A stretch of 64,000 bases of DNA, from NCBI GenBank assembly GCA_040755755.1, contig JBFLZW010000002.1:62001-126000 (forward strand). Reading direction: 5' to 3'. Positions 1 through 64,000 of the stretch are shown in pieces (the stretch's first letter is position 1; the number at the start of each line of letters is the position of its first letter). The stretch is from a bacterium. Its GTDB lineage: Bacteria > SZUA-182 > DTGQ01. A model generated the notes under the pieces. That model was not told the origin of the DNA and did no database searches. It saw only the letters and a program-made list of their open reading frames with translations. Made by a program: the position numbers and the translations under genes.

Positions 1-7
1 TAATACC

Positions 8-940
8 ATGAAAATCAAAGCCAGCGACGTGATTGTGCCTTTAGATGTCCCCAAGACAATGCGGGGAGAATATACTCAGAATTATCTGACCATTACCCAG
101 GAAAGCGGACGGCTGATACTGTTTGCCGGTGATCAGAAAGTAGAGCACCTCAACAGGGATTTTTTCGGGGAGGGCATCCATCCCCAGGACAGCGATCCGG
201 AGCACCTGTTCAGGATCGCCGGTCAGGGCAGGATCGGGGTTTTTGCCACCCAGCTTGGCCTGATAGCCAGGTACGGGATGGATTATCCCGATGTGTCCTA
301 CCTGGTCAAGCTGAATTCCAGAACGGATTTGGTGACGGTCGATATGGACGATCCTTTCAGTCAGCAATGGCTGGATGTCAAACAGGTGGTGGAGTTTCGT
401 GATAACAGCGGGCTCAAGATACCTGCCGTAGGTTATTCGGTGTATCTGGGAAGCATGTATGAGGATGAGATGCTCCATCATGCAGCCCAGGTCGTATATC
501 AAGCCCATCAGCACGGCATGCTTGCCGTTCTGTGGATCTGTCCGCTTGGCCAGGCAATAGAAGACGAAAGGGATTCGCACCTGATTGCCGGGGCTGCGGG
601 TGTGGGGGCATGCCTTGGCAGCGATTTTGTGAGAGTGAACTATCCCCAGACGAATGGTGCCAAACCGCAGGAGATGTTTAAAGAAGCCATTCTGGCCGCT
701 GGACGGACCAGGGTCATTTCTTCGGGAGGGTCGAGCCAGGATGTGGGAGCTTTTCTCGGAAGGATTTACGACCAGATTCACATCAGCGGTGCCGGGGGGA
801 TATCGATCGGCAGAAATCTCCACCAGAAGTCCCTCGATGAGGCTGTCAGACTGTGCGAGGCCATCCATGCCGTAGTTATCGAGGGAGCTATGGTCGAAGA
901 TGCTTTACAGCGCATGTGGACATCGTCCAGGGAACGATAA
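8..940 (+). CDS. Class I fructose-bisphosphate aldolase-like protein (DhnA/archaeal FBA family)
   Basis: Predicted TIM-barrel aldolase of about 310 residues, normal for the short archaeal-type class I FBA/DhnA family, which uses a Schiff-base lysine to cleave sugar phosphates. The C-terminal half carries the family's phosphate-binding pattern: SGGSSQ near residue 240 and GAGGISIGRN near residue 265. The Schiff-base lysine of characterised members lies in a strand of the form GAD-(I/V)-(V/I)-K. The aligned segment here reads GSDFVRVNYP, so Arg209 takes the lysine position. Either another lysine serves or the protein is not a classical aldolase. The stop codon TAA overlaps the ATG of a phosphomannomutase-like start (TAATG), suggesting an original sugar-phosphate operon. 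The family call is firm; the substrate is not known. Confidence 0.75.
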   Translation: MKIKASDVIVPLDVPKTMRGEYTQNYLTITQESGRLILFAGDQKVEHLNRDFFGEGIHPQDSDPEHLFRIAGQGRIGVFATQLGLIARYGMDYPDVSYLVKLNSRTDLVTVDMDDPFSQQWLDVKQVVEFRDNSGLKIPAVGYSVYLGSMYEDEMLHHAAQVVYQAHQHGMLAVLWICPLGQAIEDERDSHLIAGAAGVGACLGSDFVRVNYPQTNGAKPQEMFKEAILAAGRTRVISSGGSSQDVGAFLGRIYDQIHISGAGGISIGRNLHQKSLDEAVRLCEAIHAVVIEGAMVEDALQRMWTSSRER

Positions 941-994
941 TGGAGAGCATCTTCAAAGCCTGCGATATCCGGGGCTCATATCCGGATACTCAGG
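940..994 (+). pseudogene. N-terminal stub of a phosphomannomutase/phosphoglucomutase gene
   Basis: Starting at the ATG that overlaps the aldolase stop, the frame reads MESIFKACDIRGSYPDTQV. This closely resembles the start of bacterial phosphohexomutases (IFKAYDIRG-x-YP). After about residue 19 the similarity stops abruptly, and the opposite-strand TonB gene ends at 996. Only 18-19 codons of the enzyme remain and no later motif (serine loop, metal loop, sugar loop) follows. It is either a rearrangement breakpoint or a chimeric assembly join. Confidence 0.6.
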
Positions 995-995
995 T

Positions 996-1805
996 TCAGA
1001 GGTTCATCACTCCTCTTCCCCGCAGTTCGAAATTCAGGGTCACCTCAAACCAGATCGAGGACTCCTGGATGCCGCTGGGGAAAGGGGGGAAAGGGTTCCC
1101 ATTTTTGACCGCGGCAATGGCTGCTTCATCCAGGAGGGCAATTCTGGAGCTTCGGGTTATCTGAATCTGCTCTACCTGTCCATCGCGGTGAAGCAAAAAT
1201 CTGATGCTGACATTTCCCTCCCATCCTTTTCTGGCAGCCAGTGAAGGGAATCGCTTGCGGCTGTCGATGTGCCGGTGAATAATGCTCTGATAGGCTATGG
1301 TCTGATCAGGCTGCTCGTAAGCAGTCCTGGTCTGGAGCGGGATTTGGGGAAGCGAAACGGGTTTGATCTGGCCAAGTGCAATCCCGCCTCCAGTGCCGTA
1401 CGAGGGACCTCCCACGCCGCTGGCAGAGCGCTCCGCCGAATCATCAGCCACCGGCACGTACAGTTTTTCCACTGCCCCGCACGGTGCTGCCGCTGAGCTG
1501 GCGATCGGATGAACCGGGGCCGGTGAATAAACAGGGTTTGCACAGGGAGCCGGAAACCTGCTGGCGACTTTTGCGTTCTGGAACTGAGGCATTGCCCTGG
1601 GGCGCAGGTACGGACGGGGGATATTCCGTGCCGGTTGTTGACTGTCCTCATTTGAGGGCAGGTCTTTCAGGTCCACCTCGATCAGTAACTCGGAGGAATG
1701 GGAACGGACCAGAGGCCCCGAAGCCAGGAGAATACCGGTATGCAATATAAATGATAAAAGTAAAGAATAGGTTATTGCTCGGTTTTGTGCTCTTCTCTTT
1801 GCCAT
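996..1805 (-). CDS. TonB-family energy transducer
   Basis: A 269-residue protein with one N-terminal membrane anchor (about residues 12-30, SLLLSFILHTGILLAS), a proline-containing linker, and a C-terminal TonB-like domain (about 190-262). That domain holds the pattern GNVSIRFLLHRDGQVEQIQI and a final EVTLNFEL strand. TonB proteins use the ExbB/ExbD motor to pass proton-motive force to outer-membrane transporters. It is the last gene of a minus-strand series ExbB-ExbD-TonB, 43 bp after ExbD. No TonB-dependent receptor is visible, so the cargo is unknown. Its 3' end lies at the junction with the phosphomannomutase stub. Confidence 0.85.
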   Translation of the reverse strand: MAKRRAQNRAITYSLLLSFILHTGILLASGPLVRSHSSELLIEVDLKDLPSNEDSQQPARNIPRPYLRPRAMPQFQNAKVASRFPAPCANPVYSPAPVHPIASSAAAPCGAVEKLYVPVADDSAERSASGVGGPSYGTGGGIALGQIKPVSLPQIPLQTRTAYEQPDQTIAYQSIIHRHIDSRKRFPSLAARKGWEGNVSIRFLLHRDGQVEQIQITRSSRIALLDEAAIAAVKNGNPFPPFPSGIQESSIWFEVTLNFELRGRGVMNL

Positions 1806-1848
1806 ACCTCAGTAATCCTTCTTTCAATGCTCATGCAAAAGCCCCGGG

Positions 1849-2253
1849 TCAAAAATCCCTGTCCGTGGCGATACAAAGCCGTTCCGCTCCTGCTTTTTTG
1901 GCGATATCCATAACTTTTACCGCCCTGTTCAACACAATCTCCCGGTCCGCTTTAACGATGACCAGTCTATTCCGGCTGGCGGCAAGCATGGTCCGCAGCC
2001 GGTTATGGAGCTGGCTTTCGTTTAACTCCTGCTGCTGGACAAATATCCTTCCTTCTTTGGAGATGAAAACCGTGATTTCCTCCTGGACCTGGGCAGCAGT
2101 TGACTGTGCCTGGGGGAGTTTCACCTGGATACCTTCCGTGGTAATGAAATTAGTGGTCAGCAGAAAGAAAATTAAAAGCTGAAAGACAATGTCAATCATG
2201 GGGGTCATATTCATGGAGGCGTCAAGCCTCCGTCGATAGCTCATGTCAATCAT
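1849..2253 (-). CDS. Biopolymer transport protein ExbD/TolR family
   Basis: A 134-residue protein with one transmembrane helix near residues 18-38 (PMIDIVFQLLIFFLL). It contains the conserved membrane aspartate that conducts protons in ExbD/TolR, followed by a periplasmic domain with the usual KLPQAQS start. The family works with ExbB/TolQ as a proton-driven motor. It lies between ExbB (48 bp upstream) and TonB. The start could be the first Met or the Met three codons later; both leave the membrane helix intact. Confidence 0.88.
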   Translation of the reverse strand: MIDMSYRRRLDASMNMTPMIDIVFQLLIFFLLTTNFITTEGIQVKLPQAQSTAAQVQEEITVFISKEGRIFVQQQELNESQLHNRLRTMLAASRNRLVIVKADREIVLNRAVKVMDIAKKAGAERLCIATDRDF

Positions 2254-2301
2254 AATTTTATTCCATTTTCCATGGTGGTCTTTGGCTCTGTCTGTGCTCT
2301 T

Positions 2302-2931
2302 TCAGACAATATGCTTTTCATGCAGGACTTCCAGAAGCTCAACCGATGAGTCCTGCATTTCATGGCCGAAATTTTCCACTTTTCCGACCAGGTAGTTATA
2401 GGCCACCACAGTGGGCAGGGCCACGGCCAGGCCAAAGGCGGTTGTCAGCAGGGCTTCCCAGATACCTCCGGCCAGTACGCTGGCATTGACCTTTCCGCCC
2501 AACTGCTGGATAACCATAAAGGCCTTGATCATTCCAGTCACGGTGCCGAAGAGCCCCAGCAGGGGGGCAATGTTGGCTATGGTGGCCAGGGTGGGCATGT
2601 AGCGGTCAAGCTCACGAAGTTCCTGCTGACCGGCATGGGAGATGGCCTTTTCGATCTCCGACAGATTTTTGCAGCATCCGCTGAAATGGGATTTTTCAAT
2701 ACCCGTGGCCAGGACATTCCCGATAGGCCCTTTGGCCTGTTTACACTCGCTCAGGGCCTCATCAATCTTTCCTTCCTTGATCAGCTCTTTGATTCTGTCC
2801 AGAAAGAGTGGATCCTTGAGCCGTGCCCCGTGGAAACGGTACAGCCTCTCGCAGATTACAGCTACGGAAACCAGCGAGCAGAGTAAAATCGGAATCATCA
2901 ACGGGCCGCCTTTCACCAGGTAATCAATCAT
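2302..2931 (-). CDS. MotA/TolQ/ExbB proton channel family protein
   Basis: A 209-residue protein with the three membrane segments of ExbB/TolQ: near residues 10-28, 108-135 and 155-180. The conserved stretch LATIANIAPLLGLFGTVTGM lies in the second. The cytoplasmic loop between helices 1 and 2 is of normal length. With ExbD it forms the motor that energises TonB. It is 28 bp downstream of the calcium-loop repeat protein on the same strand, which suggests one transcript and a shared role in envelope transport. Confidence 0.9.
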   Translation of the reverse strand: MIDYLVKGGPLMIPILLCSLVSVAVICERLYRFHGARLKDPLFLDRIKELIKEGKIDEALSECKQAKGPIGNVLATGIEKSHFSGCCKNLSEIEKAISHAGQQELRELDRYMPTLATIANIAPLLGLFGTVTGMIKAFMVIQQLGGKVNASVLAGGIWEALLTTAFGLAVALPTVVAYNYLVGKVENFGHEMQDSSVELLEVLHEKHIV

Positions 2932-2959
2932 AATTCCTTCTCCTTACCTCAAGGTCATT

Positions 2960-4861
2960 TTATTGGGTGATCCGCTCAACCTTATCTGCCACTCCATCAT
3001 GATTCATATCCCGCTTGCGGCAGATAACAGCTTCAGCCTGATCGTAGTATTCCCAGAAGTCAGCCTTCCCGTCATGGTCGGTATCCTCTTCGGTGTGCTC
3101 CAGTTTTCCAGCCCCGTAGTACAGCCAAAGATCAGCCCGGCCATTCCGGTTCTGATCCTTTTCCCCCCTGACCGGCTGCTCCTGATCGTCATAGTACCAG
3201 GTAAGCTCAAAGCTGCCATTGTGGTCCTCATCCAGCTTGCTTTGGACCATCTTCCCGGCCGGGGAGTATATCTCGACCGTGTCCATACGGCCATTGAGGT
3301 TGGTATCCAGTTCTTTGCGCTTGACCGTCTTGCCCTGATAGTGCCACCAGATGTCGGGCTTTCCATCCCCGGTGGAGTCCTGCTCTTTCCGGATAAGCTC
3401 ACCGGCCTGGTAATAATCCCAGGTATCCGCTTTCCCATCGGCATTGCTGTCCTGCCATGCCTTATGGATCTTGCCCTTCTCATACTCCGTCCAAAGATCC
3501 GGGGTACCGTCAAAATTTGAATCCTGGCGGCTTTTTTTCGGAAGCTCGGTTTCATCCAGCTCCACCCAGAGGTCGATTTTGCCATCTCCATTGCCATCTT
3601 CCTCCTGATCGACCGCTTTGCCGTTCCGGTAATGGAGCCACAGGTTGATCTTGCCGTCATCGCTGGTGTCGATCTCCCTTTTCTGGATGACCCCTTTGGC
3701 AAAGGTGGTGAAGCAGTCCATATGCCCGTCCCGGTTCTGATCCATGATGCTCCGCTCGACCAGGCCATCTGCAGTAAAGAAAATTTCGAGGTCAATCTTT
3801 CCATCCCTGTTTTCATCCTGAGTCTGCCGCCGGAGCTGCTGCTTTTCGTAATACGATATCCGGTCAAAGACCGAATCCCTGTCCGTATCCTCCTCCATCC
3901 GCAGGATTTGTCCCTGCTGGAAAATGCTTCGGTGATCCGCCCTGCCGTCAAAGTCGGCATCCTGCTCACTCCTGGCCAGTTTTTCCTCATCATCGAAGAA
4001 AAGCCAGACATCCGTCTTTCCATCCTCGTTCTTGTCCTGCTCCTGCCGCACCAGTTTCCCCTGCTGGAAGAAATCTTCGATATCCATGCGGCCATTCTTG
4101 CTTTCATCCCGCTTCTGGTGCTCGATCACGCCCTTTTTATACTCGGCGATCATATCGACCTGGCCGTCGAAGTCACGGTCCTTGCGGCTTTCCCTGATTT
4201 CGCCGCTGGCATCGAAGAATATCCAGTTATCTTTCTTTCCGTCCTCGTTCTGGTCGCGCTCCTGCCGCTCCTGCTTTCCATCCTGGTAATAATCCCAGGT
4301 GTCCATTTTGCCGTTGGCGTCCGTATCCCGCTCAGCTTCGACGAATTCCCCGTTCCGGTACCGTTTGATCAGATCAACATGGCCGTTCAAGTCACGGTCG
4401 TACTTTTCCACTTTTGGCTTTTCATGCTCATCGTATTCAACCCAAAGGTCCGCTTTCCCATCTTTGTTGCTATCCCTGCTGGTGGCGGCCACTTTTTCGT
4501 TCTTTCCCAGTTGAACCCAGAGGTCAACGATACCGTTGGCATCCTGGTCCTGCTCCTGCCTTGCCCTGATTCCCTGCTCAAAATAGTCCCAGGTATCTTT
4601 TTTCCCATCAAAATTGGTATCCCGGATCATGGTCAGTATCTTCCCTGACTGGTAGGTCTGCCAGGTATCGATCCTGCCATCGAAATTATCATCAATCTCG
4701 ACTCTTTGCAGATTCCCCTGCTCGCTGTAATAGCCCCAGAGGTCAGGCTTCCCATCGTTATTCTTGTCTTCAGTGTGGGGTTTGGCCAGCAGCACGGCGG
4801 GATGCAGAAGAATAATCAGCCCAAAGGCCATAAGCCAGGCAAGAGCACGCATTTTTTTCAT
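2960..4861 (-). CDS. Secreted acidic protein with about 25 EF-hand-like calcium-loop repeats
   Basis: From the start chosen here the protein is about 633 residues. It begins MKKMRALAWLMAFGLIILLH and ends a Sec signal peptide near AVLLAKP. The whole mature part is a tandem array of a 21-24-residue unit built around D-x-(N/D)-x-(D/N)-G-x-x-D, with aromatic residues and a turn (W-x-Y-Y-x-x-G) between loops. I count 25 loops; one (DTDRDSVFD) lacks the glycine. Such loops bind Ca2+ in thrombospondin-type-3 and dockerin-like proteins. The frame continues 49 codons further upstream, but those residues lack signal character, overlap a strong hairpin, and would place the signal peptide internally. The gene is first in a series with ExbB, ExbD and TonB. 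The function is unknown; a surface or periplasmic calcium-dependent scaffold is an inference. Confidence 0.75.
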   Translation of the reverse strand: MKKMRALAWLMAFGLIILLHPAVLLAKPHTEDKNNDGKPDLWGYYSEQGNLQRVEIDDNFDGRIDTWQTYQSGKILTMIRDTNFDGKKDTWDYFEQGIRARQEQDQDANGIVDLWVQLGKNEKVAATSRDSNKDGKADLWVEYDEHEKPKVEKYDRDLNGHVDLIKRYRNGEFVEAERDTDANGKMDTWDYYQDGKQERQERDQNEDGKKDNWIFFDASGEIRESRKDRDFDGQVDMIAEYKKGVIEHQKRDESKNGRMDIEDFFQQGKLVRQEQDKNEDGKTDVWLFFDDEEKLARSEQDADFDGRADHRSIFQQGQILRMEEDTDRDSVFDRISYYEKQQLRRQTQDENRDGKIDLEIFFTADGLVERSIMDQNRDGHMDCFTTFAKGVIQKREIDTSDDGKINLWLHYRNGKAVDQEEDGNGDGKIDLWVELDETELPKKSRQDSNFDGTPDLWTEYEKGKIHKAWQDSNADGKADTWDYYQAGELIRKEQDSTGDGKPDIWWHYQGKTVKRKELDTNLNGRMDTVEIYSPAGKMVQSKLDEDHNGSFELTWYYDDQEQPVRGEKDQNRNGRADLWLYYGAGKLEHTEEDTDHDGKADFWEYYDQAEAVICRKRDMNHDGVADKVERITQ

Positions 4862-4907
4862 CTTTCTTAATTCTCCCGAAAGTCGAAACTTACGCTGTCC
4901 TGGAAAT

Positions 4908-4963
4908 AAAAAAGCCATGAATCTTCTCTCCGGCCTTTTCTTGCCGGAAGAAGCCTTCATGGC
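4908..4963 (-). terminator. Long hairpin with U-tract in the leader of the calcium-repeat gene
   Basis: On the minus strand a three-part stem forms: GCCATGAA (4963-4956) with TTCATGGC (4921-4914), CTTCT with AGAAG, and TCCGGC with GCCGGA, around an AAGAAAAG loop. Six U residues follow at 4913-4908. This is an intrinsic-terminator shape lying 47 bp upstream of the chosen start, so it may act as an attenuator. On the plus strand TTCAGC and a T run also follow the stem, so it could end transcription in both directions. I see no match to a known riboswitch. Confidence 0.55.
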
Positions 4964-5194
4964 TTCAGCTTTTTTCTCGTTTTGTACGGCAGCCACCCAT
5001 TTTTTCACCCCAGGTGAGCTGCCGGGAAATCAGACCAGCTTTTTATAAGCGGTAATTTATTGCCAGACGGTGCTTTTCCCGACCATCAAGGTTGTAATGT
5101 AATCTTCCTGATTACAGACAATGACCAATACCAGAGATAAATTATGTTTTAACAATACCAGGAGACAGCCATTTTGTCAAGACCAGTTTTTTTA

Positions 5195-5262
5195 GTGGTC
5201 AGTGATCAGTGATCAGTGGTCAGAAAAAAAGAAAGTCTTTATTCTGGCTCCTGGCTCCTGAT
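5195..5262. repeat. Dispersed low-complexity repeat (family C)
   Basis: Overlapping copies of GTGATCA/GTGGTCA (5195-5223) are followed by CTGGCTCCTGGCTCCTGATT. The same two motifs occur together at 13883-14008, and the second alone at 20262-20360. The rest of the 4862-5349 gap holds the hairpin described above and no gene. Confidence 0.7.
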
Positions 5263-5349
5263 TAAAATTTTATGATTTTCTTGAGAGCAATAAACAAAAT
5301 AATATGGTATACTATTTCTGGTTAATAGAATAAAAAAGGGGGGGATACT

Positions 5350-6444
5350 ATGGCGGGCATCAGAAAAAAGGCAGGTCTCTTGCTTGGTATGATTCTTGGC
5401 ATGATTTTCCTTTTCGGCGTCTCTTCTGCACTGGCGGCTTTTCCGCCTGTCCAGCCGGCACAGGGGCCGGGAGGTGCGGACTACATTCATGGCAGGGTTA
5501 TCAAAACGGTCCAGGGCTCCGGCGACCAGGCATATTATCTCTTCGAGCCGGATGAGCCAAGGCCGGATACTGCACCTTTGATTGTCTTTCTCCACGGCTG
5601 GGGAGGAACCAATCCGGACTATTACCATACCTGGATCGAACATCTGGTGAAGAAAGGTAATATCGTTGTCTTTCCGGTCTATCAATCCTGGGGTTCCCTG
5701 CTGAGCAGCAACAGGTACAACTCCAATTGCCTTGAGGCGATCACGGCGGCAATCAGGATGTTGCAGAGCGGGGACCATGTCAGGCCAGACCTTGACCGTC
5801 TGGCCATTGTCGGGCATTCGGTTGGAGGAATCCTGGCCCTCAACATTGCAGTCCTGGCCCAACAGTCCGGATTACCTGTTCCCAAGGCGATTATGTCGGT
5901 TGAGCCCAAACGGGCTCCGATGCTCTCCCTGGAGGATGTATCCGCTATTTCCTCCCGCACCCTGCTTCTGGTGGTCACAGGCGACCAGGATGGCCTCTCG
6001 TCCGATGATGCAGCCAGGATTTTCCGCAACACGAGCCAGATACCGCTGAAGAATAAGGATTTTGTAACCCTGGTTTCCGATGATTACGGGGATCCTCCCC
6101 TGATTGCCGATCATCTGGCCCCGGTCAGCAACGCTGCCGGCGGCAGAATCTTGCTGGGCATTGTCGGCACGGCCTGCACCGATGCCCTCGACTATTACGG
6201 CACCTGGAAGCTGTTCGATGCTCTTACCGATGCCGCTTTCTTCGGAAAGAACCGGGAATATGCCCTGGGAAATACCGTCCAGCAGCGGTACATGGGAAGG
6301 TGGAGTGACGGCAGGCCGGTAAAGGAATTGATTATTACCGATCATCCCCAGCCAAGATCACGGAACGGGTTGAGACAGCTTATTCCACGGTTAAGGTCCC
6401 GGGAGCGACAAAGTGCGGAGACTGGACATCGGGGTGGCTCCTGA
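5350..6444 (+). CDS. Secreted alpha/beta-hydrolase
   Basis: A 364-residue protein with a Sec signal peptide (about residues 1-30, ending SSALAA). The alpha/beta-hydrolase core has an oxyanion-region motif FLHGWGG near residue 82, the nucleophile elbow GHSVGG with Ser157, an acid candidate in VVTGDQDG near residue 220, and a histidine in IADHLAP near residue 256. This matches lipase/chlorophyllase/PAF-acetylhydrolase-like folds. The ATG follows a GGGGGG-rich ribosome binding site. The last 65 bp overlap the 3' end of the convergent sulfotransferase gene. Substrate unknown. Confidence 0.75.
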   Translation: MAGIRKKAGLLLGMILGMIFLFGVSSALAAFPPVQPAQGPGGADYIHGRVIKTVQGSGDQAYYLFEPDEPRPDTAPLIVFLHGWGGTNPDYYHTWIEHLVKKGNIVVFPVYQSWGSLLSSNRYNSNCLEAITAAIRMLQSGDHVRPDLDRLAIVGHSVGGILALNIAVLAQQSGLPVPKAIMSVEPKRAPMLSLEDVSAISSRTLLLVVTGDQDGLSSDDAARIFRNTSQIPLKNKDFVTLVSDDYGDPPLIADHLAPVSNAAGGRILLGIVGTACTDALDYYGTWKLFDALTDAAFFGKNREYALGNTVQQRYMGRWSDGRPVKELIITDHPQPRSRNGLRQLIPRLRSRERQSAETGHRGGS

Positions 6445-7549
6445 GAAAGCGCTGGATATTCAGGAGATCATCCAGGTTCAGGCAGCGGTGGGACGGAGGT
6501 TTGCGGTCCAGGTACGAACCGAGCCGGACATCGTGCTCGAAAACCCTGCAGGCCGCTGGTACTTTCCAGACCGGTAATCCGCAGTATTCGAACAGTGCCT
6601 TGACCACCTCGTGAGGTCTGGCTATCAAATCCTCGTAGCGCAGGCCGATCATGGGAACACCCCGCCGGTAGAGGTCCAGGTAGCGGTGCATGACCGACAG
6701 CCACATAATGAGGGCAATGCCCACACTGCCGAGATCTTTATAGGCCCTGGATGGGTAATCCTGAATGAGTGGAATAAGGCGGCTCATCGATTTCTTCCTC
6801 CGGGCGATGAACAACCGGAGCCAGAATCTGGCAAGGTGCGATTGCTGTGCCGCCCGGAATGTCCTGCCCCAAAATCCCTGATCACCGAAGGCGCGGATCA
6901 GGGACTCAATCACATCCTCTGCATTCCGGTAGAGGAATATGTTCCGTGCCTGGGGAAAGATGCCGTGCATGAGGTCTCCAAGCTCGATGCCGAAACTGCG
7001 GAACTTGATCGCCAGATTGGGCTTGCGTCCGCCTGCGCCAGGCTTGCCGAGAATGCGGGTGCAATCACGGAGCAGCCTGGAAAGCTCAGAATCGCGGCTC
7101 CCATCAGGATTTCGCAGGCCAACCACCTGAGTAAAAATATCCGGCTCGGACAGACTGACAACTCCAGGCACCTGATTGAACACCCTGCTGAGCAGCGTGG
7201 AGCCGCAACGCCCTACCGAATAGATAAGAATAAGGTTGTCAAACGGGTCGCCCATCGCCCTGGCCAGTGAGTGTATATCCTCATAGGACACGGCAACCAG
7301 CCGGATGGCGTGCTGAAACTGAGCCTGATAATAAAAGGGTGCTTTGGAAAGGTCAATGCCGGGTGATGTTTCAACGAAAATCACCCGCTTTCCTGGATCA
7401 TCCAGACAATACGGGCTGATGTCAGGATTGCTGATAATAACTCCAGGGTCAATGCTCTCCCCCTCCTGGCAGCGAAAGTTGCTGAACCGGGCCCAGCTTT
7501 CCGGAGGAAGAGAAAGCTTTCGCTTAATATGCAAAACCTTTGCGCTCAT
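6380..7549 (-). CDS. Sulfotransferase-family protein
   Basis: A 389-residue protein. Near residues 108-123 it has YSVGRCGSTLLSRVFN, the 5'-phosphosulfate-binding loop of PAPS-dependent sulfotransferases, and near residue 205 IFLYRNAEDVIESL, which resembles the 3'-phosphate-binding region. The extra N-terminal 100 residues are not recognised. Such enzymes move a sulfuryl group from PAPS to a carbohydrate, lipid or small-molecule hydroxyl. It stands alone, convergent with the hydrolase, so its acceptor cannot be inferred. The 7550-7740 stretch upstream holds nothing I can identify. Confidence 0.75.
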   Translation of the reverse strand: MSAKVLHIKRKLSLPPESWARFSNFRCQEGESIDPGVIISNPDISPYCLDDPGKRVIFVETSPGIDLSKAPFYYQAQFQHAIRLVAVSYEDIHSLARAMGDPFDNLILIYSVGRCGSTLLSRVFNQVPGVVSLSEPDIFTQVVGLRNPDGSRDSELSRLLRDCTRILGKPGAGGRKPNLAIKFRSFGIELGDLMHGIFPQARNIFLYRNAEDVIESLIRAFGDQGFWGRTFRAAQQSHLARFWLRLFIARRKKSMSRLIPLIQDYPSRAYKDLGSVGIALIMWLSVMHRYLDLYRRGVPMIGLRYEDLIARPHEVVKALFEYCGLPVWKVPAACRVFEHDVRLGSYLDRKPPSHRCLNLDDLLNIQRFLRSHPDVQSPHFVAPGTLTVE

Positions 7550-7740
7550 GGATGTATAAATTTATCTGGTTATTTGCCTGTTGCTTATCTGACTGCATGA
7601 GGATACGGTAACTTCAACCAGCATCATTTACGACTGATGATTTTCTTTCGGTTTATCTTGCTATTTCTCATGACCCTGAAAGCAGGGAAACTGATAAAAA
7701 GGCTGGCAATTATCGAAATATTTTTCAACCGAGAGCCCGT

Positions 7741-8637
7741 TCAGACAGCATTATTCACAAAATCCCAGAATGCCTGAGCTGGCGGAGAGAGGGTTTTCGC
7801 CAGGAGGTGCACCAGATAGAAATTCCGGGTGAGCCGGACATCGGACAGAGGGACGGATTTAACCATATTGGCCCTGGTCTCGAAGGCAAGGGCGGCCTTG
7901 GGGATAAACGAAATGCCAAGACCGGCAATCACGGCCCGCTTCACCGCCTCGATGCTGCCCAGCTCAGCCACAATCTGAAGCTCGCCGCGAGAAAGGTTTA
8001 TCCGGGACAACTCGTTTTCGAAAAGACGTCTGGTCCCCGATCCCTCCTCTCTCAGAATGAGGGGAAACTCCATCACCTGCGCCAGCGTGATCTTTGGCGG
8101 CATTTGAGGAAAATGGGCAGGAGAATAGGTGAGCAGAAGCTCGTCAGTACCCATAATGCAGGAGGTAAACTGCTCTTCATCGGGTGTACTGCCGACAGCC
8201 CCAAGCTCTATTCTCCCCAGGCAGATATCGTGGAAAATACTGCCCGTATTTCCCGAGGCCATATGAACGGTGACCTTTGGGTAAGTCTTGAGAAACCTGA
8301 CAATTATTTCCGGCAGGATATAGGAGGCCGGAATCGTGCTTGCACCAAGGCCGATTGTTCCCTCGATCCTGCCCAGAAAATTGTTGACCGCACACATGGC
8401 TTCCTTCCGGGAAGCGATGACCTTCAATCCCTGCCGGTACAGGACTTCGCCCACCGGGGTAAGATGGACCCGGCCTTTGCGGCGGTCGAAAACCTGAGCC
8501 CCGATTTCGGATTCGACCGTCTTGATATGGGTGCTGACCGTGGACTGGCTGATGCCAAGAGTCTGCGCAGCTTCCGAGAAGCTCCCCAGCTCGGCACAGG
8601 TGCAGAAAACCTCCAGATGATGGATATCGATATTCAT
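7741..8637 (-). CDS. LysR-family regulator of the selenium-associated/CysB-like type
   Basis: A 298-residue LysR protein with a winged helix-turn-helix in residues 3-60 (AAQTLGISQSTVSTHIKTVE) and a periplasmic-binding-like effector domain from about residue 90. The passage STIPASYILPEIIVRF is characteristic of a clade that tracks with selenocysteine use in anaerobes; I recall this from family knowledge and did not compute it. It is the last gene of a long minus-strand run that begins at tRNA-Sec, 36 bp after the ABC ATPase. It is a plausible regulator of that transporter or of selenium uptake. The effector is unknown. Confidence 0.8.
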   Translation of the reverse strand: MNIDIHHLEVFCTCAELGSFSEAAQTLGISQSTVSTHIKTVESEIGAQVFDRRKGRVHLTPVGEVLYRQGLKVIASRKEAMCAVNNFLGRIEGTIGLGASTIPASYILPEIIVRFLKTYPKVTVHMASGNTGSIFHDICLGRIELGAVGSTPDEEQFTSCIMGTDELLLTYSPAHFPQMPPKITLAQVMEFPLILREEGSGTRRLFENELSRINLSRGELQIVAELGSIEAVKRAVIAGLGISFIPKAALAFETRANMVKSVPLSDVRLTRNFYLVHLLAKTLSPPAQAFWDFVNNAV

Positions 8638-8673
8638 AGAGAACTATCCTTTCTTATCTCCTTATTGTGTACT

Positions 8674-9375
8674 TTACTGGATATTATTATTATACGATAG
8701 CTCGACTACCGTGTCAGCAATTCTCTTCACCTGATCCAGGTAATGGGAAACCGTCAGGATGGTGCAATGTTCTTTAATGTTCAGCAAAAGCTCCTCAATG
8801 ACAGCTCCGGCTTTGCTATCCAAAGATGAAGTGGGTTCATCGAGGAGCAGGATTTCCGGTTCCAGAACCAGTGCCCGGGCAATACAAAGGCGTTGCTGCT
8901 GCCCGCCGGATAGAGCAAGTGCACTGTCTGCCAGCCGGTTTTTAACTTCCTCCCACAGATGGGCATTCTTCAGAGCCTGTTCAACCTTGTGACCGATGAG
9001 ACTTTTGTCTTTTATTCCAGCCAGTTTTAAGGGAAAGGCGACATTTTTATAAATGCTCATCAGCAAAGGATTGGGCACCTGAAAGACCATGCCGACCGTC
9101 CGCCGTAATTGCGGCAGGGGATAGGACCGGCTATAAATATCATGGAAATTCCCATTAAATTTAATTTCTACCATCCCCTTCATTTTAGCCCCTGGTATGC
9201 CTTCCCACAATCGATTGAGGGTCATCAGAAAGGTCGATTTACCGACCCCTGAAGGACCGATGATGGCAGTGATGGAATTTTCGATAAACTGGACTGTAAT
9301 ATCGCGAAGGACATAGTGATCATGGTATGAAAAATAGAGATGCGCAGTTTTTATCTTTACCGTCTTCTCATCCAT
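8674..9375 (-). CDS. PstB-like ABC transporter ATP-binding protein
   Basis: About 233 residues from Met at 9375, which sits 5 bp after the permease stop; an upstream extension of 26 residues would overlap the permease. Walker A GPSGVGKST, Q-loop FQVPNP, signature LSGGQQQR, Walker B ILLLDEP and the switch histidine in VSHY are all present. It is closest to phosphate (PstB) ATPases. The Q-loop continues LLMSIYKNVAFPLKL instead of the usual PFPKSIYENVAYG. It energises the two permeases encoded just upstream. The ligand is discussed under the binding protein. Confidence 0.85.
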   Translation of the reverse strand: MDEKTVKIKTAHLYFSYHDHYVLRDITVQFIENSITAIIGPSGVGKSTFLMTLNRLWEGIPGAKMKGMVEIKFNGNFHDIYSRSYPLPQLRRTVGMVFQVPNPLLMSIYKNVAFPLKLAGIKDKSLIGHKVEQALKNAHLWEEVKNRLADSALALSGGQQQRLCIARALVLEPEILLLDEPTSSLDSKAGAVIEELLLNIKEHCTILTVSHYLDQVKRIADTVVELSYNNNIQ

Positions 9376-9380
9376 AGGGC

Positions 9381-10262
9381 TCAGACGCGATAGAGGATTT
9401 GATAGGCCAACTGCCTTTTGATGACAAAGGCAAGCAGAAAGAGAACAATGCAAATAGTCAGGAGAATGAGCGAAGCTCCATATCCGGTCAAAAGTTCCCG
9501 GGTGTTTGAATATTCGGAGGAGATGTAATAGATGTAAAATGGGAGCGCTTCATAGGGTGAAAGCAAAGACCTGGGCAATCCGGCTGTAGCCACGACGCCG
9601 GTGAGCATGATCACGGCTGTGTCTTCTGCACAACGGCCGATGGCCAGGACAAGGCCGCTCAGGATGCCTGAGAGCGATTGAGGAATGAGGACATAAAAGA
9701 TGTTCTGAAGCTTTGTGCCCCCCAGAGCCAGGGCTGTAAGGCGTGTCTTTAAAGGCAGGCTTTCCAGAGAAACCTGAGTTGCGCGAATGATATATGGCAA
9801 GACCAAAAAAGAGAGGGATAGACTGGAGATCAAAAGGGAGGGATAGATGCGCTCGGAGTAGTGTTTATGCAGGAAAACAGCCAGGGCAAATCCTGAGAGA
9901 CCAATCACGATCGAAGGAATGCTGGCCAGAATATCGAAAAAGAGATTGAAAAAGGTTTTTGTTTTACCCTGAGCATACTCCGCCAGGTAGATGCCGCAAG
10001 CCAGTCCCACCGGAGCCGCCCAACTGACAGATAAGACTACGAGACAGATGGTCCCTGCCATAGCCGGAAACAGGCCGTGAAAGACCTGTTTCCGGAAAAT
10101 GAGCGCTTCGAGAGGCCTGGTTTCACCAAAGACAAGCTGCATATTTACCGTGCCAATACCTTTGAAAATCAGATAACCGATAATATACGAAATAACGCTT
10201 ACCAGAGTTATTCCACATATCCACGAAAAGACTACCACCAGCTTCTCTCCTGCCCGGTTCAC
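9381..10262 (-). CDS. PstA-like ABC transporter permease
   Basis: A 293-residue membrane protein with about six helices. The EAA-type cytoplasmic loop lies near residues 185-215 (TALALGGTKLQNIFYVLIPQ). It is homologous to PstA, which forms the phosphate channel with PstC. It overlaps the upstream permease gene by 4 bp (ATGA-type coupling) and is followed within 5 bp by the ATPase, so the three are co-translated. Confidence 0.87.
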   Translation of the reverse strand: MNRAGEKLVVVFSWICGITLVSVISYIIGYLIFKGIGTVNMQLVFGETRPLEALIFRKQVFHGLFPAMAGTICLVVLSVSWAAPVGLACGIYLAEYAQGKTKTFFNLFFDILASIPSIVIGLSGFALAVFLHKHYSERIYPSLLISSLSLSFLVLPYIIRATQVSLESLPLKTRLTALALGGTKLQNIFYVLIPQSLSGILSGLVLAIGRCAEDTAVIMLTGVVATAGLPRSLLSPYEALPFYIYYISSEYSNTRELLTGYGASLILLTICIVLFLLAFVIKRQLAYQILYRV

Positions 10263-11125
10263 CTTTTTTCTCTCCCATCCCCTGATCCTGACAACGACCG
10301 GGCTCCCAAAACAAGAATGGTCGTAAACAGATAAAGCACTATACCACAGGCAAAGATGGATTTAAATTCCAGACTTTCATAATCAGCGGCGAACACCAGG
10401 GCGATGTGAGATGTCAAAGTTCTGGCTGAATCCAGAACCGAGCCGGGAATCTGAATTGCATTTCCGGCAAGCATCAAGGCAATAAGGGTATCGCCGAGAG
10501 ATCGCCCCAGGGCAAGAATGAACCCGGTCAGGACACCCCTAAAGGCGCAGGGCAGGATGACATACAGAAATTTTTGCACTTCGGTTGCGCCTAAAGCGTC
10601 AGCAGCATCACGGTAGGATTTTGGCACATGATCAAAGCTATCGGTGAAAAACAGGATCATGGTCGGAGAAATAAGGACCGCCAGCATCAATGAAGCGGAG
10701 AGGATGCACATTCCTGAACCGCTCTGGAACATTTCCCTGATTCTGGGAACCAGAAGGAACACGCCTACAAACCCATACACAACCGTGGGTATGCCTGTCA
10801 TAAGCTGAACCGCTTTTCGCAGGAACCGGCTGAATATTGCGGGACCAAGAACACTGATCAGTGCGGAACACCCCAAACTCAGCGGAAAAGCGAAGACCAG
10901 GCTCAAACCGGCAATAGTCAGCGTGCCCGCGATCATGGGATAAATACCGTATGAACCGGAAGCGGGTTCCCACGGCTGAGCCAGGAGGTCAAAAAAATGT
11001 CCCCCTCTGATGAGAGGGAGACCCAGGAACACCATGAATCCCAAAATGATAATAGTTAGAGAAACACTGACCACTGCCGAGAGGAGAAACAGTTTCTCGG
11101 CGATCTTTTCACGGATGGTAACCAT
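10259..11125 (-). CDS. PstC-like ABC transporter permease
   Basis: A 288-residue membrane protein with about six helices. The PstC-type loop DAADALGATEVQKFLYVILPCAF, followed by the GFILALGRSLGDT helix, is clearly visible. It pairs with PstA in the inner membrane. It lies 15 bp after the binding-protein gene and overlaps pstA by 4 bp. No phoU or phoR neighbour is present, unlike typical phosphate-regulated pst operons. Confidence 0.87.
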   Translation of the reverse strand: MVTIREKIAEKLFLLSAVVSVSLTIIILGFMVFLGLPLIRGGHFFDLLAQPWEPASGSYGIYPMIAGTLTIAGLSLVFAFPLSLGCSALISVLGPAIFSRFLRKAVQLMTGIPTVVYGFVGVFLLVPRIREMFQSGSGMCILSASLMLAVLISPTMILFFTDSFDHVPKSYRDAADALGATEVQKFLYVILPCAFRGVLTGFILALGRSLGDTLIALMLAGNAIQIPGSVLDSARTLTSHIALVFAADYESLEFKSIFACGIVLYLFTTILVLGARSLSGSGDGREKR

Positions 11126-11140
11126 GTGAATGGGCTGTAA

Positions 11141-11977
11141 TCATTTGACCGGGATAAAGCCATTGCTTTCAACGATCTTCTGACCTTCGGGCGTGAAAAG
11201 ATAATCGATGAACTTTTTCGTCAGACCTGAAGGCTGGCCTTTGGTATTGCTGTACAACCCTCGACTGACGGTGTACTTGCCCTGTTTTACGTTATCCAGA
11301 GTTGGCAATACCCCATCGAAAGCTACCGGGGCCACCGTCTCATCGATATGGCCCACAGAGACATAGCCTATGCCATAAGGATCCTTTGCTATGGCTGATT
11401 TCATTGCTCCGTTGGAGGCGACAAAATTGGCTTTGGGAGTGATCGCCCCCTTGTCGAGGGCCTTTTCCCAGAAGACTTCACGGGTACCGCTTGCCTCGTC
11501 TCTTGTATAGACATTAATTCCCTTATCTGCTCCGCCAAGGAGTTTCCAGTTGTCGATCTTCCCTGAGAAGATATCAATAACCTGAGCTTTGGTCAGCTTT
11601 TTCACTTTGTTATCCGGATGATTAATGATACCTACACCGTCAATGGCCCACTGGAATATCGTGAGATTATACCTGGTAATTTCCTCATCGGTGGGTTTGC
11701 GTCCGGAATTCCCTATCTGGACCAGACCTTCCCCTACCTGCTTGATTCCAACCCCCGAACCACCACCGGCAATGGTTATCTGAATATCCGGATTGACCTC
11801 CATAATCTTTTTGGCCGCCTCCTGCATCACCGGAATATGAGCTGTACCTCCGGCTATTTTCAAGGTTCCCTTTTCATCCCTGAAGGAGTCCAGTTCTCCA
11901 GCCTGTAAACTCATACCTGCGCCAATGATTAAACAAATCGTCATCGACAATGCAATCAGAATATACTTTCGCTTCAT
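11141..11977 (-). CDS. PstS-like periplasmic anion-binding protein
   Basis: A 278-residue protein with a signal peptide (residues 1-26, ending SLQAG) and the PstS/PBP-like fold: AGGGSGVGIKQV near residue 70, DEASGTREVFW near residue 165 and a C-terminal LFTPEGQKIV. The phosphate-contact segments differ from ordinary PstS. The GST(T/A)-x-x-P loop reads AGGTAHIP, and the SSRP-x-x-x-EE loop reads SGRKPTDEE. With its place inside the selenium block, this raises the possibility that the ligand is another oxyanion such as selenite. Phosphate remains possible. Confidence 0.8.
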   Translation of the reverse strand: MKRKYILIALSMTICLIIGAGMSLQAGELDSFRDEKGTLKIAGGTAHIPVMQEAAKKIMEVNPDIQITIAGGGSGVGIKQVGEGLVQIGNSGRKPTDEEITRYNLTIFQWAIDGVGIINHPDNKVKKLTKAQVIDIFSGKIDNWKLLGGADKGINVYTRDEASGTREVFWEKALDKGAITPKANFVASNGAMKSAIAKDPYGIGYVSVGHIDETVAPVAFDGVLPTLDNVKQGKYTVSRGLYSNTKGQPSGLTKKFIDYLFTPEGQKIVESNGFIPVK

Positions 11978-12029
11978 GACACTCTCTCCTTACCTGATGG
12001 TGATAATCGTAGAACTGGCAATACCAGTT

Positions 12030-13175
12030 TTAACTGTTATTTCTCATATAAGACTTCAGGACCTTGATGGCAATATCGATCTCCCGCTCGGTGTTAAAGT
12101 AGGAGAGGGAGAACCGGACCGTGCCGTGGGGAAAGGTGCCCAGGGTCTGGTGCGCCAGAGGCGCGCAGTGCAGGCCCGGCCTGGTGCATATTTCCCACTC
12201 GCGGTCAAGGTAATGGGAAACCTCGGAAGCCATTGCCCCTTTCAGATTGAACGATACTACAGCCACCCGGTCGGCTTCGGGAGCATAAACCTGAGCTTCA
12301 TCGATTTGCTTCAGCTTATCGAGCAGATAGTGTGTCAACTGATGCTCCCGGTCGATGATCTGCTCAAGCCCTTCGGCCAAAATGAATTCAATGCCGGCTG
12401 CAAGACCCGCGAATCCCGGAGTATTGACTGTCCCGGCCTCGAATTTATCCGGTGGAAAGTCCGGCTGGACGGTCTTTTCCGACAGGCTGCCGGTGCCGCC
12501 GCACAGAAAAGGCTCCAAGGTATCAGTATCCCTGATGATCAGAGCCCCGGTTCCCTGCGGTCCGAAAAGATGCTTATGCCCGGTTATGGCCAGAAAATCG
12601 AATGGGGTCCTGGCCAGATCGATCTGTATTGCCCCGGCACCCTGGGCAGCATCGACCAGAAGCTTCACCCCCCTGGACCGGCTTACCTGGTATATCCCAT
12701 CCAGGTCAAGCTTTGTGCCGCATACATTGGAAGCGGCGGTAACCGCAATGAGCCTGGTGTCAGCACTGATGGCTGCTTCGATCTTTTCCGCAGATACCAG
12801 GCCGTTTCTGTCTCCCTCGACAATGGTGAGCCTGATCAGGCCCTTGTCTTTCAGGCGGTTGAGCGGCCTCAGAACGGAATTATGCTCCATCGAGGTGGCT
12901 ATCGCCTCACCCCCTCCCGATGCCAGCGTCCCGTAAATAGCCAGATTCAATGCCTCGGTCGCATTTTTGGTCAGGATGATTTTTTCCGTTTCGGGAAAGT
13001 TGAAAAGCTCACCAATGGCCTCACGTGCCCGATAGATAATCTCGGCAGCCCTGATGGACAGAGAATGCGAAGACCTGCCCGGATTGGCATTGGCATGCTT
13101 CAGACAATCGACCATAGCCTCGATCACTGATGGAGGCTTGGTGCCCGAAGTGGCTGCATGGTCAAAATAAATCAT
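12030..13175 (-). CDS. Cysteine desulfurase (class V aminotransferase, NifS/SufS-like)
   Basis: A 381-residue PLP enzyme. It starts IYFDHAATSGTKPP and carries the PLP-lysine motif ITGHKHLFGPQG near residue 198, a catalytic cysteine loop RPGLHCAPLAH near residue 335 and a C-terminal GTVRFSLSYFNT. The family removes sulfur from cysteine, and several members release selenium from selenocysteine or pass it to selenophosphate synthetase. Directly upstream of it are yedF, the activase and the double-cubane reductase. A sulfur/selenium mobilisation role is therefore an inference from context. Confidence 0.88.
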   Translation of the reverse strand: MIYFDHAATSGTKPPSVIEAMVDCLKHANANPGRSSHSLSIRAAEIIYRAREAIGELFNFPETEKIILTKNATEALNLAIYGTLASGGGEAIATSMEHNSVLRPLNRLKDKGLIRLTIVEGDRNGLVSAEKIEAAISADTRLIAVTAASNVCGTKLDLDGIYQVSRSRGVKLLVDAAQGAGAIQIDLARTPFDFLAITGHKHLFGPQGTGALIIRDTDTLEPFLCGGTGSLSEKTVQPDFPPDKFEAGTVNTPGFAGLAAGIEFILAEGLEQIIDREHQLTHYLLDKLKQIDEAQVYAPEADRVAVVSFNLKGAMASEVSHYLDREWEICTRPGLHCAPLAHQTLGTFPHGTVRFSLSYFNTEREIDIAIKVLKSYMRNNS

Positions 13176-13215
13176 GGCTGGTTCTCTGTTTGTGTTCTTT
13201 GCTGAAAGTGGGTAC

Positions 13216-13863
13216 CTAAATCGTAATCACTTTGGCTGATTTGAGCAAAGTTTCGGAAATATCGTACATGTTGGAAATCCTGCCAGCGCCAAGCTCCTGG
13301 GTGAGATTGAAGTAATTCAGGCAGGTTCCGCAGACCAGAAGCTCAATCCCTTTCTCTTCAAGCTCCTGCAGGCAGGACAGGGTCGGGGCTCCTTTAACCG
13401 CCAGTTTCACTCCGCTGTTCATGAAACAGATGGTTTTCGGCTGGACGGACAGATCCCGGAGAGTAGCGACAAACGCATCGAGAAGGTTCATGCCCAGCTC
13501 ATCACTGCCGGACCCGATCCGGTCCCTGGTGATAAAAACCGCCGTCCCGGTTCCGGAAGGATGATCGGTGCAGGAGTAATCTTCAGGCGCAAGCTCCACG
13601 GCTGACAGAGCGGTTTCCCGGCCAGCAGCCGGACTCTTTTGATCAGAGCCGCCCCTGGTATAAATGTGAAATTCGTTCCCTCGCTCTTCCACCCGGTCAA
13701 TTTCAACCCCATTGCGCGTAAGAAACCGGGTGACATTCTCCTTCGAGGCCGCGCTGCTGACCATCACCACAAGAGGCTGACCAGCCGCCTGCTCGAAAGC
13801 TTCCTTTGTTTTCACTACTGGTTTGGGACAATCCAAACCCCGTGCATCAACCGTTATAGCCAT
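13216..13863 (-). CDS. yedF: YedF-type sulfurtransferase-like selenium metabolism protein
   Basis: A 215-residue two-domain protein. Residues 1-70 are TusA-like with the signature DARGLDCPKPVV (Cys12, the persulfide/perselenide carrier position). After a linker, residues 105-215 form a DsrE-like domain ending with a conserved VCGTCLNYF pair of cysteines. This long architecture is the version that co-occurs with selenocysteine systems. It lies between the activase and the cysteine desulfurase, so it could carry sulfur or selenium from the desulfurase. The biochemical role is not established. Confidence 0.85.
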   Translation of the reverse strand: MAITVDARGLDCPKPVVKTKEAFEQAAGQPLVVMVSSAASKENVTRFLTRNGVEIDRVEERGNEFHIYTRGGSDQKSPAAGRETALSAVELAPEDYSCTDHPSGTGTAVFITRDRIGSGSDELGMNLLDAFVATLRDLSVQPKTICFMNSGVKLAVKGAPTLSCLQELEEKGIELLVCGTCLNYFNLTQELGAGRISNMYDISETLLKSAKVITI

Positions 13864-13882
13864 GCGAAATCTCCTTATGTTC

Positions 13883-14008
13883 CTGCTGACTCCCAGCTCC
13901 TGACTTCTGACTACTCTTCACTGGCCACTGATCACTGGCCACTGGTCACTCTCTCCTGACTCCTGGCTTCTGGCTTCTGGCTCCCGACTCCTGACTCCTG
14001 ACTCCTGC
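13883..14008. repeat. Dispersed low-complexity repeat (family C) invading a gene end
   Basis: The stretch consists of GACTCCTG, GGCTTCTG and ACTGATCACTGGCCACTGG motifs in imperfect tandem. It supplies the last codons of the activase gene and most of the spacer to yedF. It is the same material as at 5195-5262 and 20262-20360. Confidence 0.75.
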
Positions 14009-14778
14009 TTTAAAGCATACACTGCCGCACCAAGCGCGCCGATAATCTGGGGATTTTCCGGCACAATCAGGTTTCCTCCCAGCCGATCCTCCAGAAGTTT
14101 TACCAGACAGGGATTCAGGGCTCCGCCACCGGCAAAGAGTATTGGCCGCCTGCGGCCAAGCCGGTTGATCATGGTCTCTATCCGCTCGACTACGGATTGA
14201 TGAACCCCCAGGGCAATGCTTTGAGGGTCTTCGCCTTTAGCCAGCAGTGAAATCACTTCAGATTCAGCAAAAACCGTGCACATGCTGGTAACCTTGATCA
14301 AACCGCCAGCCGTAAGAGCGAAAGCTCCAAACTGGCCGATGTCAATCTCGAACGAATGAGCCATGATCTCCAGAAACCGGCCGGTTCCGGCAGCACAGCG
14401 GTCATTGATGCCGAAATTGTCAAAGGAACCATTCCCGTCCAGAGCAATGACCTTGGTGTCCTGCCCCCCGATATCGATCACCATCCGGACATCCGGGTAC
14501 AGGTAATGCGCACCCAGGGCAAAGGCTTTGATCTCGGTTATGGTCTGATCAGCCAGGTCTTTCCGGGCAAGATGCCGTCCATATCCTGTGGCCACAATGC
14601 CGGGCCGCCCGGCCGCTTTCATAATGCCTTCTTTTTCCAGGGCGCGGCGAAGCTTTTCCAGAGGATGAACACCGCCATCCATAACCTGAAAGGCAACCAG
14701 GCCACTCTGGTTCAAAATTACATACTTGGCCGTCCGGGAACCAAGATCAATGCCTATGGAAGTCATACACTGTGGCAT
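13918..14778 (-). CDS. CoA-substrate-specific enzyme activase (HgdC/BadF family, [4Fe-4S] ATPase)
   Basis: A 286-residue ASKHA-fold ATPase. IGIDLGSRTAKYVI near residue 10 binds ATP, DIGGQDTKVI near residue 103 is the second phosphate motif, and DRCAAGTGRFLEIMA with SMCTVFAESEVISLLA provides the two cysteines that bridge a [4Fe-4S] cluster between two subunits. It donates electrons, driven by ATP, to the partner encoded immediately upstream. The normal family end is at AAVYALK. The final 27 or so residues (from QESGVRSREPEARS on) are encoded by dispersed repeat and are probably non-functional. Confidence 0.88.
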   Translation of the reverse strand: MPQCMTSIGIDLGSRTAKYVILNQSGLVAFQVMDGGVHPLEKLRRALEKEGIMKAAGRPGIVATGYGRHLARKDLADQTITEIKAFALGAHYLYPDVRMVIDIGGQDTKVIALDGNGSFDNFGINDRCAAGTGRFLEIMAHSFEIDIGQFGAFALTAGGLIKVTSMCTVFAESEVISLLAKGEDPQSIALGVHQSVVERIETMINRLGRRRPILFAGGGALNPCLVKLLEDRLGGNLIVPENPQIIGALGAAVYALKQESGVRSREPEARSQESGESDQWPVISGQ

Positions 14779-14794
14779 TGTATCATATCTTATC

Positions 14795-16069
14795 TTACGG
14801 TTTAATCCGCTCCAGAAATGCCTCGATCCTTGTCTGAATCTGCCCCGCGTCTTCGGCGGTGTAGTCAGTCTCGATCTTCAGGACCGGAAAGCCTGCCTCT
14901 TTCAGCGCCTTTTCAACCCTGGCGTACTCCACGTTATAGGTATGGCAGAACTGAAGGGTGTTATAGATCACGCCATCGGCATGATACTCCTGAGCATACT
15001 GGATTATCTGTTCGGTTCGCTCATGGTTCGGAGTAAAACAGGAGCAGTTTATCGACAGGTATCTCTGAGCCAGAGCATCCAGTTGGGCATTCAAATCCGC
15101 CGCCGACTCATCGACCAGGGTTTCGAAATAGCGGGTCCCCGTGCAGGCTTCCTCGACCACTACCGCTGCCCCCAGGCTTTCGATGATATGATGCAGTTTC
15201 CAGTTGGGCACCACACTCGGACAGCCGGAAAGCATAATGCGGGGGGCATCCTTGGCAAACGGGCTGATGCCTTGTGCAATCCGGCCGGTCAGCTCTCCGG
15301 TCAGTTTATCCACCGAAGCGGTAAACCGGGCAACATCATCGTAAAACGCAACCTGTGAAATCAGCAGGGCATCTTTTCCACTGATGGGTGAGGGCTGACA
15401 CTTTCGGGTTTCATACAGCCTGGCCAGGGCCCTCCTTTTATTGTTCATGAGCTCGATGGCTTTTTTCACCGCATCAAAGCTGATTTTCGTCCTTCCCGCC
15501 TCCTCCAGCATTTTCACCAGCCTGTCAAGCTCTGCGCGATATACTCCCCGGCCTGCATCATCCTTCCTGTGGGGGACCTGCACGACCCTGGTGGGAACGA
15601 AATCGTTTAAAATTTCCCAGGCTTTCTTTTTGCCGTCGCAGGTGGTTTCTCCGAGCAGAAAGTCAGCGGATTCAAAATAGGGGCAGATTTTCGCCAGCTT
15701 AAACCCGACCGATGACTTTATCAGCGGGCAGATGTTTCTCGGCAGGTATTCTTCCGCCTTGGAGATGGTGAGGTCCGCCCCGCCGCACAGGCCGATCGGA
15801 AGACCTCCAGCCGCAAGGATCAACTCATCGGGGATGAAAAGACAAAAAGCTCCGGCAATGAATCCTCCCCTGGCCTTGTGCTCCAGGAGCTCCCTGATAC
15901 GAAGACCATGAACCTCGCTCAGGACAAAGTCAAAATACTCCATAGCTTCGGGCCGGTTATCCTGCTTCAGGTAAATGTCAGAATAGACCTGCCCAAGAAC
16001 GTTCAGAAGGTTGCAATGCGGATCAAGATCAATATTCAGGCTTCTCCACATATCGTCGTAATTACTCAT
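14795..16069 (-). CDS. 2-hydroxyacyl-CoA dehydratase-family protein, likely double-cubane-cluster reductase
   Basis: A 424-residue protein of the HgdB/FldC family. Cysteines expected to bind clusters are visible in NICPLIKSS, KICPYFES, ETTCDGKKK and LQFCHTYN. The length, the GGLPIGLCGG motif and pairing with a single activase rather than a two-subunit dehydratase fit the double-cubane-cluster proteins. Those use ATP-driven electrons from the activase to reduce small difficult substrates (acetylene and hydrazine in vitro). It lies 16 bp upstream of the activase. The physiological substrate is unknown, and placement in the selenium block is suggestive only. Confidence 0.8.
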   Translation of the reverse strand: MSNYDDMWRSLNIDLDPHCNLLNVLGQVYSDIYLKQDNRPEAMEYFDFVLSEVHGLRIRELLEHKARGGFIAGAFCLFIPDELILAAGGLPIGLCGGADLTISKAEEYLPRNICPLIKSSVGFKLAKICPYFESADFLLGETTCDGKKKAWEILNDFVPTRVVQVPHRKDDAGRGVYRAELDRLVKMLEEAGRTKISFDAVKKAIELMNNKRRALARLYETRKCQPSPISGKDALLISQVAFYDDVARFTASVDKLTGELTGRIAQGISPFAKDAPRIMLSGCPSVVPNWKLHHIIESLGAAVVVEEACTGTRYFETLVDESAADLNAQLDALAQRYLSINCSCFTPNHERTEQIIQYAQEYHADGVIYNTLQFCHTYNVEYARVEKALKEAGFPVLKIETDYTAEDAGQIQTRIEAFLERIKP

Positions 16070-16086
16070 TATCTGCCCTCGTTACA

Positions 16087-16359
16087 TTAGATGAATTTGA
16101 ATTTCTTCTTCTTTTCCGCCTCATCATCCCTCTCCCACCGAAAAATCTGATCGATCTCCACCTGGCTGTCGGTGAGGATTTTTTCAATCTCTTCCCTTTC
16201 CGGCCAGGGCACCTTGCAGCAAAAACCGCAGTTGGAGCTGAATTCCCTCGGCACCGGGATCATTTCCGGTTTTCTGCCGCTCTTGTCAAGCACCCGTTTG
16301 GCCTTCAGGGCAAAATGGGTGGTGTGAAAGGTGATGATTGCATAGACTGCCATATACAA
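16087..16359 (-). CDS. DUF3343 protein, putative Se/S carrier-like
   Basis: A 90-residue protein containing YAIITFHTTHFALKAKRVL, the DUF3343 start, and the cysteine motif SSNCGFCCKVP near residue 46. Family members are small, share the CGxxxK-like motif, and often sit near selenium or sulfur metabolism genes. It is 17 bp upstream of the double-cubane reductase gene. The lysine-rich tail (KKKKFKF) is unusual but short. A role as a carrier of selenium or sulfur is inference from neighbours. Confidence 0.7.
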   Translation of the reverse strand: MYMAVYAIITFHTTHFALKAKRVLDKSGRKPEMIPVPREFSSNCGFCCKVPWPEREEIEKILTDSQVEIDQIFRWERDDEAEKKKKFKFI

Positions 16360-16495
16360 GCCTCGGAATGAGGAAAAATCAAAGCTGCACCAGGATATTG
16401 CTAATACTCGATAATACCCAATAGTTTTGGGAAGTCAAGGGCATTATTGAAGAAATCTATAATGCCTATAGATGTATTCAATATCACGGTGGTGC

Positions 16496-17251
16496 TTATT
16501 TCCGTTCCGCGGCAGAATCGCCGGTGATGGATAGAACTACAGAGATAACCACCTCCGGTGTGGTTTTACTGTCTGTTTTAACAACTACCTGACCACTCGT
16601 AAGGGAGCTGTTGTCCATTGCTTTTGCTGACACAATAATCGTCAGGGATTCGTTCGGTTTGAGACTTGCCGGCAGTTTGGTCTGCTCCGATGCTGCTTTG
16701 GCTGTAACAGCAGCGGCAGGAGTGGTTTCAATCGATAAAATCGACATGCTCTCCTGGCCGATATTCTTCAGCACAACCTCCTGAGTGGCATCCTGGTCCT
16801 TTGCTGCCCGGTTGAAATAAACATTGGCAGGAGTGGCTTCCAGATCGACTTTGACTAATGCTTCAATAGTTATTTGCGTAATTGGATTAACCGGGTCATT
16901 GGAATGGACATAGATGACTTTCTGTTGTTTCCCCTTGCGATGGGCGGAATTGAAAGTGACTTTAATCTGCCCGGTCTCACCCGGATTGATTGTTTTTTGA
17001 GAAAGCACAGCAGCGGTGCATCCGCAGGATGTCTTTACTTGTTCGATGTTCAGCGCCTGGTCTCCGGTATTCTGAAAGGTAAAAACATGGGTAACCGCTT
17101 TATTCTGGTAAATTTGCCCAAAATCGAACGAGGCATTGGAGAATGCGATACGGGGGGCGGCTGCGGCAGGTGCCGGACAGAATACGGACAACACTATGGG
17201 AAAACTTATCAGGAGGACTGATAAGACTATTAAGGTTCTATTCTTTTTCAT
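16496..17251 (-). CDS. Secreted DUF1573 (ASH-like) protein
   Basis: A 251-residue protein with a signal peptide (residues 1-32, ending APAAAA). The first domain is DUF1573: FDFGQIYQNKAVTHVFTF then TSCGCTAA, the hallmark SCGCT. A second immunoglobulin-like beta domain covers about residues 135-245. The start overlaps the end of selB by 14 bp, so the two are translated together. The 16360-16495 spacer downstream holds nothing recognisable. Function unknown; the family is common in Bacteroidota and delta-type bacteria. Confidence 0.78.
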   Translation of the reverse strand: MKKNRTLIVLSVLLISFPIVLSVFCPAPAAAAPRIAFSNASFDFGQIYQNKAVTHVFTFQNTGDQALNIEQVKTSCGCTAAVLSQKTINPGETGQIKVTFNSAHRKGKQQKVIYVHSNDPVNPITQITIEALVKVDLEATPANVYFNRAAKDQDATQEVVLKNIGQESMSILSIETTPAAAVTAKAASEQTKLPASLKPNESLTIIVSAKAMDNSSLTSGQVVVKTDSKTTPEVVISVVLSITGDSAAERK

Positions 17252-19202
17252 GGTTTATCTCTCCTTTACTTTTTGGGCCTTTACTTTTCGGGCCTCTCAG
17301 TATCCGAATATCGCCGATCCGCATGGTGAAACCAATGGAATCGAAGTATTCCAGAATCTGAATGGTTTTTATTCGGCCCAGATCCATTACTCTATCACGA
17401 AAATCGATAACGGTAAGACTCCCTTCCTTTTGGATATATGCCTTCACCATCTCCCTGAGCTCATGGAGAGGTTGGCTATGGATGATGGTATTTGGTGCGA
17501 TTCGAATGACAACACTCTGATCTATGAGCATCTTTAATAATCTGTCCACCTCCTCCCCGGCGCAATTGATATTTTGATAAAGTTGACTTATGGGCAGCGG
17601 TCTGTAACCGCTGGATAGAAGCGCCCTTTCAATTTCGCTGATAACCTTCTTCTGCCATGAACTGAACGACAGGCTATGATTGGCAAGCCTGATAGCGGGA
17701 CCGTCGATCGCTATTGTCTGCCTCATCTCAAGGTCCCTGAGCAGGTGATGGAAAAGCCGGCTGTCCATTTCCCCTGCTGTCTTTGACTTGAGCAGTTCTC
17801 TCCCCATACCTTTTTCAAGAGGGTTTTGGCTGTGAAAGTCTTTCAGGGCAGCGATAATTTTTTCTTTGATATGTGTTACCTGCCTGGTGGCAATAAAGAA
17901 TTCCTCATCATCAAGACAGTAAATAACGCCTTCACTCTTTAACCGGGCAAGGATATCGACGAGTTCTGACCGAGTAAGGGCGGTCTTTCGTAACAGTTCA
18001 CTCTGACTGCAAGGATGGAATTGGTATCGTGAAAGTGTCTCGATGATGAAGTCCCTGAATTTTCCCTGTTCCAGGTGCTCGATCCGAGTGACTCTGCTTT
18101 TACCTTCTGAGGCACTGTACCGCCTGGGGTAAGTATCCAGGATAACTCCTCCGCCAATGGTACGGGAAGGGCTGAGAGACCGGATAATATATCTGTCGAA
18201 TACCCGAGGCGAAGCCTTTTCTTCCAGCCTGAACTGGACAACAGCCATTTCACCGGGTTGAATCTTATCCCTGTCCATGCAGATCACCCTGGCTATAATC
18301 TCGGTAGTACCGGTATGGAGGCGTACCCTGGCTTTCGTGGACAAAGGAGATGCGTTCGATTCCAGGTATCGGAGTCTGGCATCCAGTATGCCGGTGGGCA
18401 TGAGGGATTCCGGCGGGGCGATGACATCTCCTCTCTTGACCTGGGAGGTGGCGATACCGGCCAGGTTAAAGCCGACCCGCTGTCCGGCATGGGCTTCTTC
18501 GACCCACTGGTTATGCACCTGAAGTCCACGGATTTTGACTTTATAACCTTCGGGATATACCATTGCTATGGCTCCGGAACTTACAGCACCATTTACCAAC
18601 GTGCCGGTAGCTATTGTGCCGTAGCCTGCTACTGAAAAAACCCGATCCACGGGAAGCCGGAATTCGCCCCTCTCAAGTTTGGTTTTCTCAACCTTGCCGG
18701 TAAGCTCCATCAGGGCCGTCTTCAATTGATCGATTCCCTCTCCGGTCCGGCATGAGCAATCGATTACCGCTGCCTCCCGGAGGAAACTCGGCTCAACAAG
18801 CCGGGCGATTTCCCCGTGAATCAACTCCAGCCAGTCCCTGTCCACCAGATCGATCTTGTTGACTGCCACAAGGCCGTGTCTGATTCCCAGCAGGGAAAGA
18901 ATATCAAGATGCTCGCTGGTCTGGGGCATGGGGCCGTCATCGGCTGCAATAACCAGTATGGCCATATCGACGCCGGATATGCCTCTGAGCATATTCTTGA
19001 TAAATTTTTCGTGACCCGGACAATCGACAATACTCACCACCTGTCCATTGGGAAGCCGGCAGGGTGCAAAACCTGATTCTATCGATATTCCCCGGACCTT
19101 TTCCTCTTTCAGCCGATCGGTGTCTATACCAGTGATGGCCTTGGTCAGAGCGGTCTTGCCATGGTCAATATGCCCGGCCAAGCCTATAACCAGATTTTTC
19201 AA
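17238..19202 (-). CDS. selB: Selenocysteine-specific elongation factor SelB
   Basis: A 654-residue translational GTPase. G1 AGHIDHGKTAL (from residue 9), G2 region RGISIESGF, G3 DCPGHEKF and G4 NKID are intact. EF-Tu-like domains II and III follow, then the C-terminal winged-helix repeats (about 390-640) that bind the SECIS hairpin. It delivers Sec-tRNA to in-frame UGA codons. The gene lies 58 bp downstream of tRNA-Sec on the same strand. Its last residues (GPKSKGPKSKGEINHEKE) are repetitive and overlap the next gene, so they look like a non-essential tail. Confidence 0.95.
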   Translation of the reverse strand: MKNLVIGLAGHIDHGKTALTKAITGIDTDRLKEEKVRGISIESGFAPCRLPNGQVVSIVDCPGHEKFIKNMLRGISGVDMAILVIAADDGPMPQTSEHLDILSLLGIRHGLVAVNKIDLVDRDWLELIHGEIARLVEPSFLREAAVIDCSCRTGEGIDQLKTALMELTGKVEKTKLERGEFRLPVDRVFSVAGYGTIATGTLVNGAVSSGAIAMVYPEGYKVKIRGLQVHNQWVEEAHAGQRVGFNLAGIATSQVKRGDVIAPPESLMPTGILDARLRYLESNASPLSTKARVRLHTGTTEIIARVICMDRDKIQPGEMAVVQFRLEEKASPRVFDRYIIRSLSPSRTIGGGVILDTYPRRYSASEGKSRVTRIEHLEQGKFRDFIIETLSRYQFHPCSQSELLRKTALTRSELVDILARLKSEGVIYCLDDEEFFIATRQVTHIKEKIIAALKDFHSQNPLEKGMGRELLKSKTAGEMDSRLFHHLLRDLEMRQTIAIDGPAIRLANHSLSFSSWQKKVISEIERALLSSGYRPLPISQLYQNINCAGEEVDRLLKMLIDQSVVIRIAPNTIIHSQPLHELREMVKAYIQKEGSLTVIDFRDRVMDLGRIKTIQILEYFDSIGFTMRIGDIRILRGPKSKGPKSKGEINHEKE

Positions 19203-19260
19203 TGGAAGGTCACCCGACTTTTTATCATCTCTACTCTTGTGTCATAGGGAGAGAGGTAAA

Positions 19261-19350
19261 GAGGGTAAGGGGAATCGAACCTCCTACGGCCCTTGCACAG
19301 GCCGACCAGCGGATTTGAAGTCCGTGGGGCACACCAGTACCATTACCCTC
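19261..19350 (-). tRNA. selC: tRNA-Sec (UCA)
   Basis: On the minus strand the acceptor arms GAGGGTAA and TTACCCTC pair over 8 bp. The anticodon arm is CGGA-CTTCAAA-TCCG with anticodon UCA. There is a D stem GGTAC/GTGCC with a 4-nt loop, a long variable arm CGGCC-TGTGCAAG-GGCCG, and the T loop TTCGATT. Long acceptor, short D loop, long variable arm and UCA together identify selenocysteine tRNA. The T stem contains one A-C mismatch, and no CCA is encoded. End coordinates may be off by a base or two. Confidence 0.93.
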
Positions 19351-19901
19351 GGTCATTCTCGATCATGACAGCTCGACAGCGTAAACAGTGTAAAAACTTT
19401 GGAAAATGATAAGTAATATTAAATATATCAGAAACTTACCGTGACCGGGTGATATAAGGAAACATGCTCGAAGTGGAGTGAGGATTGGAAGATGCATGCA
19501 GTTGCGGACCGGATCGAATATAGCCGACCTGCATTCAGGGATTGAAAAACGGATGGAATTTAAAAATGAAGTCTGATTTTTTTGAAAAGATTGCACTATA
19601 GGTAAAGATAGATATGAGAAAAGCATAATGGGTTTCCTGTTATTGCCCCGACCACCGGTCAGAGTTACCTGATACAGAGTCAATATTGTCCAACAAATCC
19701 GTGTAAGTGAACCTTTTTCAAGTACATAATTGTTCCTCTCTTAAAATTTGGAATCAATTTATGGAAACTACCGCTTCTTTACCCTACCGACATTCATTAA
19801 TGAATACAATTAAACCTGTTAATAGAGATTCCTTAAAAATATAGGGGATATTTTTACCATAACCTGGATTATACGTCAATAAGGAATTTTCAATTTTCAT
19901 C
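19351..19901. other. Intergenic, no gene identified
   Basis: About 550 bp of rather AT-rich sequence between tRNA-Sec and the riboswitch promoter. A 106-codon minus-strand frame (19363-19683) has no recognisable domain or ribosome binding site and is not called. The tRNA-Sec promoter must lie in the first part, but I cannot point to clear -35/-10 boxes. Confidence 0.5.
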
Positions 19902-19930
19902 TTGACATCGAAAATGCATGGAATTAAAAT
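19902..19930 (+). promoter_or_regulatory. Sigma70-type promoter for the riboswitch transcript
   Basis: TTGACA (19902-19907), a 17-bp spacer and TAAAAT (19925-19930). It is placed about 37 bp before the first base of the riboswitch, so transcription would start just ahead of the aptamer. The same -35/spacer/-10 pattern is seen upstream of the DnaJ-HtrA gene. Confidence 0.75.
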
Positions 19931-19966
19931 GAGCCCAAAAGCCGAAATTGCTGATAATTGCATAAA

Positions 19967-20030
19967 GGCGAGGGAGTTCCGCCATAAACCGTTCCGGCCA
20001 GGGCCGGAGCTAATGACTCCTACGAGCAGG
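19967..20030 (+). ncRNA. Fluoride riboswitch (crcB motif) candidate
   Basis: The sequence follows the crcB-motif layout. GGCG...CGCC (19967-19983) is the first stem, with GGGAGTT in its loop. ATAAACC is the conserved joining strand, CCGGCC/GGCCGG the second stem, and GCTAATGACTCCTAC the conserved 3' strand, whose ACTCC can form the pseudoknot with GGGAGT. Deviations are GAGGG for the usual GAUGG and one extra C before CGCC. Fluoride aptamers normally switch on CrcB/Fluc exporters or other fluoride-stress genes. Here ACTCCT can instead pair with AGGAGTT at 20047-20053, a possible competing fold. A promoter precedes and a terminator follows. Confidence 0.8.
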
Positions 20031-20080
20031 TAAATATACCCTTGGGAGGAGTTATACAGTTGCTGGCAATCAAACTTTGA

Positions 20081-20119
20081 GCTCTTACCAGGGCCTAGTA
20101 CCTGGTGAGAGCTTTTTTT
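20081..20119 (+). terminator. Intrinsic terminator downstream of the riboswitch
   Basis: GCTCTTACCAGG (20081-20092) pairs with CCTGGTGAGAGC (20101-20112) over 12 bp with one G-U pair, and seven T residues follow. It lies between the aptamer and the start codon at 20182, as expected for transcriptional control by a riboswitch. Confidence 0.9.
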
Positions 20120-20181
20120 ACCCCGTAGCAGGAAGAACCTGTAACGGTAGGGGGGATTTATCTCAAAGGGAGGAACAAGAA

Positions 20182-20552
20182 ATGGCAGAAATCAAAGAAG
20201 TGAAGGCAAGAGAGATGTTATACCATTTCTCACCTGAAATTGAGCATAAACCGGCCAAAGGAGTCAGAATACAGAATACAGAAGTCAGAAGTCAGGAGAA
20301 ACGAAAGCCTTATTCTGAATTCTGACTCCTGAATTCTGACTCCTGACTCCTGAATTCTCTACTTATGCTGCAGTTGAATGTCGAAAAATGGTATTAGCTC
20401 AGGGGGAAACATACGACTTGTCCTGGATTCAGGCGATGAATTTCCATAATGCGTTCTTGTTCACTTCGGTTAATGAAGCCCTTCGCAGCCTGGTGGCAAT
20501 TATCAAGAGGCAAAGCAAGGCCGAACAGGGGCGTGGAGAGGGGCGCTCGTAA
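20182..20552 (+). pseudogene. Small riboswitch-controlled gene of unknown function, split by a dispersed repeat
   Basis: A good ribosome binding site (GGGAGGAACAAGAA) precedes ATG at 20182. The first 27 codons read MAEIKEVKAREMLYHFSPEI and on to KPAKG. The frame then enters family C repeat sequence (20262-20360) and stops at 20325. After the repeat, another frame resumes coherent helical protein from 20364 (YAAVECRKMVLAQGETYDL ... LRSLVAIIKRQSK) to a stop at 20552. I infer an original protein of about 85-90 residues interrupted by the repeat. It is not CrcB, has no membrane helices, and I do not recognise the family. Confidence 0.5.
20262..20360. repeat. Dispersed low-complexity repeat (family C) inside a gene
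   Basis: Two half-repeats of opposite sense (CAGAAGTCAGAAGTCAGGAG, then CTGAATTCTGACTCCTG units) form an imperfect inverted repeat. They separate the two halves of the small gene above. Confidence 0.7.
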
Positions 20553-20598
20553 ACTGGAGAAAAGAAGAAAAGAGAAGAAAACGGTAATTCACTTGAGA

Positions 20599-21015
20599 TT
20601 ATTTTTCGGTCTCATTTTTCAGCATGGCCTCGGCAAAATCGAGGAAATCCTGCAAATGTTCCTCTACAATCCGCCTGACAATGTCAAGGTTCAGTGCCTG
20701 ATAGTCGTGAACAGCAATGTTTCGGAACCCTGTCATGGCCATCATGCGTTCTGCCAGCCCTTTGGTTATCAGACCGACCCGCTGAAGCAAAGTGAATGCA
20801 TCCCTGCTTTCCTGGGGAATTCCCAGCCGGCGGAGGCGGATCTCATGCATGGCCAGGTCTATGGCTGCCTCACAGGCCCTCTGGATATTTAAAATTATCG
20901 AGTCCTGTTTGGTATAATTCTCATAGAGGTTTTTCTCGTCTTCTCCATATTCTTCACGTATGCGGGCTATGCATCGCTCAATGGTGGCTGCTTTATTGAG
21001 TTTTACGTCGTCCAT
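20599..21015 (-). CDS. HepT-like HEPN-domain RNase toxin (DUF86)
   Basis: About 138 residues from the ATG at 21015 (MDDVKLNKAATIERCIARIR). It is all-helical and carries the HEPN RNase motif R-x4-H-x-Y as RNIAVHDY near residue 103. HepT cleaves tRNA or mRNA and is silenced by AMPylation of the tyrosine by its MntA partner. The start overlaps the end of the MntA gene by 23 bp, the usual order for this pair. A further upstream start at 21066 would overlap more deeply and is less likely. Confidence 0.88.
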   Translation of the reverse strand: MDDVKLNKAATIERCIARIREEYGEDEKNLYENYTKQDSIILNIQRACEAAIDLAMHEIRLRRLGIPQESRDAFTLLQRVGLITKGLAERMMAMTGFRNIAVHDYQALNLDIVRRIVEEHLQDFLDFAEAMLKNETEK

Positions 21016-21415
21016 AAACTGTTCCCCGGCTCTGGATATCCTGAATAATCTCCCGGCGCTCCTCATTCAGACGAGCGTAGGCACTGTAAACGTAATCTTC
21101 AAAGCGTTCTCTCTGTCCCGGATCCCCCTCGTACCAGCACTGTCCTGTAGAAACGACCTGCATCCGCAATACGGTGGAAGCCTTTCGCAGGTCAACGAGA
21201 TCAACCTCCCGCCTGAGCGCTCCGGCCAGGTGCCGGGCCATCGACCATCTCTCCCAGGGGTCCAGGGGGTGCCGGGGAAGGATCGCCAGGTCGATGTCAC
21301 TCTCCGGCATCATCTCCCCTTGCCCCGCTGACCCGAATACATAGATGGCCACAAGATCCGGGTATTTCTCCCGAAGGAGTCGAACGATAAGTTCCTGTTG
21401 AGTTTCTTTGACCAT
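20993..21415 (-). CDS. MntA-like nucleotidyltransferase antitoxin
   Basis: A 140-residue minimal nucleotidyltransferase with the motif VFGSAGQGEMMPESDIDLAI, matching GS-x10-D-x-D near residues 28-43. MntA adds AMP to the HEPN toxin encoded next, which neutralises it. It is the first gene of the two-gene unit; the pair is apparently intact, unlike the second MNT/HEPN pair at 44.2 kb. Confidence 0.88.
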   Translation of the reverse strand: MVKETQQELIVRLLREKYPDLVAIYVFGSAGQGEMMPESDIDLAILPRHPLDPWERWSMARHLAGALRREVDLVDLRKASTVLRMQVVSTGQCWYEGDPGQRERFEDYVYSAYARLNEERREIIQDIQSRGTVYGRRKTQ

Positions 21416-21465
21416 GATTACCCTTAATTAATCACAGAGTTTTTCACCCTCCCCCGCTCTCACTC

Positions 21466-21520
21466 CTCTGCTTTTCTCTGTATACCTCTGTGCCTCAGTG
21501 TCTCTGTGGTGTCCTTTGTT
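21466..21520. repeat. Dispersed repeat family B (CAGAGACACAGAG type)
   Basis: Reads on the minus strand as AAAGGACACCACAGAGACAC followed by TGAGGCACAGAGG and AGAGAAAAG. Related copies lie at 35394-35436 and 51957-52020. It fills the gap between the MntA gene and the polysaccharide ATPase gene. Confidence 0.75.
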
Positions 21521-21537
21521 TTGTCTTGTCTTTGTCT

Positions 21538-23598
21538 TTACAGCCTCCGGTACAGGGCCTCCGGGATATAGTAATTTTTGCGGTTCAGTATCACACCCAT
21601 GATCGGCACTGATCCGCTCAGCATTCCCTTGACTCTTCGGACGGATTCCATGCTGGTCCTGCCTGCATGGACCACCAGGATGAGGCCATCCAGGTGCGCT
21701 CCCAGCAGGATCGGATCGGAATAGGCGTTCAGGGCGCAGCAATCGAATAAGATATAGTCGAAGTGTTCTTTAAACTCCTGGATTGTTTTCTCCAGAGTGG
21801 CGGATTTCAGCAGATACAGAGGATTGATCGCCGGCTCCCCGGCGGTGATGATTGAAAGATTGGGAATTTTGCAGGACCGCAAAACATCCTTCCATCCGAC
21901 CTTTTCCCGGATTACTTCCCCCAGCCCTTCTGATTTTGGCAGGCCGAAAAGGCTGTGGAGCTTCGGGCTCCGGAAGTTGGCATCCACCAGGAGCACCCTG
22001 GCCTCTTCGGTCAGCGCAGAGGTAAGCGCGAAGTTGGCGGCCACGCTGGAAGTGCCCTCACCGGAGTTTGAGCTTGCAAACATCAATGCCTGGAGCCTGC
22101 TGCCCGGATTGGCCAGGTAAAGGTTATTCTTGATCCTCTGATACTCCTCGATGATTTTTGACGGCGGGGAGTAAATTTTCTGCTCCAGCCCCAAAAGACG
22201 GCGACTGCGCTGTATCAGGAAGCGGGGAAGAAACAGCAGCCACCCTTTCAGCCCTTCTCCCTGTTCCCTCCCCGAAGGGAGAAGGTTCAACGATTCAAAC
22301 CGTTTGATATATTCCGGGGAAAGAGGTTTCGGTCTGGCTGGTTCTGCTGTCCTGAAATTTTCTGAAGGCTGATCATTCTGAAGAAGGGAGCCCTCCTTCT
22401 CCTGTCCAGGGGGGGTGCTCTGCTGCCTGGTGGCCTCGAAGGCTTTCTGCTGGCGGGCTGTCCTGCTGGCCGGCGGCAGTCCGCGGGGCGGACCCGGACT
22501 GACCATGAAGTCCTTTTCTCCTGCGGCATGTTCTCCCGGTTTTCTTTCCTGCTGCTGTTCCTGCCCATACTGCCCCAGAATTGCCCGCAGACCATCCCGC
22601 AGAAATCTTTGAGCTTCATCTTCCTCCCCTGCTGCTCCTGATGTCCGCCAGGGATACATCCTTTTGCCTGAATTGATAAGCCGGTATCGATAGTCTGGCA
22701 TCTGAAACCAGTAAGCTCTCGCTTCTGCGGGTGAACCGGCAGCAGGCAGATGACTTCTGCTTCGCTGAACGAGGCGCGACTGGTCAGGTTGTATCTCCGG
22801 GCTTTCGAAGAGTGAGGAAAGATCCTGAATGATATCCTGATCGATAAGCTGCTGCTGGCGGCTGAACCCCAGGAGCAGTGCCTTGTCGCATATATTATTG
22901 ATGAGCCTTGGAATTCCCTGGGACCGATAGTAAATTTCCAGCAGCGCTTCATAGGAGAAAATATCCTGCTGGTCCCGTCCTGCGCTTTGCAGGCGGTATT
23001 CAACATAGTGGAAGCTTTCCGATTCGGTCAAAGGATCGATCCGGCAGCTCAAATCTACCCGCTGCTTGAGCTGCTGGAACGCGGGCTGGTTCAATTTGGT
23101 TTGCAGCTCCGGTTGCCCCGCCAGGATGATCGACAGGAGTTTCTGGTCAGCCGTCTCCAGATTGAGCAGCAGCCTGATTTGCTCCAGTTGCCGCCAATCC
23201 AGGTTTTGTGCCTCATCGATAACCAGGACCACTGATATCCCCTGCTGGAGCTGGTGCAGCAGTCCCTCCCGAAGGAGCCCGAAGCTGTCTCTGGATGCCC
23301 CTATGCCGGTAACTCCGAGCTTTTCCAGGAGATGGCCAATGAGTGCGTTGTTCCCTGACCCGGTATCGAGGAAAAAGATCATCTTAACCGCCTGGCCGAT
23401 CTCCTTTTGAATGACCTGGAGAAGGGCTGTCTTCCCGGTACCTGCCTTGCCGGTAACCGTGATCAGCCCCTTCTTTTCCCGGATGGCATACAGAAGGAAA
23501 AGGAGTGTGCGCTGATGGCCGGAGCTCATGAAGAAGAAATCAGGATCAGGGGTATTGTTAAAAGGAGGACCGGTAAGCCCGTAGAATGTGGTGTACAT
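21538..23598 (-). CDS. Fusion of ExeA-type AAA ATPase with a CpsD/BY-kinase-like domain
   Basis: A 686-residue protein. Residues 1-275 form an ExeA/XrtA-associated ATPase: start MYTTFYGLTGPPFNNTPDPD, Walker A GKAGTGKTALL, Walker B VVLVIDEAQNL. A low-complexity, glutamine/proline-rich linker follows (about 280-470). Residues 480-686 resemble CpsD/Wzc kinase domains, with A' motif VLLVDANFRSPK, Walker-B-like ILFDCCAL and C-terminal tyrosines NYYIPEALY. The kinase P-loop reads NSGEGTSSVA, with threonine in place of the usual lysine, so phosphorylation activity is doubtful. It is encoded just after the Wzz-like protein and probably regulates exopolysaccharide length or export. Confidence 0.82.
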   Translation of the reverse strand: MYTTFYGLTGPPFNNTPDPDFFFMSSGHQRTLLFLLYAIREKKGLITVTGKAGTGKTALLQVIQKEIGQAVKMIFFLDTGSGNNALIGHLLEKLGVTGIGASRDSFGLLREGLLHQLQQGISVVLVIDEAQNLDWRQLEQIRLLLNLETADQKLLSIILAGQPELQTKLNQPAFQQLKQRVDLSCRIDPLTESESFHYVEYRLQSAGRDQQDIFSYEALLEIYYRSQGIPRLINNICDKALLLGFSRQQQLIDQDIIQDLSSLFESPEIQPDQSRLVQRSRSHLPAAGSPAEARAYWFQMPDYRYRLINSGKRMYPWRTSGAAGEEDEAQRFLRDGLRAILGQYGQEQQQERKPGEHAAGEKDFMVSPGPPRGLPPASRTARQQKAFEATRQQSTPPGQEKEGSLLQNDQPSENFRTAEPARPKPLSPEYIKRFESLNLLPSGREQGEGLKGWLLFLPRFLIQRSRRLLGLEQKIYSPPSKIIEEYQRIKNNLYLANPGSRLQALMFASSNSGEGTSSVAANFALTSALTEEARVLLVDANFRSPKLHSLFGLPKSEGLGEVIREKVGWKDVLRSCKIPNLSIITAGEPAINPLYLLKSATLEKTIQEFKEHFDYILFDCCALNAYSDPILLGAHLDGLILVVHAGRTSMESVRRVKGMLSGSVPIMGVILNRKNYYIPEALYRRL

Positions 23599-23616
23599 GC
23601 TCCATCTATACCTTTT

Positions 23617-25188
23617 CTACTCTTTAATATCCGGAATCGAACCCAGGACCGGCAGGTCAATCGACGCCTCAAGCTCCTCCGCTGACTCTACCGAGTGGTC
23701 AAGCATTTCCGATATGAGGGCAACGCCCAGGCTTGCGGTAATTCCCAATATAATGGCCATAAAAATTCTGAGGAGCTTGTTGGTTTTTCGCGGCACCAGG
23801 GGAACCAGGGCAGGTTCGATGATACTGATATTGGCAAAGCGGGCTGCATCCATAGCCTCAGAAATACGGTTTTCTTCCACTTTCTTCCGATAGAGCTGAT
23901 AGTTTTCTTCATCGATTTTGAGCTGGCGCTGCAGCTGATTGAATTCCAATTCGATCTTGTTGAGATCGGCCAGTTTCTGACTGCACAGGGCCAGGTTTTT
24001 GGCGAGATTGTCCTTCCTGGCCTCAAGGGCTTCCAGATCGACCTGTTTTTTCATGATCTCTTCAGTCAGCTTGAGGTAGATATCATTGAGCCCGACATGC
24101 ACTTCGTATTGTACCGGACTGCTCAGCTCACACAACTGCGATTCCACTTCCTCAATCTCTTTTCGAATGTCGAGGATCTTGCGCTGATTGGCATCGGCAT
24201 ACATATTCATCATTTGGGTTTCACGGAGTTTGAGCTGGGAAAGCTGAGAGTTTAACTGATCTTTCAGGGGATCCTGCCGGGAAATCTCGGTCAGCAGAAT
24301 TCTTTCCTTCTGGGCAGCCAGTTGTTCTTTCTGCTGCCGTATCTGCTCTCTGATCCCCCTGATGGTACTCTGGGTGGCCTCCAGGCTGCTTTCATACTCC
24401 CCCTCCTGCCTGATAAGGATATCCCGCTGTAAGCTTAACTCAGCCAGGGAGAATTGTTTTTTAAATTCTTCCAGCCTCTGTTCCGATGCATCCAGCTTTT
24501 GCTTGAATTCAATAGCCTGCTCGGAAAAGAACTGATATGCCCCCGGGGTCTTATACACATTCAGGTGCTGATCGAGATAAAAGTCCAGCAGGGTATTGAC
24601 AACATCAGCGGATACCGCGGGTTCAGGGTCGGAAAAGCTGACCATAATTACGTTGGATTGGTTTACGATACTGACCGCAAGGTTTTTTTGGATCCGAAGC
24701 ACCGCTGATTTAAAAGGTGACAGGGCCTCCTGAGGTGCAGGGGCAAGGGGGAGTATATAATACAGAAGATTTTTCACCTCATGAAAAATCCTGGTCAGGG
24801 TCTGGCGTATGCCGGAGCGGGGGGGAGTTTTTCCTTTCCCGGTTTTGCCTGGCGATTTCGTGAGGTCAACACCCAGCTTTGCTACCACCTTCTCGGCCAG
24901 CACTCTGCTGCGAAGAATCTCGATTTCCGAATTGATATCTTCCAGGCGGGTAATATCCATAATCCGCTCCGGAGTAGTCATCACCGCTGTGGTGGGAATA
25001 GCGTTTTCCCTCCCCTCTTTGACCAGGATTTTTGCTGTACTTTCATAGACCGGCACCTGGTTGACGATGATGAAGACAGCCAGTGATGTCACCGCCACGA
25101 AGGTCAGCAGGATTTTCCCTTTGTGCTTAAAGAAAATCGCGAGTAAATCCCGCAATGACCTGTTGATAGTCTTCTGCTCATCCATCAT
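23617..25188 (-). CDS. Wzz/GumC-type polysaccharide chain-length determinant
   Basis: A 523-residue inner-membrane protein. Its first helix is near residues 19-38 (KILLTFVAVTSLAVFIIVNQ), followed by the Wzz domain with VYESTAKILVKEG. A long periplasmic coiled coil covers about residues 200-430, and the second helix is near 470-490 with the PxxP region ALVPLVPRKTNK before it. No kinase domain is fused; that function is carried by the next gene. These proteins set polymer length and couple synthesis to the Wza channel encoded upstream. Confidence 0.9.
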   Translation of the reverse strand: MMDEQKTINRSLRDLLAIFFKHKGKILLTFVAVTSLAVFIIVNQVPVYESTAKILVKEGRENAIPTTAVMTTPERIMDITRLEDINSEIEILRSRVLAEKVVAKLGVDLTKSPGKTGKGKTPPRSGIRQTLTRIFHEVKNLLYYILPLAPAPQEALSPFKSAVLRIQKNLAVSIVNQSNVIMVSFSDPEPAVSADVVNTLLDFYLDQHLNVYKTPGAYQFFSEQAIEFKQKLDASEQRLEEFKKQFSLAELSLQRDILIRQEGEYESSLEATQSTIRGIREQIRQQKEQLAAQKERILLTEISRQDPLKDQLNSQLSQLKLRETQMMNMYADANQRKILDIRKEIEEVESQLCELSSPVQYEVHVGLNDIYLKLTEEIMKKQVDLEALEARKDNLAKNLALCSQKLADLNKIELEFNQLQRQLKIDEENYQLYRKKVEENRISEAMDAARFANISIIEPALVPLVPRKTNKLLRIFMAIILGITASLGVALISEMLDHSVESAEELEASIDLPVLGSIPDIKE

Positions 25189-25231
25189 TGCTTCTTCCCT
25201 TCAGAATCCCTGCGCCTGACGCTCCGCGCCA

Positions 25232-26083
25232 TCATTTCCCCCGGATCAGGTCAGTAAATACCTCACTGGGGACAATCTGGTTCATATATTGATCGACAAA
25301 CTGGTCTACCTTGCCGATCAGCGTCTTGGGCACATAAACTACATCGTTCGGCTGGAGCTGAAGGTCATTTTTCACCAGCCGCTTGCTGAGAAACAGTTTC
25401 ATAAGATCGACTTTGATTACCCGAAAGCCCGGCTGTCCGATATTTCTCAGGACCAGCACACTGCGCATTTCAGCGGTATTCTTAAACCCGCCTGCCGCAA
25501 AGATGGCCTGGAGCGCTGTCTTGCCGCTGCCAAGATTGACCATCTGCGGAGTGGATACCTCTCCGCCAACGTAAACCTGATGGGAATAACTTGCGACCGC
25601 GACCGTAACTTCAGGATCACGGAGGATTTTTGCATATTTCTCCCGAATGATCTGCTGGGCCTTTGAGGATGAAAGCCCTTTCACCTTGACATCTCCAATG
25701 AGCTGCAGGGTGATCAGTCCATCGGGCCGGATAACCGTTTTGGTGTTGAGCTCCGGATGGTAATACAGGCTGATCGCCAGCTCATCCCCGGTCTGAAGGA
25801 GGTATTCGGTTTCCGACGGCTCCCCCTGGTAATTCGAGCGCATGACCTGCATCTCACCGATGTCGTCATAGGCGTAGTGCGGGCTGCATCCCAACAGGCT
25901 ATGGCATACCAGGATAATGCCAGGGACCATCAGCCACCACCACCAGCCCGATCGACGGTTCCCAGTCATCTTGTGCATCCCTGCATCCCCATTCGATAAG
26001 CTGTCTTTTGGATGTCCGCCGGTGGAGGTCGTTTTTGGATTTTTCTGGTCAAGTTTTTTCCACCTGCCATGATAATTGGTCAT
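25232..26083 (-). CDS. Polysaccharide export outer-membrane lipoprotein (Wza-like)
   Basis: A 283-residue frame. The lipobox LLGC (SLLGCSPHYAYDD) lies near residue 65, preceded by a hydrophobic stretch WWWWLMVPGIILVCHS. The true start may therefore be one of the methionines near residues 35-38 (MHKMTGNRRSG). The poly_export domain follows (LQTGDELAISLYYHPELN), then SLBB-type beta repeats (VAVASYSHQVYVGGEV) and a C-terminal amphipathic segment. It forms the outer-membrane exit channel for capsule or exopolysaccharide. First gene of the minus-strand trio with Wzz and the ATPase. Confidence 0.88.
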   Translation of the reverse strand: MTNYHGRWKKLDQKNPKTTSTGGHPKDSLSNGDAGMHKMTGNRRSGWWWWLMVPGIILVCHSLLGCSPHYAYDDIGEMQVMRSNYQGEPSETEYLLQTGDELAISLYYHPELNTKTVIRPDGLITLQLIGDVKVKGLSSSKAQQIIREKYAKILRDPEVTVAVASYSHQVYVGGEVSTPQMVNLGSGKTALQAIFAAGGFKNTAEMRSVLVLRNIGQPGFRVIKVDLMKLFLSKRLVKNDLQLQPNDVVYVPKTLIGKVDQFVDQYMNQIVPSEVFTDLIRGK

Positions 26084-26387
26084 TTATCGACCACGGTCTT
26101 CACCGCTGAATCACTCTGGTTCGAAGACGCTACCCGGAATAGCGTTCAAGAATTCCTGGACCTCAGGATGGATAAGTAAGGCAGAGACCGGATATTTTCT
26201 GTACCGGGCTATGCCTTTTTTACGCAAAATTCGTACCAAAATTTGGTTCTGAGCCCTCTGCAGCCCATAAAGTACCGATAGAAGGGCTGGCCCGAAAATC
26301 AGCCTTGAGCTACCCAAACAGAGAAAAAGAAACCACATCCGCAAGGGTTACAGGAAGGACTTGGTCGCGTATATTCCCCACGCTCTT
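26084..26387. other. Intergenic, no convincing gene
   Basis: Divergent upstream region between the Wza-like gene and the DnaJ-HtrA gene. A 77-codon minus-strand frame starting with TTG (26111-26344) has a hydrophobic N-terminus but no visible ribosome binding site or family, so it is not called. Confidence 0.4.
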
Positions 26388-26420
26388 GTCTGAATTTCAA
26401 CAGGTTGTTGAGATTCAGAC
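26388..26420. promoter_or_regulatory. 33-bp palindrome upstream of the DnaJ-HtrA promoter
   Basis: GTCTGAATTTCAACA (26388-26402) and TGTTGAGATTCAGAC (26406-26420) are inverted repeats with 14 of 15 matches around a 3-bp centre. It ends 25 bp before the -35 box and has no T-tract. An operator or activator site for the chaperone-protease gene is more likely than a terminator. Not matched to a known regulator. Confidence 0.5.
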
Positions 26421-26445
26421 GCTATAGTATTGAGTTATCCTCGTG

Positions 26446-26474
26446 TTGACAAGGGAGTCTAATGGTTGTAAAAT
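26446..26474 (+). promoter_or_regulatory. Sigma70-type promoter of the DnaJ-HtrA gene
   Basis: TTGACA (26446-26451), 17-bp spacer and TAAAAT (26469-26474), giving a leader of about 145 nt. The leader contains a 10-bp hairpin AAAAGGTTGA/TCAATCTTTT near 26519-26543. No heat-shock (CIRCE or sigma32) consensus is evident. Confidence 0.65.
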
Positions 26475-26625
26475 GGTGAACCGATAAAAGTAAAACATCT
26501 GATAATATAATTATTAATCAAAAGGTTGATAGAGTCAATCTTTTATTTCTGAAAAAGGCCGAATAGTACCATGAAACATCAGGGGGAAACAGGAGAAAGG
26601 ATAAGGCGAGGGGGTACGGTATATT

Positions 26626-29109
26626 ATGATCAAGAAGGATTACTATGAAATCTTGGAAGTCCCTCGGAATGCTGCCCCGGAAGAGATAAAGAAAGCCTAT
26701 CGGAAAAAGGCGCTCCAATATCATCCGGACCGCAATCCGGGCAACCCGGAGGCGGAGGAAAAATTCAAAGAGGCTTCCGAAGCCTACGAGGTTCTGAGCG
26801 ATGCCCAGAAGAGGAGCCTCTACGATCAATTCGGCCATGCAGGCCTGCAGAATTCGGGCTTTACCGGCTTTAACTTCGATGATATATTCGGGAGTGACCT
26901 TTTCAGCAGTTTCGGTGATATTTTCGGAGATTTCTTCGGGTTCAGAACCGGAAGGTCCGGCCGTCCGCGTCCGGCACGGGGAGCGGACCTTGGGCAGGAG
27001 GTAGCGATCTCTTTTCGTGAGGCGGCCTTTGGACTGGAAACCGATATTGAAGTGGAAAGACACGAAACCTGCCCGACCTGCCAGGGGAGCGGAACAAAAC
27101 CCGGCACGTCACCACAGGTCTGCCGCATCTGCGGCGGACGGGGGCAGGTGCAGCGCACCCAGGGCTTTTTAAGCATTACCACCGTTTGTCCGCAGTGCCG
27201 GGGCACCGGTCAGGTGATAGAATCCCCCTGTCCGCAGTGCCGGGCAATGGGCAAAGTACCCCAGAAGAGAAAACTGCATGTCAAGATCCCCGCTGGTGTA
27301 GATAATGGCTCCCAGCTCCGGCTGCTGGGAGAAGGAGCGCTCGGAGAGCGGGGAGGTCCCCCCGGTGATCTTTACATCACCATTCAGGTCAAAGAGGATG
27401 ATTTTTTCTCCCGCAAGGATGACGATGTGCTGTGCACTGTTCCCATATCCTTTGCCCAGGCTGCCCTGGGAGCGGAAATCGAGGTTCCGACACTCTCCGG
27501 GCCGCATAAACTGGAAATCCCCCGGGGAACGCAGAGCGGTACCGTGATGCGGATTAAAAAAGCGGGCTTTCCCAATGTCTACGGCAAGGGAAAGGGAGAC
27601 CAACTGGTAACGATCGTCGTGGAGGTCCCCACCAGTCTTACGCCCCGGCAGGAAGAGCTGTTGCGCAAATTCGACCAGGCAGGGGATGAAAAAAAGCCGC
27701 ATCAGGAGGAGAAACAGCACAAGAAGGGTTTTTTCCATTTTCTGGGATTGTTGTCGCTGGTTTTTTTTCTGCTCCTGACTTCGACTTCCCCGGCCGGGGC
27801 ATCGGCGGATGCTGCCCGTGAGGGTCGCAAGACGCCAATTGTCAAAGTGGTCGAGAAGGTGAGCCCGGCGGTAGTCAATATCAGTACCGAACGGATTGTG
27901 CGGGAGAGAGTCAATCCTTTTGGCAATCCCTTCTTCGATAATTTTTTCGATAATTTTTTCGATACCTTTCCTCCGAGGAGCTACAAGGAGCAGAGCCTGG
28001 GATCGGGAGTTATCATTGATCCCAAAGGACACATTCTGACCAATGAGCACGTTATCCTCAAGGCCTCCAAAATCAAAATCACCCTGGCCGACAACCGCGA
28101 GTTCGAGGGGAAACTGGTCGGTTCTGATCCCCGCTCGGATCTGGCCGTCGTGAAAATAGATTCTCCGAAAAACCTGCCCTATATCACTACCGGACAATCC
28201 GAGGATCTGATGGTGGGTGAAACGGTAGTGGCCATCGGAAACCCTTTCGGCCTCTCTCATACCGTAACCACCGGGGTGATCAGCGCTGTCAACCGCACGG
28301 TAAAGGTTAACGAAGACCTTGTCTACCACGGTTTCATTCAGACAGACGCTTCCATCAATCCCGGAAACAGTGGAGGGCCGCTGATGAATATCACCGGGGA
28401 GTTGATCGGCATTAATACTGCCATTTACCAGAAAGCCGAGGGGATAGGTTTCGCTATTCCCATCGACCGGGCCAAAAGAATTATTGCCGACCTGATCACC
28501 TATGGCAAGGTCCGCAAGGTCTGGCTGGGGATTCGTGTTCAAAATCTTACCAGGGACCTGGCAGGCTATTTCAACCTCAGTCATCCGGCGGCAGGGGTCA
28601 TTGTCACCCGCATCATCGACGGCAGTCCGGCTGAGAAGGCAGGGCTTCAGCGGGGAGACATCATCCAGAAAATCAATAGCGATCAGATCGCTTCCCAGGA
28701 GGTTTATTCCTCGGTTGTGGCCGGATTTACCGCGGACAGTGAGATGAAAATCTCGGTGTTGCGGGAAGGAAAGCCCCTGACCATCGACATTAAACCTGCC
28801 CGGCTGACCCAGGAGATTGCTGAAAAAATTGCCAAAGACCTGCTTGGTTTGACCGTCAAGGGGTTTAGCTCTTCATTCGGGGGAATGGGCGAGCGGGACT
28901 CCGGCGTGGCTGTAAGCTCTGTCCGGGGCAGGAGCCCCGTTGCCAAGGCAGGCATCCAAAAGGGAGACATCATCCGCCGGATCAATGATAAGGAGATACA
29001 AAACCTGAAAGATTTTCAGGAAGTTATCATTGCCAATGCCGATCGGGACAGCCTGCTCCTTCTGGTCCAAAGAGGACCTTATATTTATCCGGTCACGATC
29101 GGTTTCTAA
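26626..29109 (+). CDS. DnaJ-HtrA fusion: DnaJ co-chaperone joined to a two-PDZ DegP-type serine protease
   Basis: A single 827-residue frame. Residues 1-70 are a J domain with the Hsp70-activating HPD motif at 33-35. A Gly/Phe linker follows (75-115), then the cysteine-rich zinc domain (about 149-212) with four CxxC pairs at C149/152, C166/169, C188/191 and C202/205, the last lacking the usual glycines. The DnaJ C-terminal substrate domains run to about 350. Residues 368-386 are one hydrophobic helix ending SPAGASA, so a membrane anchor or a cleavable internal signal. Residues 405-827 form a complete HtrA: triad His475, Asp505 and Ser582 (GNSGGP), PDZ1 about 632-720, PDZ2 about 745-820. Predicted topology is DnaJ in the cytoplasm and protease in the periplasm. 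Upstream GTG/TTG choices do not matter; the ATG opens the J domain exactly. Confidence 0.87.
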
Positions 29110-29368
29110 GATCATACCGATAAAAAGGATGTCCTCATCTTTAACCATGACCTGTTCGATTTCCTGTCTCTTCTCCGCAGATGGAGAGCATGGATCTATT
29201 CATATATTCAATTTTGACTGCCAAAATTATCGATAACTGAAATTTATACACCGGCACAAAAGTTGCTCCTTCCGTAAAGCATATGATCGAGGCAATCGTA
29301 TGCGGCTCGCGAACATAGGCTAGATAAGAACCGTTCCCGTTGTTATCCGTTGCGGTAAGGAGATCAAG

Positions 29369-30430
29369 ATGAAGAAGTGCAATTCCCTGGGTCGGCTGCT
29401 GGTAATTTCAACCGCTTATACTGTGCTCTTATTCCTGCTGACTATGACTATCTCGCCTGGCAACTGCCAGGTACCGTCTTCCTACCCATATACCACGTAT
29501 CCTTATACAACGTATCCGACCGGCACTACGAGCGGATATCCCTACACGGTGTATCCGAGCCAATCTGCTACATCTTACTCTTACTCACCGCTGACAGGTT
29601 ACACTGTTAATCCCTATACTCAGGCGACTGCCGCGGTCCCTTATGGGACCACATACGGGACTACCTATCCGCAGTATGGTACTTCCTATACTACGGTGCC
29701 ATCCTACGGCACTTCGGCCTATGGCCTGCCTGTATATGGTACTTCCGGATATAATATCCTGGTGATCGCTGCTCCTTCGAATTCTTATACCAATCCCTTA
29801 TCCTCGTATCCTGCCATAAGTACCTATCCAGGCACATATCCTTTTGATGGCAGAATAGCGGCCATTTATCTGCCGACGCAGAGCACCTATCCTGCGTATC
29901 CGACATACCCTGCGTATCCTGCGTATCCGACGACGCCTGCGTATTCGACCTATCCGACCTATCCTGCGTATCCGACGACGCCTGCGTATTCGACATACCC
30001 GACCTATCCGACATACCCGACATATTCTACGTATCCGACCTATCCGACATACCCGACGACACAGACGTATCCGACCACACCTACCTATTCAACGAGTGTA
30101 TCGGGCGGGTGGAGCGGTTCCTGGGTAAGTAACGGAACCCAGGGAGGCGCTTCTCTTACCCTGACTCAGAGCGGAACCACGCTGACTGGCACGATAAACC
30201 TTACATCTTCGAATGGTCAGGCCAAATTGAACGCCAATGTCAATGGAAGCATGAGCGGTACTACCCTGCAGCTTTGGGCAACTATTAATGGAGGTACGGA
30301 TATCTTCAACCTGAGTATCATCGGAAACATTAACGGAACCGTGCTGAACGGCAATTACCGGATTACCAACAACAGCAGTATCGAGCTGGAATCCGGGACG
30401 CTTAACCTGGTCAAATCATCGCTCTATTAA
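29369..30430 (+). CDS. Secreted Tyr/Pro/Thr-repeat protein with a C-terminal beta domain
   Basis: A 353-residue protein. It has an AAGGAGATC ribosome binding site, a signal peptide ending near SPGNC (about residue 32), and a low-complexity region of Y-P-T, Y-P-A and T-Y-P units up to about residue 245. The C-terminal domain of about 105 residues (SGGWSGSWVSNGTQGGASLT onward) is rich in Thr, Gly and beta strands. The pattern resembles conserved beta-sandwich domains in lipoprotein-like exported proteins, but I do not recognise the family. The 259-bp gap upstream shows no clear promoter. Confidence 0.6.
   Translation: MKKCNSLGRLLVISTAYTVLLFLLTMTISPGNCQVPSSYPYTTYPYTTYPTGTTSGYPYTVYPSQSATSYSYSPLTGYTVNPYTQATAAVPYGTTYGTTYPQYGTSYTTVPSYGTSAYGLPVYGTSGYNILVIAAPSNSYTNPLSSYPAISTYPGTYPFDGRIAAIYLPTQSTYPAYPTYPAYPAYPTTPAYSTYPTYPAYPTTPAYSTYPTYPTYPTYSTYPTYPTYPTTQTYPTTPTYSTSVSGGWSGSWVSNGTQGGASLTLTQSGTTLTGTINLTSSNGQAKLNANVNGSMSGTTLQLWATINGGTDIFNLSIIGNINGTVLNGNYRITNNSSIELESGTLNLVKSSLY
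29880..30085. repeat. In-gene tandem repeat encoding YPTYP/YPAYP units
   Basis: Degenerate 9- and 12-bp units such as TATCCGACC, TATCCTGCG and TATTCGACC repeat within the coding frame, with larger duplicated blocks (ACGACGCCTGCGTATTCGAC occurs twice, near 29929 and 29976). Such arrays expand and contract by slippage, so length probably varies between strains. Confidence 0.8.
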
Positions 30431-30638
30431 CCTGAGATGAGGTAAAGCAGTATGGAGTGATTCCTGTTCACAAAACAAAACAGAGCTCCGTCTCGAAATA
30501 CGACATCCTGCGCTGCTGAGGCTGCAAAAAAGGCAGGCTGGAAATCAGAATCGTCCGAAATGTATAGCTGCTTTTACTCCGGATCCGAGAGCACAAGTTC
30601 AACCAGGTATCATTCACCAGGAGAAGAGAAGGAGAATC

Positions 30639-30965
30639 ATGAATAAGGAAGAACTCTCGAAAAAGTTGAATACAAGCAAGGAAAAGCTGCAACTTCATCT
30701 GGAAAGATTCAACTCGCTGAGGGAAGAAGGGAAAACCCAGGAGGCCCTTGAGGAACTGAAAATCGCCCTCAGTTTCGCTGCTCAAACGCTGGAATACTCA
30801 AACTCCATACTGCAGGAGATCCATACTGATCTCACCAGTATGCCCCAGGAAACCAGGCAAAAAACCCTGCAGGCAATCGAAGGCAATTGCACCCGGACAC
30901 TCAAGATCCGTTCGGAAAATCCTTTGTTGAATATCCATGTCCCGGAGAAAAAGACCCTGCATTAG
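30639..30965 (+). CDS. Small helical protein of unknown function
   Basis: A 108-residue, highly charged, mostly helical protein. It has a good ribosome binding site (GAGAAGGAGAATC before ATG) and codon usage like its neighbours. It contains heptad-like spacing in MNKEELSKKLNTSKEKLQLH and a second helix with EALEELKIALSFAAQTLEY. No membrane segment or known motif. It stands between the Tyr-Pro repeat protein and rpsO. Confidence 0.5.
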   Translation: MNKEELSKKLNTSKEKLQLHLERFNSLREEGKTQEALEELKIALSFAAQTLEYSNSILQEIHTDLTSMPQETRQKTLQAIEGNCTRTLKIRSENPLLNIHVPEKKTLH

Positions 30966-30989
30966 TACAACGAGACATGGAAGAAGGAT

Positions 30990-31062
30990 CTCCCGCAGAG
31001 ACGCAGAGGCGCAGAGAATGACCCAAAATGATATCCTCTGCGCCTTTGCGTCTCTGCGGGAG
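30990..31062. repeat. Palindromic dispersed element, family A
   Basis: The left arm CTCCCGCAGAGACGCAGAGG (30990 on) and right arm ending CTTTGCGTCTCTGCGGGAG (to 31062) are imperfect inverted repeats around a 15-bp centre. A similar palindrome is at 36960-37034, and both arms also occur inside the two 275-bp elements at 41.4 and 50.5 kb. Confidence 0.8.
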
Positions 31063-31124
31063 AAATACCAAACAGCACAGGAATTCCCGCTCCCGCTTAA
31101 AACCTGCGGGAACAAGCATCGCGG

Positions 31125-31190
31125 GAAAGAGGGGTATACAAACAGGAAAACAGCACCTGAAAAAAAGATACCCCTCTTTCGAGGGGTATC
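31125..31190. promoter_or_regulatory. Overlapping mutually exclusive hairpins upstream of rpsO
   Basis: Segment GAAAGAGGGGTAT (31125-31137) can pair fully with ATACCCCTCTTTC (31168-31180). The same middle segment can instead form a 10-bp hairpin with GAGGGGTATC (31181-31190) around TTTC. The design resembles an attenuator or a switch, but there is no T-tract on the plus strand, and rpsO starts about 350 bp away. The rest of the 30966-31536 gap has no gene. Confidence 0.35.
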
Positions 31191-31536
31191 ACTAAAGATG
31201 TATATATAAACTAGGGGTAGGAGGAGAGCCTTACCTTGAGTTCGTTTGTTCCTCACTCATCTGCCTTAATAGACGAGAATGAAGTGCATTCATTACACAA
31301 AATGGAGAAAAAATTTTACGGAACTATCAACACGGTGTATGAGTATCCCTCATTTGAGATAATCCCGTCTCCTTGATCCATATTTTCTTGCAGCAGAGGA
31401 TATTTCACAGGTATATCCCTCCTTTACAAGAGCTTTTTCTTGTGCTAACATAAGGTTTTGTGCTGGTATATCAAACTGAGTAAAAATGATTGATTCAATA
31501 AAGGCTTACTGCAAATTAACGTGCGGGAGGGTAATT

Positions 31537-31806
31537 ATGCCACTTGCTAAAGAGAAAAAACAGGAAATTATCTCTTTGTTTCGTAAACATGAGAAGGATA
31601 CGGGTTCTCCGGAAGTGCAGATTGCCATTTTGAGTGAGAGAATCAGCTATCTGACAGAACATTTCAAAGTCCACAAGGGAGATCATCACTCCCGGCGGGG
31701 ATTGCTCAAAATGGTTGGACAGAGGAGAAGATTGCTGAATTACTTAAAAAGCAGCAGTGAGGATCGTTATCGAGAAGTCATTACCCGGCTTGGTATCAGA
31801 AAGTAG
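31537..31806 (+). CDS. rpsO: 30S ribosomal protein S15
   Basis: An 89-residue protein with the S15 signature: [40 protein letters not shown]. The ATG at 31537 follows GGGAGG, and the family normally begins at this methionine, so the 17-codon upstream extension is dropped. S15 binds 16S rRNA in the platform of the small subunit. The rpsO-pnp order is widely conserved, and S15 often represses its own translation. Confidence 0.96.
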
Positions 31807-31918
31807 GCAATTACGCATTATTATCAAATATCTTCTCCTAAATCGACCTCTAAGAGTCAATGTTCCATGAGAGCAAGCGGATTAGAAGATTGCGGAAAAG
31901 GTGGAGGCTTACCTTATT

Positions 31919-34090
31919 ATGATTAAATCTTTACAGGTGGAGTTGGCACAAAGAACTTTCACTATTTCAACAGGATTAATGGCCAAGCAGGCTAACGGGG
32001 CCGTTACCGTCCAATATGGAGAGACGGTGGTGCTTGTTACTGCGGTCTGCGAAGCCAAGCCGCGCGAGGGAACGGACTTTTTCCCCCTGACGGTTAATTA
32101 CCTGGAAAAATCCTATGCAGCAGGAAGAATTCCAGGCGGGTTTTACAAGCGGGAGGGCAGGCCCTCGGAAAAGGAAGTTTTAACTTCCCGCCTGATCGAT
32201 AGACCTCTGCGGCCATTATTTCCGGACGGATTCCGGAATGAAGTACAGATTATTGCCATGGTCTTATCAGCGGACCTTGAAAACGATCCGGATATTCTAT
32301 CAATCATCGGGGCCTCAGCGGCTCTGGTGGTTTCGGATATTCCTTTCACGCAGCCGGTAGCGGCTGTGCGGATTGGCCTGATCAATAATGAGCTTGTTCT
32401 GAATCCCAGTAACAAAGATCTTGAGAACAGCCGGTTGAACGTTGTGGTTGCGGGAACACGGGATGCAGTGGTAATGGTGGAAGGGCAGGCGAGCGAGATT
32501 TCGGAAGAAACCATGAAAGAGGCGATCTCCTTTGCTCATCGATCTATGCTTCCGCTGCTTGATCTGCAGGATGAATTGCAGCGGCAGGTGCAAAAACAAA
32601 AGATAGAAGTTCCCCAGAAAACTATTGATGAGGAGCTGGTAAACCAGCTGCGGGGAGCTTTTCAAGAGAAATTAAAAAAGGCTATTCTTATCCCAGGAAA
32701 AATGGATCGGCAAAAAGGGATAAACGAGGTCATCGATGAAGCTGTCGCTGCTTTTGGCCAGGAGGATGATCTTCGGGAGAAAGAAATCAAGGCTATCCTC
32801 GAATCTTTGGAAAAAGAAGAGCTTCGTCGGTTAATCATCGAGGAAGGGATCAGGGCTGATGGCCGTACCCTGACCCAGATACGTCCGATCGATTGCCAGG
32901 TTTCCGTGCTTCCCCGTACTCACGGATCAGCTCTGTTCACCCGCGGTGAGACCCAGTCCCTGGCGATTGTCACGCTGGGAACCACTGAAGACGAACAGCG
33001 CATGGATGAGCTGGAGGGAGAGACTTCCAAAGCCTTTATGCTGCACTATAATTTCCCTCCATTCAGTGTCGGAGAGGTCGGCATGCTGCGCTCTCCGGGC
33101 CGCAGAGAAATCGGTCACGGCCTCCTGGCGGAGCGGTCGCTGAAGGCCATTCTGCCAAAACCGGAGGATTTCCCCTATACCATCCGCATTGTTTCCGATA
33201 TTCTGGAATCGAACGGCTCTTCTTCCATGGCCTCGGTCTGCGGAGGAACACTCGCCCTGATGGATGCCGGGGTGCCGATCAAATCCCCGGTGGCTGGCAT
33301 TGCCATGGGACTGGTCAAAGAAGGAGACAGGGTGGCCATCCTGAGTGATATCATCGGCATGGAAGACCACAACGGAGACATGGATTTCAAGGTGGCCGGA
33401 ACCAGAGAGGGAATAACCGCCTTCCAGATGGATGTAAAAATCAAGGGAATCAGTGAAGAGATCATGGAAAAAGCCCTGGCCCAGGCCAGAGCGGGGCGGC
33501 TGTATATCCTCGACCGGATGATCGAAGCCATTTCAAGCCCCCGGGAGAATATCTCAACCTATGCTCCCCGGATATTCTCGATCCAGGTCAAGAGTGACAA
33601 GGTCGGCACGGTAATCGGTCCGGGTGGGAAGATGATCCGCAGCATTATCGATCAAACCGGCGTCAAGATTGACATCGAAGATGACGGCAAGATTATCATC
33701 GCTTCCAGTGACGAGGCCTCGGCTAAAAAAGCCATTCAGCTTATCCAGAACCTGGTGGAGGAGCCGGAAGTAGGCAAGATCTATCAGGGGAAGGTCAAGC
33801 GGATTGTCGATTTCGGTGCCTTTGTGGAAATTATTCCGGGCACGGACGGCCTCCTGCATATCTCCCAGATTTCACAGCAGCGGCTGCGAAGAGTCGAAGA
33901 TGCACTGAAAGAGGGAGATGAAATCGAGGTTAAAGTCATCGAGATCGACAAGCAGGGCAAAGTCAAGTTGAGCCATAAGGCCCTGCTGGAGAAATCGGAA
34001 GAGCACCGGGAGCACGGAGGGTACAGAGAACACCGGGAGCATAGAGAGCACCGGGAGAGAGAAGATCGGACCTACGGGAACCGGCGATGA
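31919..34090 (+). CDS. pnp: Polyribonucleotide nucleotidyltransferase (PNPase)
   Basis: About 723 residues from the ATG at 31919 (GTGGAGGCTTACC ribosome binding site). Two RNase PH domains flank an alpha-helical domain. The second contains REGITAFQMDVKIKG, with metal-binding aspartates. KH (VGTVIGPGGKMIRSI) and S1 (VGKIYQGKVKRIVDFGAFVE) domains follow. It degrades RNA 3' to 5' using phosphate and belongs to the degradosome. The C-terminal tail of EHREHREHRE-type residues (about the last 30) is encoded by a 9-bp repeat and is variable, low-complexity sequence. It overlaps the next gene by 4 bp. Confidence 0.96.
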   Translation: MIKSLQVELAQRTFTISTGLMAKQANGAVTVQYGETVVLVTAVCEAKPREGTDFFPLTVNYLEKSYAAGRIPGGFYKREGRPSEKEVLTSRLIDRPLRPLFPDGFRNEVQIIAMVLSADLENDPDILSIIGASAALVVSDIPFTQPVAAVRIGLINNELVLNPSNKDLENSRLNVVVAGTRDAVVMVEGQASEISEETMKEAISFAHRSMLPLLDLQDELQRQVQKQKIEVPQKTIDEELVNQLRGAFQEKLKKAILIPGKMDRQKGINEVIDEAVAAFGQEDDLREKEIKAILESLEKEELRRLIIEEGIRADGRTLTQIRPIDCQVSVLPRTHGSALFTRGETQSLAIVTLGTTEDEQRMDELEGETSKAFMLHYNFPPFSVGEVGMLRSPGRREIGHGLLAERSLKAILPKPEDFPYTIRIVSDILESNGSSSMASVCGGTLALMDAGVPIKSPVAGIAMGLVKEGDRVAILSDIIGMEDHNGDMDFKVAGTREGITAFQMDVKIKGISEEIMEKALAQARAGRLYILDRMIEAISSPRENISTYAPRIFSIQVKSDKVGTVIGPGGKMIRSIIDQTGVKIDIEDDGKIIIASSDEASAKKAIQLIQNLVEEPEVGKIYQGKVKRIVDFGAFVEIIPGTDGLLHISQISQQRLRRVEDALKEGDEIEVKVIEIDKQGKVKLSHKALLEKSEEHREHGGYREHREHREHREREDRTYGNRR

Positions 34091-35361
34091 CAGGTGAACC
34101 GGTCCGTAAGGTTGTCTTTGAAAACGGCCTGAGGCTGATTACCGAGCACATGCCGTCAGTGCGGTCTATTTCGGTTGGTTTCTGGATTCTGGGCGGATCA
34201 CAGATAGAGGAAGCTGCAGAAAGCGGAATTACTCACTTTATCGAGCATATGCTCTTTAAAGGGACGCCAACCAGGACCGCCTACGATATTGCCAGGGAAA
34301 TGGACTCACTGGGCGGGCAGATGGATGCCTTTACCAGCCGGGAGTATACCTGCCTGTTGGCTACGGTATTGGACGAGCACCTGCCCACGGTTATCGATAT
34401 CCTGACCGATCAACTGAAAAACTCGGTATTCGACGAACAGGAGATGAACCGGGAACGGGATGTGATCCTGGAGGAGATTAAAACAATCGAAGACAGCCCC
34501 GATGAGCTGGTCCATGACATCTGCATCCAGAGCCTGTGGCCGGACCAGCCGATTGGCCGGTCCATTATCGGACGTCAGGAAAACGTCGAGGGATTTACCC
34601 GGCAAAACCTCCTTGATTATTTCGAGCACAATTTCCTGCCGGAGAACATTATTATTACCGCCGCAGGAAACGTCGATCATGATGCTCTCATGAGGTTGAT
34701 TCAGAAAGAAAATCTGCCTTCCCCGATCTCCGCCGGGGAAGAGGCGGAGACATCGGGCCGCCCGATGGTCAAACATCAAATCACCTGCATCCGGAAAAAA
34801 CTGGAACAGGCCCATGTATGCCTGGCCATTGACGGCATCCCGCAAAACCATGACCTGCGCTTTGCAGGCTATCTCATGAATTCCATCCTGGGTGGGGGCA
34901 TGAGCTCCCGCCTGTTTCAGAAAATCCGGGAGCAGCGGGGGCTGGCTTATTCCGTTTACTCCTCCTGTCACTCCTTCCGGAATGCCGGCCTGTTTTCCAT
35001 TTATGCCGGAACCCGACCCCAATCCCTGCACGATACCGTGCAGCTCATCCTCGATGAGCTTGTCCTTCTCAAGGAACAGACGGTGACTGAAGAGGAACTG
35101 CAACGCGCCAAAAACCAGCTCAAAGGCAGCCTCATGCTGGGGCTTGAGAGTACAGCCAACCGGATGAGCAAACTGGCACGGCAGGAGATATACTTTAACC
35201 GGAACTTCTCCCTCGACGAGATCCTGGCAAAAATCGATGGAGTAACCCAAGAAGATATACTTACGCTGGCCAGCCTGCTCTTTTGCAGCCAAAACCTGAG
35301 CATGGCTGTGCTGGGAGATGTGACAGAACCGGCATGGCCCCTTGAGGCACTGCGATGTTAG
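34087..35361 (+). CDS. M16-family zinc peptidase (processing-peptidase-like)
   Basis: A 424-residue protein with the inverted zinc motif HFIEHMLF (H-x-x-E-H) near residue 53 and a downstream glutamate in the EMNRERDVILEEI region. This is typical of YmxG/mitochondrial processing peptidase-like proteases. It follows pnp with an ATGA overlap, the same order seen in many bacteria. The exact substrates are not known; a role in protein or peptide turnover is assumed. Confidence 0.92.
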   Translation: MTGEPVRKVVFENGLRLITEHMPSVRSISVGFWILGGSQIEEAAESGITHFIEHMLFKGTPTRTAYDIAREMDSLGGQMDAFTSREYTCLLATVLDEHLPTVIDILTDQLKNSVFDEQEMNRERDVILEEIKTIEDSPDELVHDICIQSLWPDQPIGRSIIGRQENVEGFTRQNLLDYFEHNFLPENIIITAAGNVDHDALMRLIQKENLPSPISAGEEAETSGRPMVKHQITCIRKKLEQAHVCLAIDGIPQNHDLRFAGYLMNSILGGGMSSRLFQKIREQRGLAYSVYSSCHSFRNAGLFSIYAGTRPQSLHDTVQLILDELVLLKEQTVTEEELQRAKNQLKGSLMLGLESTANRMSKLARQEIYFNRNFSLDEILAKIDGVTQEDILTLASLLFCSQNLSMAVLGDVTEPAWPLEALRC

Positions 35362-35393
35362 GATAAACACAAAGCAAATACAAATACAAATAC

Positions 35394-35436
35394 AAAGGAC
35401 ACCACAGAGACACAGAGACACAGAGAAAAGCGGATG
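35394..35436. repeat. Dispersed repeat family B
   Basis: AAAGGACACCACAGAGACAC followed by AGAGACACAGAGAAAAG. The same type occurs at 21466-21520 and 51957-52020 in the other orientation. It lies just after the M16 gene. Confidence 0.8.
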
Positions 35437-35530
35437 AGAACAGGTCATTCTGGGACGGCTCCAATTACCAATGACACCACAGAGTAATTAAATGTAGATT
35501 TATCATGCTGTGTGTTAAACGACAAACCAT

Positions 35531-35980
35531 ATGGAAAAGATAGAAATCAAGATAAAAAAAATGGCAGGCTGTGAGGATATTCCCCTTCCCGCCTACATGA
35601 GTGAATTGGCTGCCGGGATGGACGTTTTTGCCGCTGTCGAGGACGCGGTAAAAGTTATGCCGGGAGATTGGATGGCTGTTCCGACCGGGTTTTCCATCGC
35701 CATACCTGCGGGGTATGAGGCCCAGATCCGACCACGCAGCGGCCTGGCCCTTCGCCACGGCATCGGCCTGATGAACAGTCCGGGGACTATCGATGCGGAT
35801 TTTCGGGGTGAAGTTAAAATCATTGTCGTCAACCACGGCAAAGAGCCGTTTGTCATCAAGAGGGGAGACCGTATTGCCCAGATGGTTATCCATCGGGTCT
35901 ATGCAGGCTGTTTCGAGGTGGTTGAAGACCTGCCGGAAACGAAAAGATCGGATGGAGGATTCGGCCATACCGGAGTGTGA
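35531..35980 (+). CDS. dut: dUTP diphosphatase
   Basis: A 149-residue trimeric-type dUTPase with five motifs: AAGMDVFAA (motif 1), RPRSGLALRHGI (2), GTIDADFRGEV (3), GDRIAQMVI (4) and RSDGGFGHTG (5). It hydrolyses dUTP to dUMP and keeps uracil out of DNA. No strong ribosome binding site precedes the ATG. It continues the rpsO-pnp-M16 cluster. Confidence 0.95.
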   Translation: MEKIEIKIKKMAGCEDIPLPAYMSELAAGMDVFAAVEDAVKVMPGDWMAVPTGFSIAIPAGYEAQIRPRSGLALRHGIGLMNSPGTIDADFRGEVKIIVVNHGKEPFVIKRGDRIAQMVIHRVYAGCFEVVEDLPETKRSDGGFGHTGV

Positions 35981-36127
35981 CGGGTAATGCCACCGACTTA
36001 AGTACATGCCGCGGGAATTAACCAACCAGGTGGCCTAGCCGCCTCTCAATTGTATTCTTTCATCTTTGTTCGTGCATCTTACACCCCTATACCGTGAGGA
36101 GGGCGAGAGATCAGTTTTCGGGTCTGT

Positions 36128-36895
36128 GTGCTAGGAAGCGGCAGTGCCGGTAATTCGATCCTGGTATGCTCGGAGAAAACCAAAATTCTGGTGGACGCGG
36201 GCTTGAGTACCGGCGAGATTGTCAATCGGCTGGCAATGGTAGCCACCCGGCCCGATGAGCTGTGCGCGATCCTGATTTCCCATGAGCACATCGATCATAT
36301 CTGCTCAGCCGGAGTTCTGGCCCGAAGATACCGAATTCCTCTGTATCTGAATACTGCAACCTTCGAGGCAGCAAGTGTTAAGCTCGGCAAGTTGCCTCAT
36401 TGGGAAATTTTTGACGCCAACCGCAGGTTTGAGCTTCAGGACCTCCTCATCGAGCCCTTCTCTGTGCCGCACGATGCTGCGGACCCGGTAAGCTTTTGCC
36501 TGCACCTGAAAAACCGCAAATTAGGGATCGCCACCGACCTTGGCAGGCCCACGACCCTGGTGCGGCAGATGCTCACGGCATGCCACGCACTGATCCTGGA
36601 ATCAAACCACGATCCCGAAATGCTCCTCAGCGGCCCATACCCCTGGTGGCTCAAGCAGAGAATCCGGGGGGGATTCGGGCACCTGTCCAACGAGGGCTCA
36701 CAATCCCTGCTGCGGGAAATTCTTCACCAGGAACTGAAAAATGTCATCCTCGCCCACCTGAGTGAAAAAAATAACCATGTCGCCCTGGCTCATCAGACAG
36801 CCATGCAGGCTTTACAGGAGCGAAGCGACCTGAGCCTGAAAGTGACCCTGAGCATCGCCAGCCAGCATCGGGTCGGGGCGGTGATTGAGGTGTAG
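36128..36895 (+). CDS. MBL-fold metallo-hydrolase (YycJ/WalJ-like)
   Basis: About 255 residues of a metallo-beta-lactamase fold with HEHIDH (zinc ligands) near residue 53, a VPHDAADPV histidine and GHLSNEG near residue 183. It matches the YycJ/WalJ group implicated in nuclease or cell-wall-linked functions. The GTG at 36128 is the first conventional start but cuts off the first strand. The normal N-terminus reads (M)RVCVLGSGS. In frame just upstream is ATC at 36110, exactly 7 bp after GGAGG, giving ISFRVCVLGSGSAGNS. A non-standard AUC start is therefore plausible. Confidence 0.85.
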   Translation: MLGSGSAGNSILVCSEKTKILVDAGLSTGEIVNRLAMVATRPDELCAILISHEHIDHICSAGVLARRYRIPLYLNTATFEAASVKLGKLPHWEIFDANRRFELQDLLIEPFSVPHDAADPVSFCLHLKNRKLGIATDLGRPTTLVRQMLTACHALILESNHDPEMLLSGPYPWWLKQRIRGGFGHLSNEGSQSLLREILHQELKNVILAHLSEKNNHVALAHQTAMQALQERSDLSLKVTLSIASQHRVGAVIEV

Positions 36896-36959
36896 GGGGG
36901 AGGGAGACGATATAAGGAATTCGCTTTTATGGGAAAGATGACACGGCAGTGTTGTATTT

Positions 36960-37034
36960 CTCCCGCAGAGACGCTGAGACGCAGAGGATATCATTTTTGG
37001 TCATTCTCTGCGCCTCTGCGCGTCACTGCGAGAG
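36960..37034. repeat. Palindromic dispersed element, family A
   Basis: A second palindromic copy of the element at 30990-31062, with arms CTCCCGCAGAGACGCTGAGA and a complementary CTCTGCGCCTCTGCG...GCGAGAG arm, centre about 15 bp. Together with AT-rich sequence it fills the 36896-37194 gap. Confidence 0.75.
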
Positions 37035-37194
37035 ATCATTCTTCTATCCTTAAATACGTGCTATCATAGCGTTTGTTAAGGATGTGCCTAAACCAAAGAA
37101 GCAATAAATCTCCAATTTTCAATATATTGGACCAGCTTTCCACTTCCATGATATCTATTACTATTTAACTATTAGAGAATATTGGTTACAGGCA

Positions 37195-37956
37195 GTGAGT
37201 TACCAAGTAATTGAAATCACAAATGAATATAATACCATTGAACAGCTTGGAACAAAGGCAAAATTCTGGTTTTATGATAAAAGCGATAACACCACAAAAT
37301 CATTTAAAATTGGCAGACCTGGCACTGGAGAAAATTGGGCGGAAAAAGTTGCGTGTGAGTTAGCAAAGCTCCTGAATTTACCGTGTGCCGAGTATGAATT
37401 TGCAATCTGGAAAGGAAAAGAAGGTGTAATATCGCCATGCTTTGTTCCTCCAGATGGCAGACTTGTTCATGGGAATGAAATACTGGCGAAACTCATTGAA
37501 AGTTATCCTAAAAAGGAACTTTATAAGGTTCATGAATACCAGCTTTCAACAGTTTTGGAGGTTATAAGTAGGGAAATACCTAATTTGCCATTAGGTTATG
37601 AAAGAGGTACAATAATTCAGAAGCCATTGGAACTTTTCGTAGGCTATTTAATGTTTGATTGTTGGATTTCCAACCCTGATCGTCACCATGAAAACTGGGG
37701 ATCGGTACTTGATAATACAAGTAAAAAAATGCACCTTGCACCGACATACGATCATGCATCAGGATTGGGATGCAGAGTATCTGATACCGAAAGAACAAAA
37801 AGACTAACTACCAAAGATACAAGGTATAATATAGAAGCGTTTGTTAGAAAAGCAAAATCTGCTTTTTACGATAAAAACTCGATACAGTTAGATACAATCG
37901 AAGCATTTACTTATGCTGCCAAGCAAAATAGAAGGGCAGCGAACTTCATGCATTAA
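37195..37956 (+). CDS. HipA-like (CtkA/HipT-type) protein kinase, end lost by frameshift
   Basis: A 253-residue kinase domain without the HipA N-terminal subdomain. SFKIGRPGTGENWAEKVACE holds the nucleotide-binding lysine and helix. NPDRHHENWG near residue 161 is the HipA catalytic loop (D-x-H-x-x-N). LAPTYDHASGLG near residue 182 is the metal loop. The frame stops at 37956. A -1 shift near 37940 restores LISEPAINFALEILAANKKR to a stop at 38037-38039, two bases before the next gene; this is the family's normal terminal helix. The stretch is clearly more AT-rich than its neighbours, suggesting transfer. The start is a GTG. It may be a true mutation, programmed frameshift or sequence error. Confidence 0.72.
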   Translation: MSYQVIEITNEYNTIEQLGTKAKFWFYDKSDNTTKSFKIGRPGTGENWAEKVACELAKLLNLPCAEYEFAIWKGKEGVISPCFVPPDGRLVHGNEILAKLIESYPKKELYKVHEYQLSTVLEVISREIPNLPLGYERGTIIQKPLELFVGYLMFDCWISNPDRHHENWGSVLDNTSKKMHLAPTYDHASGLGCRVSDTERTKRLTTKDTRYNIEAFVRKAKSAFYDKNSIQLDTIEAFTYAAKQNRRAANFMH

Positions 37957-38041
37957 TTAGTGAGCCAGCAATCAATTTTGCATTGGAAATCTTGGCAGCA
38001 AACAAAAAGCGCTTATTAGACTCAAAAACAAGGTCATAAAA

Positions 38042-38830
38042 ATGGACATGACTACCGTACTTATCTTAGCCTGGCAAAACCCGCATAATCGTGGATGGGT
38101 GCCTGTCGGAAGATTGCAGTATAAGGGTACTCGATACATCTTCCAATATACCATTGGCGCAAAACAAGCAAAAGACTTCGTGCCATTTAACCTGATGACT
38201 GATTTAGCCAGTTCATACGAGTCAGAAGAGTTGTTTCCGATTTTTCAGAATAGGCTGCTCTCGAAATCGAGGCCGGAATATAATGACTACCTAAATTGGC
38301 TCAGCCTGGAAAAAGATACAATTTCCCCTTTCGAAGAGCTCGCCAGGACAGGAGGAATCAGAGCCACTGATTCCCTCCAATTGTTTCCGATTCCCGAAGA
38401 GAGAAATGGAAAGTATGAAGTCATATTTTTCGCTCATGGGATCAGTCACTTGGCACCTGGCTATATTGAAAAGGTTAATCAGCTCAGTCAGGGAACGAAG
38501 CTCTATGTAATGAGAGATATTCAAAACGAATTTGCCCCTTATGCACTTACCTTGAGAACCGGTGACACCCGGGAAATCGCAGGTTACTGTCCAAGATTTT
38601 TTACCCGGGATTTCGGGAGGCTGATTGATATTAACGGCGCAGAAAATGTGGAAGTTACCGTTGTTAAGGTTAATGTAAACTCACCATTACAATTTAAGCT
38701 GCTCTGTAAGTTGAGCACATCCTGGCCAAGTAAATTTGTCCCTTTTGCGGATGAAATCTTTCAGCCCATCATAGACAGAGAAGACATACAAAAACCGGCA
38801 AAGGCCAAAGGCATCGACATCAAACCATGA
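38042..38830 (+). CDS. HipS-like N-subdomain fused to a HIRAN domain
   Basis: A 262-residue protein. The first 125 residues match the N-terminal subdomain 1 of HipA (the part that stands alone as HipS in HipBST): VGRLQYKGTRYIFQYT, then SPFEELARTGGIRATDSLQL. Residues about 130-240 form a HIRAN domain (FFAHGISHL...GTKLYVMRDIQNEFAPYALTLRTG...IAGYCPRFF), a fold that binds DNA or RNA 3' ends. With the kinase 2 bp upstream, this looks like a HipA split into kinase and regulator, with HIRAN added. No HipB-like repressor is visible. It overlaps the next gene by 4 bp. Confidence 0.72.
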   Translation: MDMTTVLILAWQNPHNRGWVPVGRLQYKGTRYIFQYTIGAKQAKDFVPFNLMTDLASSYESEELFPIFQNRLLSKSRPEYNDYLNWLSLEKDTISPFEELARTGGIRATDSLQLFPIPEERNGKYEVIFFAHGISHLAPGYIEKVNQLSQGTKLYVMRDIQNEFAPYALTLRTGDTREIAGYCPRFFTRDFGRLIDINGAENVEVTVVKVNVNSPLQFKLLCKLSTSWPSKFVPFADEIFQPIIDREDIQKPAKAKGIDIKP

Positions 38831-41370
38831 TCTCAGAAAAACCTCTACCTCAGACAGATCTATTCCAGTCCCTGCCGGAAGAGGCACGGAATCAACTGAA
38901 GAGCTTCTTTACCCTCAAAAAATTTCAGGCGGGTGATGTGATCATCCGTCAGGGGAGCAGGGAGACTCAGTATTTCTATATCGTTGCATCTGGACTGGTG
39001 GAGCTTTTCGTTGATGAGGAGGATGGCTCCCGGATTCATCTGGCCTCCATAGGCCCTGGTGATTACTTTGGCGAGCGGGCACTGCTGGTGGAGGAGGACA
39101 GCTCCTGCAACGTCGTTGCCCGTGAGGATACGGAGGTCTATGTCCTCACCAGGGAGCATTTTTATCAGTTTCTGACCGCCCATCCTGAATTGAGCCGTCA
39201 CTTCGTCTGGACCTTTACCCAGCGCCTTCACAGAACCAACCTGCTCCTTGAGGAAAAGGAATACAAGGAGGCCATGATCGACCTCCTTTCCGAAGAGTAC
39301 AAACCGTACACCGAAGCCATTTTTATTGCCAGAAGCCGCGCCATGCGGCCGGTGCTTGAAGGTATCAGGCGGGCGGCCAGTAATTCTTCGCCTGTCCTGA
39401 TCGAGGGTGAATACGGGTCCGGCAAGCAACTTTTGGCCCGCCAGATTCATGCCAAAACGGCGCGATGGAGGAAAGCCTTTATCCTGGTGGACTGCGGTGC
39501 ACTGATGGAGGAGGAAAACCGGGAAGAAAGTCTCTTTGGCCGGGAGCATGGCCAGCCGTTTCACCTTTCGGAGCATGCCTTTGGGTATCTTGAGCTGGCT
39601 GAGGGCGGAACCCTGTTCCTGAAAAATATCGATCAGCTTTCTCTTGAGGTCCAGCAGCGGATCCGGGAAGTAGTTGAAACCGGGTCTTACACCCGGCTTG
39701 GGTCAACGCAGGTCCGGAAGGCTGACTTTCGGCTCATAGCCAGCACCCGCGCGAACTTACGTGAAAAGGCCGCAGCGGGGGAATTTGATTCCAGGCTCTA
39801 CGGGCTTTTGAGCGCCAATCATATCCAGTTGCCCCCCTTGCGAGAGCGCAAGAACGCTATCCCCAAGCTGGTCGATTACTTTATCAAAAAATATGCCAGA
39901 CTGGTCAATAAAAACGTTACCGGCGCTACGCCGGAAGCCATGCAGGCACTCCTGAAGCATGATTATAAGCTTGGCAATATCAAGGAGCTCGAACAGATCA
40001 TCGAGCGTGCCGTTGCGCTGCCGAGCGATGATAAAATCTGGCCGCGACATCTTTTCCTTGGGGCTCCGGCTGTCAGGCCGGATAGCTGGTATTTTAACCT
40101 TTTGAAAATCAAGCCCTTTGGCCGATGGGTGATGAATAAGATCTATCCGGACAAGCTTCAGTATGCAACTGCAACCTTCTTTATGCTCCTGATTCTTCTC
40201 TGCTTTCTGGGACCGGCGAGCGCAGCACGCAACCCTGCCGCTTTTCTGGTCTGGCGGGTCTGGTGGCCGATGATGTTCCTGTCATTTTTCTGGGTTGGCC
40301 GCACCTGGTGCTCTATCTGCGCCTATGCGGCTTTTGGCCGCAAGTTTCAAAAGCTCAAGCAGTATCAGCTTCCTGTTCCCGCATTTATCCGGGACCATGA
40401 TGCCCTTCTGGTAACCCTGGCCTTTCTGACCATTCTCTGGGCTGAAGAGATCACCCACATGCGCTCCTCACCCAGGGCCACGGGTTGGCTGATGGTCACC
40501 ATGCTGTCTCTGGCTATGGTCAGTGCGGTCATTTTCCGGCGGGAGAGCTGGTGTCGATACTTGTGCCCTATGGGCGGGCTGATCGGGGTCTGCTCCATGA
40601 GCTCCATTATTGAGCTGCGCTCTGATACCACGCTCTGCGCAAACCAGTGCAAGGGGGCCGAGTGCTATAACGGGACCCCGGAAAACCCCGGCTGTCCTCT
40701 CTTTCAGCACCTGCTCTTTGTTGATAACAATCAGAATTGCAAATTATGTTTGCAGTGCATCAGAAACTGCCCCAACCATTCGGCATCCCTGAACCTTCGT
40801 CTGCCGGGGCGTGAAATATGGCTTTCCAATCAGGTTCGTGACAAAATGTCATTCTTTGTCTGTGCCCTGCTTGGATCCCTTGTGCCGGTCATTTACCTTG
40901 AAGCCAGGAACATTACTCTGCAGGGGGGAAGGGTGAAAGCGCTCTACACCCTGGCCCATTTCCTGCTCCCGGTTATTGTAGCCGCAATACTGTATATTCC
41001 CGGCCTGCTCAGTTCTCCCGGAACAAAATCCCTCAATTGGCTTCGCTTCTGGCATACCTCGTATGCCTATGTTCCCCTGGCCCTGGCAGCTCACCTTGCC
41101 CACCAGATGCAGTTTGTTCCCGGCGGAGAATATTTCCAATACCTCATCCGGTCAAGGGCTGGTGGAATAATCCAGGGGCCAATTGTTCAACCGCTCCAGA
41201 CAATGGCTCTGATTTCGGGATTGTTATTTTCCTGGTTTTGCCTGTGGCAGATCTACCAGCATCGACGGCAGAAGAAAACCTTCGAGGCGCAATGGTGTTT
41301 CTGGCTGGGGCATGCTTTTTTGATGAGTCTTTATGCAGCTATGGTATTTCATCTGATGGTTTTTCGGTAG
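38827..41370 (+). CDS. Fusion of cyclic-nucleotide-binding domain, degenerate AAA+ domain and membrane polyferredoxin
   Basis: An 847-residue protein. Residues 10-125 are a Crp/cNMP-binding domain (IGPGDYFGERALL). Residues 160-410 resemble the AAA+ module of sigma54 activators with Walker A GEYGSGKQ. It lacks the GAFTGA loop, and the Walker-B acidic pair is replaced (TLFLKNID for TLFLDEI), so neither sigma54 contact nor normal ATP turnover is expected. From about 445 on it has several helices, CRYLCPMGG, CKGAECYN and CKLCLQCIRNCP cysteine motifs of NapH/NosR-like [4Fe-4S] proteins, and paired histidines (HTSYAYVPLALAAHLAH) fit for haem or quinone. It likely senses a ligand and moves electrons at the inner membrane. 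The ATGA overlap couples it to the HIRAN gene. Confidence 0.8.
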   Translation: MISEKPLPQTDLFQSLPEEARNQLKSFFTLKKFQAGDVIIRQGSRETQYFYIVASGLVELFVDEEDGSRIHLASIGPGDYFGERALLVEEDSSCNVVAREDTEVYVLTREHFYQFLTAHPELSRHFVWTFTQRLHRTNLLLEEKEYKEAMIDLLSEEYKPYTEAIFIARSRAMRPVLEGIRRAASNSSPVLIEGEYGSGKQLLARQIHAKTARWRKAFILVDCGALMEEENREESLFGREHGQPFHLSEHAFGYLELAEGGTLFLKNIDQLSLEVQQRIREVVETGSYTRLGSTQVRKADFRLIASTRANLREKAAAGEFDSRLYGLLSANHIQLPPLRERKNAIPKLVDYFIKKYARLVNKNVTGATPEAMQALLKHDYKLGNIKELEQIIERAVALPSDDKIWPRHLFLGAPAVRPDSWYFNLLKIKPFGRWVMNKIYPDKLQYATATFFMLLILLCFLGPASAARNPAAFLVWRVWWPMMFLSFFWVGRTWCSICAYAAFGRKFQKLKQYQLPVPAFIRDHDALLVTLAFLTILWAEEITHMRSSPRATGWLMVTMLSLAMVSAVIFRRESWCRYLCPMGGLIGVCSMSSIIELRSDTTLCANQCKGAECYNGTPENPGCPLFQHLLFVDNNQNCKLCLQCIRNCPNHSASLNLRLPGREIWLSNQVRDKMSFFVCALLGSLVPVIYLEARNITLQGGRVKALYTLAHFLLPVIVAAILYIPGLLSSPGTKSLNWLRFWHTSYAYVPLALAAHLAHQMQFVPGGEYFQYLIRSRAGGIIQGPIVQPLQTMALISGLLFSWFCLWQIYQHRRQKKTFEAQWCFWLGHAFLMSLYAAMVFHLMVFR

Positions 41371-41425
41371 ATAAAACTATGCAGGCTTGAGAAGCGAATC
41401 GCTTGCAGGCTTCCAGATTTAAACG

Positions 41426-41700
41426 GAATGTCACTTACATAAGCCAAGCTTATAATTATAGAGAGAACACAAAGCGCACAGGGAAAAACGATCTCCCGCA
41501 GAGACGCAGAGGCGCAGAGAACAACCAATCCGACAAGGCCCTGATGAAAGTCGGGATATGCCGATGTGTCAACGGCCTGGAAGCAAGCAAAAAGTAAAAA
41601 GGCACAAGGAGGAACTTATTTTACTCTTACTTTTCAATGACATCCTCTGCGTCTCAGCGTCTCTGCGGGAGAATTACTAATTCTTATGTAAGTGCCATTC
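41426..41700. mobile_element. 275-bp MITE-like element, copy 1
   Basis: Terminal inverted repeats GAATGTCACTTACATAAG (41426-41443) and CTTATGTAAGTGCCATTC (41683-41700) match at 17 of 18 positions. A perfect 10-bp direct repeat, GATTTAAACG, flanks the element at 41416-41425 and 41701-41710 and is a target duplication. Inside are family A arms and a 60-bp core. A second inverted copy of the same length is at 50536-50810. No transposase is encoded. The 10-bp duplication and the end sequence resemble IS4-group elements, which is an inference. Confidence 0.85.
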
Positions 41701-41745
41701 GATTTAAACGCCATTCAAGATAAAAAGAAGGGAGGCTTTTTGAGC

Positions 41746-42519
41746 ATGTCTGACAGTATTGACTATACAATTTACGGCGATGATATGCAGCTTGTCGAGA
41801 TTGAATTAGATCCTGCTGAGGGAGTGAGAGCTGAAGCAGGGGCCATGATGTATATGGACGAAGGAATTGAGATGCAGACCTCTACCGGTGGCGGCGTATT
41901 TAAAGGACTCAAACGGATGATCACCGGAGAGAGTTTTTTTATCACCAGCTTCCTGAACAGTGGGAGAGGCAAGGCACACGTTGCCTTTGGTGCTCCCTAT
42001 CCGGGGAAAATAATCCCTCTCGAATTGGATAAACTGGGAGGCAAATTCATTTGCCAGAAAGACGCTTTCCTGTGTGCAGCCCAGGGGATTGAAATTGAAA
42101 TTGCTTTTACCAAAAAGATCGGTGCAGGGCTCTTTGGCGGCGAGGGGTTTATCCTGCAGCGGCTCGAAGGTGACGGCATGGCTTTTGCTCATGCAGGAGG
42201 AACGATTATCAGACGGGAGCTTCGAGAGAACGAGGTACTGCGGGTAGATACCGGCTGTCTGGTAGCCTTTTCCCCCTCGGTGGATTACGATATCCAATTT
42301 GTTGGAGGATTCAAGAACGCTCTTTTTGGCGGGGAAGGGATATTCCTGGCCAGGATGACCGGCCCAGGGCTCGTTTACCTGCAAAGCCTTCCCTTTTCAC
42401 GCCTTGCGGATCGCATTTATGCAGCCTCCCGCTTTCAGCAAAGAGATGAGCGAAAAGGCATTGCCGGTATTGGTGGTGGTGTGTTGGGTGGAATCCTGGG
42501 AGGAGACCGCTCTTTTTAG
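41746..42519 (+). CDS. AIM24/TIGR00266-family protein
   Basis: About 257 residues from ATG at 41746, which follows GGGAGG; a GTG 18 codons earlier lies in the mobile-element end and is not used. It is a beta-rich domain with GVRAEAGAMMYMDEGIEM, GKIIPLELD and GGEGFILQRLEGDGMAFA, the pattern of the AIM24 family (TIGR00266), and a glycine-rich tail GGGVLGGILGGD. Function in bacteria is unknown; the mitochondrial homologue has an inner-membrane role. The 275-bp element sits 45 bp upstream and may have changed its promoter. Confidence 0.85.
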   Translation: MSDSIDYTIYGDDMQLVEIELDPAEGVRAEAGAMMYMDEGIEMQTSTGGGVFKGLKRMITGESFFITSFLNSGRGKAHVAFGAPYPGKIIPLELDKLGGKFICQKDAFLCAAQGIEIEIAFTKKIGAGLFGGEGFILQRLEGDGMAFAHAGGTIIRRELRENEVLRVDTGCLVAFSPSVDYDIQFVGGFKNALFGGEGIFLARMTGPGLVYLQSLPFSRLADRIYAASRFQQRDERKGIAGIGGGVLGGILGGDRSF

Positions 42520-42589
42520 CGTCCTGGCAATAAGGAGTAAAAAGAGGCTGTCGCCGCTCTCTAACGCTCCTACTTAAAGAAGGATTAAT

Positions 42590-42976
42590 ATGCAGGTAGT
42601 TACTGCCGCGGTTATTGAAAAAGGTGGTAAGCTCCTGATTGCTCGAAGGAGGAAAGGGGACCACCTGGAAAATAAGTGGGAATTTCCTGGAGGCAAATTA
42701 GAGCGGGGAGAAACTCCGGAGCAATGCCTGAGAAGAGAGCTGTTCGAAGAGTTTGGCATTGAGACGAGGATCGGAGACTTTATCTGCTCAAGCAGATTTG
42801 TGTACAGCCACATCTCCATCGAGTTATTGGCTTACCGGGCAGAGCATCTCTCCGGAGAGTTTACCGTGCATGAACATGAAGAAATACGATGGGTATGGCC
42901 ACGCGAACTTGAAGCTTATGATTTTGCCGATGCGGATATTCCTATCGTTAAGAAATTGGTGCAGGGTTGCCCATAG
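42590..42976 (+). CDS. MutT/Nudix hydrolase (8-oxo-dGTPase-like)
   Basis: A 128-residue protein with a complete Nudix box, GGKLERGETPEQCLRRELFEEFGI (G-x5-E-x7-R-E-x2-E-E-x-G), and the N-terminal VVTAAVIEKGGKLLIARR strand of MutT. It hydrolyses nucleoside diphosphates linked to another group, commonly 8-oxo-dGTP. The C-terminal W-P-x-E-L-x-x-Y-D-F pattern also fits MutT. Alone on the plus strand between two other short genes. Confidence 0.9.
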   Translation: MQVVTAAVIEKGGKLLIARRRKGDHLENKWEFPGGKLERGETPEQCLRRELFEEFGIETRIGDFICSSRFVYSHISIELLAYRAEHLSGEFTVHEHEEIRWVWPRELEAYDFADADIPIVKKLVQGCP

Positions 42977-43096
42977 GGTGCGGATGGATATTGAGCGGTA
43001 TGATTTCAAGGATAGGCGATTATACTGCAAAATTCCTTTATTCATATTCCTGGCATTGGAGAAATAACTGAAAGAAATCTGTGGACAAAGGGTCTC

Positions 43097-43756
43097 ATGA
43101 CCTGGGATGACTTTTTGGATAACCGGCATGGGAGCGGCTTTGGGATTCAGAAAAGAGAGGCAATTTCGAAATACCCGCTCCTCTCCAAAGAGGCTCTTTC
43201 CTCTCGAGATTACCGTTTTTTTGAGGATTGCTTCCCCAATAAGGAAAAGTGGCGGTTATTCGATGAATTTAAAGGTCATGTGGCCTACCTGGACATTGAA
43301 ACCACAGGTTTATCCCCCTGGGAGGGCTCCATAACCGTCATAGGTTTGTACGATGGAGAACAAGCGAAAACCTTCGTTCAGGGAGACAATCTTCAGGCGT
43401 TTACTGATGAAATAGAACGATACAAAATGATAGTCACCTTTAATGGGGCGCGGTTTGATATACCATTTATCAAACAATCCCTCAACGCGCGACTGGACCA
43501 GATCAATATTGATCTCATGTACCCTTTAAAGCGGCTTGGCTATTCAGGAGGCTTAAAAGCAATTGAGCAAACGCTTGGCATCTTTCGCCCGATTGAGATT
43601 GGAAATATAGATGGTCTTGAGGCTGTGAGGCTTTGGTTTGAATATCACAGAAAGGGTAATCAAAGAGCACTGGAAAGGCTCATAAAATATAATCTTGAGG
43701 ATACAAGAAACCTCAAGGGGTTAATGGAACTGGTTTACGAGAGGCTCAAAGAGTGA
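43097..43756 (+). CDS. YprB-like ribonuclease H-fold (DEDD) protein
   Basis: A 219-residue protein with a DEDD exonuclease core: YLDIETTGLS near residue 62, VTFNGARFDIPFI near residue 120 and LIKYNLEDTRNL near residue 201, giving the acidic residues. Members of the YprB ribonuclease-H-like group are predicted 3' exonucleases. The start used is an ATG with no strong ribosome binding site. It could be an RNA or DNA exonuclease; no partner gene is visible. Confidence 0.8.
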   Translation: MTWDDFLDNRHGSGFGIQKREAISKYPLLSKEALSSRDYRFFEDCFPNKEKWRLFDEFKGHVAYLDIETTGLSPWEGSITVIGLYDGEQAKTFVQGDNLQAFTDEIERYKMIVTFNGARFDIPFIKQSLNARLDQINIDLMYPLKRLGYSGGLKAIEQTLGIFRPIEIGNIDGLEAVRLWFEYHRKGNQRALERLIKYNLEDTRNLKGLMELVYERLKE

Positions 43757-43971
43757 ACCTTTCCATTTCTTTAATCCTTTGTAAGATGAGCAGGTATGGA
43801 AGCATGGGTTTGAGCGATAGAGAATATAAGCGCTCTTTTTTGATTTATGGGAGACGATGGAGCGTCAGCGGAAAGAGTGCGCCAGACTCAGAGGAGAGAA
43901 TGTTGAGCTTGATCATTGCTTAAGTCAGCATATTACATTATAATTTAAAGATAACAAATGTTTTAACAGGT
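43757..43971. other. Intergenic, no gene identified
   Basis: About 215 bp between the YprB-like gene and the inverted-repeat element. A short frame starting ATGAGCAGGTATGGAAGC codes about 45 residues without a known domain; it is not called. Confidence 0.35.
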
Positions 43972-44136
43972 TTCGTTACCGGACACTTTTTTCAATTCCT
44001 GTAATCAACCGCGAATGCACACGAATAGACGCTAATAAATTCTTTTGATTTGCATTCATTATTGAGTCCTCTTTGTTCAGTTCGCGTTCATTCGCGTTCA
44101 TTTGCGGTTGTTACCTCAAAAGTGTCCGGTAGCGAA
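43972..44136. mobile_element. 165-bp inverted-repeat element (MITE-like)
   Basis: Ends TTCGTTACCGGACACTTTT (43972-43990) and AAAAGTGTCCGGTAGCGAA (44118-44136) are inverted repeats with 18 of 19 matches. A second imperfect pair inside (CGCGAATGCACACGAAT and ATTCGCGTTCATTTGCGG) completes a nested hairpin. TAACAG occurs next to both ends, a possible but asymmetric target duplication. It contains no gene. It separates the YprB-like gene from the MNT/HEPN pair. Confidence 0.65.
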
Positions 44137-44207
44137 TAACAGATATTTAATGCCGATAACCAGATTACCGAGTATCGGTATATGACATCTATTTCGCAAG
44201 GCAAGAA

Positions 44208-44585
44208 ATGAAGGCTACAGCTATTAAAGAGCAAAGAACAGGGGCATTGATTCCTTCGGAAACGATTTCTGCTGTTATCCGGGCTATCGCTGAGAGCTTC
44301 TCCCCCCAGAAAATTATTCTCTTTGGCTCATATGCATCAGGGCATCCAACACCAGACAGTGATCTTGATCTTTTGGTCATTATGGAGAGTGACCTGCCGC
44401 GACACAAACGGGCTGTCCCGATTCGGCGGCTTTTTCGTCCGACTCCCTGCGCCATGGATATCCTGGTTTATACGCCGCAGGAGGCGGAATACTGGAATGG
44501 GGTAGCTAACCACATTATTACCGAGGTATTCGAAACGGGAAAGGTTGTGTATGAAAGACCAAACAATGAGAGATCGAAACCGTGA
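44208..44585 (+). CDS. MNT-type nucleotidyltransferase (MntA-like)
   Basis: A 125-residue minimal nucleotidyltransferase with ILFGSYASGHPTPDSDLDLL (GS-x10-D-x-D) near residue 44 and a C-terminal DILVYTPQEAEYW segment. Such proteins pair with HEPN toxins or act as tRNA/protein nucleotidyltransferases. It overlaps the HEPN gene that follows, which is disabled by a frameshift, so the pair may be inactive. Confidence 0.85.
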   Translation: MKATAIKEQRTGALIPSETISAVIRAIAESFSPQKIILFGSYASGHPTPDSDLDLLVIMESDLPRHKRAVPIRRLFRPTPCAMDILVYTPQEAEYWNGVANHIITEVFETGKVVYERPNNERSKP

Positions 44586-44974
44586 GTTGGCCCTGCAATG
44601 GCTGAAAAAGGCAGATCACGACCTGATCACGGCCAGACAAACCCTTGCACTGCCGGATGGCCCGACCGATACTCCCTGCTTTCATGCCCAGCAGGCTGTG
44701 GAAAAAGCATTAAAGGGCTATACTGACTTTTCATCAGATTGCTTTCCCCAAGATTCATGACCTGATGAGGCTCATAGATATGGTAATCCCCTCATTGCCA
44801 GCTTTGGAAGGTTGCCGAGAGTCACTGGCTGAATTGTCGGAGTATGCAGTAGAGATCCGTTATCCAGGAGATTGGTTTGAACCCTTACGGAGTGAAGCAG
44901 AAAAAGCTTTTGCAGTTGCTGAGCAGGTTGTGAATATGGCCAGGGAGTATATGGCAGATAAAATGCAAAAATGA
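44551..44974 (+). pseudogene. HEPN-domain gene split by a frameshift
   Basis: The first frame codes MKDQTMRDRNRELALQWLKK through FHAQQAVEKALKG, the standard first half of a HEPN protein with the A-x-x-A-x-E-K-A-L-K motif, then runs to a false stop at 44758-44760. One extra base near 44718-44722 shifts the frame. The continuation TFHQIAFPKIHDLMRLIDMV... to the stop at 44974 is the expected second half. Start may be ATG 44551 or 44566. The whole protein would be about 140 residues. A sequencing error is also possible. Confidence 0.7.
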
Positions 44975-45001
44975 ACCTGGCTCAACTCAACACCTGCGGG
45001 G

Positions 45002-45574
45002 TTAAGCCCGTGAAATATAGCGTACATCCCGGGTATCAATCTTGATCCTTTCCCCTTCTTTCATATAACTTGGCACCTGGAGCGTCAGGCCGGTCTCGGT
45101 CCGGGCCGTTTTGCTCTGGGCTTGAGCCGTCGCTCCCTTGATCACCGGATCGCATTCGACGATGGTTTGCTCCACAACCTGGGGGAGATCGACATTGACC
45201 ACATTCCCCTTATAGATATGCAGGATAACATCCAGGCCATCCATCAGAAACAGTTTCCGGTCCCCGATAGTTTCCTCCGACAGGCTCACCTGATCATAGG
45301 TTTCCTTATCCATAAAGACAAAATCTCTCCCGTCGGCATAGAGAAACTGGCCGCTTCGTCGCTCGAAATCGGGCTGCTCTACCTTGTCACCCCCCCGGAA
45401 GGATTTGTCGAATACCTGCCCGGTGAGTAAATTCCTGCACTTGACCTTGACAAACATATTTGCCCCGCGTGCCGAAGGGGTCTGAAAAGCCAGATCAAGG
45501 ACTTCAAAGGGAGCATCATCTATCTGGAAAATTTCACCTCGCTTCAGGTCATTTACCACTATTACACCCGCCAT
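45002..45574 (-). CDS. Elongation factor P-like protein (EfpL/YeiP-type)
   Basis: A 190-residue three-domain EF-P fold: N-terminal KOW-like domain, two OB-like domains and the conserved ending IDTRDVRYISRA. EF-P relieves ribosome stalling at proline stretches through a modified lysine or arginine at a loop tip. Here the loop reads QTPSARGANMF with arginine at the tip, as in EfpL/YeiP (SPTARGA), and not the PGKG of common EF-P. It could also be the sole EF-P of the organism. It is transcribed divergently from the AAA ATPase gene. Confidence 0.85.
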   Translation of the reverse strand: MAGVIVVNDLKRGEIFQIDDAPFEVLDLAFQTPSARGANMFVKVKCRNLLTGQVFDKSFRGGDKVEQPDFERRSGQFLYADGRDFVFMDKETYDQVSLSEETIGDRKLFLMDGLDVILHIYKGNVVNVDLPQVVEQTIVECDPVIKGATAQAQSKTARTETGLTLQVPSYMKEGERIKIDTRDVRYISRA

Positions 45575-45800
45575 CCTTCTTTCTCCTCCTTATATCATGT
45601 GGCTACCCTTGGTAATCGTAAATTTACAGAGTTTTTTCTTCGGAGTATACTGGTATCCTGACCTTCCGTCAAGAGGTTGGTTGTCGCCAATAAATTTGTT
45701 TCCGTTTGACCTGCAAAGTATGGTATTCTACGAGCATTAGGTTATCCAAGGGCCTATTAATGTTACTGGATTCTAGCCTGAAGCTTATGGAGATCGAATT

Positions 45801-46955
45801 ATGATTGTCTCTCGCCTTATCCTCAAGAATTGGCGTAACTTCCAATCAGTAGACGTCCAATTGGGCGATCGGGTTTTTTTGGTTGGCCCGAATGCATCGG
45901 GCAAATCGAACCTGCTCGATGTGTTCCGCTTTCTGCGAGATATTGCTACCAGGCAGGGAGGAGGTTTGCAGAAGGCAGTCAAGGACCGGGGTGGAATATC
46001 TAAGATACGCTGCCTGGCTGCTCGGAGATTCCCGAATATTGAAATTGAAATCCACCTGGCTGAAGCTGCCGGTAAGGGGCCACTTTGGAAGTACGGCATT
46101 GGGATTACCCAGGAAACCAGTGGCTACCGCCAGCCAATTCTGGCCTACGAGCGGGTATGGGAGCGGCAGGAAGGCGACTTGCTCATCCGCCCGGATAATC
46201 AGGATAGAAAAGACAAGGTGCGGCTGACTCAGACACACCTGGAGCAAATTAATGCTAATAAGTGCTTTAGAGGCATCGCTGAATTCTTTGAATCCGTTCT
46301 CTATCTGCATCTTGTGCCTCAACTGCTCCGCCACCCTGAAGCTTTCTCAGGGCCTGGCATTTCAGGAGACCCCTTTGGCCGGAGTTTTTTGGAACGTGTT
46401 GCCTTAATGCCTTCCAAATCCCGTACTTCACGTTTAAAGAAGATTGAGGAGGCTCTCCGCGTTGCAGTTCCACAACTAAAGCAGCTTACCTTTCAAAAAG
46501 ATGAGCTCGGCATCCCGCATCTTGAGGCAATTTATGAACATTGGAGGCCCAAGGGGGCCAAGCAGCGTGAAGATCTTTTCTCCGATGGTACCTTGCGACT
46601 GATCGGCATGCTTTGGTCACTTCTTGAGGGAGATTCATTATTGCTGCTTGAGGAACCGGAGCTATCGTTAAACTCCGGTATTGTCAGCAAACTGCCCGGC
46701 CTGATGGCTAAACTGCACAGGGCAAAAAAAAGGCAGATTATTCTCAGTACTCACAGCGCTGATCTGCTTTCGGACAAGGGCATAGGCGGTGAAGAGGTTC
46801 TTCTCTTAACTCCTGACCCGGAAGGCACAAAGGTTGAAGAGGCATCCTCTATTCAGGAGATAAAGGACCTGCTTGAAGGAGGATTGAGCATAGCCGAGGC
46901 AGCCCTGCCTCGAACAGTACCCCGGGGAATAATTCAACTGGAGCTTTTTAAATGA
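45801..46955 (+). CDS. AAA family ATPase (AAA_21/OLD-like), likely part of a defence pair
   Basis: A 384-residue ABC/SMC-type ATPase. Walker A GPNASGKSN is at residues 32-40, signature-like LFSDGTLRLIGML near residue 262, Walker B SLLLLEEPELSL near residue 283 and a D/H-loop LSTHSADLL near residue 317. It resembles the ATPase subunits of ATPase-nuclease defence modules (PARIS, OLD and related). It starts after a 226-bp divergent gap and overlaps the next gene by 4 bp (ATGA), so the two are coupled. A defence role is inferred from architecture only. Confidence 0.82.
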   Translation: MIVSRLILKNWRNFQSVDVQLGDRVFLVGPNASGKSNLLDVFRFLRDIATRQGGGLQKAVKDRGGISKIRCLAARRFPNIEIEIHLAEAAGKGPLWKYGIGITQETSGYRQPILAYERVWERQEGDLLIRPDNQDRKDKVRLTQTHLEQINANKCFRGIAEFFESVLYLHLVPQLLRHPEAFSGPGISGDPFGRSFLERVALMPSKSRTSRLKKIEEALRVAVPQLKQLTFQKDELGIPHLEAIYEHWRPKGAKQREDLFSDGTLRLIGMLWSLLEGDSLLLLEEPELSLNSGIVSKLPGLMAKLHRAKKRQIILSTHSADLLSDKGIGGEEVLLLTPDPEGTKVEEASSIQEIKDLLEGGLSIAEAALPRTVPRGIIQLELFK

Positions 46956-47560
46956 CAGTACCCATCTCCATCGACATTGCCGTCGAAGATTCACTCAGCG
47001 AGGCGGTTTTACGAAAAGTCATTGATCAATCAGGACGGCATTGGCAGGTTGGTACCTGCCACCAGAGGGGTGGCTTTGGCTATTTGAAGCAAAAAATAGA
47101 AGGATTTAACTCTGCCGCCAAAGGGAAACCTTTTTTGGTGCTCACAGACCTTGACAGGGCAGATTGCCCGATTGCACTCATTCAGGAATGGCTGACGGTT
47201 CCCAGACATCCTGACCTGCTGTTTCGAGTGGCAGTAAGGGAGGTTGAATCATGGCTTCTGGCCGACCGCACCGGGTTAGCTCAATTCCTTGGCATACAGG
47301 AATCGCTGGTGCCGGGTGATCCTGATACGATTCCGGACCCAAAACAGTGCTTGATTAGCCTCGCAAGAAAGTCGCGATATCGGGCTTTGCGTTCGGATAT
47401 CGTTCCATTACCCGGAAGTACCGCAAAACAGGGTCGAAATTACAATGGGTGACTAATCTCATTTGTCCAAAAATCCTGGGACCATTGGATAGCCATGCAT
47501 CACTCACCCAGTCTGTACCGTACAGTAAACGCCATTGCTCAATTTCAACTAAACCAGTAA
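46952..47560 (+). CDS. Toprim-like/DUF4276-type partner of the AAA ATPase, interrupted by an in-frame UGA
   Basis: The frame opens with VPISIDIAVEDSLSEAVL (acidic residue), has LVLTDLDRADC (D-x-D) near residue 61, and VAVREVESWLLADRTGLAQF near residue 95. This fits Toprim-like or DUF4276/RloB-type nuclease partners. Reading reaches GRNYNG then TGA at 47450-47452. Without any shift the same frame continues LISFVQKSWDHWIAMHHSPS and on to LYRTVNAIAQFQLNQ, ending at TAA 47558-47560. That continuation is the normal C-terminus of this family (YN-x-x-L-x-x-FV ... SPSL-x-R). The UGA is thus either a nonsense mutation or selenocysteine; no clear SECIS hairpin follows. The active motifs are upstream of it. 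Confidence 0.65.
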
Positions 47561-47871
47561 AATTCATCCTGTCTTCTTCAGTGGCATGACAATTGCTATT
47601 TTATACTGCATGAGGTGAATTTTTCTTTCCCATTACCGTGCCCTTAAGGTCGCAGAAAAAAATTTTTGCGTAATCATGCCGGTCAAGTGAAGAAAATTCC
47701 CAAGTGGATTGATTCTCAGGACGAAATCATTTATAGTAGGGTTACTTTTTTATGCCCTGTGCAACTCTGCTCTTTGCCAGTACATTTTATACTCCACGAG
47801 AAACAGACTTCATCTCGAATAATACTTGAAATGATTTAATATGGACGATAGTAAGAGGAGATTCATTTCTT
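47561..47871. other. Intergenic, no gene identified
   Basis: About 310 bp between the AAA/Toprim-like pair and the transglycosylase gene. No RNA motif, repeat or convincing promoter found; only a GAGGAG ribosome binding site just before the next ATG. Confidence 0.4.
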
Positions 47872-49761
47872 ATGAAAGTGAAGTTGAATTATGTTGTGCT
47901 CACCTGCCTTATTCCTTTCCTGTGTACGGCTATAATCGGATGTTCCCAGGCATTGCTGCCGACAGCGGGAAACCATTCCTCTCAGGAAGCTGACACTTCC
48001 CAGGGCGAAGAATTTTTCGAAGAAAATAAGGAAAATCATTCTCAAAAAAAATTTTCTCCCTCACGCAGTCAGGAGGAGAATCATGCCCTGGCTGAAAAAC
48101 AAATAAAAAGCTCGACCGCTTTTCAGCCCCCGGATGTGCGGGAGTCTGATCTCCAGGCAACGGATATCAACCCGGACGATCAAGCTGAAGCTCAAGAAGA
48201 AATCGATTCTTCAGAGGATTATCAGGATGCGGAGTCAGAAAATGGTGACGAAACACCCCTGGAAGAGGATGTCGAGGAAAGCTCCCCGCAGGAGAAGCTG
48301 GATGCTGCTCTTCAGCTCTGTCAGGAAGCTCAGAAGCAGTGGGAGGGAGGCAATTCGGACGGGGCTATGGAGAGTCTGGATAGTGCCTATGAGTTGCTGA
48401 CGTCCGTTGATCCTGATAATGATGCTGACCTGTTGCAGCAAAAGGATGATATCCGGTTTCTGATTTCCAAACGGACGGTGGAGATATACGCCTCCCGGCA
48501 AAATGTGGTCAATGGGACACACCGTGAAATCCCCCTGGCCATGAACGAGCATGTAAAAAGAGAAGTCAATTCCTTTCTGGGAATCGAGAGAGAACACTTT
48601 CTGGAGGCTTTCAGCCGCTCCGGGCTCTATCGCCCCATGATTGTCAAGGAACTGAGTGATGCCGGTCTTCCAACCAAGCTTTCCTGGCTGCCGCTTATTG
48701 AAAGCTACTTTAAAGAAAAAGCCTTCTCCCGGGCCCGTGCTCTGGGTTTATGGCAATTCATTCCTTCAACCGGCTGCAAGTTCGGCCTCAAGAGGGATAA
48801 ATGGGTCGATGAGAGAATGGATCCGCAAAAATCAACCCGGGCGGCCATTGAATATCTCAGGCAACTGCATCAGATGTTTGGCGACTGGACTACGGTCCTG
48901 GCCGCTTATAACTGCGGAGAAGGGACGGTCATGCGGGTAATCCGCAATCAACATATTAATTACCTGGATAACTTCTGGGACCTTTATGATCGCCTCCCCC
49001 AGGAAACCGCCCGCTATGTTCCCCGGTTCCTGGCTGCCATTCAGATCATCGAAGATCCTAACCGGTTCGGTATCGATTTAGACCCGCCACTTCCCCCCCT
49101 TGAATACGAAACAATCACCGTAAAGCGGCAGATCCCCCTGAAAGGCCTGGCCGAGAAACTGGGGATCGGCGAAAAATTATTGACTGACCTGAACCCTGAG
49201 CTCCGCTATCAGATAACGCCAGACTACGAGTACCGGTTGAAGATTCCCCTGAATACCAGAGAACAAGTCCTCGCCTGCCTGGAGTCGATTCCTGAAACCC
49301 CTCCGCCGGAACCTGAAGATACGCAGATTGAGCGAATCAAGCAAAAAGCCAAGAATACTCTGGCAAAAACTAAACCAAAGCCCGCACCTGAGGCAATTAC
49401 CGTCCGGCTGAGGAAGGGAGACACCCTCAATAAATTAGCCCGGAAGTACGGGACCACGGTCAAAGCAATTGCGGCAGCTAACCGCATCAAGAGCACCAAG
49501 CGGCTTAAGGCTGGCCAGCAGCTTCGCATTCCACTCAAGCCTGACAAGGTACTCTCTCAAAATAATTCCTCTCCTGCTCAGAAAGGGAAGAAGAAGGCTG
49601 ATGTCAGTCGATACCAGGTCTACTTGGTTAAAAAAGGAGACTACCCAGCAAAGATAGCCAAAAACCATAATCTGGATTTGGCTGAATTTTTAAAGCTCAA
49701 TAAGCTTTCTTCCAGGAGCACCATTCGCCCTGGTCAGCGTGTCCTGGTTAAGATTGATTAG
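47872..49761 (+). CDS. MltD-like membrane-bound lytic transglycosylase with two LysM domains
   Basis: A 629-residue lipoprotein: lipobox IIGC near residue 23, an acidic low-complexity linker (about 40-145), then the SLT catalytic domain from about 250. The catalytic glutamate is in LPLIESYF, followed by ARALGLWQFIPSTG and VLAAYNCGEGTV. Two LysM domains follow near 505-555 (ITVRLRKGDTLNKLARKYGT) and 575-627. It cleaves peptidoglycan between MurNAc and GlcNAc with formation of 1,6-anhydro-MurNAc. The N-terminal acidic insertion is unusually long for MltD. Confidence 0.9.
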   Translation: MKVKLNYVVLTCLIPFLCTAIIGCSQALLPTAGNHSSQEADTSQGEEFFEENKENHSQKKFSPSRSQEENHALAEKQIKSSTAFQPPDVRESDLQATDINPDDQAEAQEEIDSSEDYQDAESENGDETPLEEDVEESSPQEKLDAALQLCQEAQKQWEGGNSDGAMESLDSAYELLTSVDPDNDADLLQQKDDIRFLISKRTVEIYASRQNVVNGTHREIPLAMNEHVKREVNSFLGIEREHFLEAFSRSGLYRPMIVKELSDAGLPTKLSWLPLIESYFKEKAFSRARALGLWQFIPSTGCKFGLKRDKWVDERMDPQKSTRAAIEYLRQLHQMFGDWTTVLAAYNCGEGTVMRVIRNQHINYLDNFWDLYDRLPQETARYVPRFLAAIQIIEDPNRFGIDLDPPLPPLEYETITVKRQIPLKGLAEKLGIGEKLLTDLNPELRYQITPDYEYRLKIPLNTREQVLACLESIPETPPPEPEDTQIERIKQKAKNTLAKTKPKPAPEAITVRLRKGDTLNKLARKYGTTVKAIAAANRIKSTKRLKAGQQLRIPLKPDKVLSQNNSSPAQKGKKKADVSRYQVYLVKKGDYPAKIAKNHNLDLAEFLKLNKLSSRSTIRPGQRVLVKID

Positions 49762-49895
49762 TGGCTTCACTGCTCTCCTCCCCCCTTGAAGGGGGAGGCT
49801 GGGTGGGGGTGATGGTTATTTTCACCTTCCTCATTGATAAAAGGGAAATGGACAATTATCTTTACTGATAACTGAAGACTGATAGCTTCTTTTCA

Positions 49896-50279
49896 TCAGT
49901 GCCTTTTGGCATCCTCAAAATACTGCGCATAAGCGCTGTCTGACTCCCATACCCGAACCGAAGATACCCGAGCCGATGATCCCTGGAGCTCCTCGCTGGC
50001 CTGCTCGAATATATATTTGGCAATGTTTTCCGAGGAAGGATTATGCTCCTCGAAGGGAGGCAGGGTATTTAAGTTTGTGTGATCAAGGGTCTGCAGGATA
50101 TCGTGCAGACACTTTTTCAGATGCTTAAAATCCAGGGCCAGCCCCACCTCGTTGACCTGTTCCGCGGTGACATAGAGCTGAACCCTCCAGTTATGCCCGT
50201 GCAGTGATTCGCATTTTCCCCTGTAGCCCCGCAACTGATGGGCTGCTGCAAAGCTTGCACTGACCATGAGTTTATACAT
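49896..50279 (-). CDS. queD: 6-carboxytetrahydropterin synthase (QueD/PTPS family)
   Basis: About 127 residues from ATG 50279 (GGAGGAGAGC upstream); the frame opens four codons earlier. Conserved zinc and catalytic residues are visible: FAAAHQLRGYRGKCESLHGHNW (catalytic Cys, two zinc histidines) and LDHTNLN near residue 68. It makes 6-carboxy-tetrahydropterin in queuosine synthesis. E-x-x-P in the middle and the ending VWESDSAYAQY fit the family. No other queuosine gene is nearby. Confidence 0.9.
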   Translation of the reverse strand: MYKLMVSASFAAAHQLRGYRGKCESLHGHNWRVQLYVTAEQVNEVGLALDFKHLKKCLHDILQTLDHTNLNTLPPFEEHNPSSENIAKYIFEQASEELQGSSARVSSVRVWESDSAYAQYFEDAKRH

Positions 50280-50535
50280 GCTCTCCTCCATCCGGTTGGT
50301 GATTCAATTGCTTCCTATTTTGAATATTGCCGAATGTGCATCTTTCGTTTTGAGCTATTTTATTTTAAAATGTCATTAGCTGAGCGCTATGCACCATAAT
50401 AAATCCTTCACCCCAACCCTCGCCCCTCATGGGCACATGGCTATCCCTCCAAGGCTAACGGTACGCCTCTCGGCGATGCTTTACCCGACATTCTCTTTGA
50501 CCCTCCAATCTTGCGGGCACCAACAGGTCTAGGGA
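50280..50535. other. Intergenic, no gene identified
   Basis: About 250 bp without a gene between queD and the second copy of the 275-bp element. It includes AT-rich sequence then a GC-richer stretch; nothing recognised. Confidence 0.35.
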
Positions 50536-50810
50536 GAATGGCACTTACATAAGAATTAGTAATTCTCCCGCAGAGACGCTGAGACGCAGAGGATATCATT
50601 GAAAAGTAAAAGTAAAACAAGTTCCTCCTTGTGCCTTTTTACTTTTTGCTTGCTTCCAGGCCGTTGACACATCGATATATCCCGACTTTCATCAGGACCT
50701 TGCCGGATTGGTTGTTCTCTGCGTCTCTGCGTCTCTGCGGGAGATATTTTTTTCCCTGTGTGCTTTGTGTCCTCTCTATATTATAAGCTTGGCTTATGTA
50801 AGTGCCATTC
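50536..50810. mobile_element. 275-bp MITE-like element, copy 2 (inverted relative to copy 1)
   Basis: Begins GAATGGCACTTACATAAG (50536-50553) and ends CTTATGTAAGTGCCATTC (50793-50810). The internal sequence is the reverse complement of the copy at 41426-41700 with few differences, exactly 275 bp. The 10-bp flanks GGTCTAGGGA and GGTCTAAGCC share seven bases, so the target duplication has decayed or one end moved. It lies 22 bp from the ispG stop. Confidence 0.85.
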
Positions 50811-50832
50811 GGTCTAAGCCGTTTATAGTATA

Positions 50833-51903
50833 TCACAGCTTCATCCCGGTCATCTCTTCGATCTGGGCAATCAGGGCTGGAAGCAGTTCTGCCTCACTGC
50901 GTTTATCGACAATTTTACCGTTTCGGAAAACGACCCCGATCTGCCGGCCTCCGGCAATTCCGACATCGGCTTCTTTTGCCTCTCCGGGGCCATTTACCAC
51001 ACAGCCCATAATGGCCACCTTCAGAGTTTGCGAAAGGTGGCCGATTCGCTCCCGGACCTCTGCGGCCAGCTTCTGGATATCGATTTCACAGCGGCCGCAG
51101 GCAGGGCAGGAAATAATTTCCGGCCCGCGCTGACGGATCCCCAGAGCGCGCAGGATTTCATAGCCTGCCCGCACCTCAAAAACGGGATCCGCGGTCAGAG
51201 ACACCCGCATCGTATCCCCGATCCCTTCAGCGAGCAAAATTCCCAATCCGACAGCGGATTTGATTCCGCCGCAGAAGGCATCTCCGGTCTCGGTAATGCC
51301 AAGATGGAGAGGATAATCCATTTCTTTGGCGATCAGCCGGTATGCTTCAATCGTGTCCGGTACCGAAGAGGATTTCAAGGATATTTTGATCCGGGAAAAT
51401 CCCATCTCCTCAAGAAGTTCGACTTTCCGCCGGGCACTTTCCACCATAGCTTCGGCTGGTGCTCCGCCGTATTTCTGATACAGGTCCTTTTCCAGCGACC
51501 CGGCATTGACTCCGACGCGGATAACGGTACCGCGGTCGAGGGCCACCCGGATCAGCTCCTGTAAATGGGTGCGTGATCCGATATTGCCCGGATTGATGCG
51601 AAGCCCCTCGACGCCGCCTTCCATAGCCATGATAGCCAGCCGGTAATCGAAGTGGACATCGGCAATGACCGGAATCGGGCTGTGCTGAACGATGTAGGGA
51701 ATCTGCCGTGCAGCATCCCGGTCGGGCACGGCTACCCGGATGATTTCGCAGCCAGCCTGAGCCAGCCGCCTGATCTGGTCCACCGTAGCCTCACGGTTCC
51801 GGGTGTCGGTTTTGGTCATGGATTGAACCGAGATGGGGGCACCATCACCGATTTTCACCTCCCGCAGCCAGATGGACCTGGTCGTCTTTCGCTGTATGTT
51901 CAT
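50833..51903 (-). CDS. ispG: 4-hydroxy-3-methylbut-2-en-1-yl diphosphate synthase (IspG/GcpE)
   Basis: A 356-residue two-domain enzyme: TIM-barrel start with VKIGDGAPISVQSMTKTDTR and VAVPDRDAARQIPYI, and a C-terminal [4Fe-4S] domain with SCPACGRC and GCVVNGPGE. It converts MEcPP to HMBPP in the non-mevalonate isoprenoid pathway. It is separated from tsaE by a family B repeat. The length is that of the bacterial short IspG. Confidence 0.96.
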   Translation of the reverse strand: MNIQRKTTRSIWLREVKIGDGAPISVQSMTKTDTRNREATVDQIRRLAQAGCEIIRVAVPDRDAARQIPYIVQHSPIPVIADVHFDYRLAIMAMEGGVEGLRINPGNIGSRTHLQELIRVALDRGTVIRVGVNAGSLEKDLYQKYGGAPAEAMVESARRKVELLEEMGFSRIKISLKSSSVPDTIEAYRLIAKEMDYPLHLGITETGDAFCGGIKSAVGLGILLAEGIGDTMRVSLTADPVFEVRAGYEILRALGIRQRGPEIISCPACGRCEIDIQKLAAEVRERIGHLSQTLKVAIMGCVVNGPGEAKEADVGIAGGRQIGVVFRNGKIVDKRSEAELLPALIAQIEEMTGMKL

Positions 51904-51950
51904 GGTTTATGTACCTTTTGTTTGTTTTGCCTATTCATTTCTCCACATTC

Positions 51951-52544
51951 TCACTCGTCTCCTGTGCTTTTCTCTGTGTTTCTCTGTGCCTCTGTGTCTC
52001 TGTGTTGTCCTTTGTATTTCCTCGAAAAGAGCCGATGCCGAAATCGCCCTAGAAGTTTCTCTGAATCTTCCCCCCGTGCAATAAAAAGTAACCGGCGGCT
52101 GTCAGTTCCAAGATACTCCAGAACCACCGTAAGGTGGTCTTCGGGCAGAAGATCTTCGATTTTCTCCGCCCATTCCACCAGGGTGACTCCCTGGCCGAAA
52201 AAATATTCCTCGTAGCCGAGCTCCTCCAGCTCTTGCGGGCTTGCGAGGCGGTAGACATCGAAGTGATAGACTGGAACGGTCCCCCCGTACTCGTTGATGA
52301 GGGTAAAGGTAGGACTGGTCAGGTAGCGGTCCTGCACCTTCAGGCCCCGCAGGATGCCCTGGACCAGGCAGGTTTTGCCTGCTCCCAGATTGCCGGACAG
52401 GGCAACGAGCTGGCCGCGGGATGAGGATTCACCCAGTAATTCACCCAGCACTTTTCCCAGGTCATGGGTTTCCTGCGGGCTTAAGGTGAATATGATTAAT
52501 CTCCTGATTTTCCGATCTTCCCTGTTCATCAATAATCGTATCAC
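51951..52544 (-). CDS. tsaE: tRNA threonylcarbamoyladenosine biosynthesis ATPase TsaE
   Basis: A 197-residue protein. GNLGAGKTCLVQGILRGL is the P-loop near residue 48, and SPTFTLINEY, VYHFDVYRL and LVEWAEKIEDLLP are the classic TsaE segments. It drives the TsaBDE complex for tRNA t6A. The start GTG overlaps the TonB stop (GTGA). The final 23 or so residues (KYKGQHRDTEAQRNTEKSTGDE) come from a dispersed repeat, and the natural end is near residue 174. Confidence 0.93.
   Translation of the reverse strand: MIRLLMNREDRKIRRLIIFTLSPQETHDLGKVLGELLGESSSRGQLVALSGNLGAGKTCLVQGILRGLKVQDRYLTSPTFTLINEYGGTVPVYHFDVYRLASPQELEELGYEEYFFGQGVTLVEWAEKIEDLLPEDHLTVVLEYLGTDSRRLLFIARGEDSEKLLGRFRHRLFSRKYKGQHRDTEAQRNTEKSTGDE
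51957..52020. repeat. Dispersed repeat family B at the tsaE 3' end
   Basis: On the minus strand it reads AAAGGACAACACAGAGACAC, GAGGCACAGAGAAACACAGA and AGAAAAG. It forms the last codons of tsaE and part of the spacer to ispG. The other copies are at 21466-21520 and 35394-35436. Confidence 0.8.
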
Positions 52545-53377
52545 TCAAGGCGGAAGCTGAAGGGGATAATCCCCCATTCCAGATCGCCCCTTCCTTTGCT
52601 CACCGGCTCAAACCGATACTTGCGTAAATACTCCGTAGCCACTACATCCAGCCGGGGGTCCAGTTTCTGCATCGGCACCACCCGGACGACAGACCCCTGG
52701 CTGTCTACCCAGAATTTCAGCCGAATCCGGCCCTGTGTCTGGCCCTGATAGCCTTCCGGATAGCGTGGAGGATAGGGTGGTTTATACAGGATGCGGCGGG
52801 GCTTTCCCGACCATTCAATATCAGCGCTGGCTGAAGAGAAGAGGGTCTCTTTGGCCACTTCTTCCGCTGCCTCCTCATCGCCAAAGTCCACTTCCTCCGG
52901 CACTGGCTTTGGCAGGCTCTCTTCCTTTTTGACCGCATCCTCAACCGGTTTTGGCGGCGGCTGGGGCGCTGCTGCCGGGAGCTGTTTGGGCTGGCTGGCC
53001 ATCTCATCTGCCAGGGTCTGATCGATCACTTCATCCTCCAGGGTTTTGTCTGCATGGGGCAGGGGGGGCGATTCTTTCCGCTGCGGCCGGGGTGGGGGCG
53101 CAAAGGAAGGCATCTGAACATCCCGGACAGCTTTCATCCGCTCCAGGAGCTTCGGGTCAATTTCAGGGGCAGGAACATCCCCCTGAGCCTGCGGTCGGGC
53201 TTTTTTCTTCTGAACCGGCGAGAGTGCGGTCTGAATGAGATGGACCTGAGTACAGGGTGATCCGCCGATCCGCTCTTCCGGGCTTATCGGCCTGAATTTC
53301 GGTATCAGATAGATAAGGAGTGCATGCATCAGGAGAGAGACAGCTATAAATGTGGGTAAGCTTCTATTCTCCATCAT
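52541..53377 (-). CDS. TonB/TolA-like energy transducer
   Basis: A 278-residue protein with one N-terminal helix (about residues 8-27, FIAVSLLMHALLIYLI) and a long charged, proline-rich linker (about 55-175). The C-terminal TonB-like domain (about 195-278) reads YPEGYQGQTQGRIRLKFWVD...DVVATEYLRKYRFEPV. It carries force from ExbB/ExbD across the periplasm. It ends in GTGA overlap with tsaE and is preceded by exbD, exbB and two TPR proteins, so it belongs to a second Ton-like system distinct from that at 1-3 kb. Confidence 0.85.
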   Translation of the reverse strand: MMENRSLPTFIAVSLLMHALLIYLIPKFRPISPEERIGGSPCTQVHLIQTALSPVQKKKARPQAQGDVPAPEIDPKLLERMKAVRDVQMPSFAPPPRPQRKESPPLPHADKTLEDEVIDQTLADEMASQPKQLPAAAPQPPPKPVEDAVKKEESLPKPVPEEVDFGDEEAAEEVAKETLFSSASADIEWSGKPRRILYKPPYPPRYPEGYQGQTQGRIRLKFWVDSQGSVVRVVPMQKLDPRLDVVATEYLRKYRFEPVSKGRGDLEWGIIPFSFRLE

Positions 53378-53418
53378 AGGGACCAGTTATTCGTCGTCAA
53401 AGGTATTTATTATTATCA

Positions 53419-53832
53419 TCATTTTTCATCCTCCGGCCTGGTGGCGATAGCCAGGGTTTCAATGCCCGACTTTTTGGCTATGTCCATAACCGAAACAACC
53501 AGTCCGTGGGGGACAACCTCATCTGCCTTGACGATCAGGACGGACTTGCTTCCCTGACTTCGGGCCTTGATCAGCCGGTCGGGCAACTCGGCCAGAGAAA
53601 CCATATCTTCGTTCAGGTAAATTTTTTTCTCCCTGGTGATGGTGGCCACCAGTTCCTTTTCCTGTTGCAGGTCCTTGGTGCTGGCCTTGGGGAGCCTGAC
53701 ATCGATGCCGGTCTGGGCCATAAAGGAAGTGGTAATCATAAAGAAGATTACCAGCTGCAAAGTCACATCGATCAGGGGAGTGAGATTGATATCCAGTTTG
53801 GATCCACCGTCGTAGTCATTCGAAAAATTCAT
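53419..53832 (-). CDS. Biopolymer transport protein ExbD/TolR family (second set)
   Basis: A 137-residue protein with the helix LTPLIDVTLQLVIFFMITTSF near residues 17-37, including the conserved aspartate, and a periplasmic domain with VRLPKASTKDL. It lies 13 bp after exbB and 41 bp before tonB. Confidence 0.9.
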   Translation of the reverse strand: MNFSNDYDGGSKLDINLTPLIDVTLQLVIFFMITTSFMAQTGIDVRLPKASTKDLQQEKELVATITREKKIYLNEDMVSLAELPDRLIKARSQGSKSVLIVKADEVVPHGLVVSVMDIAKKSGIETLAIATRPEDEK

Positions 53833-53845
53833 TGTTCTTCCCCTT

Positions 53846-54487
53846 TCACCTCAAGGCATCCCGGTGGGCAAAGCTTTTTGGGCTCTCTTCTTTTTTCAGA
53901 ATATCAAGAAGCTCCATGGAGGTATTTTCCATATCCGAGATGTATCCGTGGGCTTTCTTGGAGAAGTAGTTATGGGCAACCAGCGCAGGGATGCCAATGA
54001 TCAGACCCGCGGCAGTGGTAATCAACGCCTCGCCGACTCCGCCAGCCAGGTCTTTGGGATGGCCGACTCCGATGGTTGCCACTACCTCAAATGCCTTGAT
54101 CATTCCGGTTACGGTCCCCAAAAGTCCGAGCAGCGGAGCGACCGTGGCCACGGTGGACAGGGGAGCGAGGTGTTTTTGCAATTTTGTCGATTCCCTTTTG
54201 CCCGCATGCTCGATGGCCTCCTTAATCTCATCGCGTGAGGCATGGATCTTTATGATTCCTGCCTCGATAATTTTCGAGATGGCAAAGGAACTGTTGCCGC
54301 AAATGGCAATAGCCTCATTCATCTTGCCCTCATGGAGCAGTTTTTTTATTTTGCTGACAAACTCAGGGGGATGGATCCTCGACTCCCGCAGACTATAAAG
54401 CCGTTCAAGTACAATAGCCAAACCCAGCACCGAGCAGAAGAGGATAGGAACCATTACCCATCCTCCCTTAATAATATAGTCAATCAT
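53846..54487 (-). CDS. MotA/TolQ/ExbB proton channel family protein (second set)
   Basis: A 213-residue protein with three membrane segments (about 10-28, 110-137, 160-182). The signature LSTVATVAPLLGLLGTVTGM is nearly identical in form to that of the first set at 2.3-2.9 kb. It lies 40 bp downstream of the large TPR protein. Confidence 0.9.
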   Translation of the reverse strand: MIDYIIKGGWVMVPILFCSVLGLAIVLERLYSLRESRIHPPEFVSKIKKLLHEGKMNEAIAICGNSSFAISKIIEAGIIKIHASRDEIKEAIEHAGKRESTKLQKHLAPLSTVATVAPLLGLLGTVTGMIKAFEVVATIGVGHPKDLAGGVGEALITTAAGLIIGIPALVAHNYFSKKAHGYISDMENTSMELLDILKKEESPKSFAHRDALR

Positions 54488-54527
54488 GCCTTCCTCCTTG
54501 GTTTATATCATATATGGTAAAAATATG

Positions 54528-57500
54528 CTATTTCTTTTTCTTCTTCGATGCAGAGAGCACGCTGATCCTTCGGATGGCTTCCTTCTGTAATTCAGCATCC
54601 CGGGCACCCTTGACTACCTTCTGATAGGCACTCTTTGCCTGTTCGCTGTTTCCCTGCCGCTCATAGAGCTCCCCTACCCGGTAGTAAACCTTGATTTTCC
54701 ACTCTTCCTCGTCAGGATAGAGGTAGGGGATTTTCAGGTAATCGGCGATGGCCTGTGAATAATTTCTCAACTGGGTTTTCGCCTCTCCGAGATGGAACAG
54801 GGAATTAAGCCTCATTTCCTTGTTCGGGGATTTGGCAGAATCACTGAAGGCGCGTGCTGCATCCTCGTAGTGGGCTTCGCTGAAAAAGGCCTGGCCGAGT
54901 TTGAACTGGACCTCGTGAAAGAAGGGGCCTTCGGGAAATTTCTCAGCCAACCGAAGGTAATTCTCCCTGGCTTCAGCCTGATTTCCCAGTTTCTCATTGG
55001 ATGCTCCCCGGTAGTACAGTGCCTCATGGAGGAGAACCTCGGGTTTTTCAAATTTCAAAACAGCATCGCACTCTGCAATGGTTTTTTGAAACTGGTCCAG
55101 AGCAAAGTATGCCCTGGCCAGGCCAAGGTGAATATCCATTGCCCGTGTGGTTTGCGGAGACATCTCGATGAGTTTGATAAATTCCTCAATAGCCCGCTCA
55201 TGCTCACCCGCCTGGAGATGGATTGAGGCAACCTTGTACATGGCCTCATCCAGCAGTTTTCCTTTGGGGAACTTCTGGACCAGAGTCTGGTAATTTTGAA
55301 TGGCTTCCGGAAGATTTCCCCGGGTGAAAAGCGTTTCGCCAATCTGGAACTGCAGTTGCTCACTGATCGGGTTATCTTTATATTTCTCGATGAAATTCTT
55401 GGATGTGTCCAAATACTGATCAATCATTCCCAGCCGGTCGTAGCAGAGGATCGTCCCGTATTCAGCCTCGATTCCCACCGAAGTATTGCCAAGTTTTGCA
55501 CTCAGCTCCTGATAGCGCGAAAGGGCCGGTGCATATTGTCCGAGGTTATAGAGGCAATCGGCTATTCTGATCTGCGCCTGCTCGATAAAACGGCTCTTTG
55601 GGTAATCCCGCAGAAGGATCTGAAATTCCTTCATGGCCTCCTGGAATTTACTGTCCTGGAAAAAGGTCAGCCCGATGTAATACTGCGTCTGGTCCCGTAA
55701 ATCGCTCTGAGGAAACTTGGTGAGCATCCGGCGGAATTGCCTGATCGCTTCCTTCGTCTCGCCCATCCGGGAATAGGTCAGGGCATAGCGGAAAGCGGCT
55801 GTATCGATGAGCGATGATGTGGGGAATCTGGCCATCAGTTCTTCGAGGCATTTCTGGGACTTGGCATATTCTTTCAGGTTATGCAGACATTCAGCCTGGC
55901 GGAAAAGGGCATCCGGTACAAGCTGGCTGTCCGGGAAACTCGTGGCCATCCGGGAAAACTCTCTGGCCGCCTGGGTCCAGTCTTCCAGCCGGTAATAGGC
56001 CCAGCCGATCCCATGCTGTGCCGGGGCGCTCCATTTGCCTTCCGGATACTCGTCCAGGAGCTGTGAATAACTGCGAATGGCCGCCTGGTAATTCCCCTGG
56101 CGGAAATAGGATTCCCCGATCCAGTAAATCGCCTGATCGGCCAGACTGGTGCCCGGATATTCATTGAGTAATTTTTGCAGGTCCACAATAGCCCTGGCAT
56201 ACTGCTCAAGGAGAATGGAACAGGTTCCTGACCGGAAATAGGCAGTTTCCGTGTACTCGTTCGAAGCCGCAGGCGGAGTTAATTTGTTATACCAGGTTGC
56301 GGCTTCCGCGTACTGCTTTTGATTATAACAGGTTTCGGCCAGCATGAAAATCCCGGAGATCCGCAGGGGCTCTTCGATCCCCTGACGGTCCAGCAGGGTT
56401 TTGAGCTTCCCGGAAGCTGCCTGGTACTCCCCGGTCTTAAACAGGGACCAGGCAACCCCGAAGAGTGCCTGATTGTAAACGGGAGACGTGGGATAGTCGG
56501 CCAAAAGCTGCTCGTAGGCTTTTTGTGCCTGCGGGTAATCTTCCAGCATGAAGTAACATCGCCCCTGGCGAAACAGGACCTGAGAGATCAGGCTGCTGTT
56601 CGGGTATTTTTCCCGCAGAACCTTGAGCCGGTCAAGAGAATCCTGAAACCGGGAGGTCTTGAAGCTGATCCAGGCCAGGCCATACAGGGCAGATTCCGCC
56701 AGGCTGTGGGAGGGATATTTGGAAAGAAATTCCGTATAGAGCTTTTCACTGGTTTCAAATTCATTGAGGTTGAAAAAACACTCCGCCTGCCAGAAGATGC
56801 ATTGAGAGAGAAAAGGGCTCTGGGGAAATTCCCGGATCAACTGCTGATAGTTGCGGGCAGAATCCCGGTATTTTCCGAGGTGATAGAGATCTGCGGCCAG
56901 AAGATAATAGGCTTTTTCCCGCAGGGGGCTTAACCCGAACAGATTGATTACGGATTGAAGATGCTGGCTGGATGCCTGGAACTCTCCCCTTTGAGCGTAA
57001 ATCCACCCCAGGGAGTAAAAAGCATAGTCAGCATACTGCGACTGGACGGAGCGGGCAATGACCCGCTGATAGGAGGAAATGGCCTTATCCATCTCTTTCA
57101 GGTTAAAGTAGGATTCTCCTGCCCAGTAAGCCGCCATCCCTTTGTAAGGGCTGTTCGGGTATTTTTTAATCAGCTTTTCAAAGGCTGATGCGGCCTGCCG
57201 GTAATTCCCCCGGGAATATTCATGCTTTCCGTACTCATAATAGCCATTGTCCCGCAGGACAGTCCGGGAAAAGGCTCCGCCGCACGGCATACCAAAGAGG
57301 CAGCCAAACTTGGGCTTGATCGCGGGTTTCATTTTTTCTTCCGCACCGATGACCGGCGCGATACCTGCCTTGGCCGCTTCGCTGGGAACATCCTTGACTC
57401 CCAGGGCCGACATGGCCGGCATCTGCAAGCTGGTTTTATCCTCTTTGAATTTTAATTGATAATCCCCCGTGACCACCACTTCCGGCAGGGTAATCCCCGG

Positions 57501-57638
57501 TTTGGTCTCACCATCGGTAGCTCGAACCAATGAGGGGTGAATCCAGCAGATTATCGCCCAGCATGATACCAAAATCCAGAACCTTACCGATAAGCTTTTC
57601 TGTGCGGGGCACAGCCCCTGGTGTGTTATCCGCTTCAA
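54528..57638 (-). CDS. Large secreted TPR protein (about 20 or more repeats)
   Basis: A 1036-residue protein with a signal-like segment near residues 18-40 (LVSCWAIICWIHPSLVRATDG) and then almost entirely tetratricopeptide repeats of the form Y-x-x-A-x-x-x-Y-x-x-L-x-x-x-(Y/F)-P. The C-terminus is lysine-rich (SASKKKKK). TPR arrays of this kind scaffold protein complexes in the periplasm. Gene order TPR-exbB-exbD-tonB recalls the Tol-Pal/YbgF and gliding-type Ton modules, so it may connect the motor to the outer membrane. The partner proteins are unknown. Confidence 0.82.
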   Translation of the reverse strand: MKRITHQGLCPAQKSLSVRFWILVSCWAIICWIHPSLVRATDGETKPGITLPEVVVTGDYQLKFKEDKTSLQMPAMSALGVKDVPSEAAKAGIAPVIGAEEKMKPAIKPKFGCLFGMPCGGAFSRTVLRDNGYYEYGKHEYSRGNYRQAASAFEKLIKKYPNSPYKGMAAYWAGESYFNLKEMDKAISSYQRVIARSVQSQYADYAFYSLGWIYAQRGEFQASSQHLQSVINLFGLSPLREKAYYLLAADLYHLGKYRDSARNYQQLIREFPQSPFLSQCIFWQAECFFNLNEFETSEKLYTEFLSKYPSHSLAESALYGLAWISFKTSRFQDSLDRLKVLREKYPNSSLISQVLFRQGRCYFMLEDYPQAQKAYEQLLADYPTSPVYNQALFGVAWSLFKTGEYQAASGKLKTLLDRQGIEEPLRISGIFMLAETCYNQKQYAEAATWYNKLTPPAASNEYTETAYFRSGTCSILLEQYARAIVDLQKLLNEYPGTSLADQAIYWIGESYFRQGNYQAAIRSYSQLLDEYPEGKWSAPAQHGIGWAYYRLEDWTQAAREFSRMATSFPDSQLVPDALFRQAECLHNLKEYAKSQKCLEELMARFPTSSLIDTAAFRYALTYSRMGETKEAIRQFRRMLTKFPQSDLRDQTQYYIGLTFFQDSKFQEAMKEFQILLRDYPKSRFIEQAQIRIADCLYNLGQYAPALSRYQELSAKLGNTSVGIEAEYGTILCYDRLGMIDQYLDTSKNFIEKYKDNPISEQLQFQIGETLFTRGNLPEAIQNYQTLVQKFPKGKLLDEAMYKVASIHLQAGEHERAIEEFIKLIEMSPQTTRAMDIHLGLARAYFALDQFQKTIAECDAVLKFEKPEVLLHEALYYRGASNEKLGNQAEARENYLRLAEKFPEGPFFHEVQFKLGQAFFSEAHYEDAARAFSDSAKSPNKEMRLNSLFHLGEAKTQLRNYSQAIADYLKIPYLYPDEEEWKIKVYYRVGELYERQGNSEQAKSAYQKVVKGARDAELQKEAIRRISVLSASKKKKK

Positions 57639-57703
57639 GGGTTACTCATCCTCCCTTCACAAAGACAATGACTGTCTGAAGAAAACAAGCAAGCGATATA
57701 AGT

Positions 57704-59200
57704 TTAAGGACTTCCTTTGATTTGAGACCGCAATTTTTCAATCCTCTGGAGGGCGGTGGGCCTGAGCTGATTTTCACTTTTACTCTTGGCCACCTTCTCG
57801 TAAAGCTCCAATGCCTTGTTAAGCTCTCCGCGATGCTCGTAAATTCCCGCTGCCCTCATTTGCGCCATAACCGCCCAATGTGCGATCCCATCATATTGCC
57901 GGGGAATCTGCAATAAAATTTGAACAGCCTTATCGTAATTTTTCTGGCTCGCCCAGGACTCTCCCAGCCAGTAAAGGGCCTCCGCGGCCACATTCCGGTC
58001 GGCTGATCCTGAGGCGCTTTCGTAAGCCCTGACAGCCTGAGGAAACTGCCGGGACTGATAGGAAATGGCCCCCAGTTGAAGCCACGCACTGTCAGCGATC
58101 GGATTACTTTTAAATTCTCTGACAATGCGGTTCAACTGCTGCCCGGCCAGATCCTGCTTTCCCAGTTTCTGATTGCTGAGGGCAAGATAATACCAGGCTT
58201 CAGGCAAGTACATGCTTTTCCCATAGCTGTGGATAAATGCCTCCAGTCTGCCGGCGGCCAGGGAATATTTTTCCAGCTTAAACTCCATGAATCCGCTTTG
58301 AAAGGCTGCCGTTTCCGCCAAATCATCCTTCGGATATTTCTCCAGAAACTGCTGGTACATCTCCAGGGCTTTTGGAAACTGCTGAGCCTGGTAAAATGAC
58401 AGCCCCGCTCCATACAGGGCCAGCCGGATATCGGGGGAATCGGGATAATCATGCACAACTTTCTGGTAATTCTGAGCCGCCTTACCGTAATTCCCCGATC
58501 GATATTCAACATCCGCCATATTCAACCAGGCTTTGGCAACTTGTTGTTTATTTTGTGGATACCTGGTAGTCAATTCCTGAAAGGCTTTCAATGCCTGCCC
58601 CTCATCCTGCAATTTCAGATAAGCCGACCCCAGGCCATAGGCTGCATCGGCAGCATGGCTGTGATTCGGGTAATTGTTGAGGAATTGCCGGTAAGATTGG
58701 CTTGCCTCCTTCCATTTTCCAGCCTGACTGTTCGACTCCGCTGACCAGAACAGGGCATCGCCAGCCAGCCTGCTGCCGGGACACTGGCCGAGCAGCTTCT
58801 GGTAAAAGCTGTCCGCCTTCTCATAATCTTTTTTGAAAAAATACAGTTGGCCCAGCCGGTACAGGGCTTTGTCCAGCAGGTCGCTCTTGTCTGGATACTG
58901 ATCGAGCAGTTTTTGATACCAGGTGAGAGACTGTTCGTAATTTTTTTGCTTGAAATACGACTCTGCAATCCGAAACTGAGCATAGGGAACCTTGGGCGAG
59001 TTGGGATACAGCCGCAGCAATTGGGAAAACTGGTCAATAGCCAAATCATGGAACCCATCCTTATACGCGCCAAGGGCAACCGCATACAGACTATTCTCAT
59101 CAGTGCCCTGAGCAGAGGATATCCGTGCGGATTGAAGAAACACCATACCAGCCAGCAGCACAGAGCACACAGATACGAGGAGAGCTTTCTGATCGGTCAT
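57704..59200 (-). CDS. Secreted TPR protein (YbgF/BamD-like repeats)
   Basis: About 498 residues from the Met at 59200, which opens a signal peptide (MTDQKALLVSVCSVLLAGMV, ending SSAQG); the frame continues 27 codons upstream without signal character. About 12 TPR units of 34-37 residues follow (for example AIDQFSQLLRLYPNSPKVPY and ALYRLGQLYFFKKDYEKADS). It lies 65 bp upstream of the larger TPR gene on the same strand and downstream of the TolC gene, so it probably belongs to the same transcript. Confidence 0.82.
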   Translation of the reverse strand: MTDQKALLVSVCSVLLAGMVFLQSARISSAQGTDENSLYAVALGAYKDGFHDLAIDQFSQLLRLYPNSPKVPYAQFRIAESYFKQKNYEQSLTWYQKLLDQYPDKSDLLDKALYRLGQLYFFKKDYEKADSFYQKLLGQCPGSRLAGDALFWSAESNSQAGKWKEASQSYRQFLNNYPNHSHAADAAYGLGSAYLKLQDEGQALKAFQELTTRYPQNKQQVAKAWLNMADVEYRSGNYGKAAQNYQKVVHDYPDSPDIRLALYGAGLSFYQAQQFPKALEMYQQFLEKYPKDDLAETAAFQSGFMEFKLEKYSLAAGRLEAFIHSYGKSMYLPEAWYYLALSNQKLGKQDLAGQQLNRIVREFKSNPIADSAWLQLGAISYQSRQFPQAVRAYESASGSADRNVAAEALYWLGESWASQKNYDKAVQILLQIPRQYDGIAHWAVMAQMRAAGIYEHRGELNKALELYEKVAKSKSENQLRPTALQRIEKLRSQIKGSP

Positions 59201-59456
59201 AAGCAGTATACCTGGTACTGTGCCGGGCACTCCATTGGGTGATAACCTGGGCATAATAACTTTAAGTTTATGTATTTCCATCGGTAAAGAACTATGCTCC
59301 TCAGTTTAACATACTTTGCTGAGAAATTCAATTTTATCAGGCAGCAGTGATAGAACCGACATTCCGCTCTGATACAATTCTCAACTACTGGGGAAAGAAG
59401 ATAAGATAAAATGGGCGAGAGCAATTAAGAACCGCTCTAACATGAGAGAGCCCGCT

Positions 59457-61178
59457 CTACCTGAGGAGCGGAGAAATTGTTTCTATGGACCATTGCTGCA
59501 GCAGGGTCCCTTCGCAAATCTGGAGATCGATAAAGGCTTCGATCTGATCGATAATAGCCGTGACCTCGCGGACCCGGGCTTCGGTGAGATCCCGCTGGGC
59601 CTGAAAGACCAGCAGGTTTGTGGACCTGCCTACCCGGAATTTTTCCTGTTCGACCTTCAGTTTTTCTTCCTGTTTGCTGCGATTGGCCTGCAGGGCGAAA
59701 ATCTGTTCCCGGCAGCGCTCGATTTCCCCAATTGCCTTGCGGACCTCGACCTGGATAATCTGTTTCAAGTTCTCGATGCTTTCCAGGTATTTGAGGCGGC
59801 TTAAGCCGGCCCTGCGGGACTGAGCTTTGGCCTGGGTATTTTCAAGGGGCCGTGACAGGTTCAGACCGACAATATAGTCGGAGTCATCGAATTCACTGAT
59901 GGATTGAGGAAATTCCGGGCCGGAGGCCATGTTTTTCAGGGTGATGAAAAAATCCAGCCGGGGAAGGAGCCCGTTTCGGGTCCGCACCACTTCAAGATCC
60001 CCTTTCTGGAGATTGAGATAGGCCTGTGCAAGGTCGGGCCGAGACCGGAATGCCGTGGCCACGTGCTCCTGAACATTGCCGGTTTCCCGGTCAATGGGAG
60101 CGGGAGGTGTGGTGAGGCTGACCTTCCGGTCCCAGAGGGTATCAACATCAGGGTTGAGGAGGCGGAGAAAATCGAGGGTCCGCTGGGAGAGTGCGCTTTT
60201 GGCATCGATGACCTTTCCCTTTTCGGCAGCCACTTCGGCCTGGGCAAAGATAAGCTCTGATTCGGCCTGTTTTCCCAGTCTGATCCTCTCCTGGGTTTCA
60301 TCCATCTGTCGCTCGGATAATTCCAGAGATTTTTCCCGGATATTCAGGGTCTCTTTGGCCAGCACCAGATCCCAGTAATTTTTCTGAACCCTGGCCACCA
60401 GTTCGATGATGTATTGTTGCAGCTCATAGGCGGAAATCTGCTGATCGAATTCCGCCTGACGGACGAGTGAGAGATTGACCTTTCTCCCCACCCCCTGGAG
60501 AAGAGGCTGGGTCAGAGTCATGCTGGCGGAGGTGGAATAGCGGGTGGATGATGTCGATGATTTTTCGTTGGGTGAATCCGTTTTCCTGATCAACTGATTT
60601 TTTTCTTCATCGGAATATTGGCTTCCCAGGTCGAATTCCAGCTTGGTGCCGGTCGAAAAGAGTTTGGAAAATCCCAGAACTCCTCCATACGATTGCGTCT
60701 CCTTATCGAGGGTCGCCTTCTGTACATCGCCAAAGTACTCATCATAGTATTGCTCGAATATGTCATCCGGCATATTGGGGTATTCATCGCGGACATTTTT
60801 GCGGATATCCTTCCGGTTGAGGCTGGTTTCATCCGTGGTTTGTTCAGCCTGCAGTTTAATGAACGGCGAAAAGTCAAACGGGGCTTTCCGTTCTTCGACC
60901 GCGGTCTCGGCAATCTTGGGATTGACGATCTGGACCTTGAGGTCCCGGTTGCGGTTTAAAGCCAGTAAGATTGCATCTTCCAGCGTGAAAGACAACTCCT
61001 GCGGGCCGGAGGGTCCCGGTTCTTCGGCTGGTATATCCTCCTCCGATTCCGAAGGCTCCCGGTCAGGTTCCGAAAGCTCCCGGGTTGTCCGTGGAGGCTC
61101 TTGTGCCCTGGCCTCCGGAATGAAAAAGACTGGCAGCAGGGATAGAAGTAACCAGATAACAAGCGGGCTGATCTTCAT
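59457..61178 (-). CDS. TolC-family outer-membrane efflux protein
   Basis: About 573 residues from ATG 61178 (AAGGAGAACCT upstream); the frame opens 12 codons earlier. Signal peptide MKISPLVIWLLLSLLPVFF ends near EARAQ. Two repeated OEP domains follow with the long helices and conserved segments (DLKVQIVNPKIAETAVEERK, RPDLAQAYLNLQKGDLEV). It forms the outer-membrane duct of the efflux pump whose MacA/MacB parts are encoded upstream, 28 bp away. An acidic low-complexity stretch (residues 30-70) is unusual. Confidence 0.88.
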   Translation of the reverse strand: MKISPLVIWLLLSLLPVFFIPEARAQEPPRTTRELSEPDREPSESEEDIPAEEPGPSGPQELSFTLEDAILLALNRNRDLKVQIVNPKIAETAVEERKAPFDFSPFIKLQAEQTTDETSLNRKDIRKNVRDEYPNMPDDIFEQYYDEYFGDVQKATLDKETQSYGGVLGFSKLFSTGTKLEFDLGSQYSDEEKNQLIRKTDSPNEKSSTSSTRYSTSASMTLTQPLLQGVGRKVNLSLVRQAEFDQQISAYELQQYIIELVARVQKNYWDLVLAKETLNIREKSLELSERQMDETQERIRLGKQAESELIFAQAEVAAEKGKVIDAKSALSQRTLDFLRLLNPDVDTLWDRKVSLTTPPAPIDRETGNVQEHVATAFRSRPDLAQAYLNLQKGDLEVVRTRNGLLPRLDFFITLKNMASGPEFPQSISEFDDSDYIVGLNLSRPLENTQAKAQSRRAGLSRLKYLESIENLKQIIQVEVRKAIGEIERCREQIFALQANRSKQEEKLKVEQEKFRVGRSTNLLVFQAQRDLTEARVREVTAIIDQIEAFIDLQICEGTLLQQWSIETISPLLR

Positions 61179-61206
61179 AGGTTCTCCTTTGCGTGGATAC
61201 AGGGGG

Positions 61207-62415
61207 TTACTCATATCGTAAAGCCTCGATCGGGTCCTGTTTGGCGGCCCGCATAGCCGGATAAAAGCCGAAAAAAGTTCCGACGGCTGCGGAAAAGGAA
61301 AAAGCGATTATTACATAGACCGGCTGGATAAAGGTAGAAAAGGAAAAAAGAGCATCGATCAGATAGCAGGCCCCGGTGCCAAGTGCGATGCCGATTCCTC
61401 CACCGATGAGGCTGATCAGGGTGGACTCGAAGAGAAACTGCCGCAGGATATCGCGGTTGCGGGCCCCCAGTGCCTTGCGGATGCCGATTTCCCGTGTTCT
61501 TTCGGTCACCGTGACCAGCATGATGTTCATGATCCCGATTCCTCCTACCAGCAGGGAGATGCTGGCAATCCCGCCAAGCAAAAGGGTCAGGGCCATGGTG
61601 ATGGAGTTGAGCGTGTCCAGAACCTCGGCCTGGCTCTGCAGGGTGAAGTCGAGGGGCATATCCGCCGGGATCCGGTGCTGATACCTCATCACGGCCGTGA
61701 TTTTCTCCTTCGCTTTCTCAGGATCGACTCCCTTTTTGATCTGAAGATCGATGCCTCCCAGGTAATCAAGCCCGAAGAGCTGCTTCATGGCCGTAGTATA
61801 GGGAATGATGAGCTGATTGTCCGGATTGTACCATCCCTCGTCACCCTTAACGCTGAGAACTCCGATGATCTTGAAATTCAGGCCGTTCACCTTGACTATC
61901 TTGCCGATGAGGTCGCGTTTTCCGAACAGGTCGTCGGCGGTCTGGGAGCCGATAACAGCTACTCTGGCCTGTTCTCTGGTTTCGGTTTCATCGAAAATCC
62001 TCCCCTTCTGGAGGGTAAAGTTTCGGATCGGGAAATAGGTCACCGCCGCGCCGGTTATCGGCACGCGGGTGTTCTGGTTCAGGTATTTTACCTGAGCACT
62101 GCCCCGGAGTACGGGTGAAAGATGCAGAACATCAGGAACCTTGTGCAGTATGGCCTCAGCGTCTTCCAGCCTGAGCGTGTCGTAGGAGCTGTTCTGGACG
62201 CCGCGGCTCCCTTTTTGGCCGGGCCGCAGGATCATCAGATTGCTCCCCAGGGAGGAAACCTTCTGGGTAATCTGCCGCTTGGCCCCTTCTCCAAGGGCCA
62301 GCATGGCAATTACCGCCCCCACGCCGATGATGATGCCAAGGGTTGCCAGAAAAGAGCGCATCTTATTGGCCCACAGGCTTTTGATGGAAACCTTGATCAG
62401 GGTCCACAGCAGCAT
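61207..62415 (-). CDS. MacB-type ABC transporter permease (FtsX-like)
   Basis: About 402 residues from ATG 62415 (AAGGAGAACCAAAGA upstream); the frame continues 59 codons upstream, but those residues overlap the ATPase gene and are not family sequence. N-terminal helix in [20 protein letters not shown], a periplasmic MacB domain, and three C-terminal helices with the FtsX signature [20 protein letters not shown]. It works with the ATPase and MacA-like adaptor in a mechanotransmission-type export pump. Confidence 0.92.
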
Positions 62416-62428
62416 TCTTTGGTTCTCC

Positions 62429-63082
62429 TTACATGATCTGGCCATCGCGGATGCGGATCTGGCGCTGGCATTTTTGGGCAATTTCCTGTTCATGGGTGAC
62501 AATGATAATTGTCCGCCCCTCCTTGTTGAGGTACTGCAAAACCGCCATGATCTCTTCACTGGACTTGCTGTCCAGATTACCCGTGGGCTCATCGGCCAGA
62601 ATTATGGACGGATTGGTTACCAGAGCCCGGGCAATGGCCACCCGCTGCCGCTGTCCGCCGGAGAGCTGGTTCGGCTCATGGTGCATGCGGGAAGTCAGGC
62701 CGACCTGCTCAAGTGCCCTGGCAGCTTCCATCTTGGCCGCCGGATGTCCGGAATAGAGGAGCGGAAGCTCCACGTTTTCCAGGGCGCTCATGCGGGGAAG
62801 AAGATTAAAGGTTTGAAAAACAAAGCCTATTTCGCGGTTTCGGATTTTAGCCAGCTCATCCTTCCCAAACCTTGATACATCCTTGCCATTGAGAAAATAG
62901 CGGCCGGAGTCAGGGTGGTCCAGGCAGCCGAGAATATGCATGAGCGTGGATTTCCCGCTCCCCGAAGCACCCACGATGGCCAGCATTTCGGATTTTTCCA
63001 CCGTGAGAGAAACCCTGTTGAGGGCCAGGATTTCCTGCTCGCCCATCCGGTATTTTTTGGTAACTTCATCAACCACCAGCAT
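62429..63082 (-). CDS. MacB/LolD-type ABC transporter ATP-binding protein
   Basis: A 217-residue ATPase with Walker [10 protein letters not shown] near residue 40, Q-loop [10 protein letters not shown], signature [15 protein letters not shown] and Walker [13 protein letters not shown]. The start at 63082 is 20 bp after the adaptor stop. It powers the FtsX-like permease encoded 13 bp downstream. Confidence 0.94.
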
Positions 63083-63102
63083 GAAAGACCTCGCTTACTA
63101 TC

Positions 63103-64000
63103 CTACTCCCCCCCCGAACCTCTTCTCAGACCCAAAAGGGGCCTTTTTTCTTCCTGGTCCGCATCCTTTTGCCTTCCGGTATTTGACCATTTGCTGTGAA
63201 CCTGCCCTGAAATCAGGCGGACTTCTTCCCCTTCCTCCAGGCCGCTGATTACTTCGGCTGTTCCGCCGTTGTCAAGCCCCAGGGTAAGGGACCGGGTTTC
63301 AATCCTTCCGTCAGGTAAAACTACCTGGACTTTCGGGCCTTCGGATGAAAACTCGACCGCATCGTCCGGAACCAGCACCACATTGGCTTTTTCTCGTGAA
63401 ACAATCTGGACATTGGCCGTCATCTCCGGCTTCAGGAGGGATTTATTCTTTCCCAGAACCTCGATCTTGACGTCAAAGGTCACAACATTGCTGATATTGA
63501 CTCCCCGGGTGGCGATTTGAACCACCTGGCCGTCAAAGTGCACATCCGGGTAGGAATCCACGGTAATCTTTGCTTTCTGACGCAGTTTGACCTTGCCGAT
63601 GTCACTCTCGTCAACCGAGGCTATGACAAAAATCCGGGAAAGGTCCGACAGGGTCAGAATCGTGGTCCCGCCGCCGATATTGTTGATTCCTGATGAGATG
63701 ATCTGGCCGATCTGCACATTCCTGGCGGTCACGGTCCCGTTCACGGGCGAAAGTATCCGCGTATCCTGAAGACGCTGCCTGGCGATTTCAAGATCCACCC
63801 TGGCGGCCCGGACCCGGCTCTCCTCGAGCTGGACAGCATGCCGCCTGAGCTCGATCTCCATTTCCTGGGTCTTGAATTCTTCCTGCTTGACCAGGGCTTT
63901 TTCGTGGGCGGCTTTGGCCCGCACGGCCTCGGCTTTGCGGGTATCCAGCTCCTCCTGGCTCGACAGTTTTTTCTGAAAAAGCTGCTCCTCCCGTTTGGCT
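63103..64000 (-). CDS. MacA-like periplasmic adaptor (RND/HlyD family), 5' end beyond the window
   Basis: The frame is open to the right edge, so the N-terminus (signal or anchor) is missing; about 299 residues are visible. It has a helical hairpin with EEQLFQKKLSSQEELDTRKA and ARVDLEIARQRLQDTRILSP, then the lipoyl/beta-barrel portion GTVTARNVQIGQIISSG and VNISNVVTFDVKIEV, and a C-terminal VVLVPDDAV...GLDNGGTAEVISGLEEGEEV domain. It bridges the MacB pump and TolC. First gene of the pump operon, as far as can be seen. Confidence 0.9.
   Translation of the reverse strand, partial: AKREEQLFQKKLSSQEELDTRKAEAVRAKAAHEKALVKQEEFKTQEMEIELRRHAVQLEESRVRAARVDLEIARQRLQDTRILSPVNGTVTARNVQIGQIISSGINNIGGGTTILTLSDLSRIFVIASVDESDIGKVKLRQKAKITVDSYPDVHFDGQVVQIATRGVNISNVVTFDVKIEVLGKNKSLLKPEMTANVQIVSREKANVVLVPDDAVEFSSEGPKVQVVLPDGRIETRSLTLGLDNGGTAEVISGLEEGEEVRLISGQVHSKWSNTGRQKDADQEEKRPLLGLRRGSGGE

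Follow-up and report, generated by a model that had tools for sequence, protein, structure and literature searches.

As a rule, DnaJ acts as a soluble co-chaperone in the cytoplasm and HtrA as a separate, exported protease; the question raised by a single gene encoding both of them, found on the 64,000-nucleotide stretch of bacterial DNA analyzed here (the window, from a genome assembly of 5.26 Mb in 88 contigs, completeness 97.6%), is whether such a fusion is real and, if so, on which side of the membrane each half would come to lie and whether the two would remain joined. The gene, its parts and its upstream region are laid out as follows:

26446..26474, + strand: candidate promoter from a consensus scan, TTGACA-17-TAAAAT, 11/12, sigma-70-like, 150 bases upstream of the gene
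26626..29109, + strand: fused dnaJ-htrA gene, 827 codons plus stop, without an internal stop
26638..26826, + strand: J domain, residues 5-67, HPD at 33-35 (Pfam PF00226)
26998..27630, + strand: DnaJ_C substrate domains, residues 125-335 (Pfam PF01556)
27070..27246, + strand: zinc-finger region with four CxxC pairs, residues 149-207 (Pfam PF00684, CXXCXGXG)
27679..27738, + strand: charged linker and DnaJ tail KKGFFH, residues 352-371, the putative positive n-side of an internal signal; the motif is found at split DnaJ C-termini
27739..27807, + strand: signal-peptide-like core and c-region, residues 372-394, the AxA site ending at A394
28000..28413, + strand: HtrA protease domain, residues 459-596 (Pfam PF13365, Trypsin_2; residue invariance; Foldseek matches to DegP/DegQ)
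28525..28794, + strand: PDZ1, residues 634-723 (Pfam PF13180)
28912..29073, + strand: PDZ2, residues 763-816 (Pfam PF17820)

Taken singly, the two halves are typical of known families, and it is their arrangement that is new to the sources searched. The uninterrupted frame, the complete set of DnaJ parts and the full HtrA with two PDZ domains, all of which the first-pass annotation had read from the letters, are borne out by the Pfam matches and by an alignment of the four fused proteins of the window's family (f1), in which the HPD motif, the eight zinc cysteines (149/152, 166/169, 188/191 and 202/205) and the triad His475, Asp505 and Ser582 are invariant in 4/4 genomes. The DnaJ half, scoring 444 bits against the NCBIfam model DnaJ_bact (TIGR02349; cut-off 377) and 477 bits against PRK10767 (cut-off 338), is by these matches a complete type-A DnaJ (J domain with HPD, zinc finger, DnaJ_C, model cut-offs passed) and resembles bacterial DnaJ (type A Hsp40) throughout, from the J domain over the G/F-rich region, the four CxxC pairs and DnaJ_C down to the tail motif, the difference being that its C-terminus runs on into a hydrophobic segment and a protease. 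The HtrA half (445 bits against degP_htrA_DO, TIGR02037; cut-off 416) is, judged in the same way, a complete two-PDZ HtrA of the DegP/DegQ type, with the triad intact and protease activity predicted; it shares with that type the trypsin-like His-Asp-Ser domain, the two PDZ domains and a signal-peptide-like start, but its signal is internal, lying after about 370 DnaJ residues. DegS, likewise an HtrA protease beside a membrane segment, differs in having one PDZ domain and no large cytoplasmic domain, and the fused protein, with its two PDZ domains, scores 251 bits against the DegS model, under the cut-off of 423. An AlphaFold2 model of the fusion consists of two confidently folded parts, with low confidence at residues 82-112 and 353-411; Foldseek matched DegP/DegQ and DnaJ to it separately, and relatives in the PDB were found for each half (DnaJ 6jzb; DegQ and DegP), with none of the chains listed covering both.

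The homopolymer runs which the first-pass annotation had flagged as leaving room for a frameshift artefact are indeed present in the joint (A7 at 27689-27695, T6 and T8), and a sequencing or assembly indel in one of them could in principle have joined two genes; such an artefact is, however, excluded by three other assemblies (71-83% identity), whose frames continue unbroken across the joint and make these runs irrelevant. The homopolymers differ among the four fused genes, the linker varies from 63 to 78 codons with all length differences being whole codons, and between the EELL and PAVVN landmarks the coding frame holds zero stops in 4/4 genes, against 2-7 in the other two frames, all of which leaves the indel explanation vanishingly improbable. 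Two ways in which the halves could still be made apart were also considered and rejected: programmed frameshifting or slippage at A AAA AAG (27690-27696), releasing a free DnaJ, finds no such site at this place in the other fused genes, whose other-frame tails also differ, and an independent internal HtrA start has no ATG available in frame from residue 342 to residue 414, the in-frame TTG/GTG codons being at unshared positions and having no evident ribosome site.

The fusion is, moreover, a trait of a whole family. In a nine-genome sample of the phylum (four genomes in family f1, five outside it), full-length, stop-free matches were found in one other member of the window's genus (G001; 83% identity) and in two further members of its family (G002 and G003; 71%), so that the fusion is open in 4/4 sampled genomes of the family, from three genera, whereas dnaJ and htrA are two genes in 5/5 of the genomes outside it. 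Their spacing there is varied: in G005, dnaJ ends with TAA and the htrA ATG follows 9 nt downstream in the same frame; in G004, htrA apparently initiates at a TTG that overlaps the dnaJ 3' end in the +1 frame; in G006, about 90 bases separate the two; in G007, one ORF stands between them; and in G008, htrA is not beside dnaJ within its 11-kb contig. The reading that the G004 HtrA has no start codon was ruled out by that overlapping TTG (L010; L176:11333-12787), which adjoins an A8 run and could reflect coupled translation or a step on the way to fusion. The first-pass annotation had named relatives carrying two genes with a stop in between as one of the observations that would refute the fusion; such relatives are seen in sister families but not in the family itself, which makes the two-gene state the likely ancestral one rather than a refutation. 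In maximum-likelihood trees, one per half, the fused proteins of the four genomes group together as a single clade (support 100/99), with G004 as the sister of that clade in the DnaJ tree and each genome's second, free HtrA in a distinct clade in the HtrA tree. A single fusion in the family ancestor is the simplest history for these sequences, which most likely arose through loss of the gene boundary in a dnaJ-htrA operon.

Outside the phylum, dnaJ followed by htrA was encountered in G043 (an in-frame TAG between them, two-PDZ HtrA) and in G013/G162 (one-PDZ HtrA), and this order in two unrelated phyla (L191, L192 and L180) indicates that the gene pairing recurs. Across a 386-genome sample of the domain, an uninterrupted full-length protein was present, among the matches listed (at least ~400 bits), only in the four genomes above. 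Three seeming fusions were opened by hand and dismissed: an 810 aa frame in G162 is an adjacent dnaJ-htrA pair with a stop, and those of 1023 aa in G184 and 940 aa in G146 are long open frames in high-GC DNA. A scan of genome contigs excluding the close relatives of the window returned DnaJ genes only, with no HtrA alongside, and the phylum searches around G050 and G106 (four genomes each) returned no fusion. A literature search for a DnaJ-HtrA fusion found none, which is a weak result, as most subscription journals lie outside its coverage.

What happens to the protein at the membrane depends on the joint, where the expectation of a single hydrophobic stretch between the halves was confirmed, no other segment having the hydrophobicity needed to cross a membrane. 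In the phylum's split DnaJ proteins, the C-terminal tail reads, for example, KKGLFKRLYNK, RKGVFNLFS, KEGFLKRFAQ or KKGFFDRLLHKV, and the fused proteins carry at the same place a tail such as KKGFFHLFV that runs directly into the hydrophobic core and then into a c-region of small residues. The KKGFFxxL tail is, therefore, common to fused and split DnaJ, and an ordinary DnaJ tail directly preceding the core implies that it now serves as the basic n-region of an old HtrA signal peptide. The HtrA portion accordingly opens on the hydrophobic signal-peptide core rather than at a free, mature N-terminus, which corrects the earlier statement that it begins exactly at its expected N-terminus. With signal character judged by the (-3,-1) rule and hydrophobicity, the cores of the four fused proteins measure 13-16 residues, the preceding 16 residues carry a net charge of +3 to +4, and the candidate cleavage sites within 12 residues after the core read A-S-A, A-N-A, V-K-G and A-S-A. 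A strict AxA is, thus, found in three of the four c-regions, against 2.1% of the 12-residue stretches elsewhere in the same proteins, an enrichment that, the four proteins being related, is suggestive and carries no formal probability. The dN in the joint is about 0.6-0.8 vs 0.08-0.20 in the domains, and fast nonsynonymous divergence is the usual behavior of signal peptides. The free htrA genes adjoining dnaJ in the sister families encode a signal peptide at the same place. The AlphaFold2 model shows no confident helix there (residues 353-411 have a pLDDT of about 30-41), as expected for a poorly conserved stretch. Given the split-htrA signal at the same place, the fast evolution and the retention of AxA-type sites, the joint has more the look of a signal peptide retained in cleavable form than of an evolved anchor.

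The first-pass annotation had favored an intact membrane-spanning machine and offered signal peptidase cleavage as the alternative; its inside/outside layout agrees with the one hydrophobic segment and its basic DnaJ side, but the order of preference is reversed here, with the reservation that the strict AxA is absent in G002. Under the uncut reading, the segment would be a signal anchor covalently linking a DnaJ dimer inside to an HtrA trimer or larger assembly outside, coupling chaperone recruitment to periplasmic proteolysis while being anchored in the manner of DegS. All four joints are hydrophobic enough for this, and the single segment with its basic inner flank, as well as the fusion and whole-codon linker kept in three genera, speak for it; the AxA-type sites, the fast, signal-peptide-like divergence of the joint and the two-PDZ DegP/DegQ type of the protease, whose solved relatives form soluble cages, speak against it and render it possible, though rather unlikely. 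That such a protein would persist as a stable envelope-spanner, coupling the cytoplasmic Hsp70 cycle directly to a periplasmic protease cage in bacteria whose sole type-A DnaJ would stay permanently at the membrane, is doubtful. Conversely, the signal peptidase cut might be followed by trimming of the remaining stub by membrane proteolysis, yielding an ordinary soluble DnaJ and HtrA from a near-neutral polyprotein with no function beyond 1:1 synthesis. Canonical halves and a joint whose sole conserved trait is its signal-peptide character would fit that, but no reversion has occurred in 4/4 genomes despite deep divergence (71% identity), and an extra, unproven trimming step is required, making this improbable. 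Tethering of DnaJ would follow whether the chain is cut or uncut, unless the stub is trimmed, and the only type-A DnaJ of the genome is on these sequence grounds probably tethered to the inner membrane.

The remainder of the genome offers some indication of how this could be afforded. No type-A DnaJ other than the fused one is encoded in the window genome, where its PF00684 match is the sole one, and each of the other eight phylum genomes has one full-length type-A DnaJ, next to htrA except in G008. The main dnaK lies on another contig, accompanied by an HtpG-like ORF, a GrpE-sized ORF (217 aa) and a J protein of the CbpA type that lacks the zinc finger; the names grpE and htpG rest on position and on the sequence as read. 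At L190:6301-9910, dnaK clusters with a CbpA-type J protein and a GrpE-sized ORF, and no type-A DnaJ is among them. A second, free HtrA (41% identical) is encoded elsewhere in the window genome (G000:C41). With both a CbpA-type J protein and a second HtrA present, the loss of soluble type-A DnaJ and of one free HtrA gene could be buffered, and such buffering may have made the fusion tolerable. A cell with two membranes is suggested by the divergently transcribed neighbors, whose products are a polysaccharide export protein and a Wzz chain-length protein. Next after the fused gene, in 4/4 genomes of the family, comes a gene for a secreted-looking protein (29369-30430, + strand, in the window; L173:6460-7545, L174:10603-11631 and L175:1584-2540 in the relatives) with long Tyr/Pro/Thr-rich repeats and a conserved C-terminal domain of ~110 residues; it matches no Pfam family over the cut-off and is possibly a client of HtrA.

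The reading preferred here, to which we assign a probability of roughly 0.6, combines loss of an operon boundary, export of HtrA by an internal signal, a probable cut at the AxA site and a membrane-anchored DnaJ, with topology, cleavage, tethering and the role of the fusion all inferred from sequence. The dnaJ-htrA operon would have lost its boundary in the family ancestor, giving one polypeptide, of which the DnaJ half would be synthesized first and fold in the cytoplasm, after which the internal HtrA signal, its n-region supplied by the basic tail of DnaJ, would enter the Sec pathway in an N-in/C-out orientation and take HtrA into the periplasm. Signal peptidase I would probably cut after the AxA near A394, freeing a DegP/DegQ-like HtrA and leaving the hydrophobic core on DnaJ as a C-terminal anchor. 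A precedent of sorts for a fusion across an internal signal is the FbcH cytochrome b/c1 polyprotein of Bradyrhizobium, in which two genes are fused via an internal signal and signal peptidase cuts the product into two proteins; its proteins are unrelated to DnaJ and HtrA, and the likeness is a lead only. DnaJ held at the inner membrane, and made 1:1 with a periplasmic protease, could recruit DnaK to exported proteins that are still being made or have stalled, while the CbpA-type J protein encoded beside dnaK would be the main partner of soluble DnaK. DjlA of E. coli, a J protein held at the membrane, is known to be able to direct DnaK (PMC11709261), and the fusion would resemble it in this respect; in DjlA, however, the membrane helix is N-terminal and the J domain C-terminal, a TerB-like domain is also present and there is no protease, whereas here the J domain occupies residues 5-67, the hydrophobic segment residues 372-384, and the anchor would sit at the C-terminus of a full DnaJ.

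A single translation product with a protease signal in mid-chain would imply that a type-A DnaJ can work while tethered to a membrane, and the fusion would also imply that folding help on the inside and quality control on the outside are produced in a fixed ratio. The phylum, furthermore, offers a series of states for a gene fusion across a signal peptide (apart, adjacent, overlapping, in frame with one stop, and fused), and its fused members would provide a natural test of a more general question: does signal peptidase cut an internal signal that lies behind a large folded domain?
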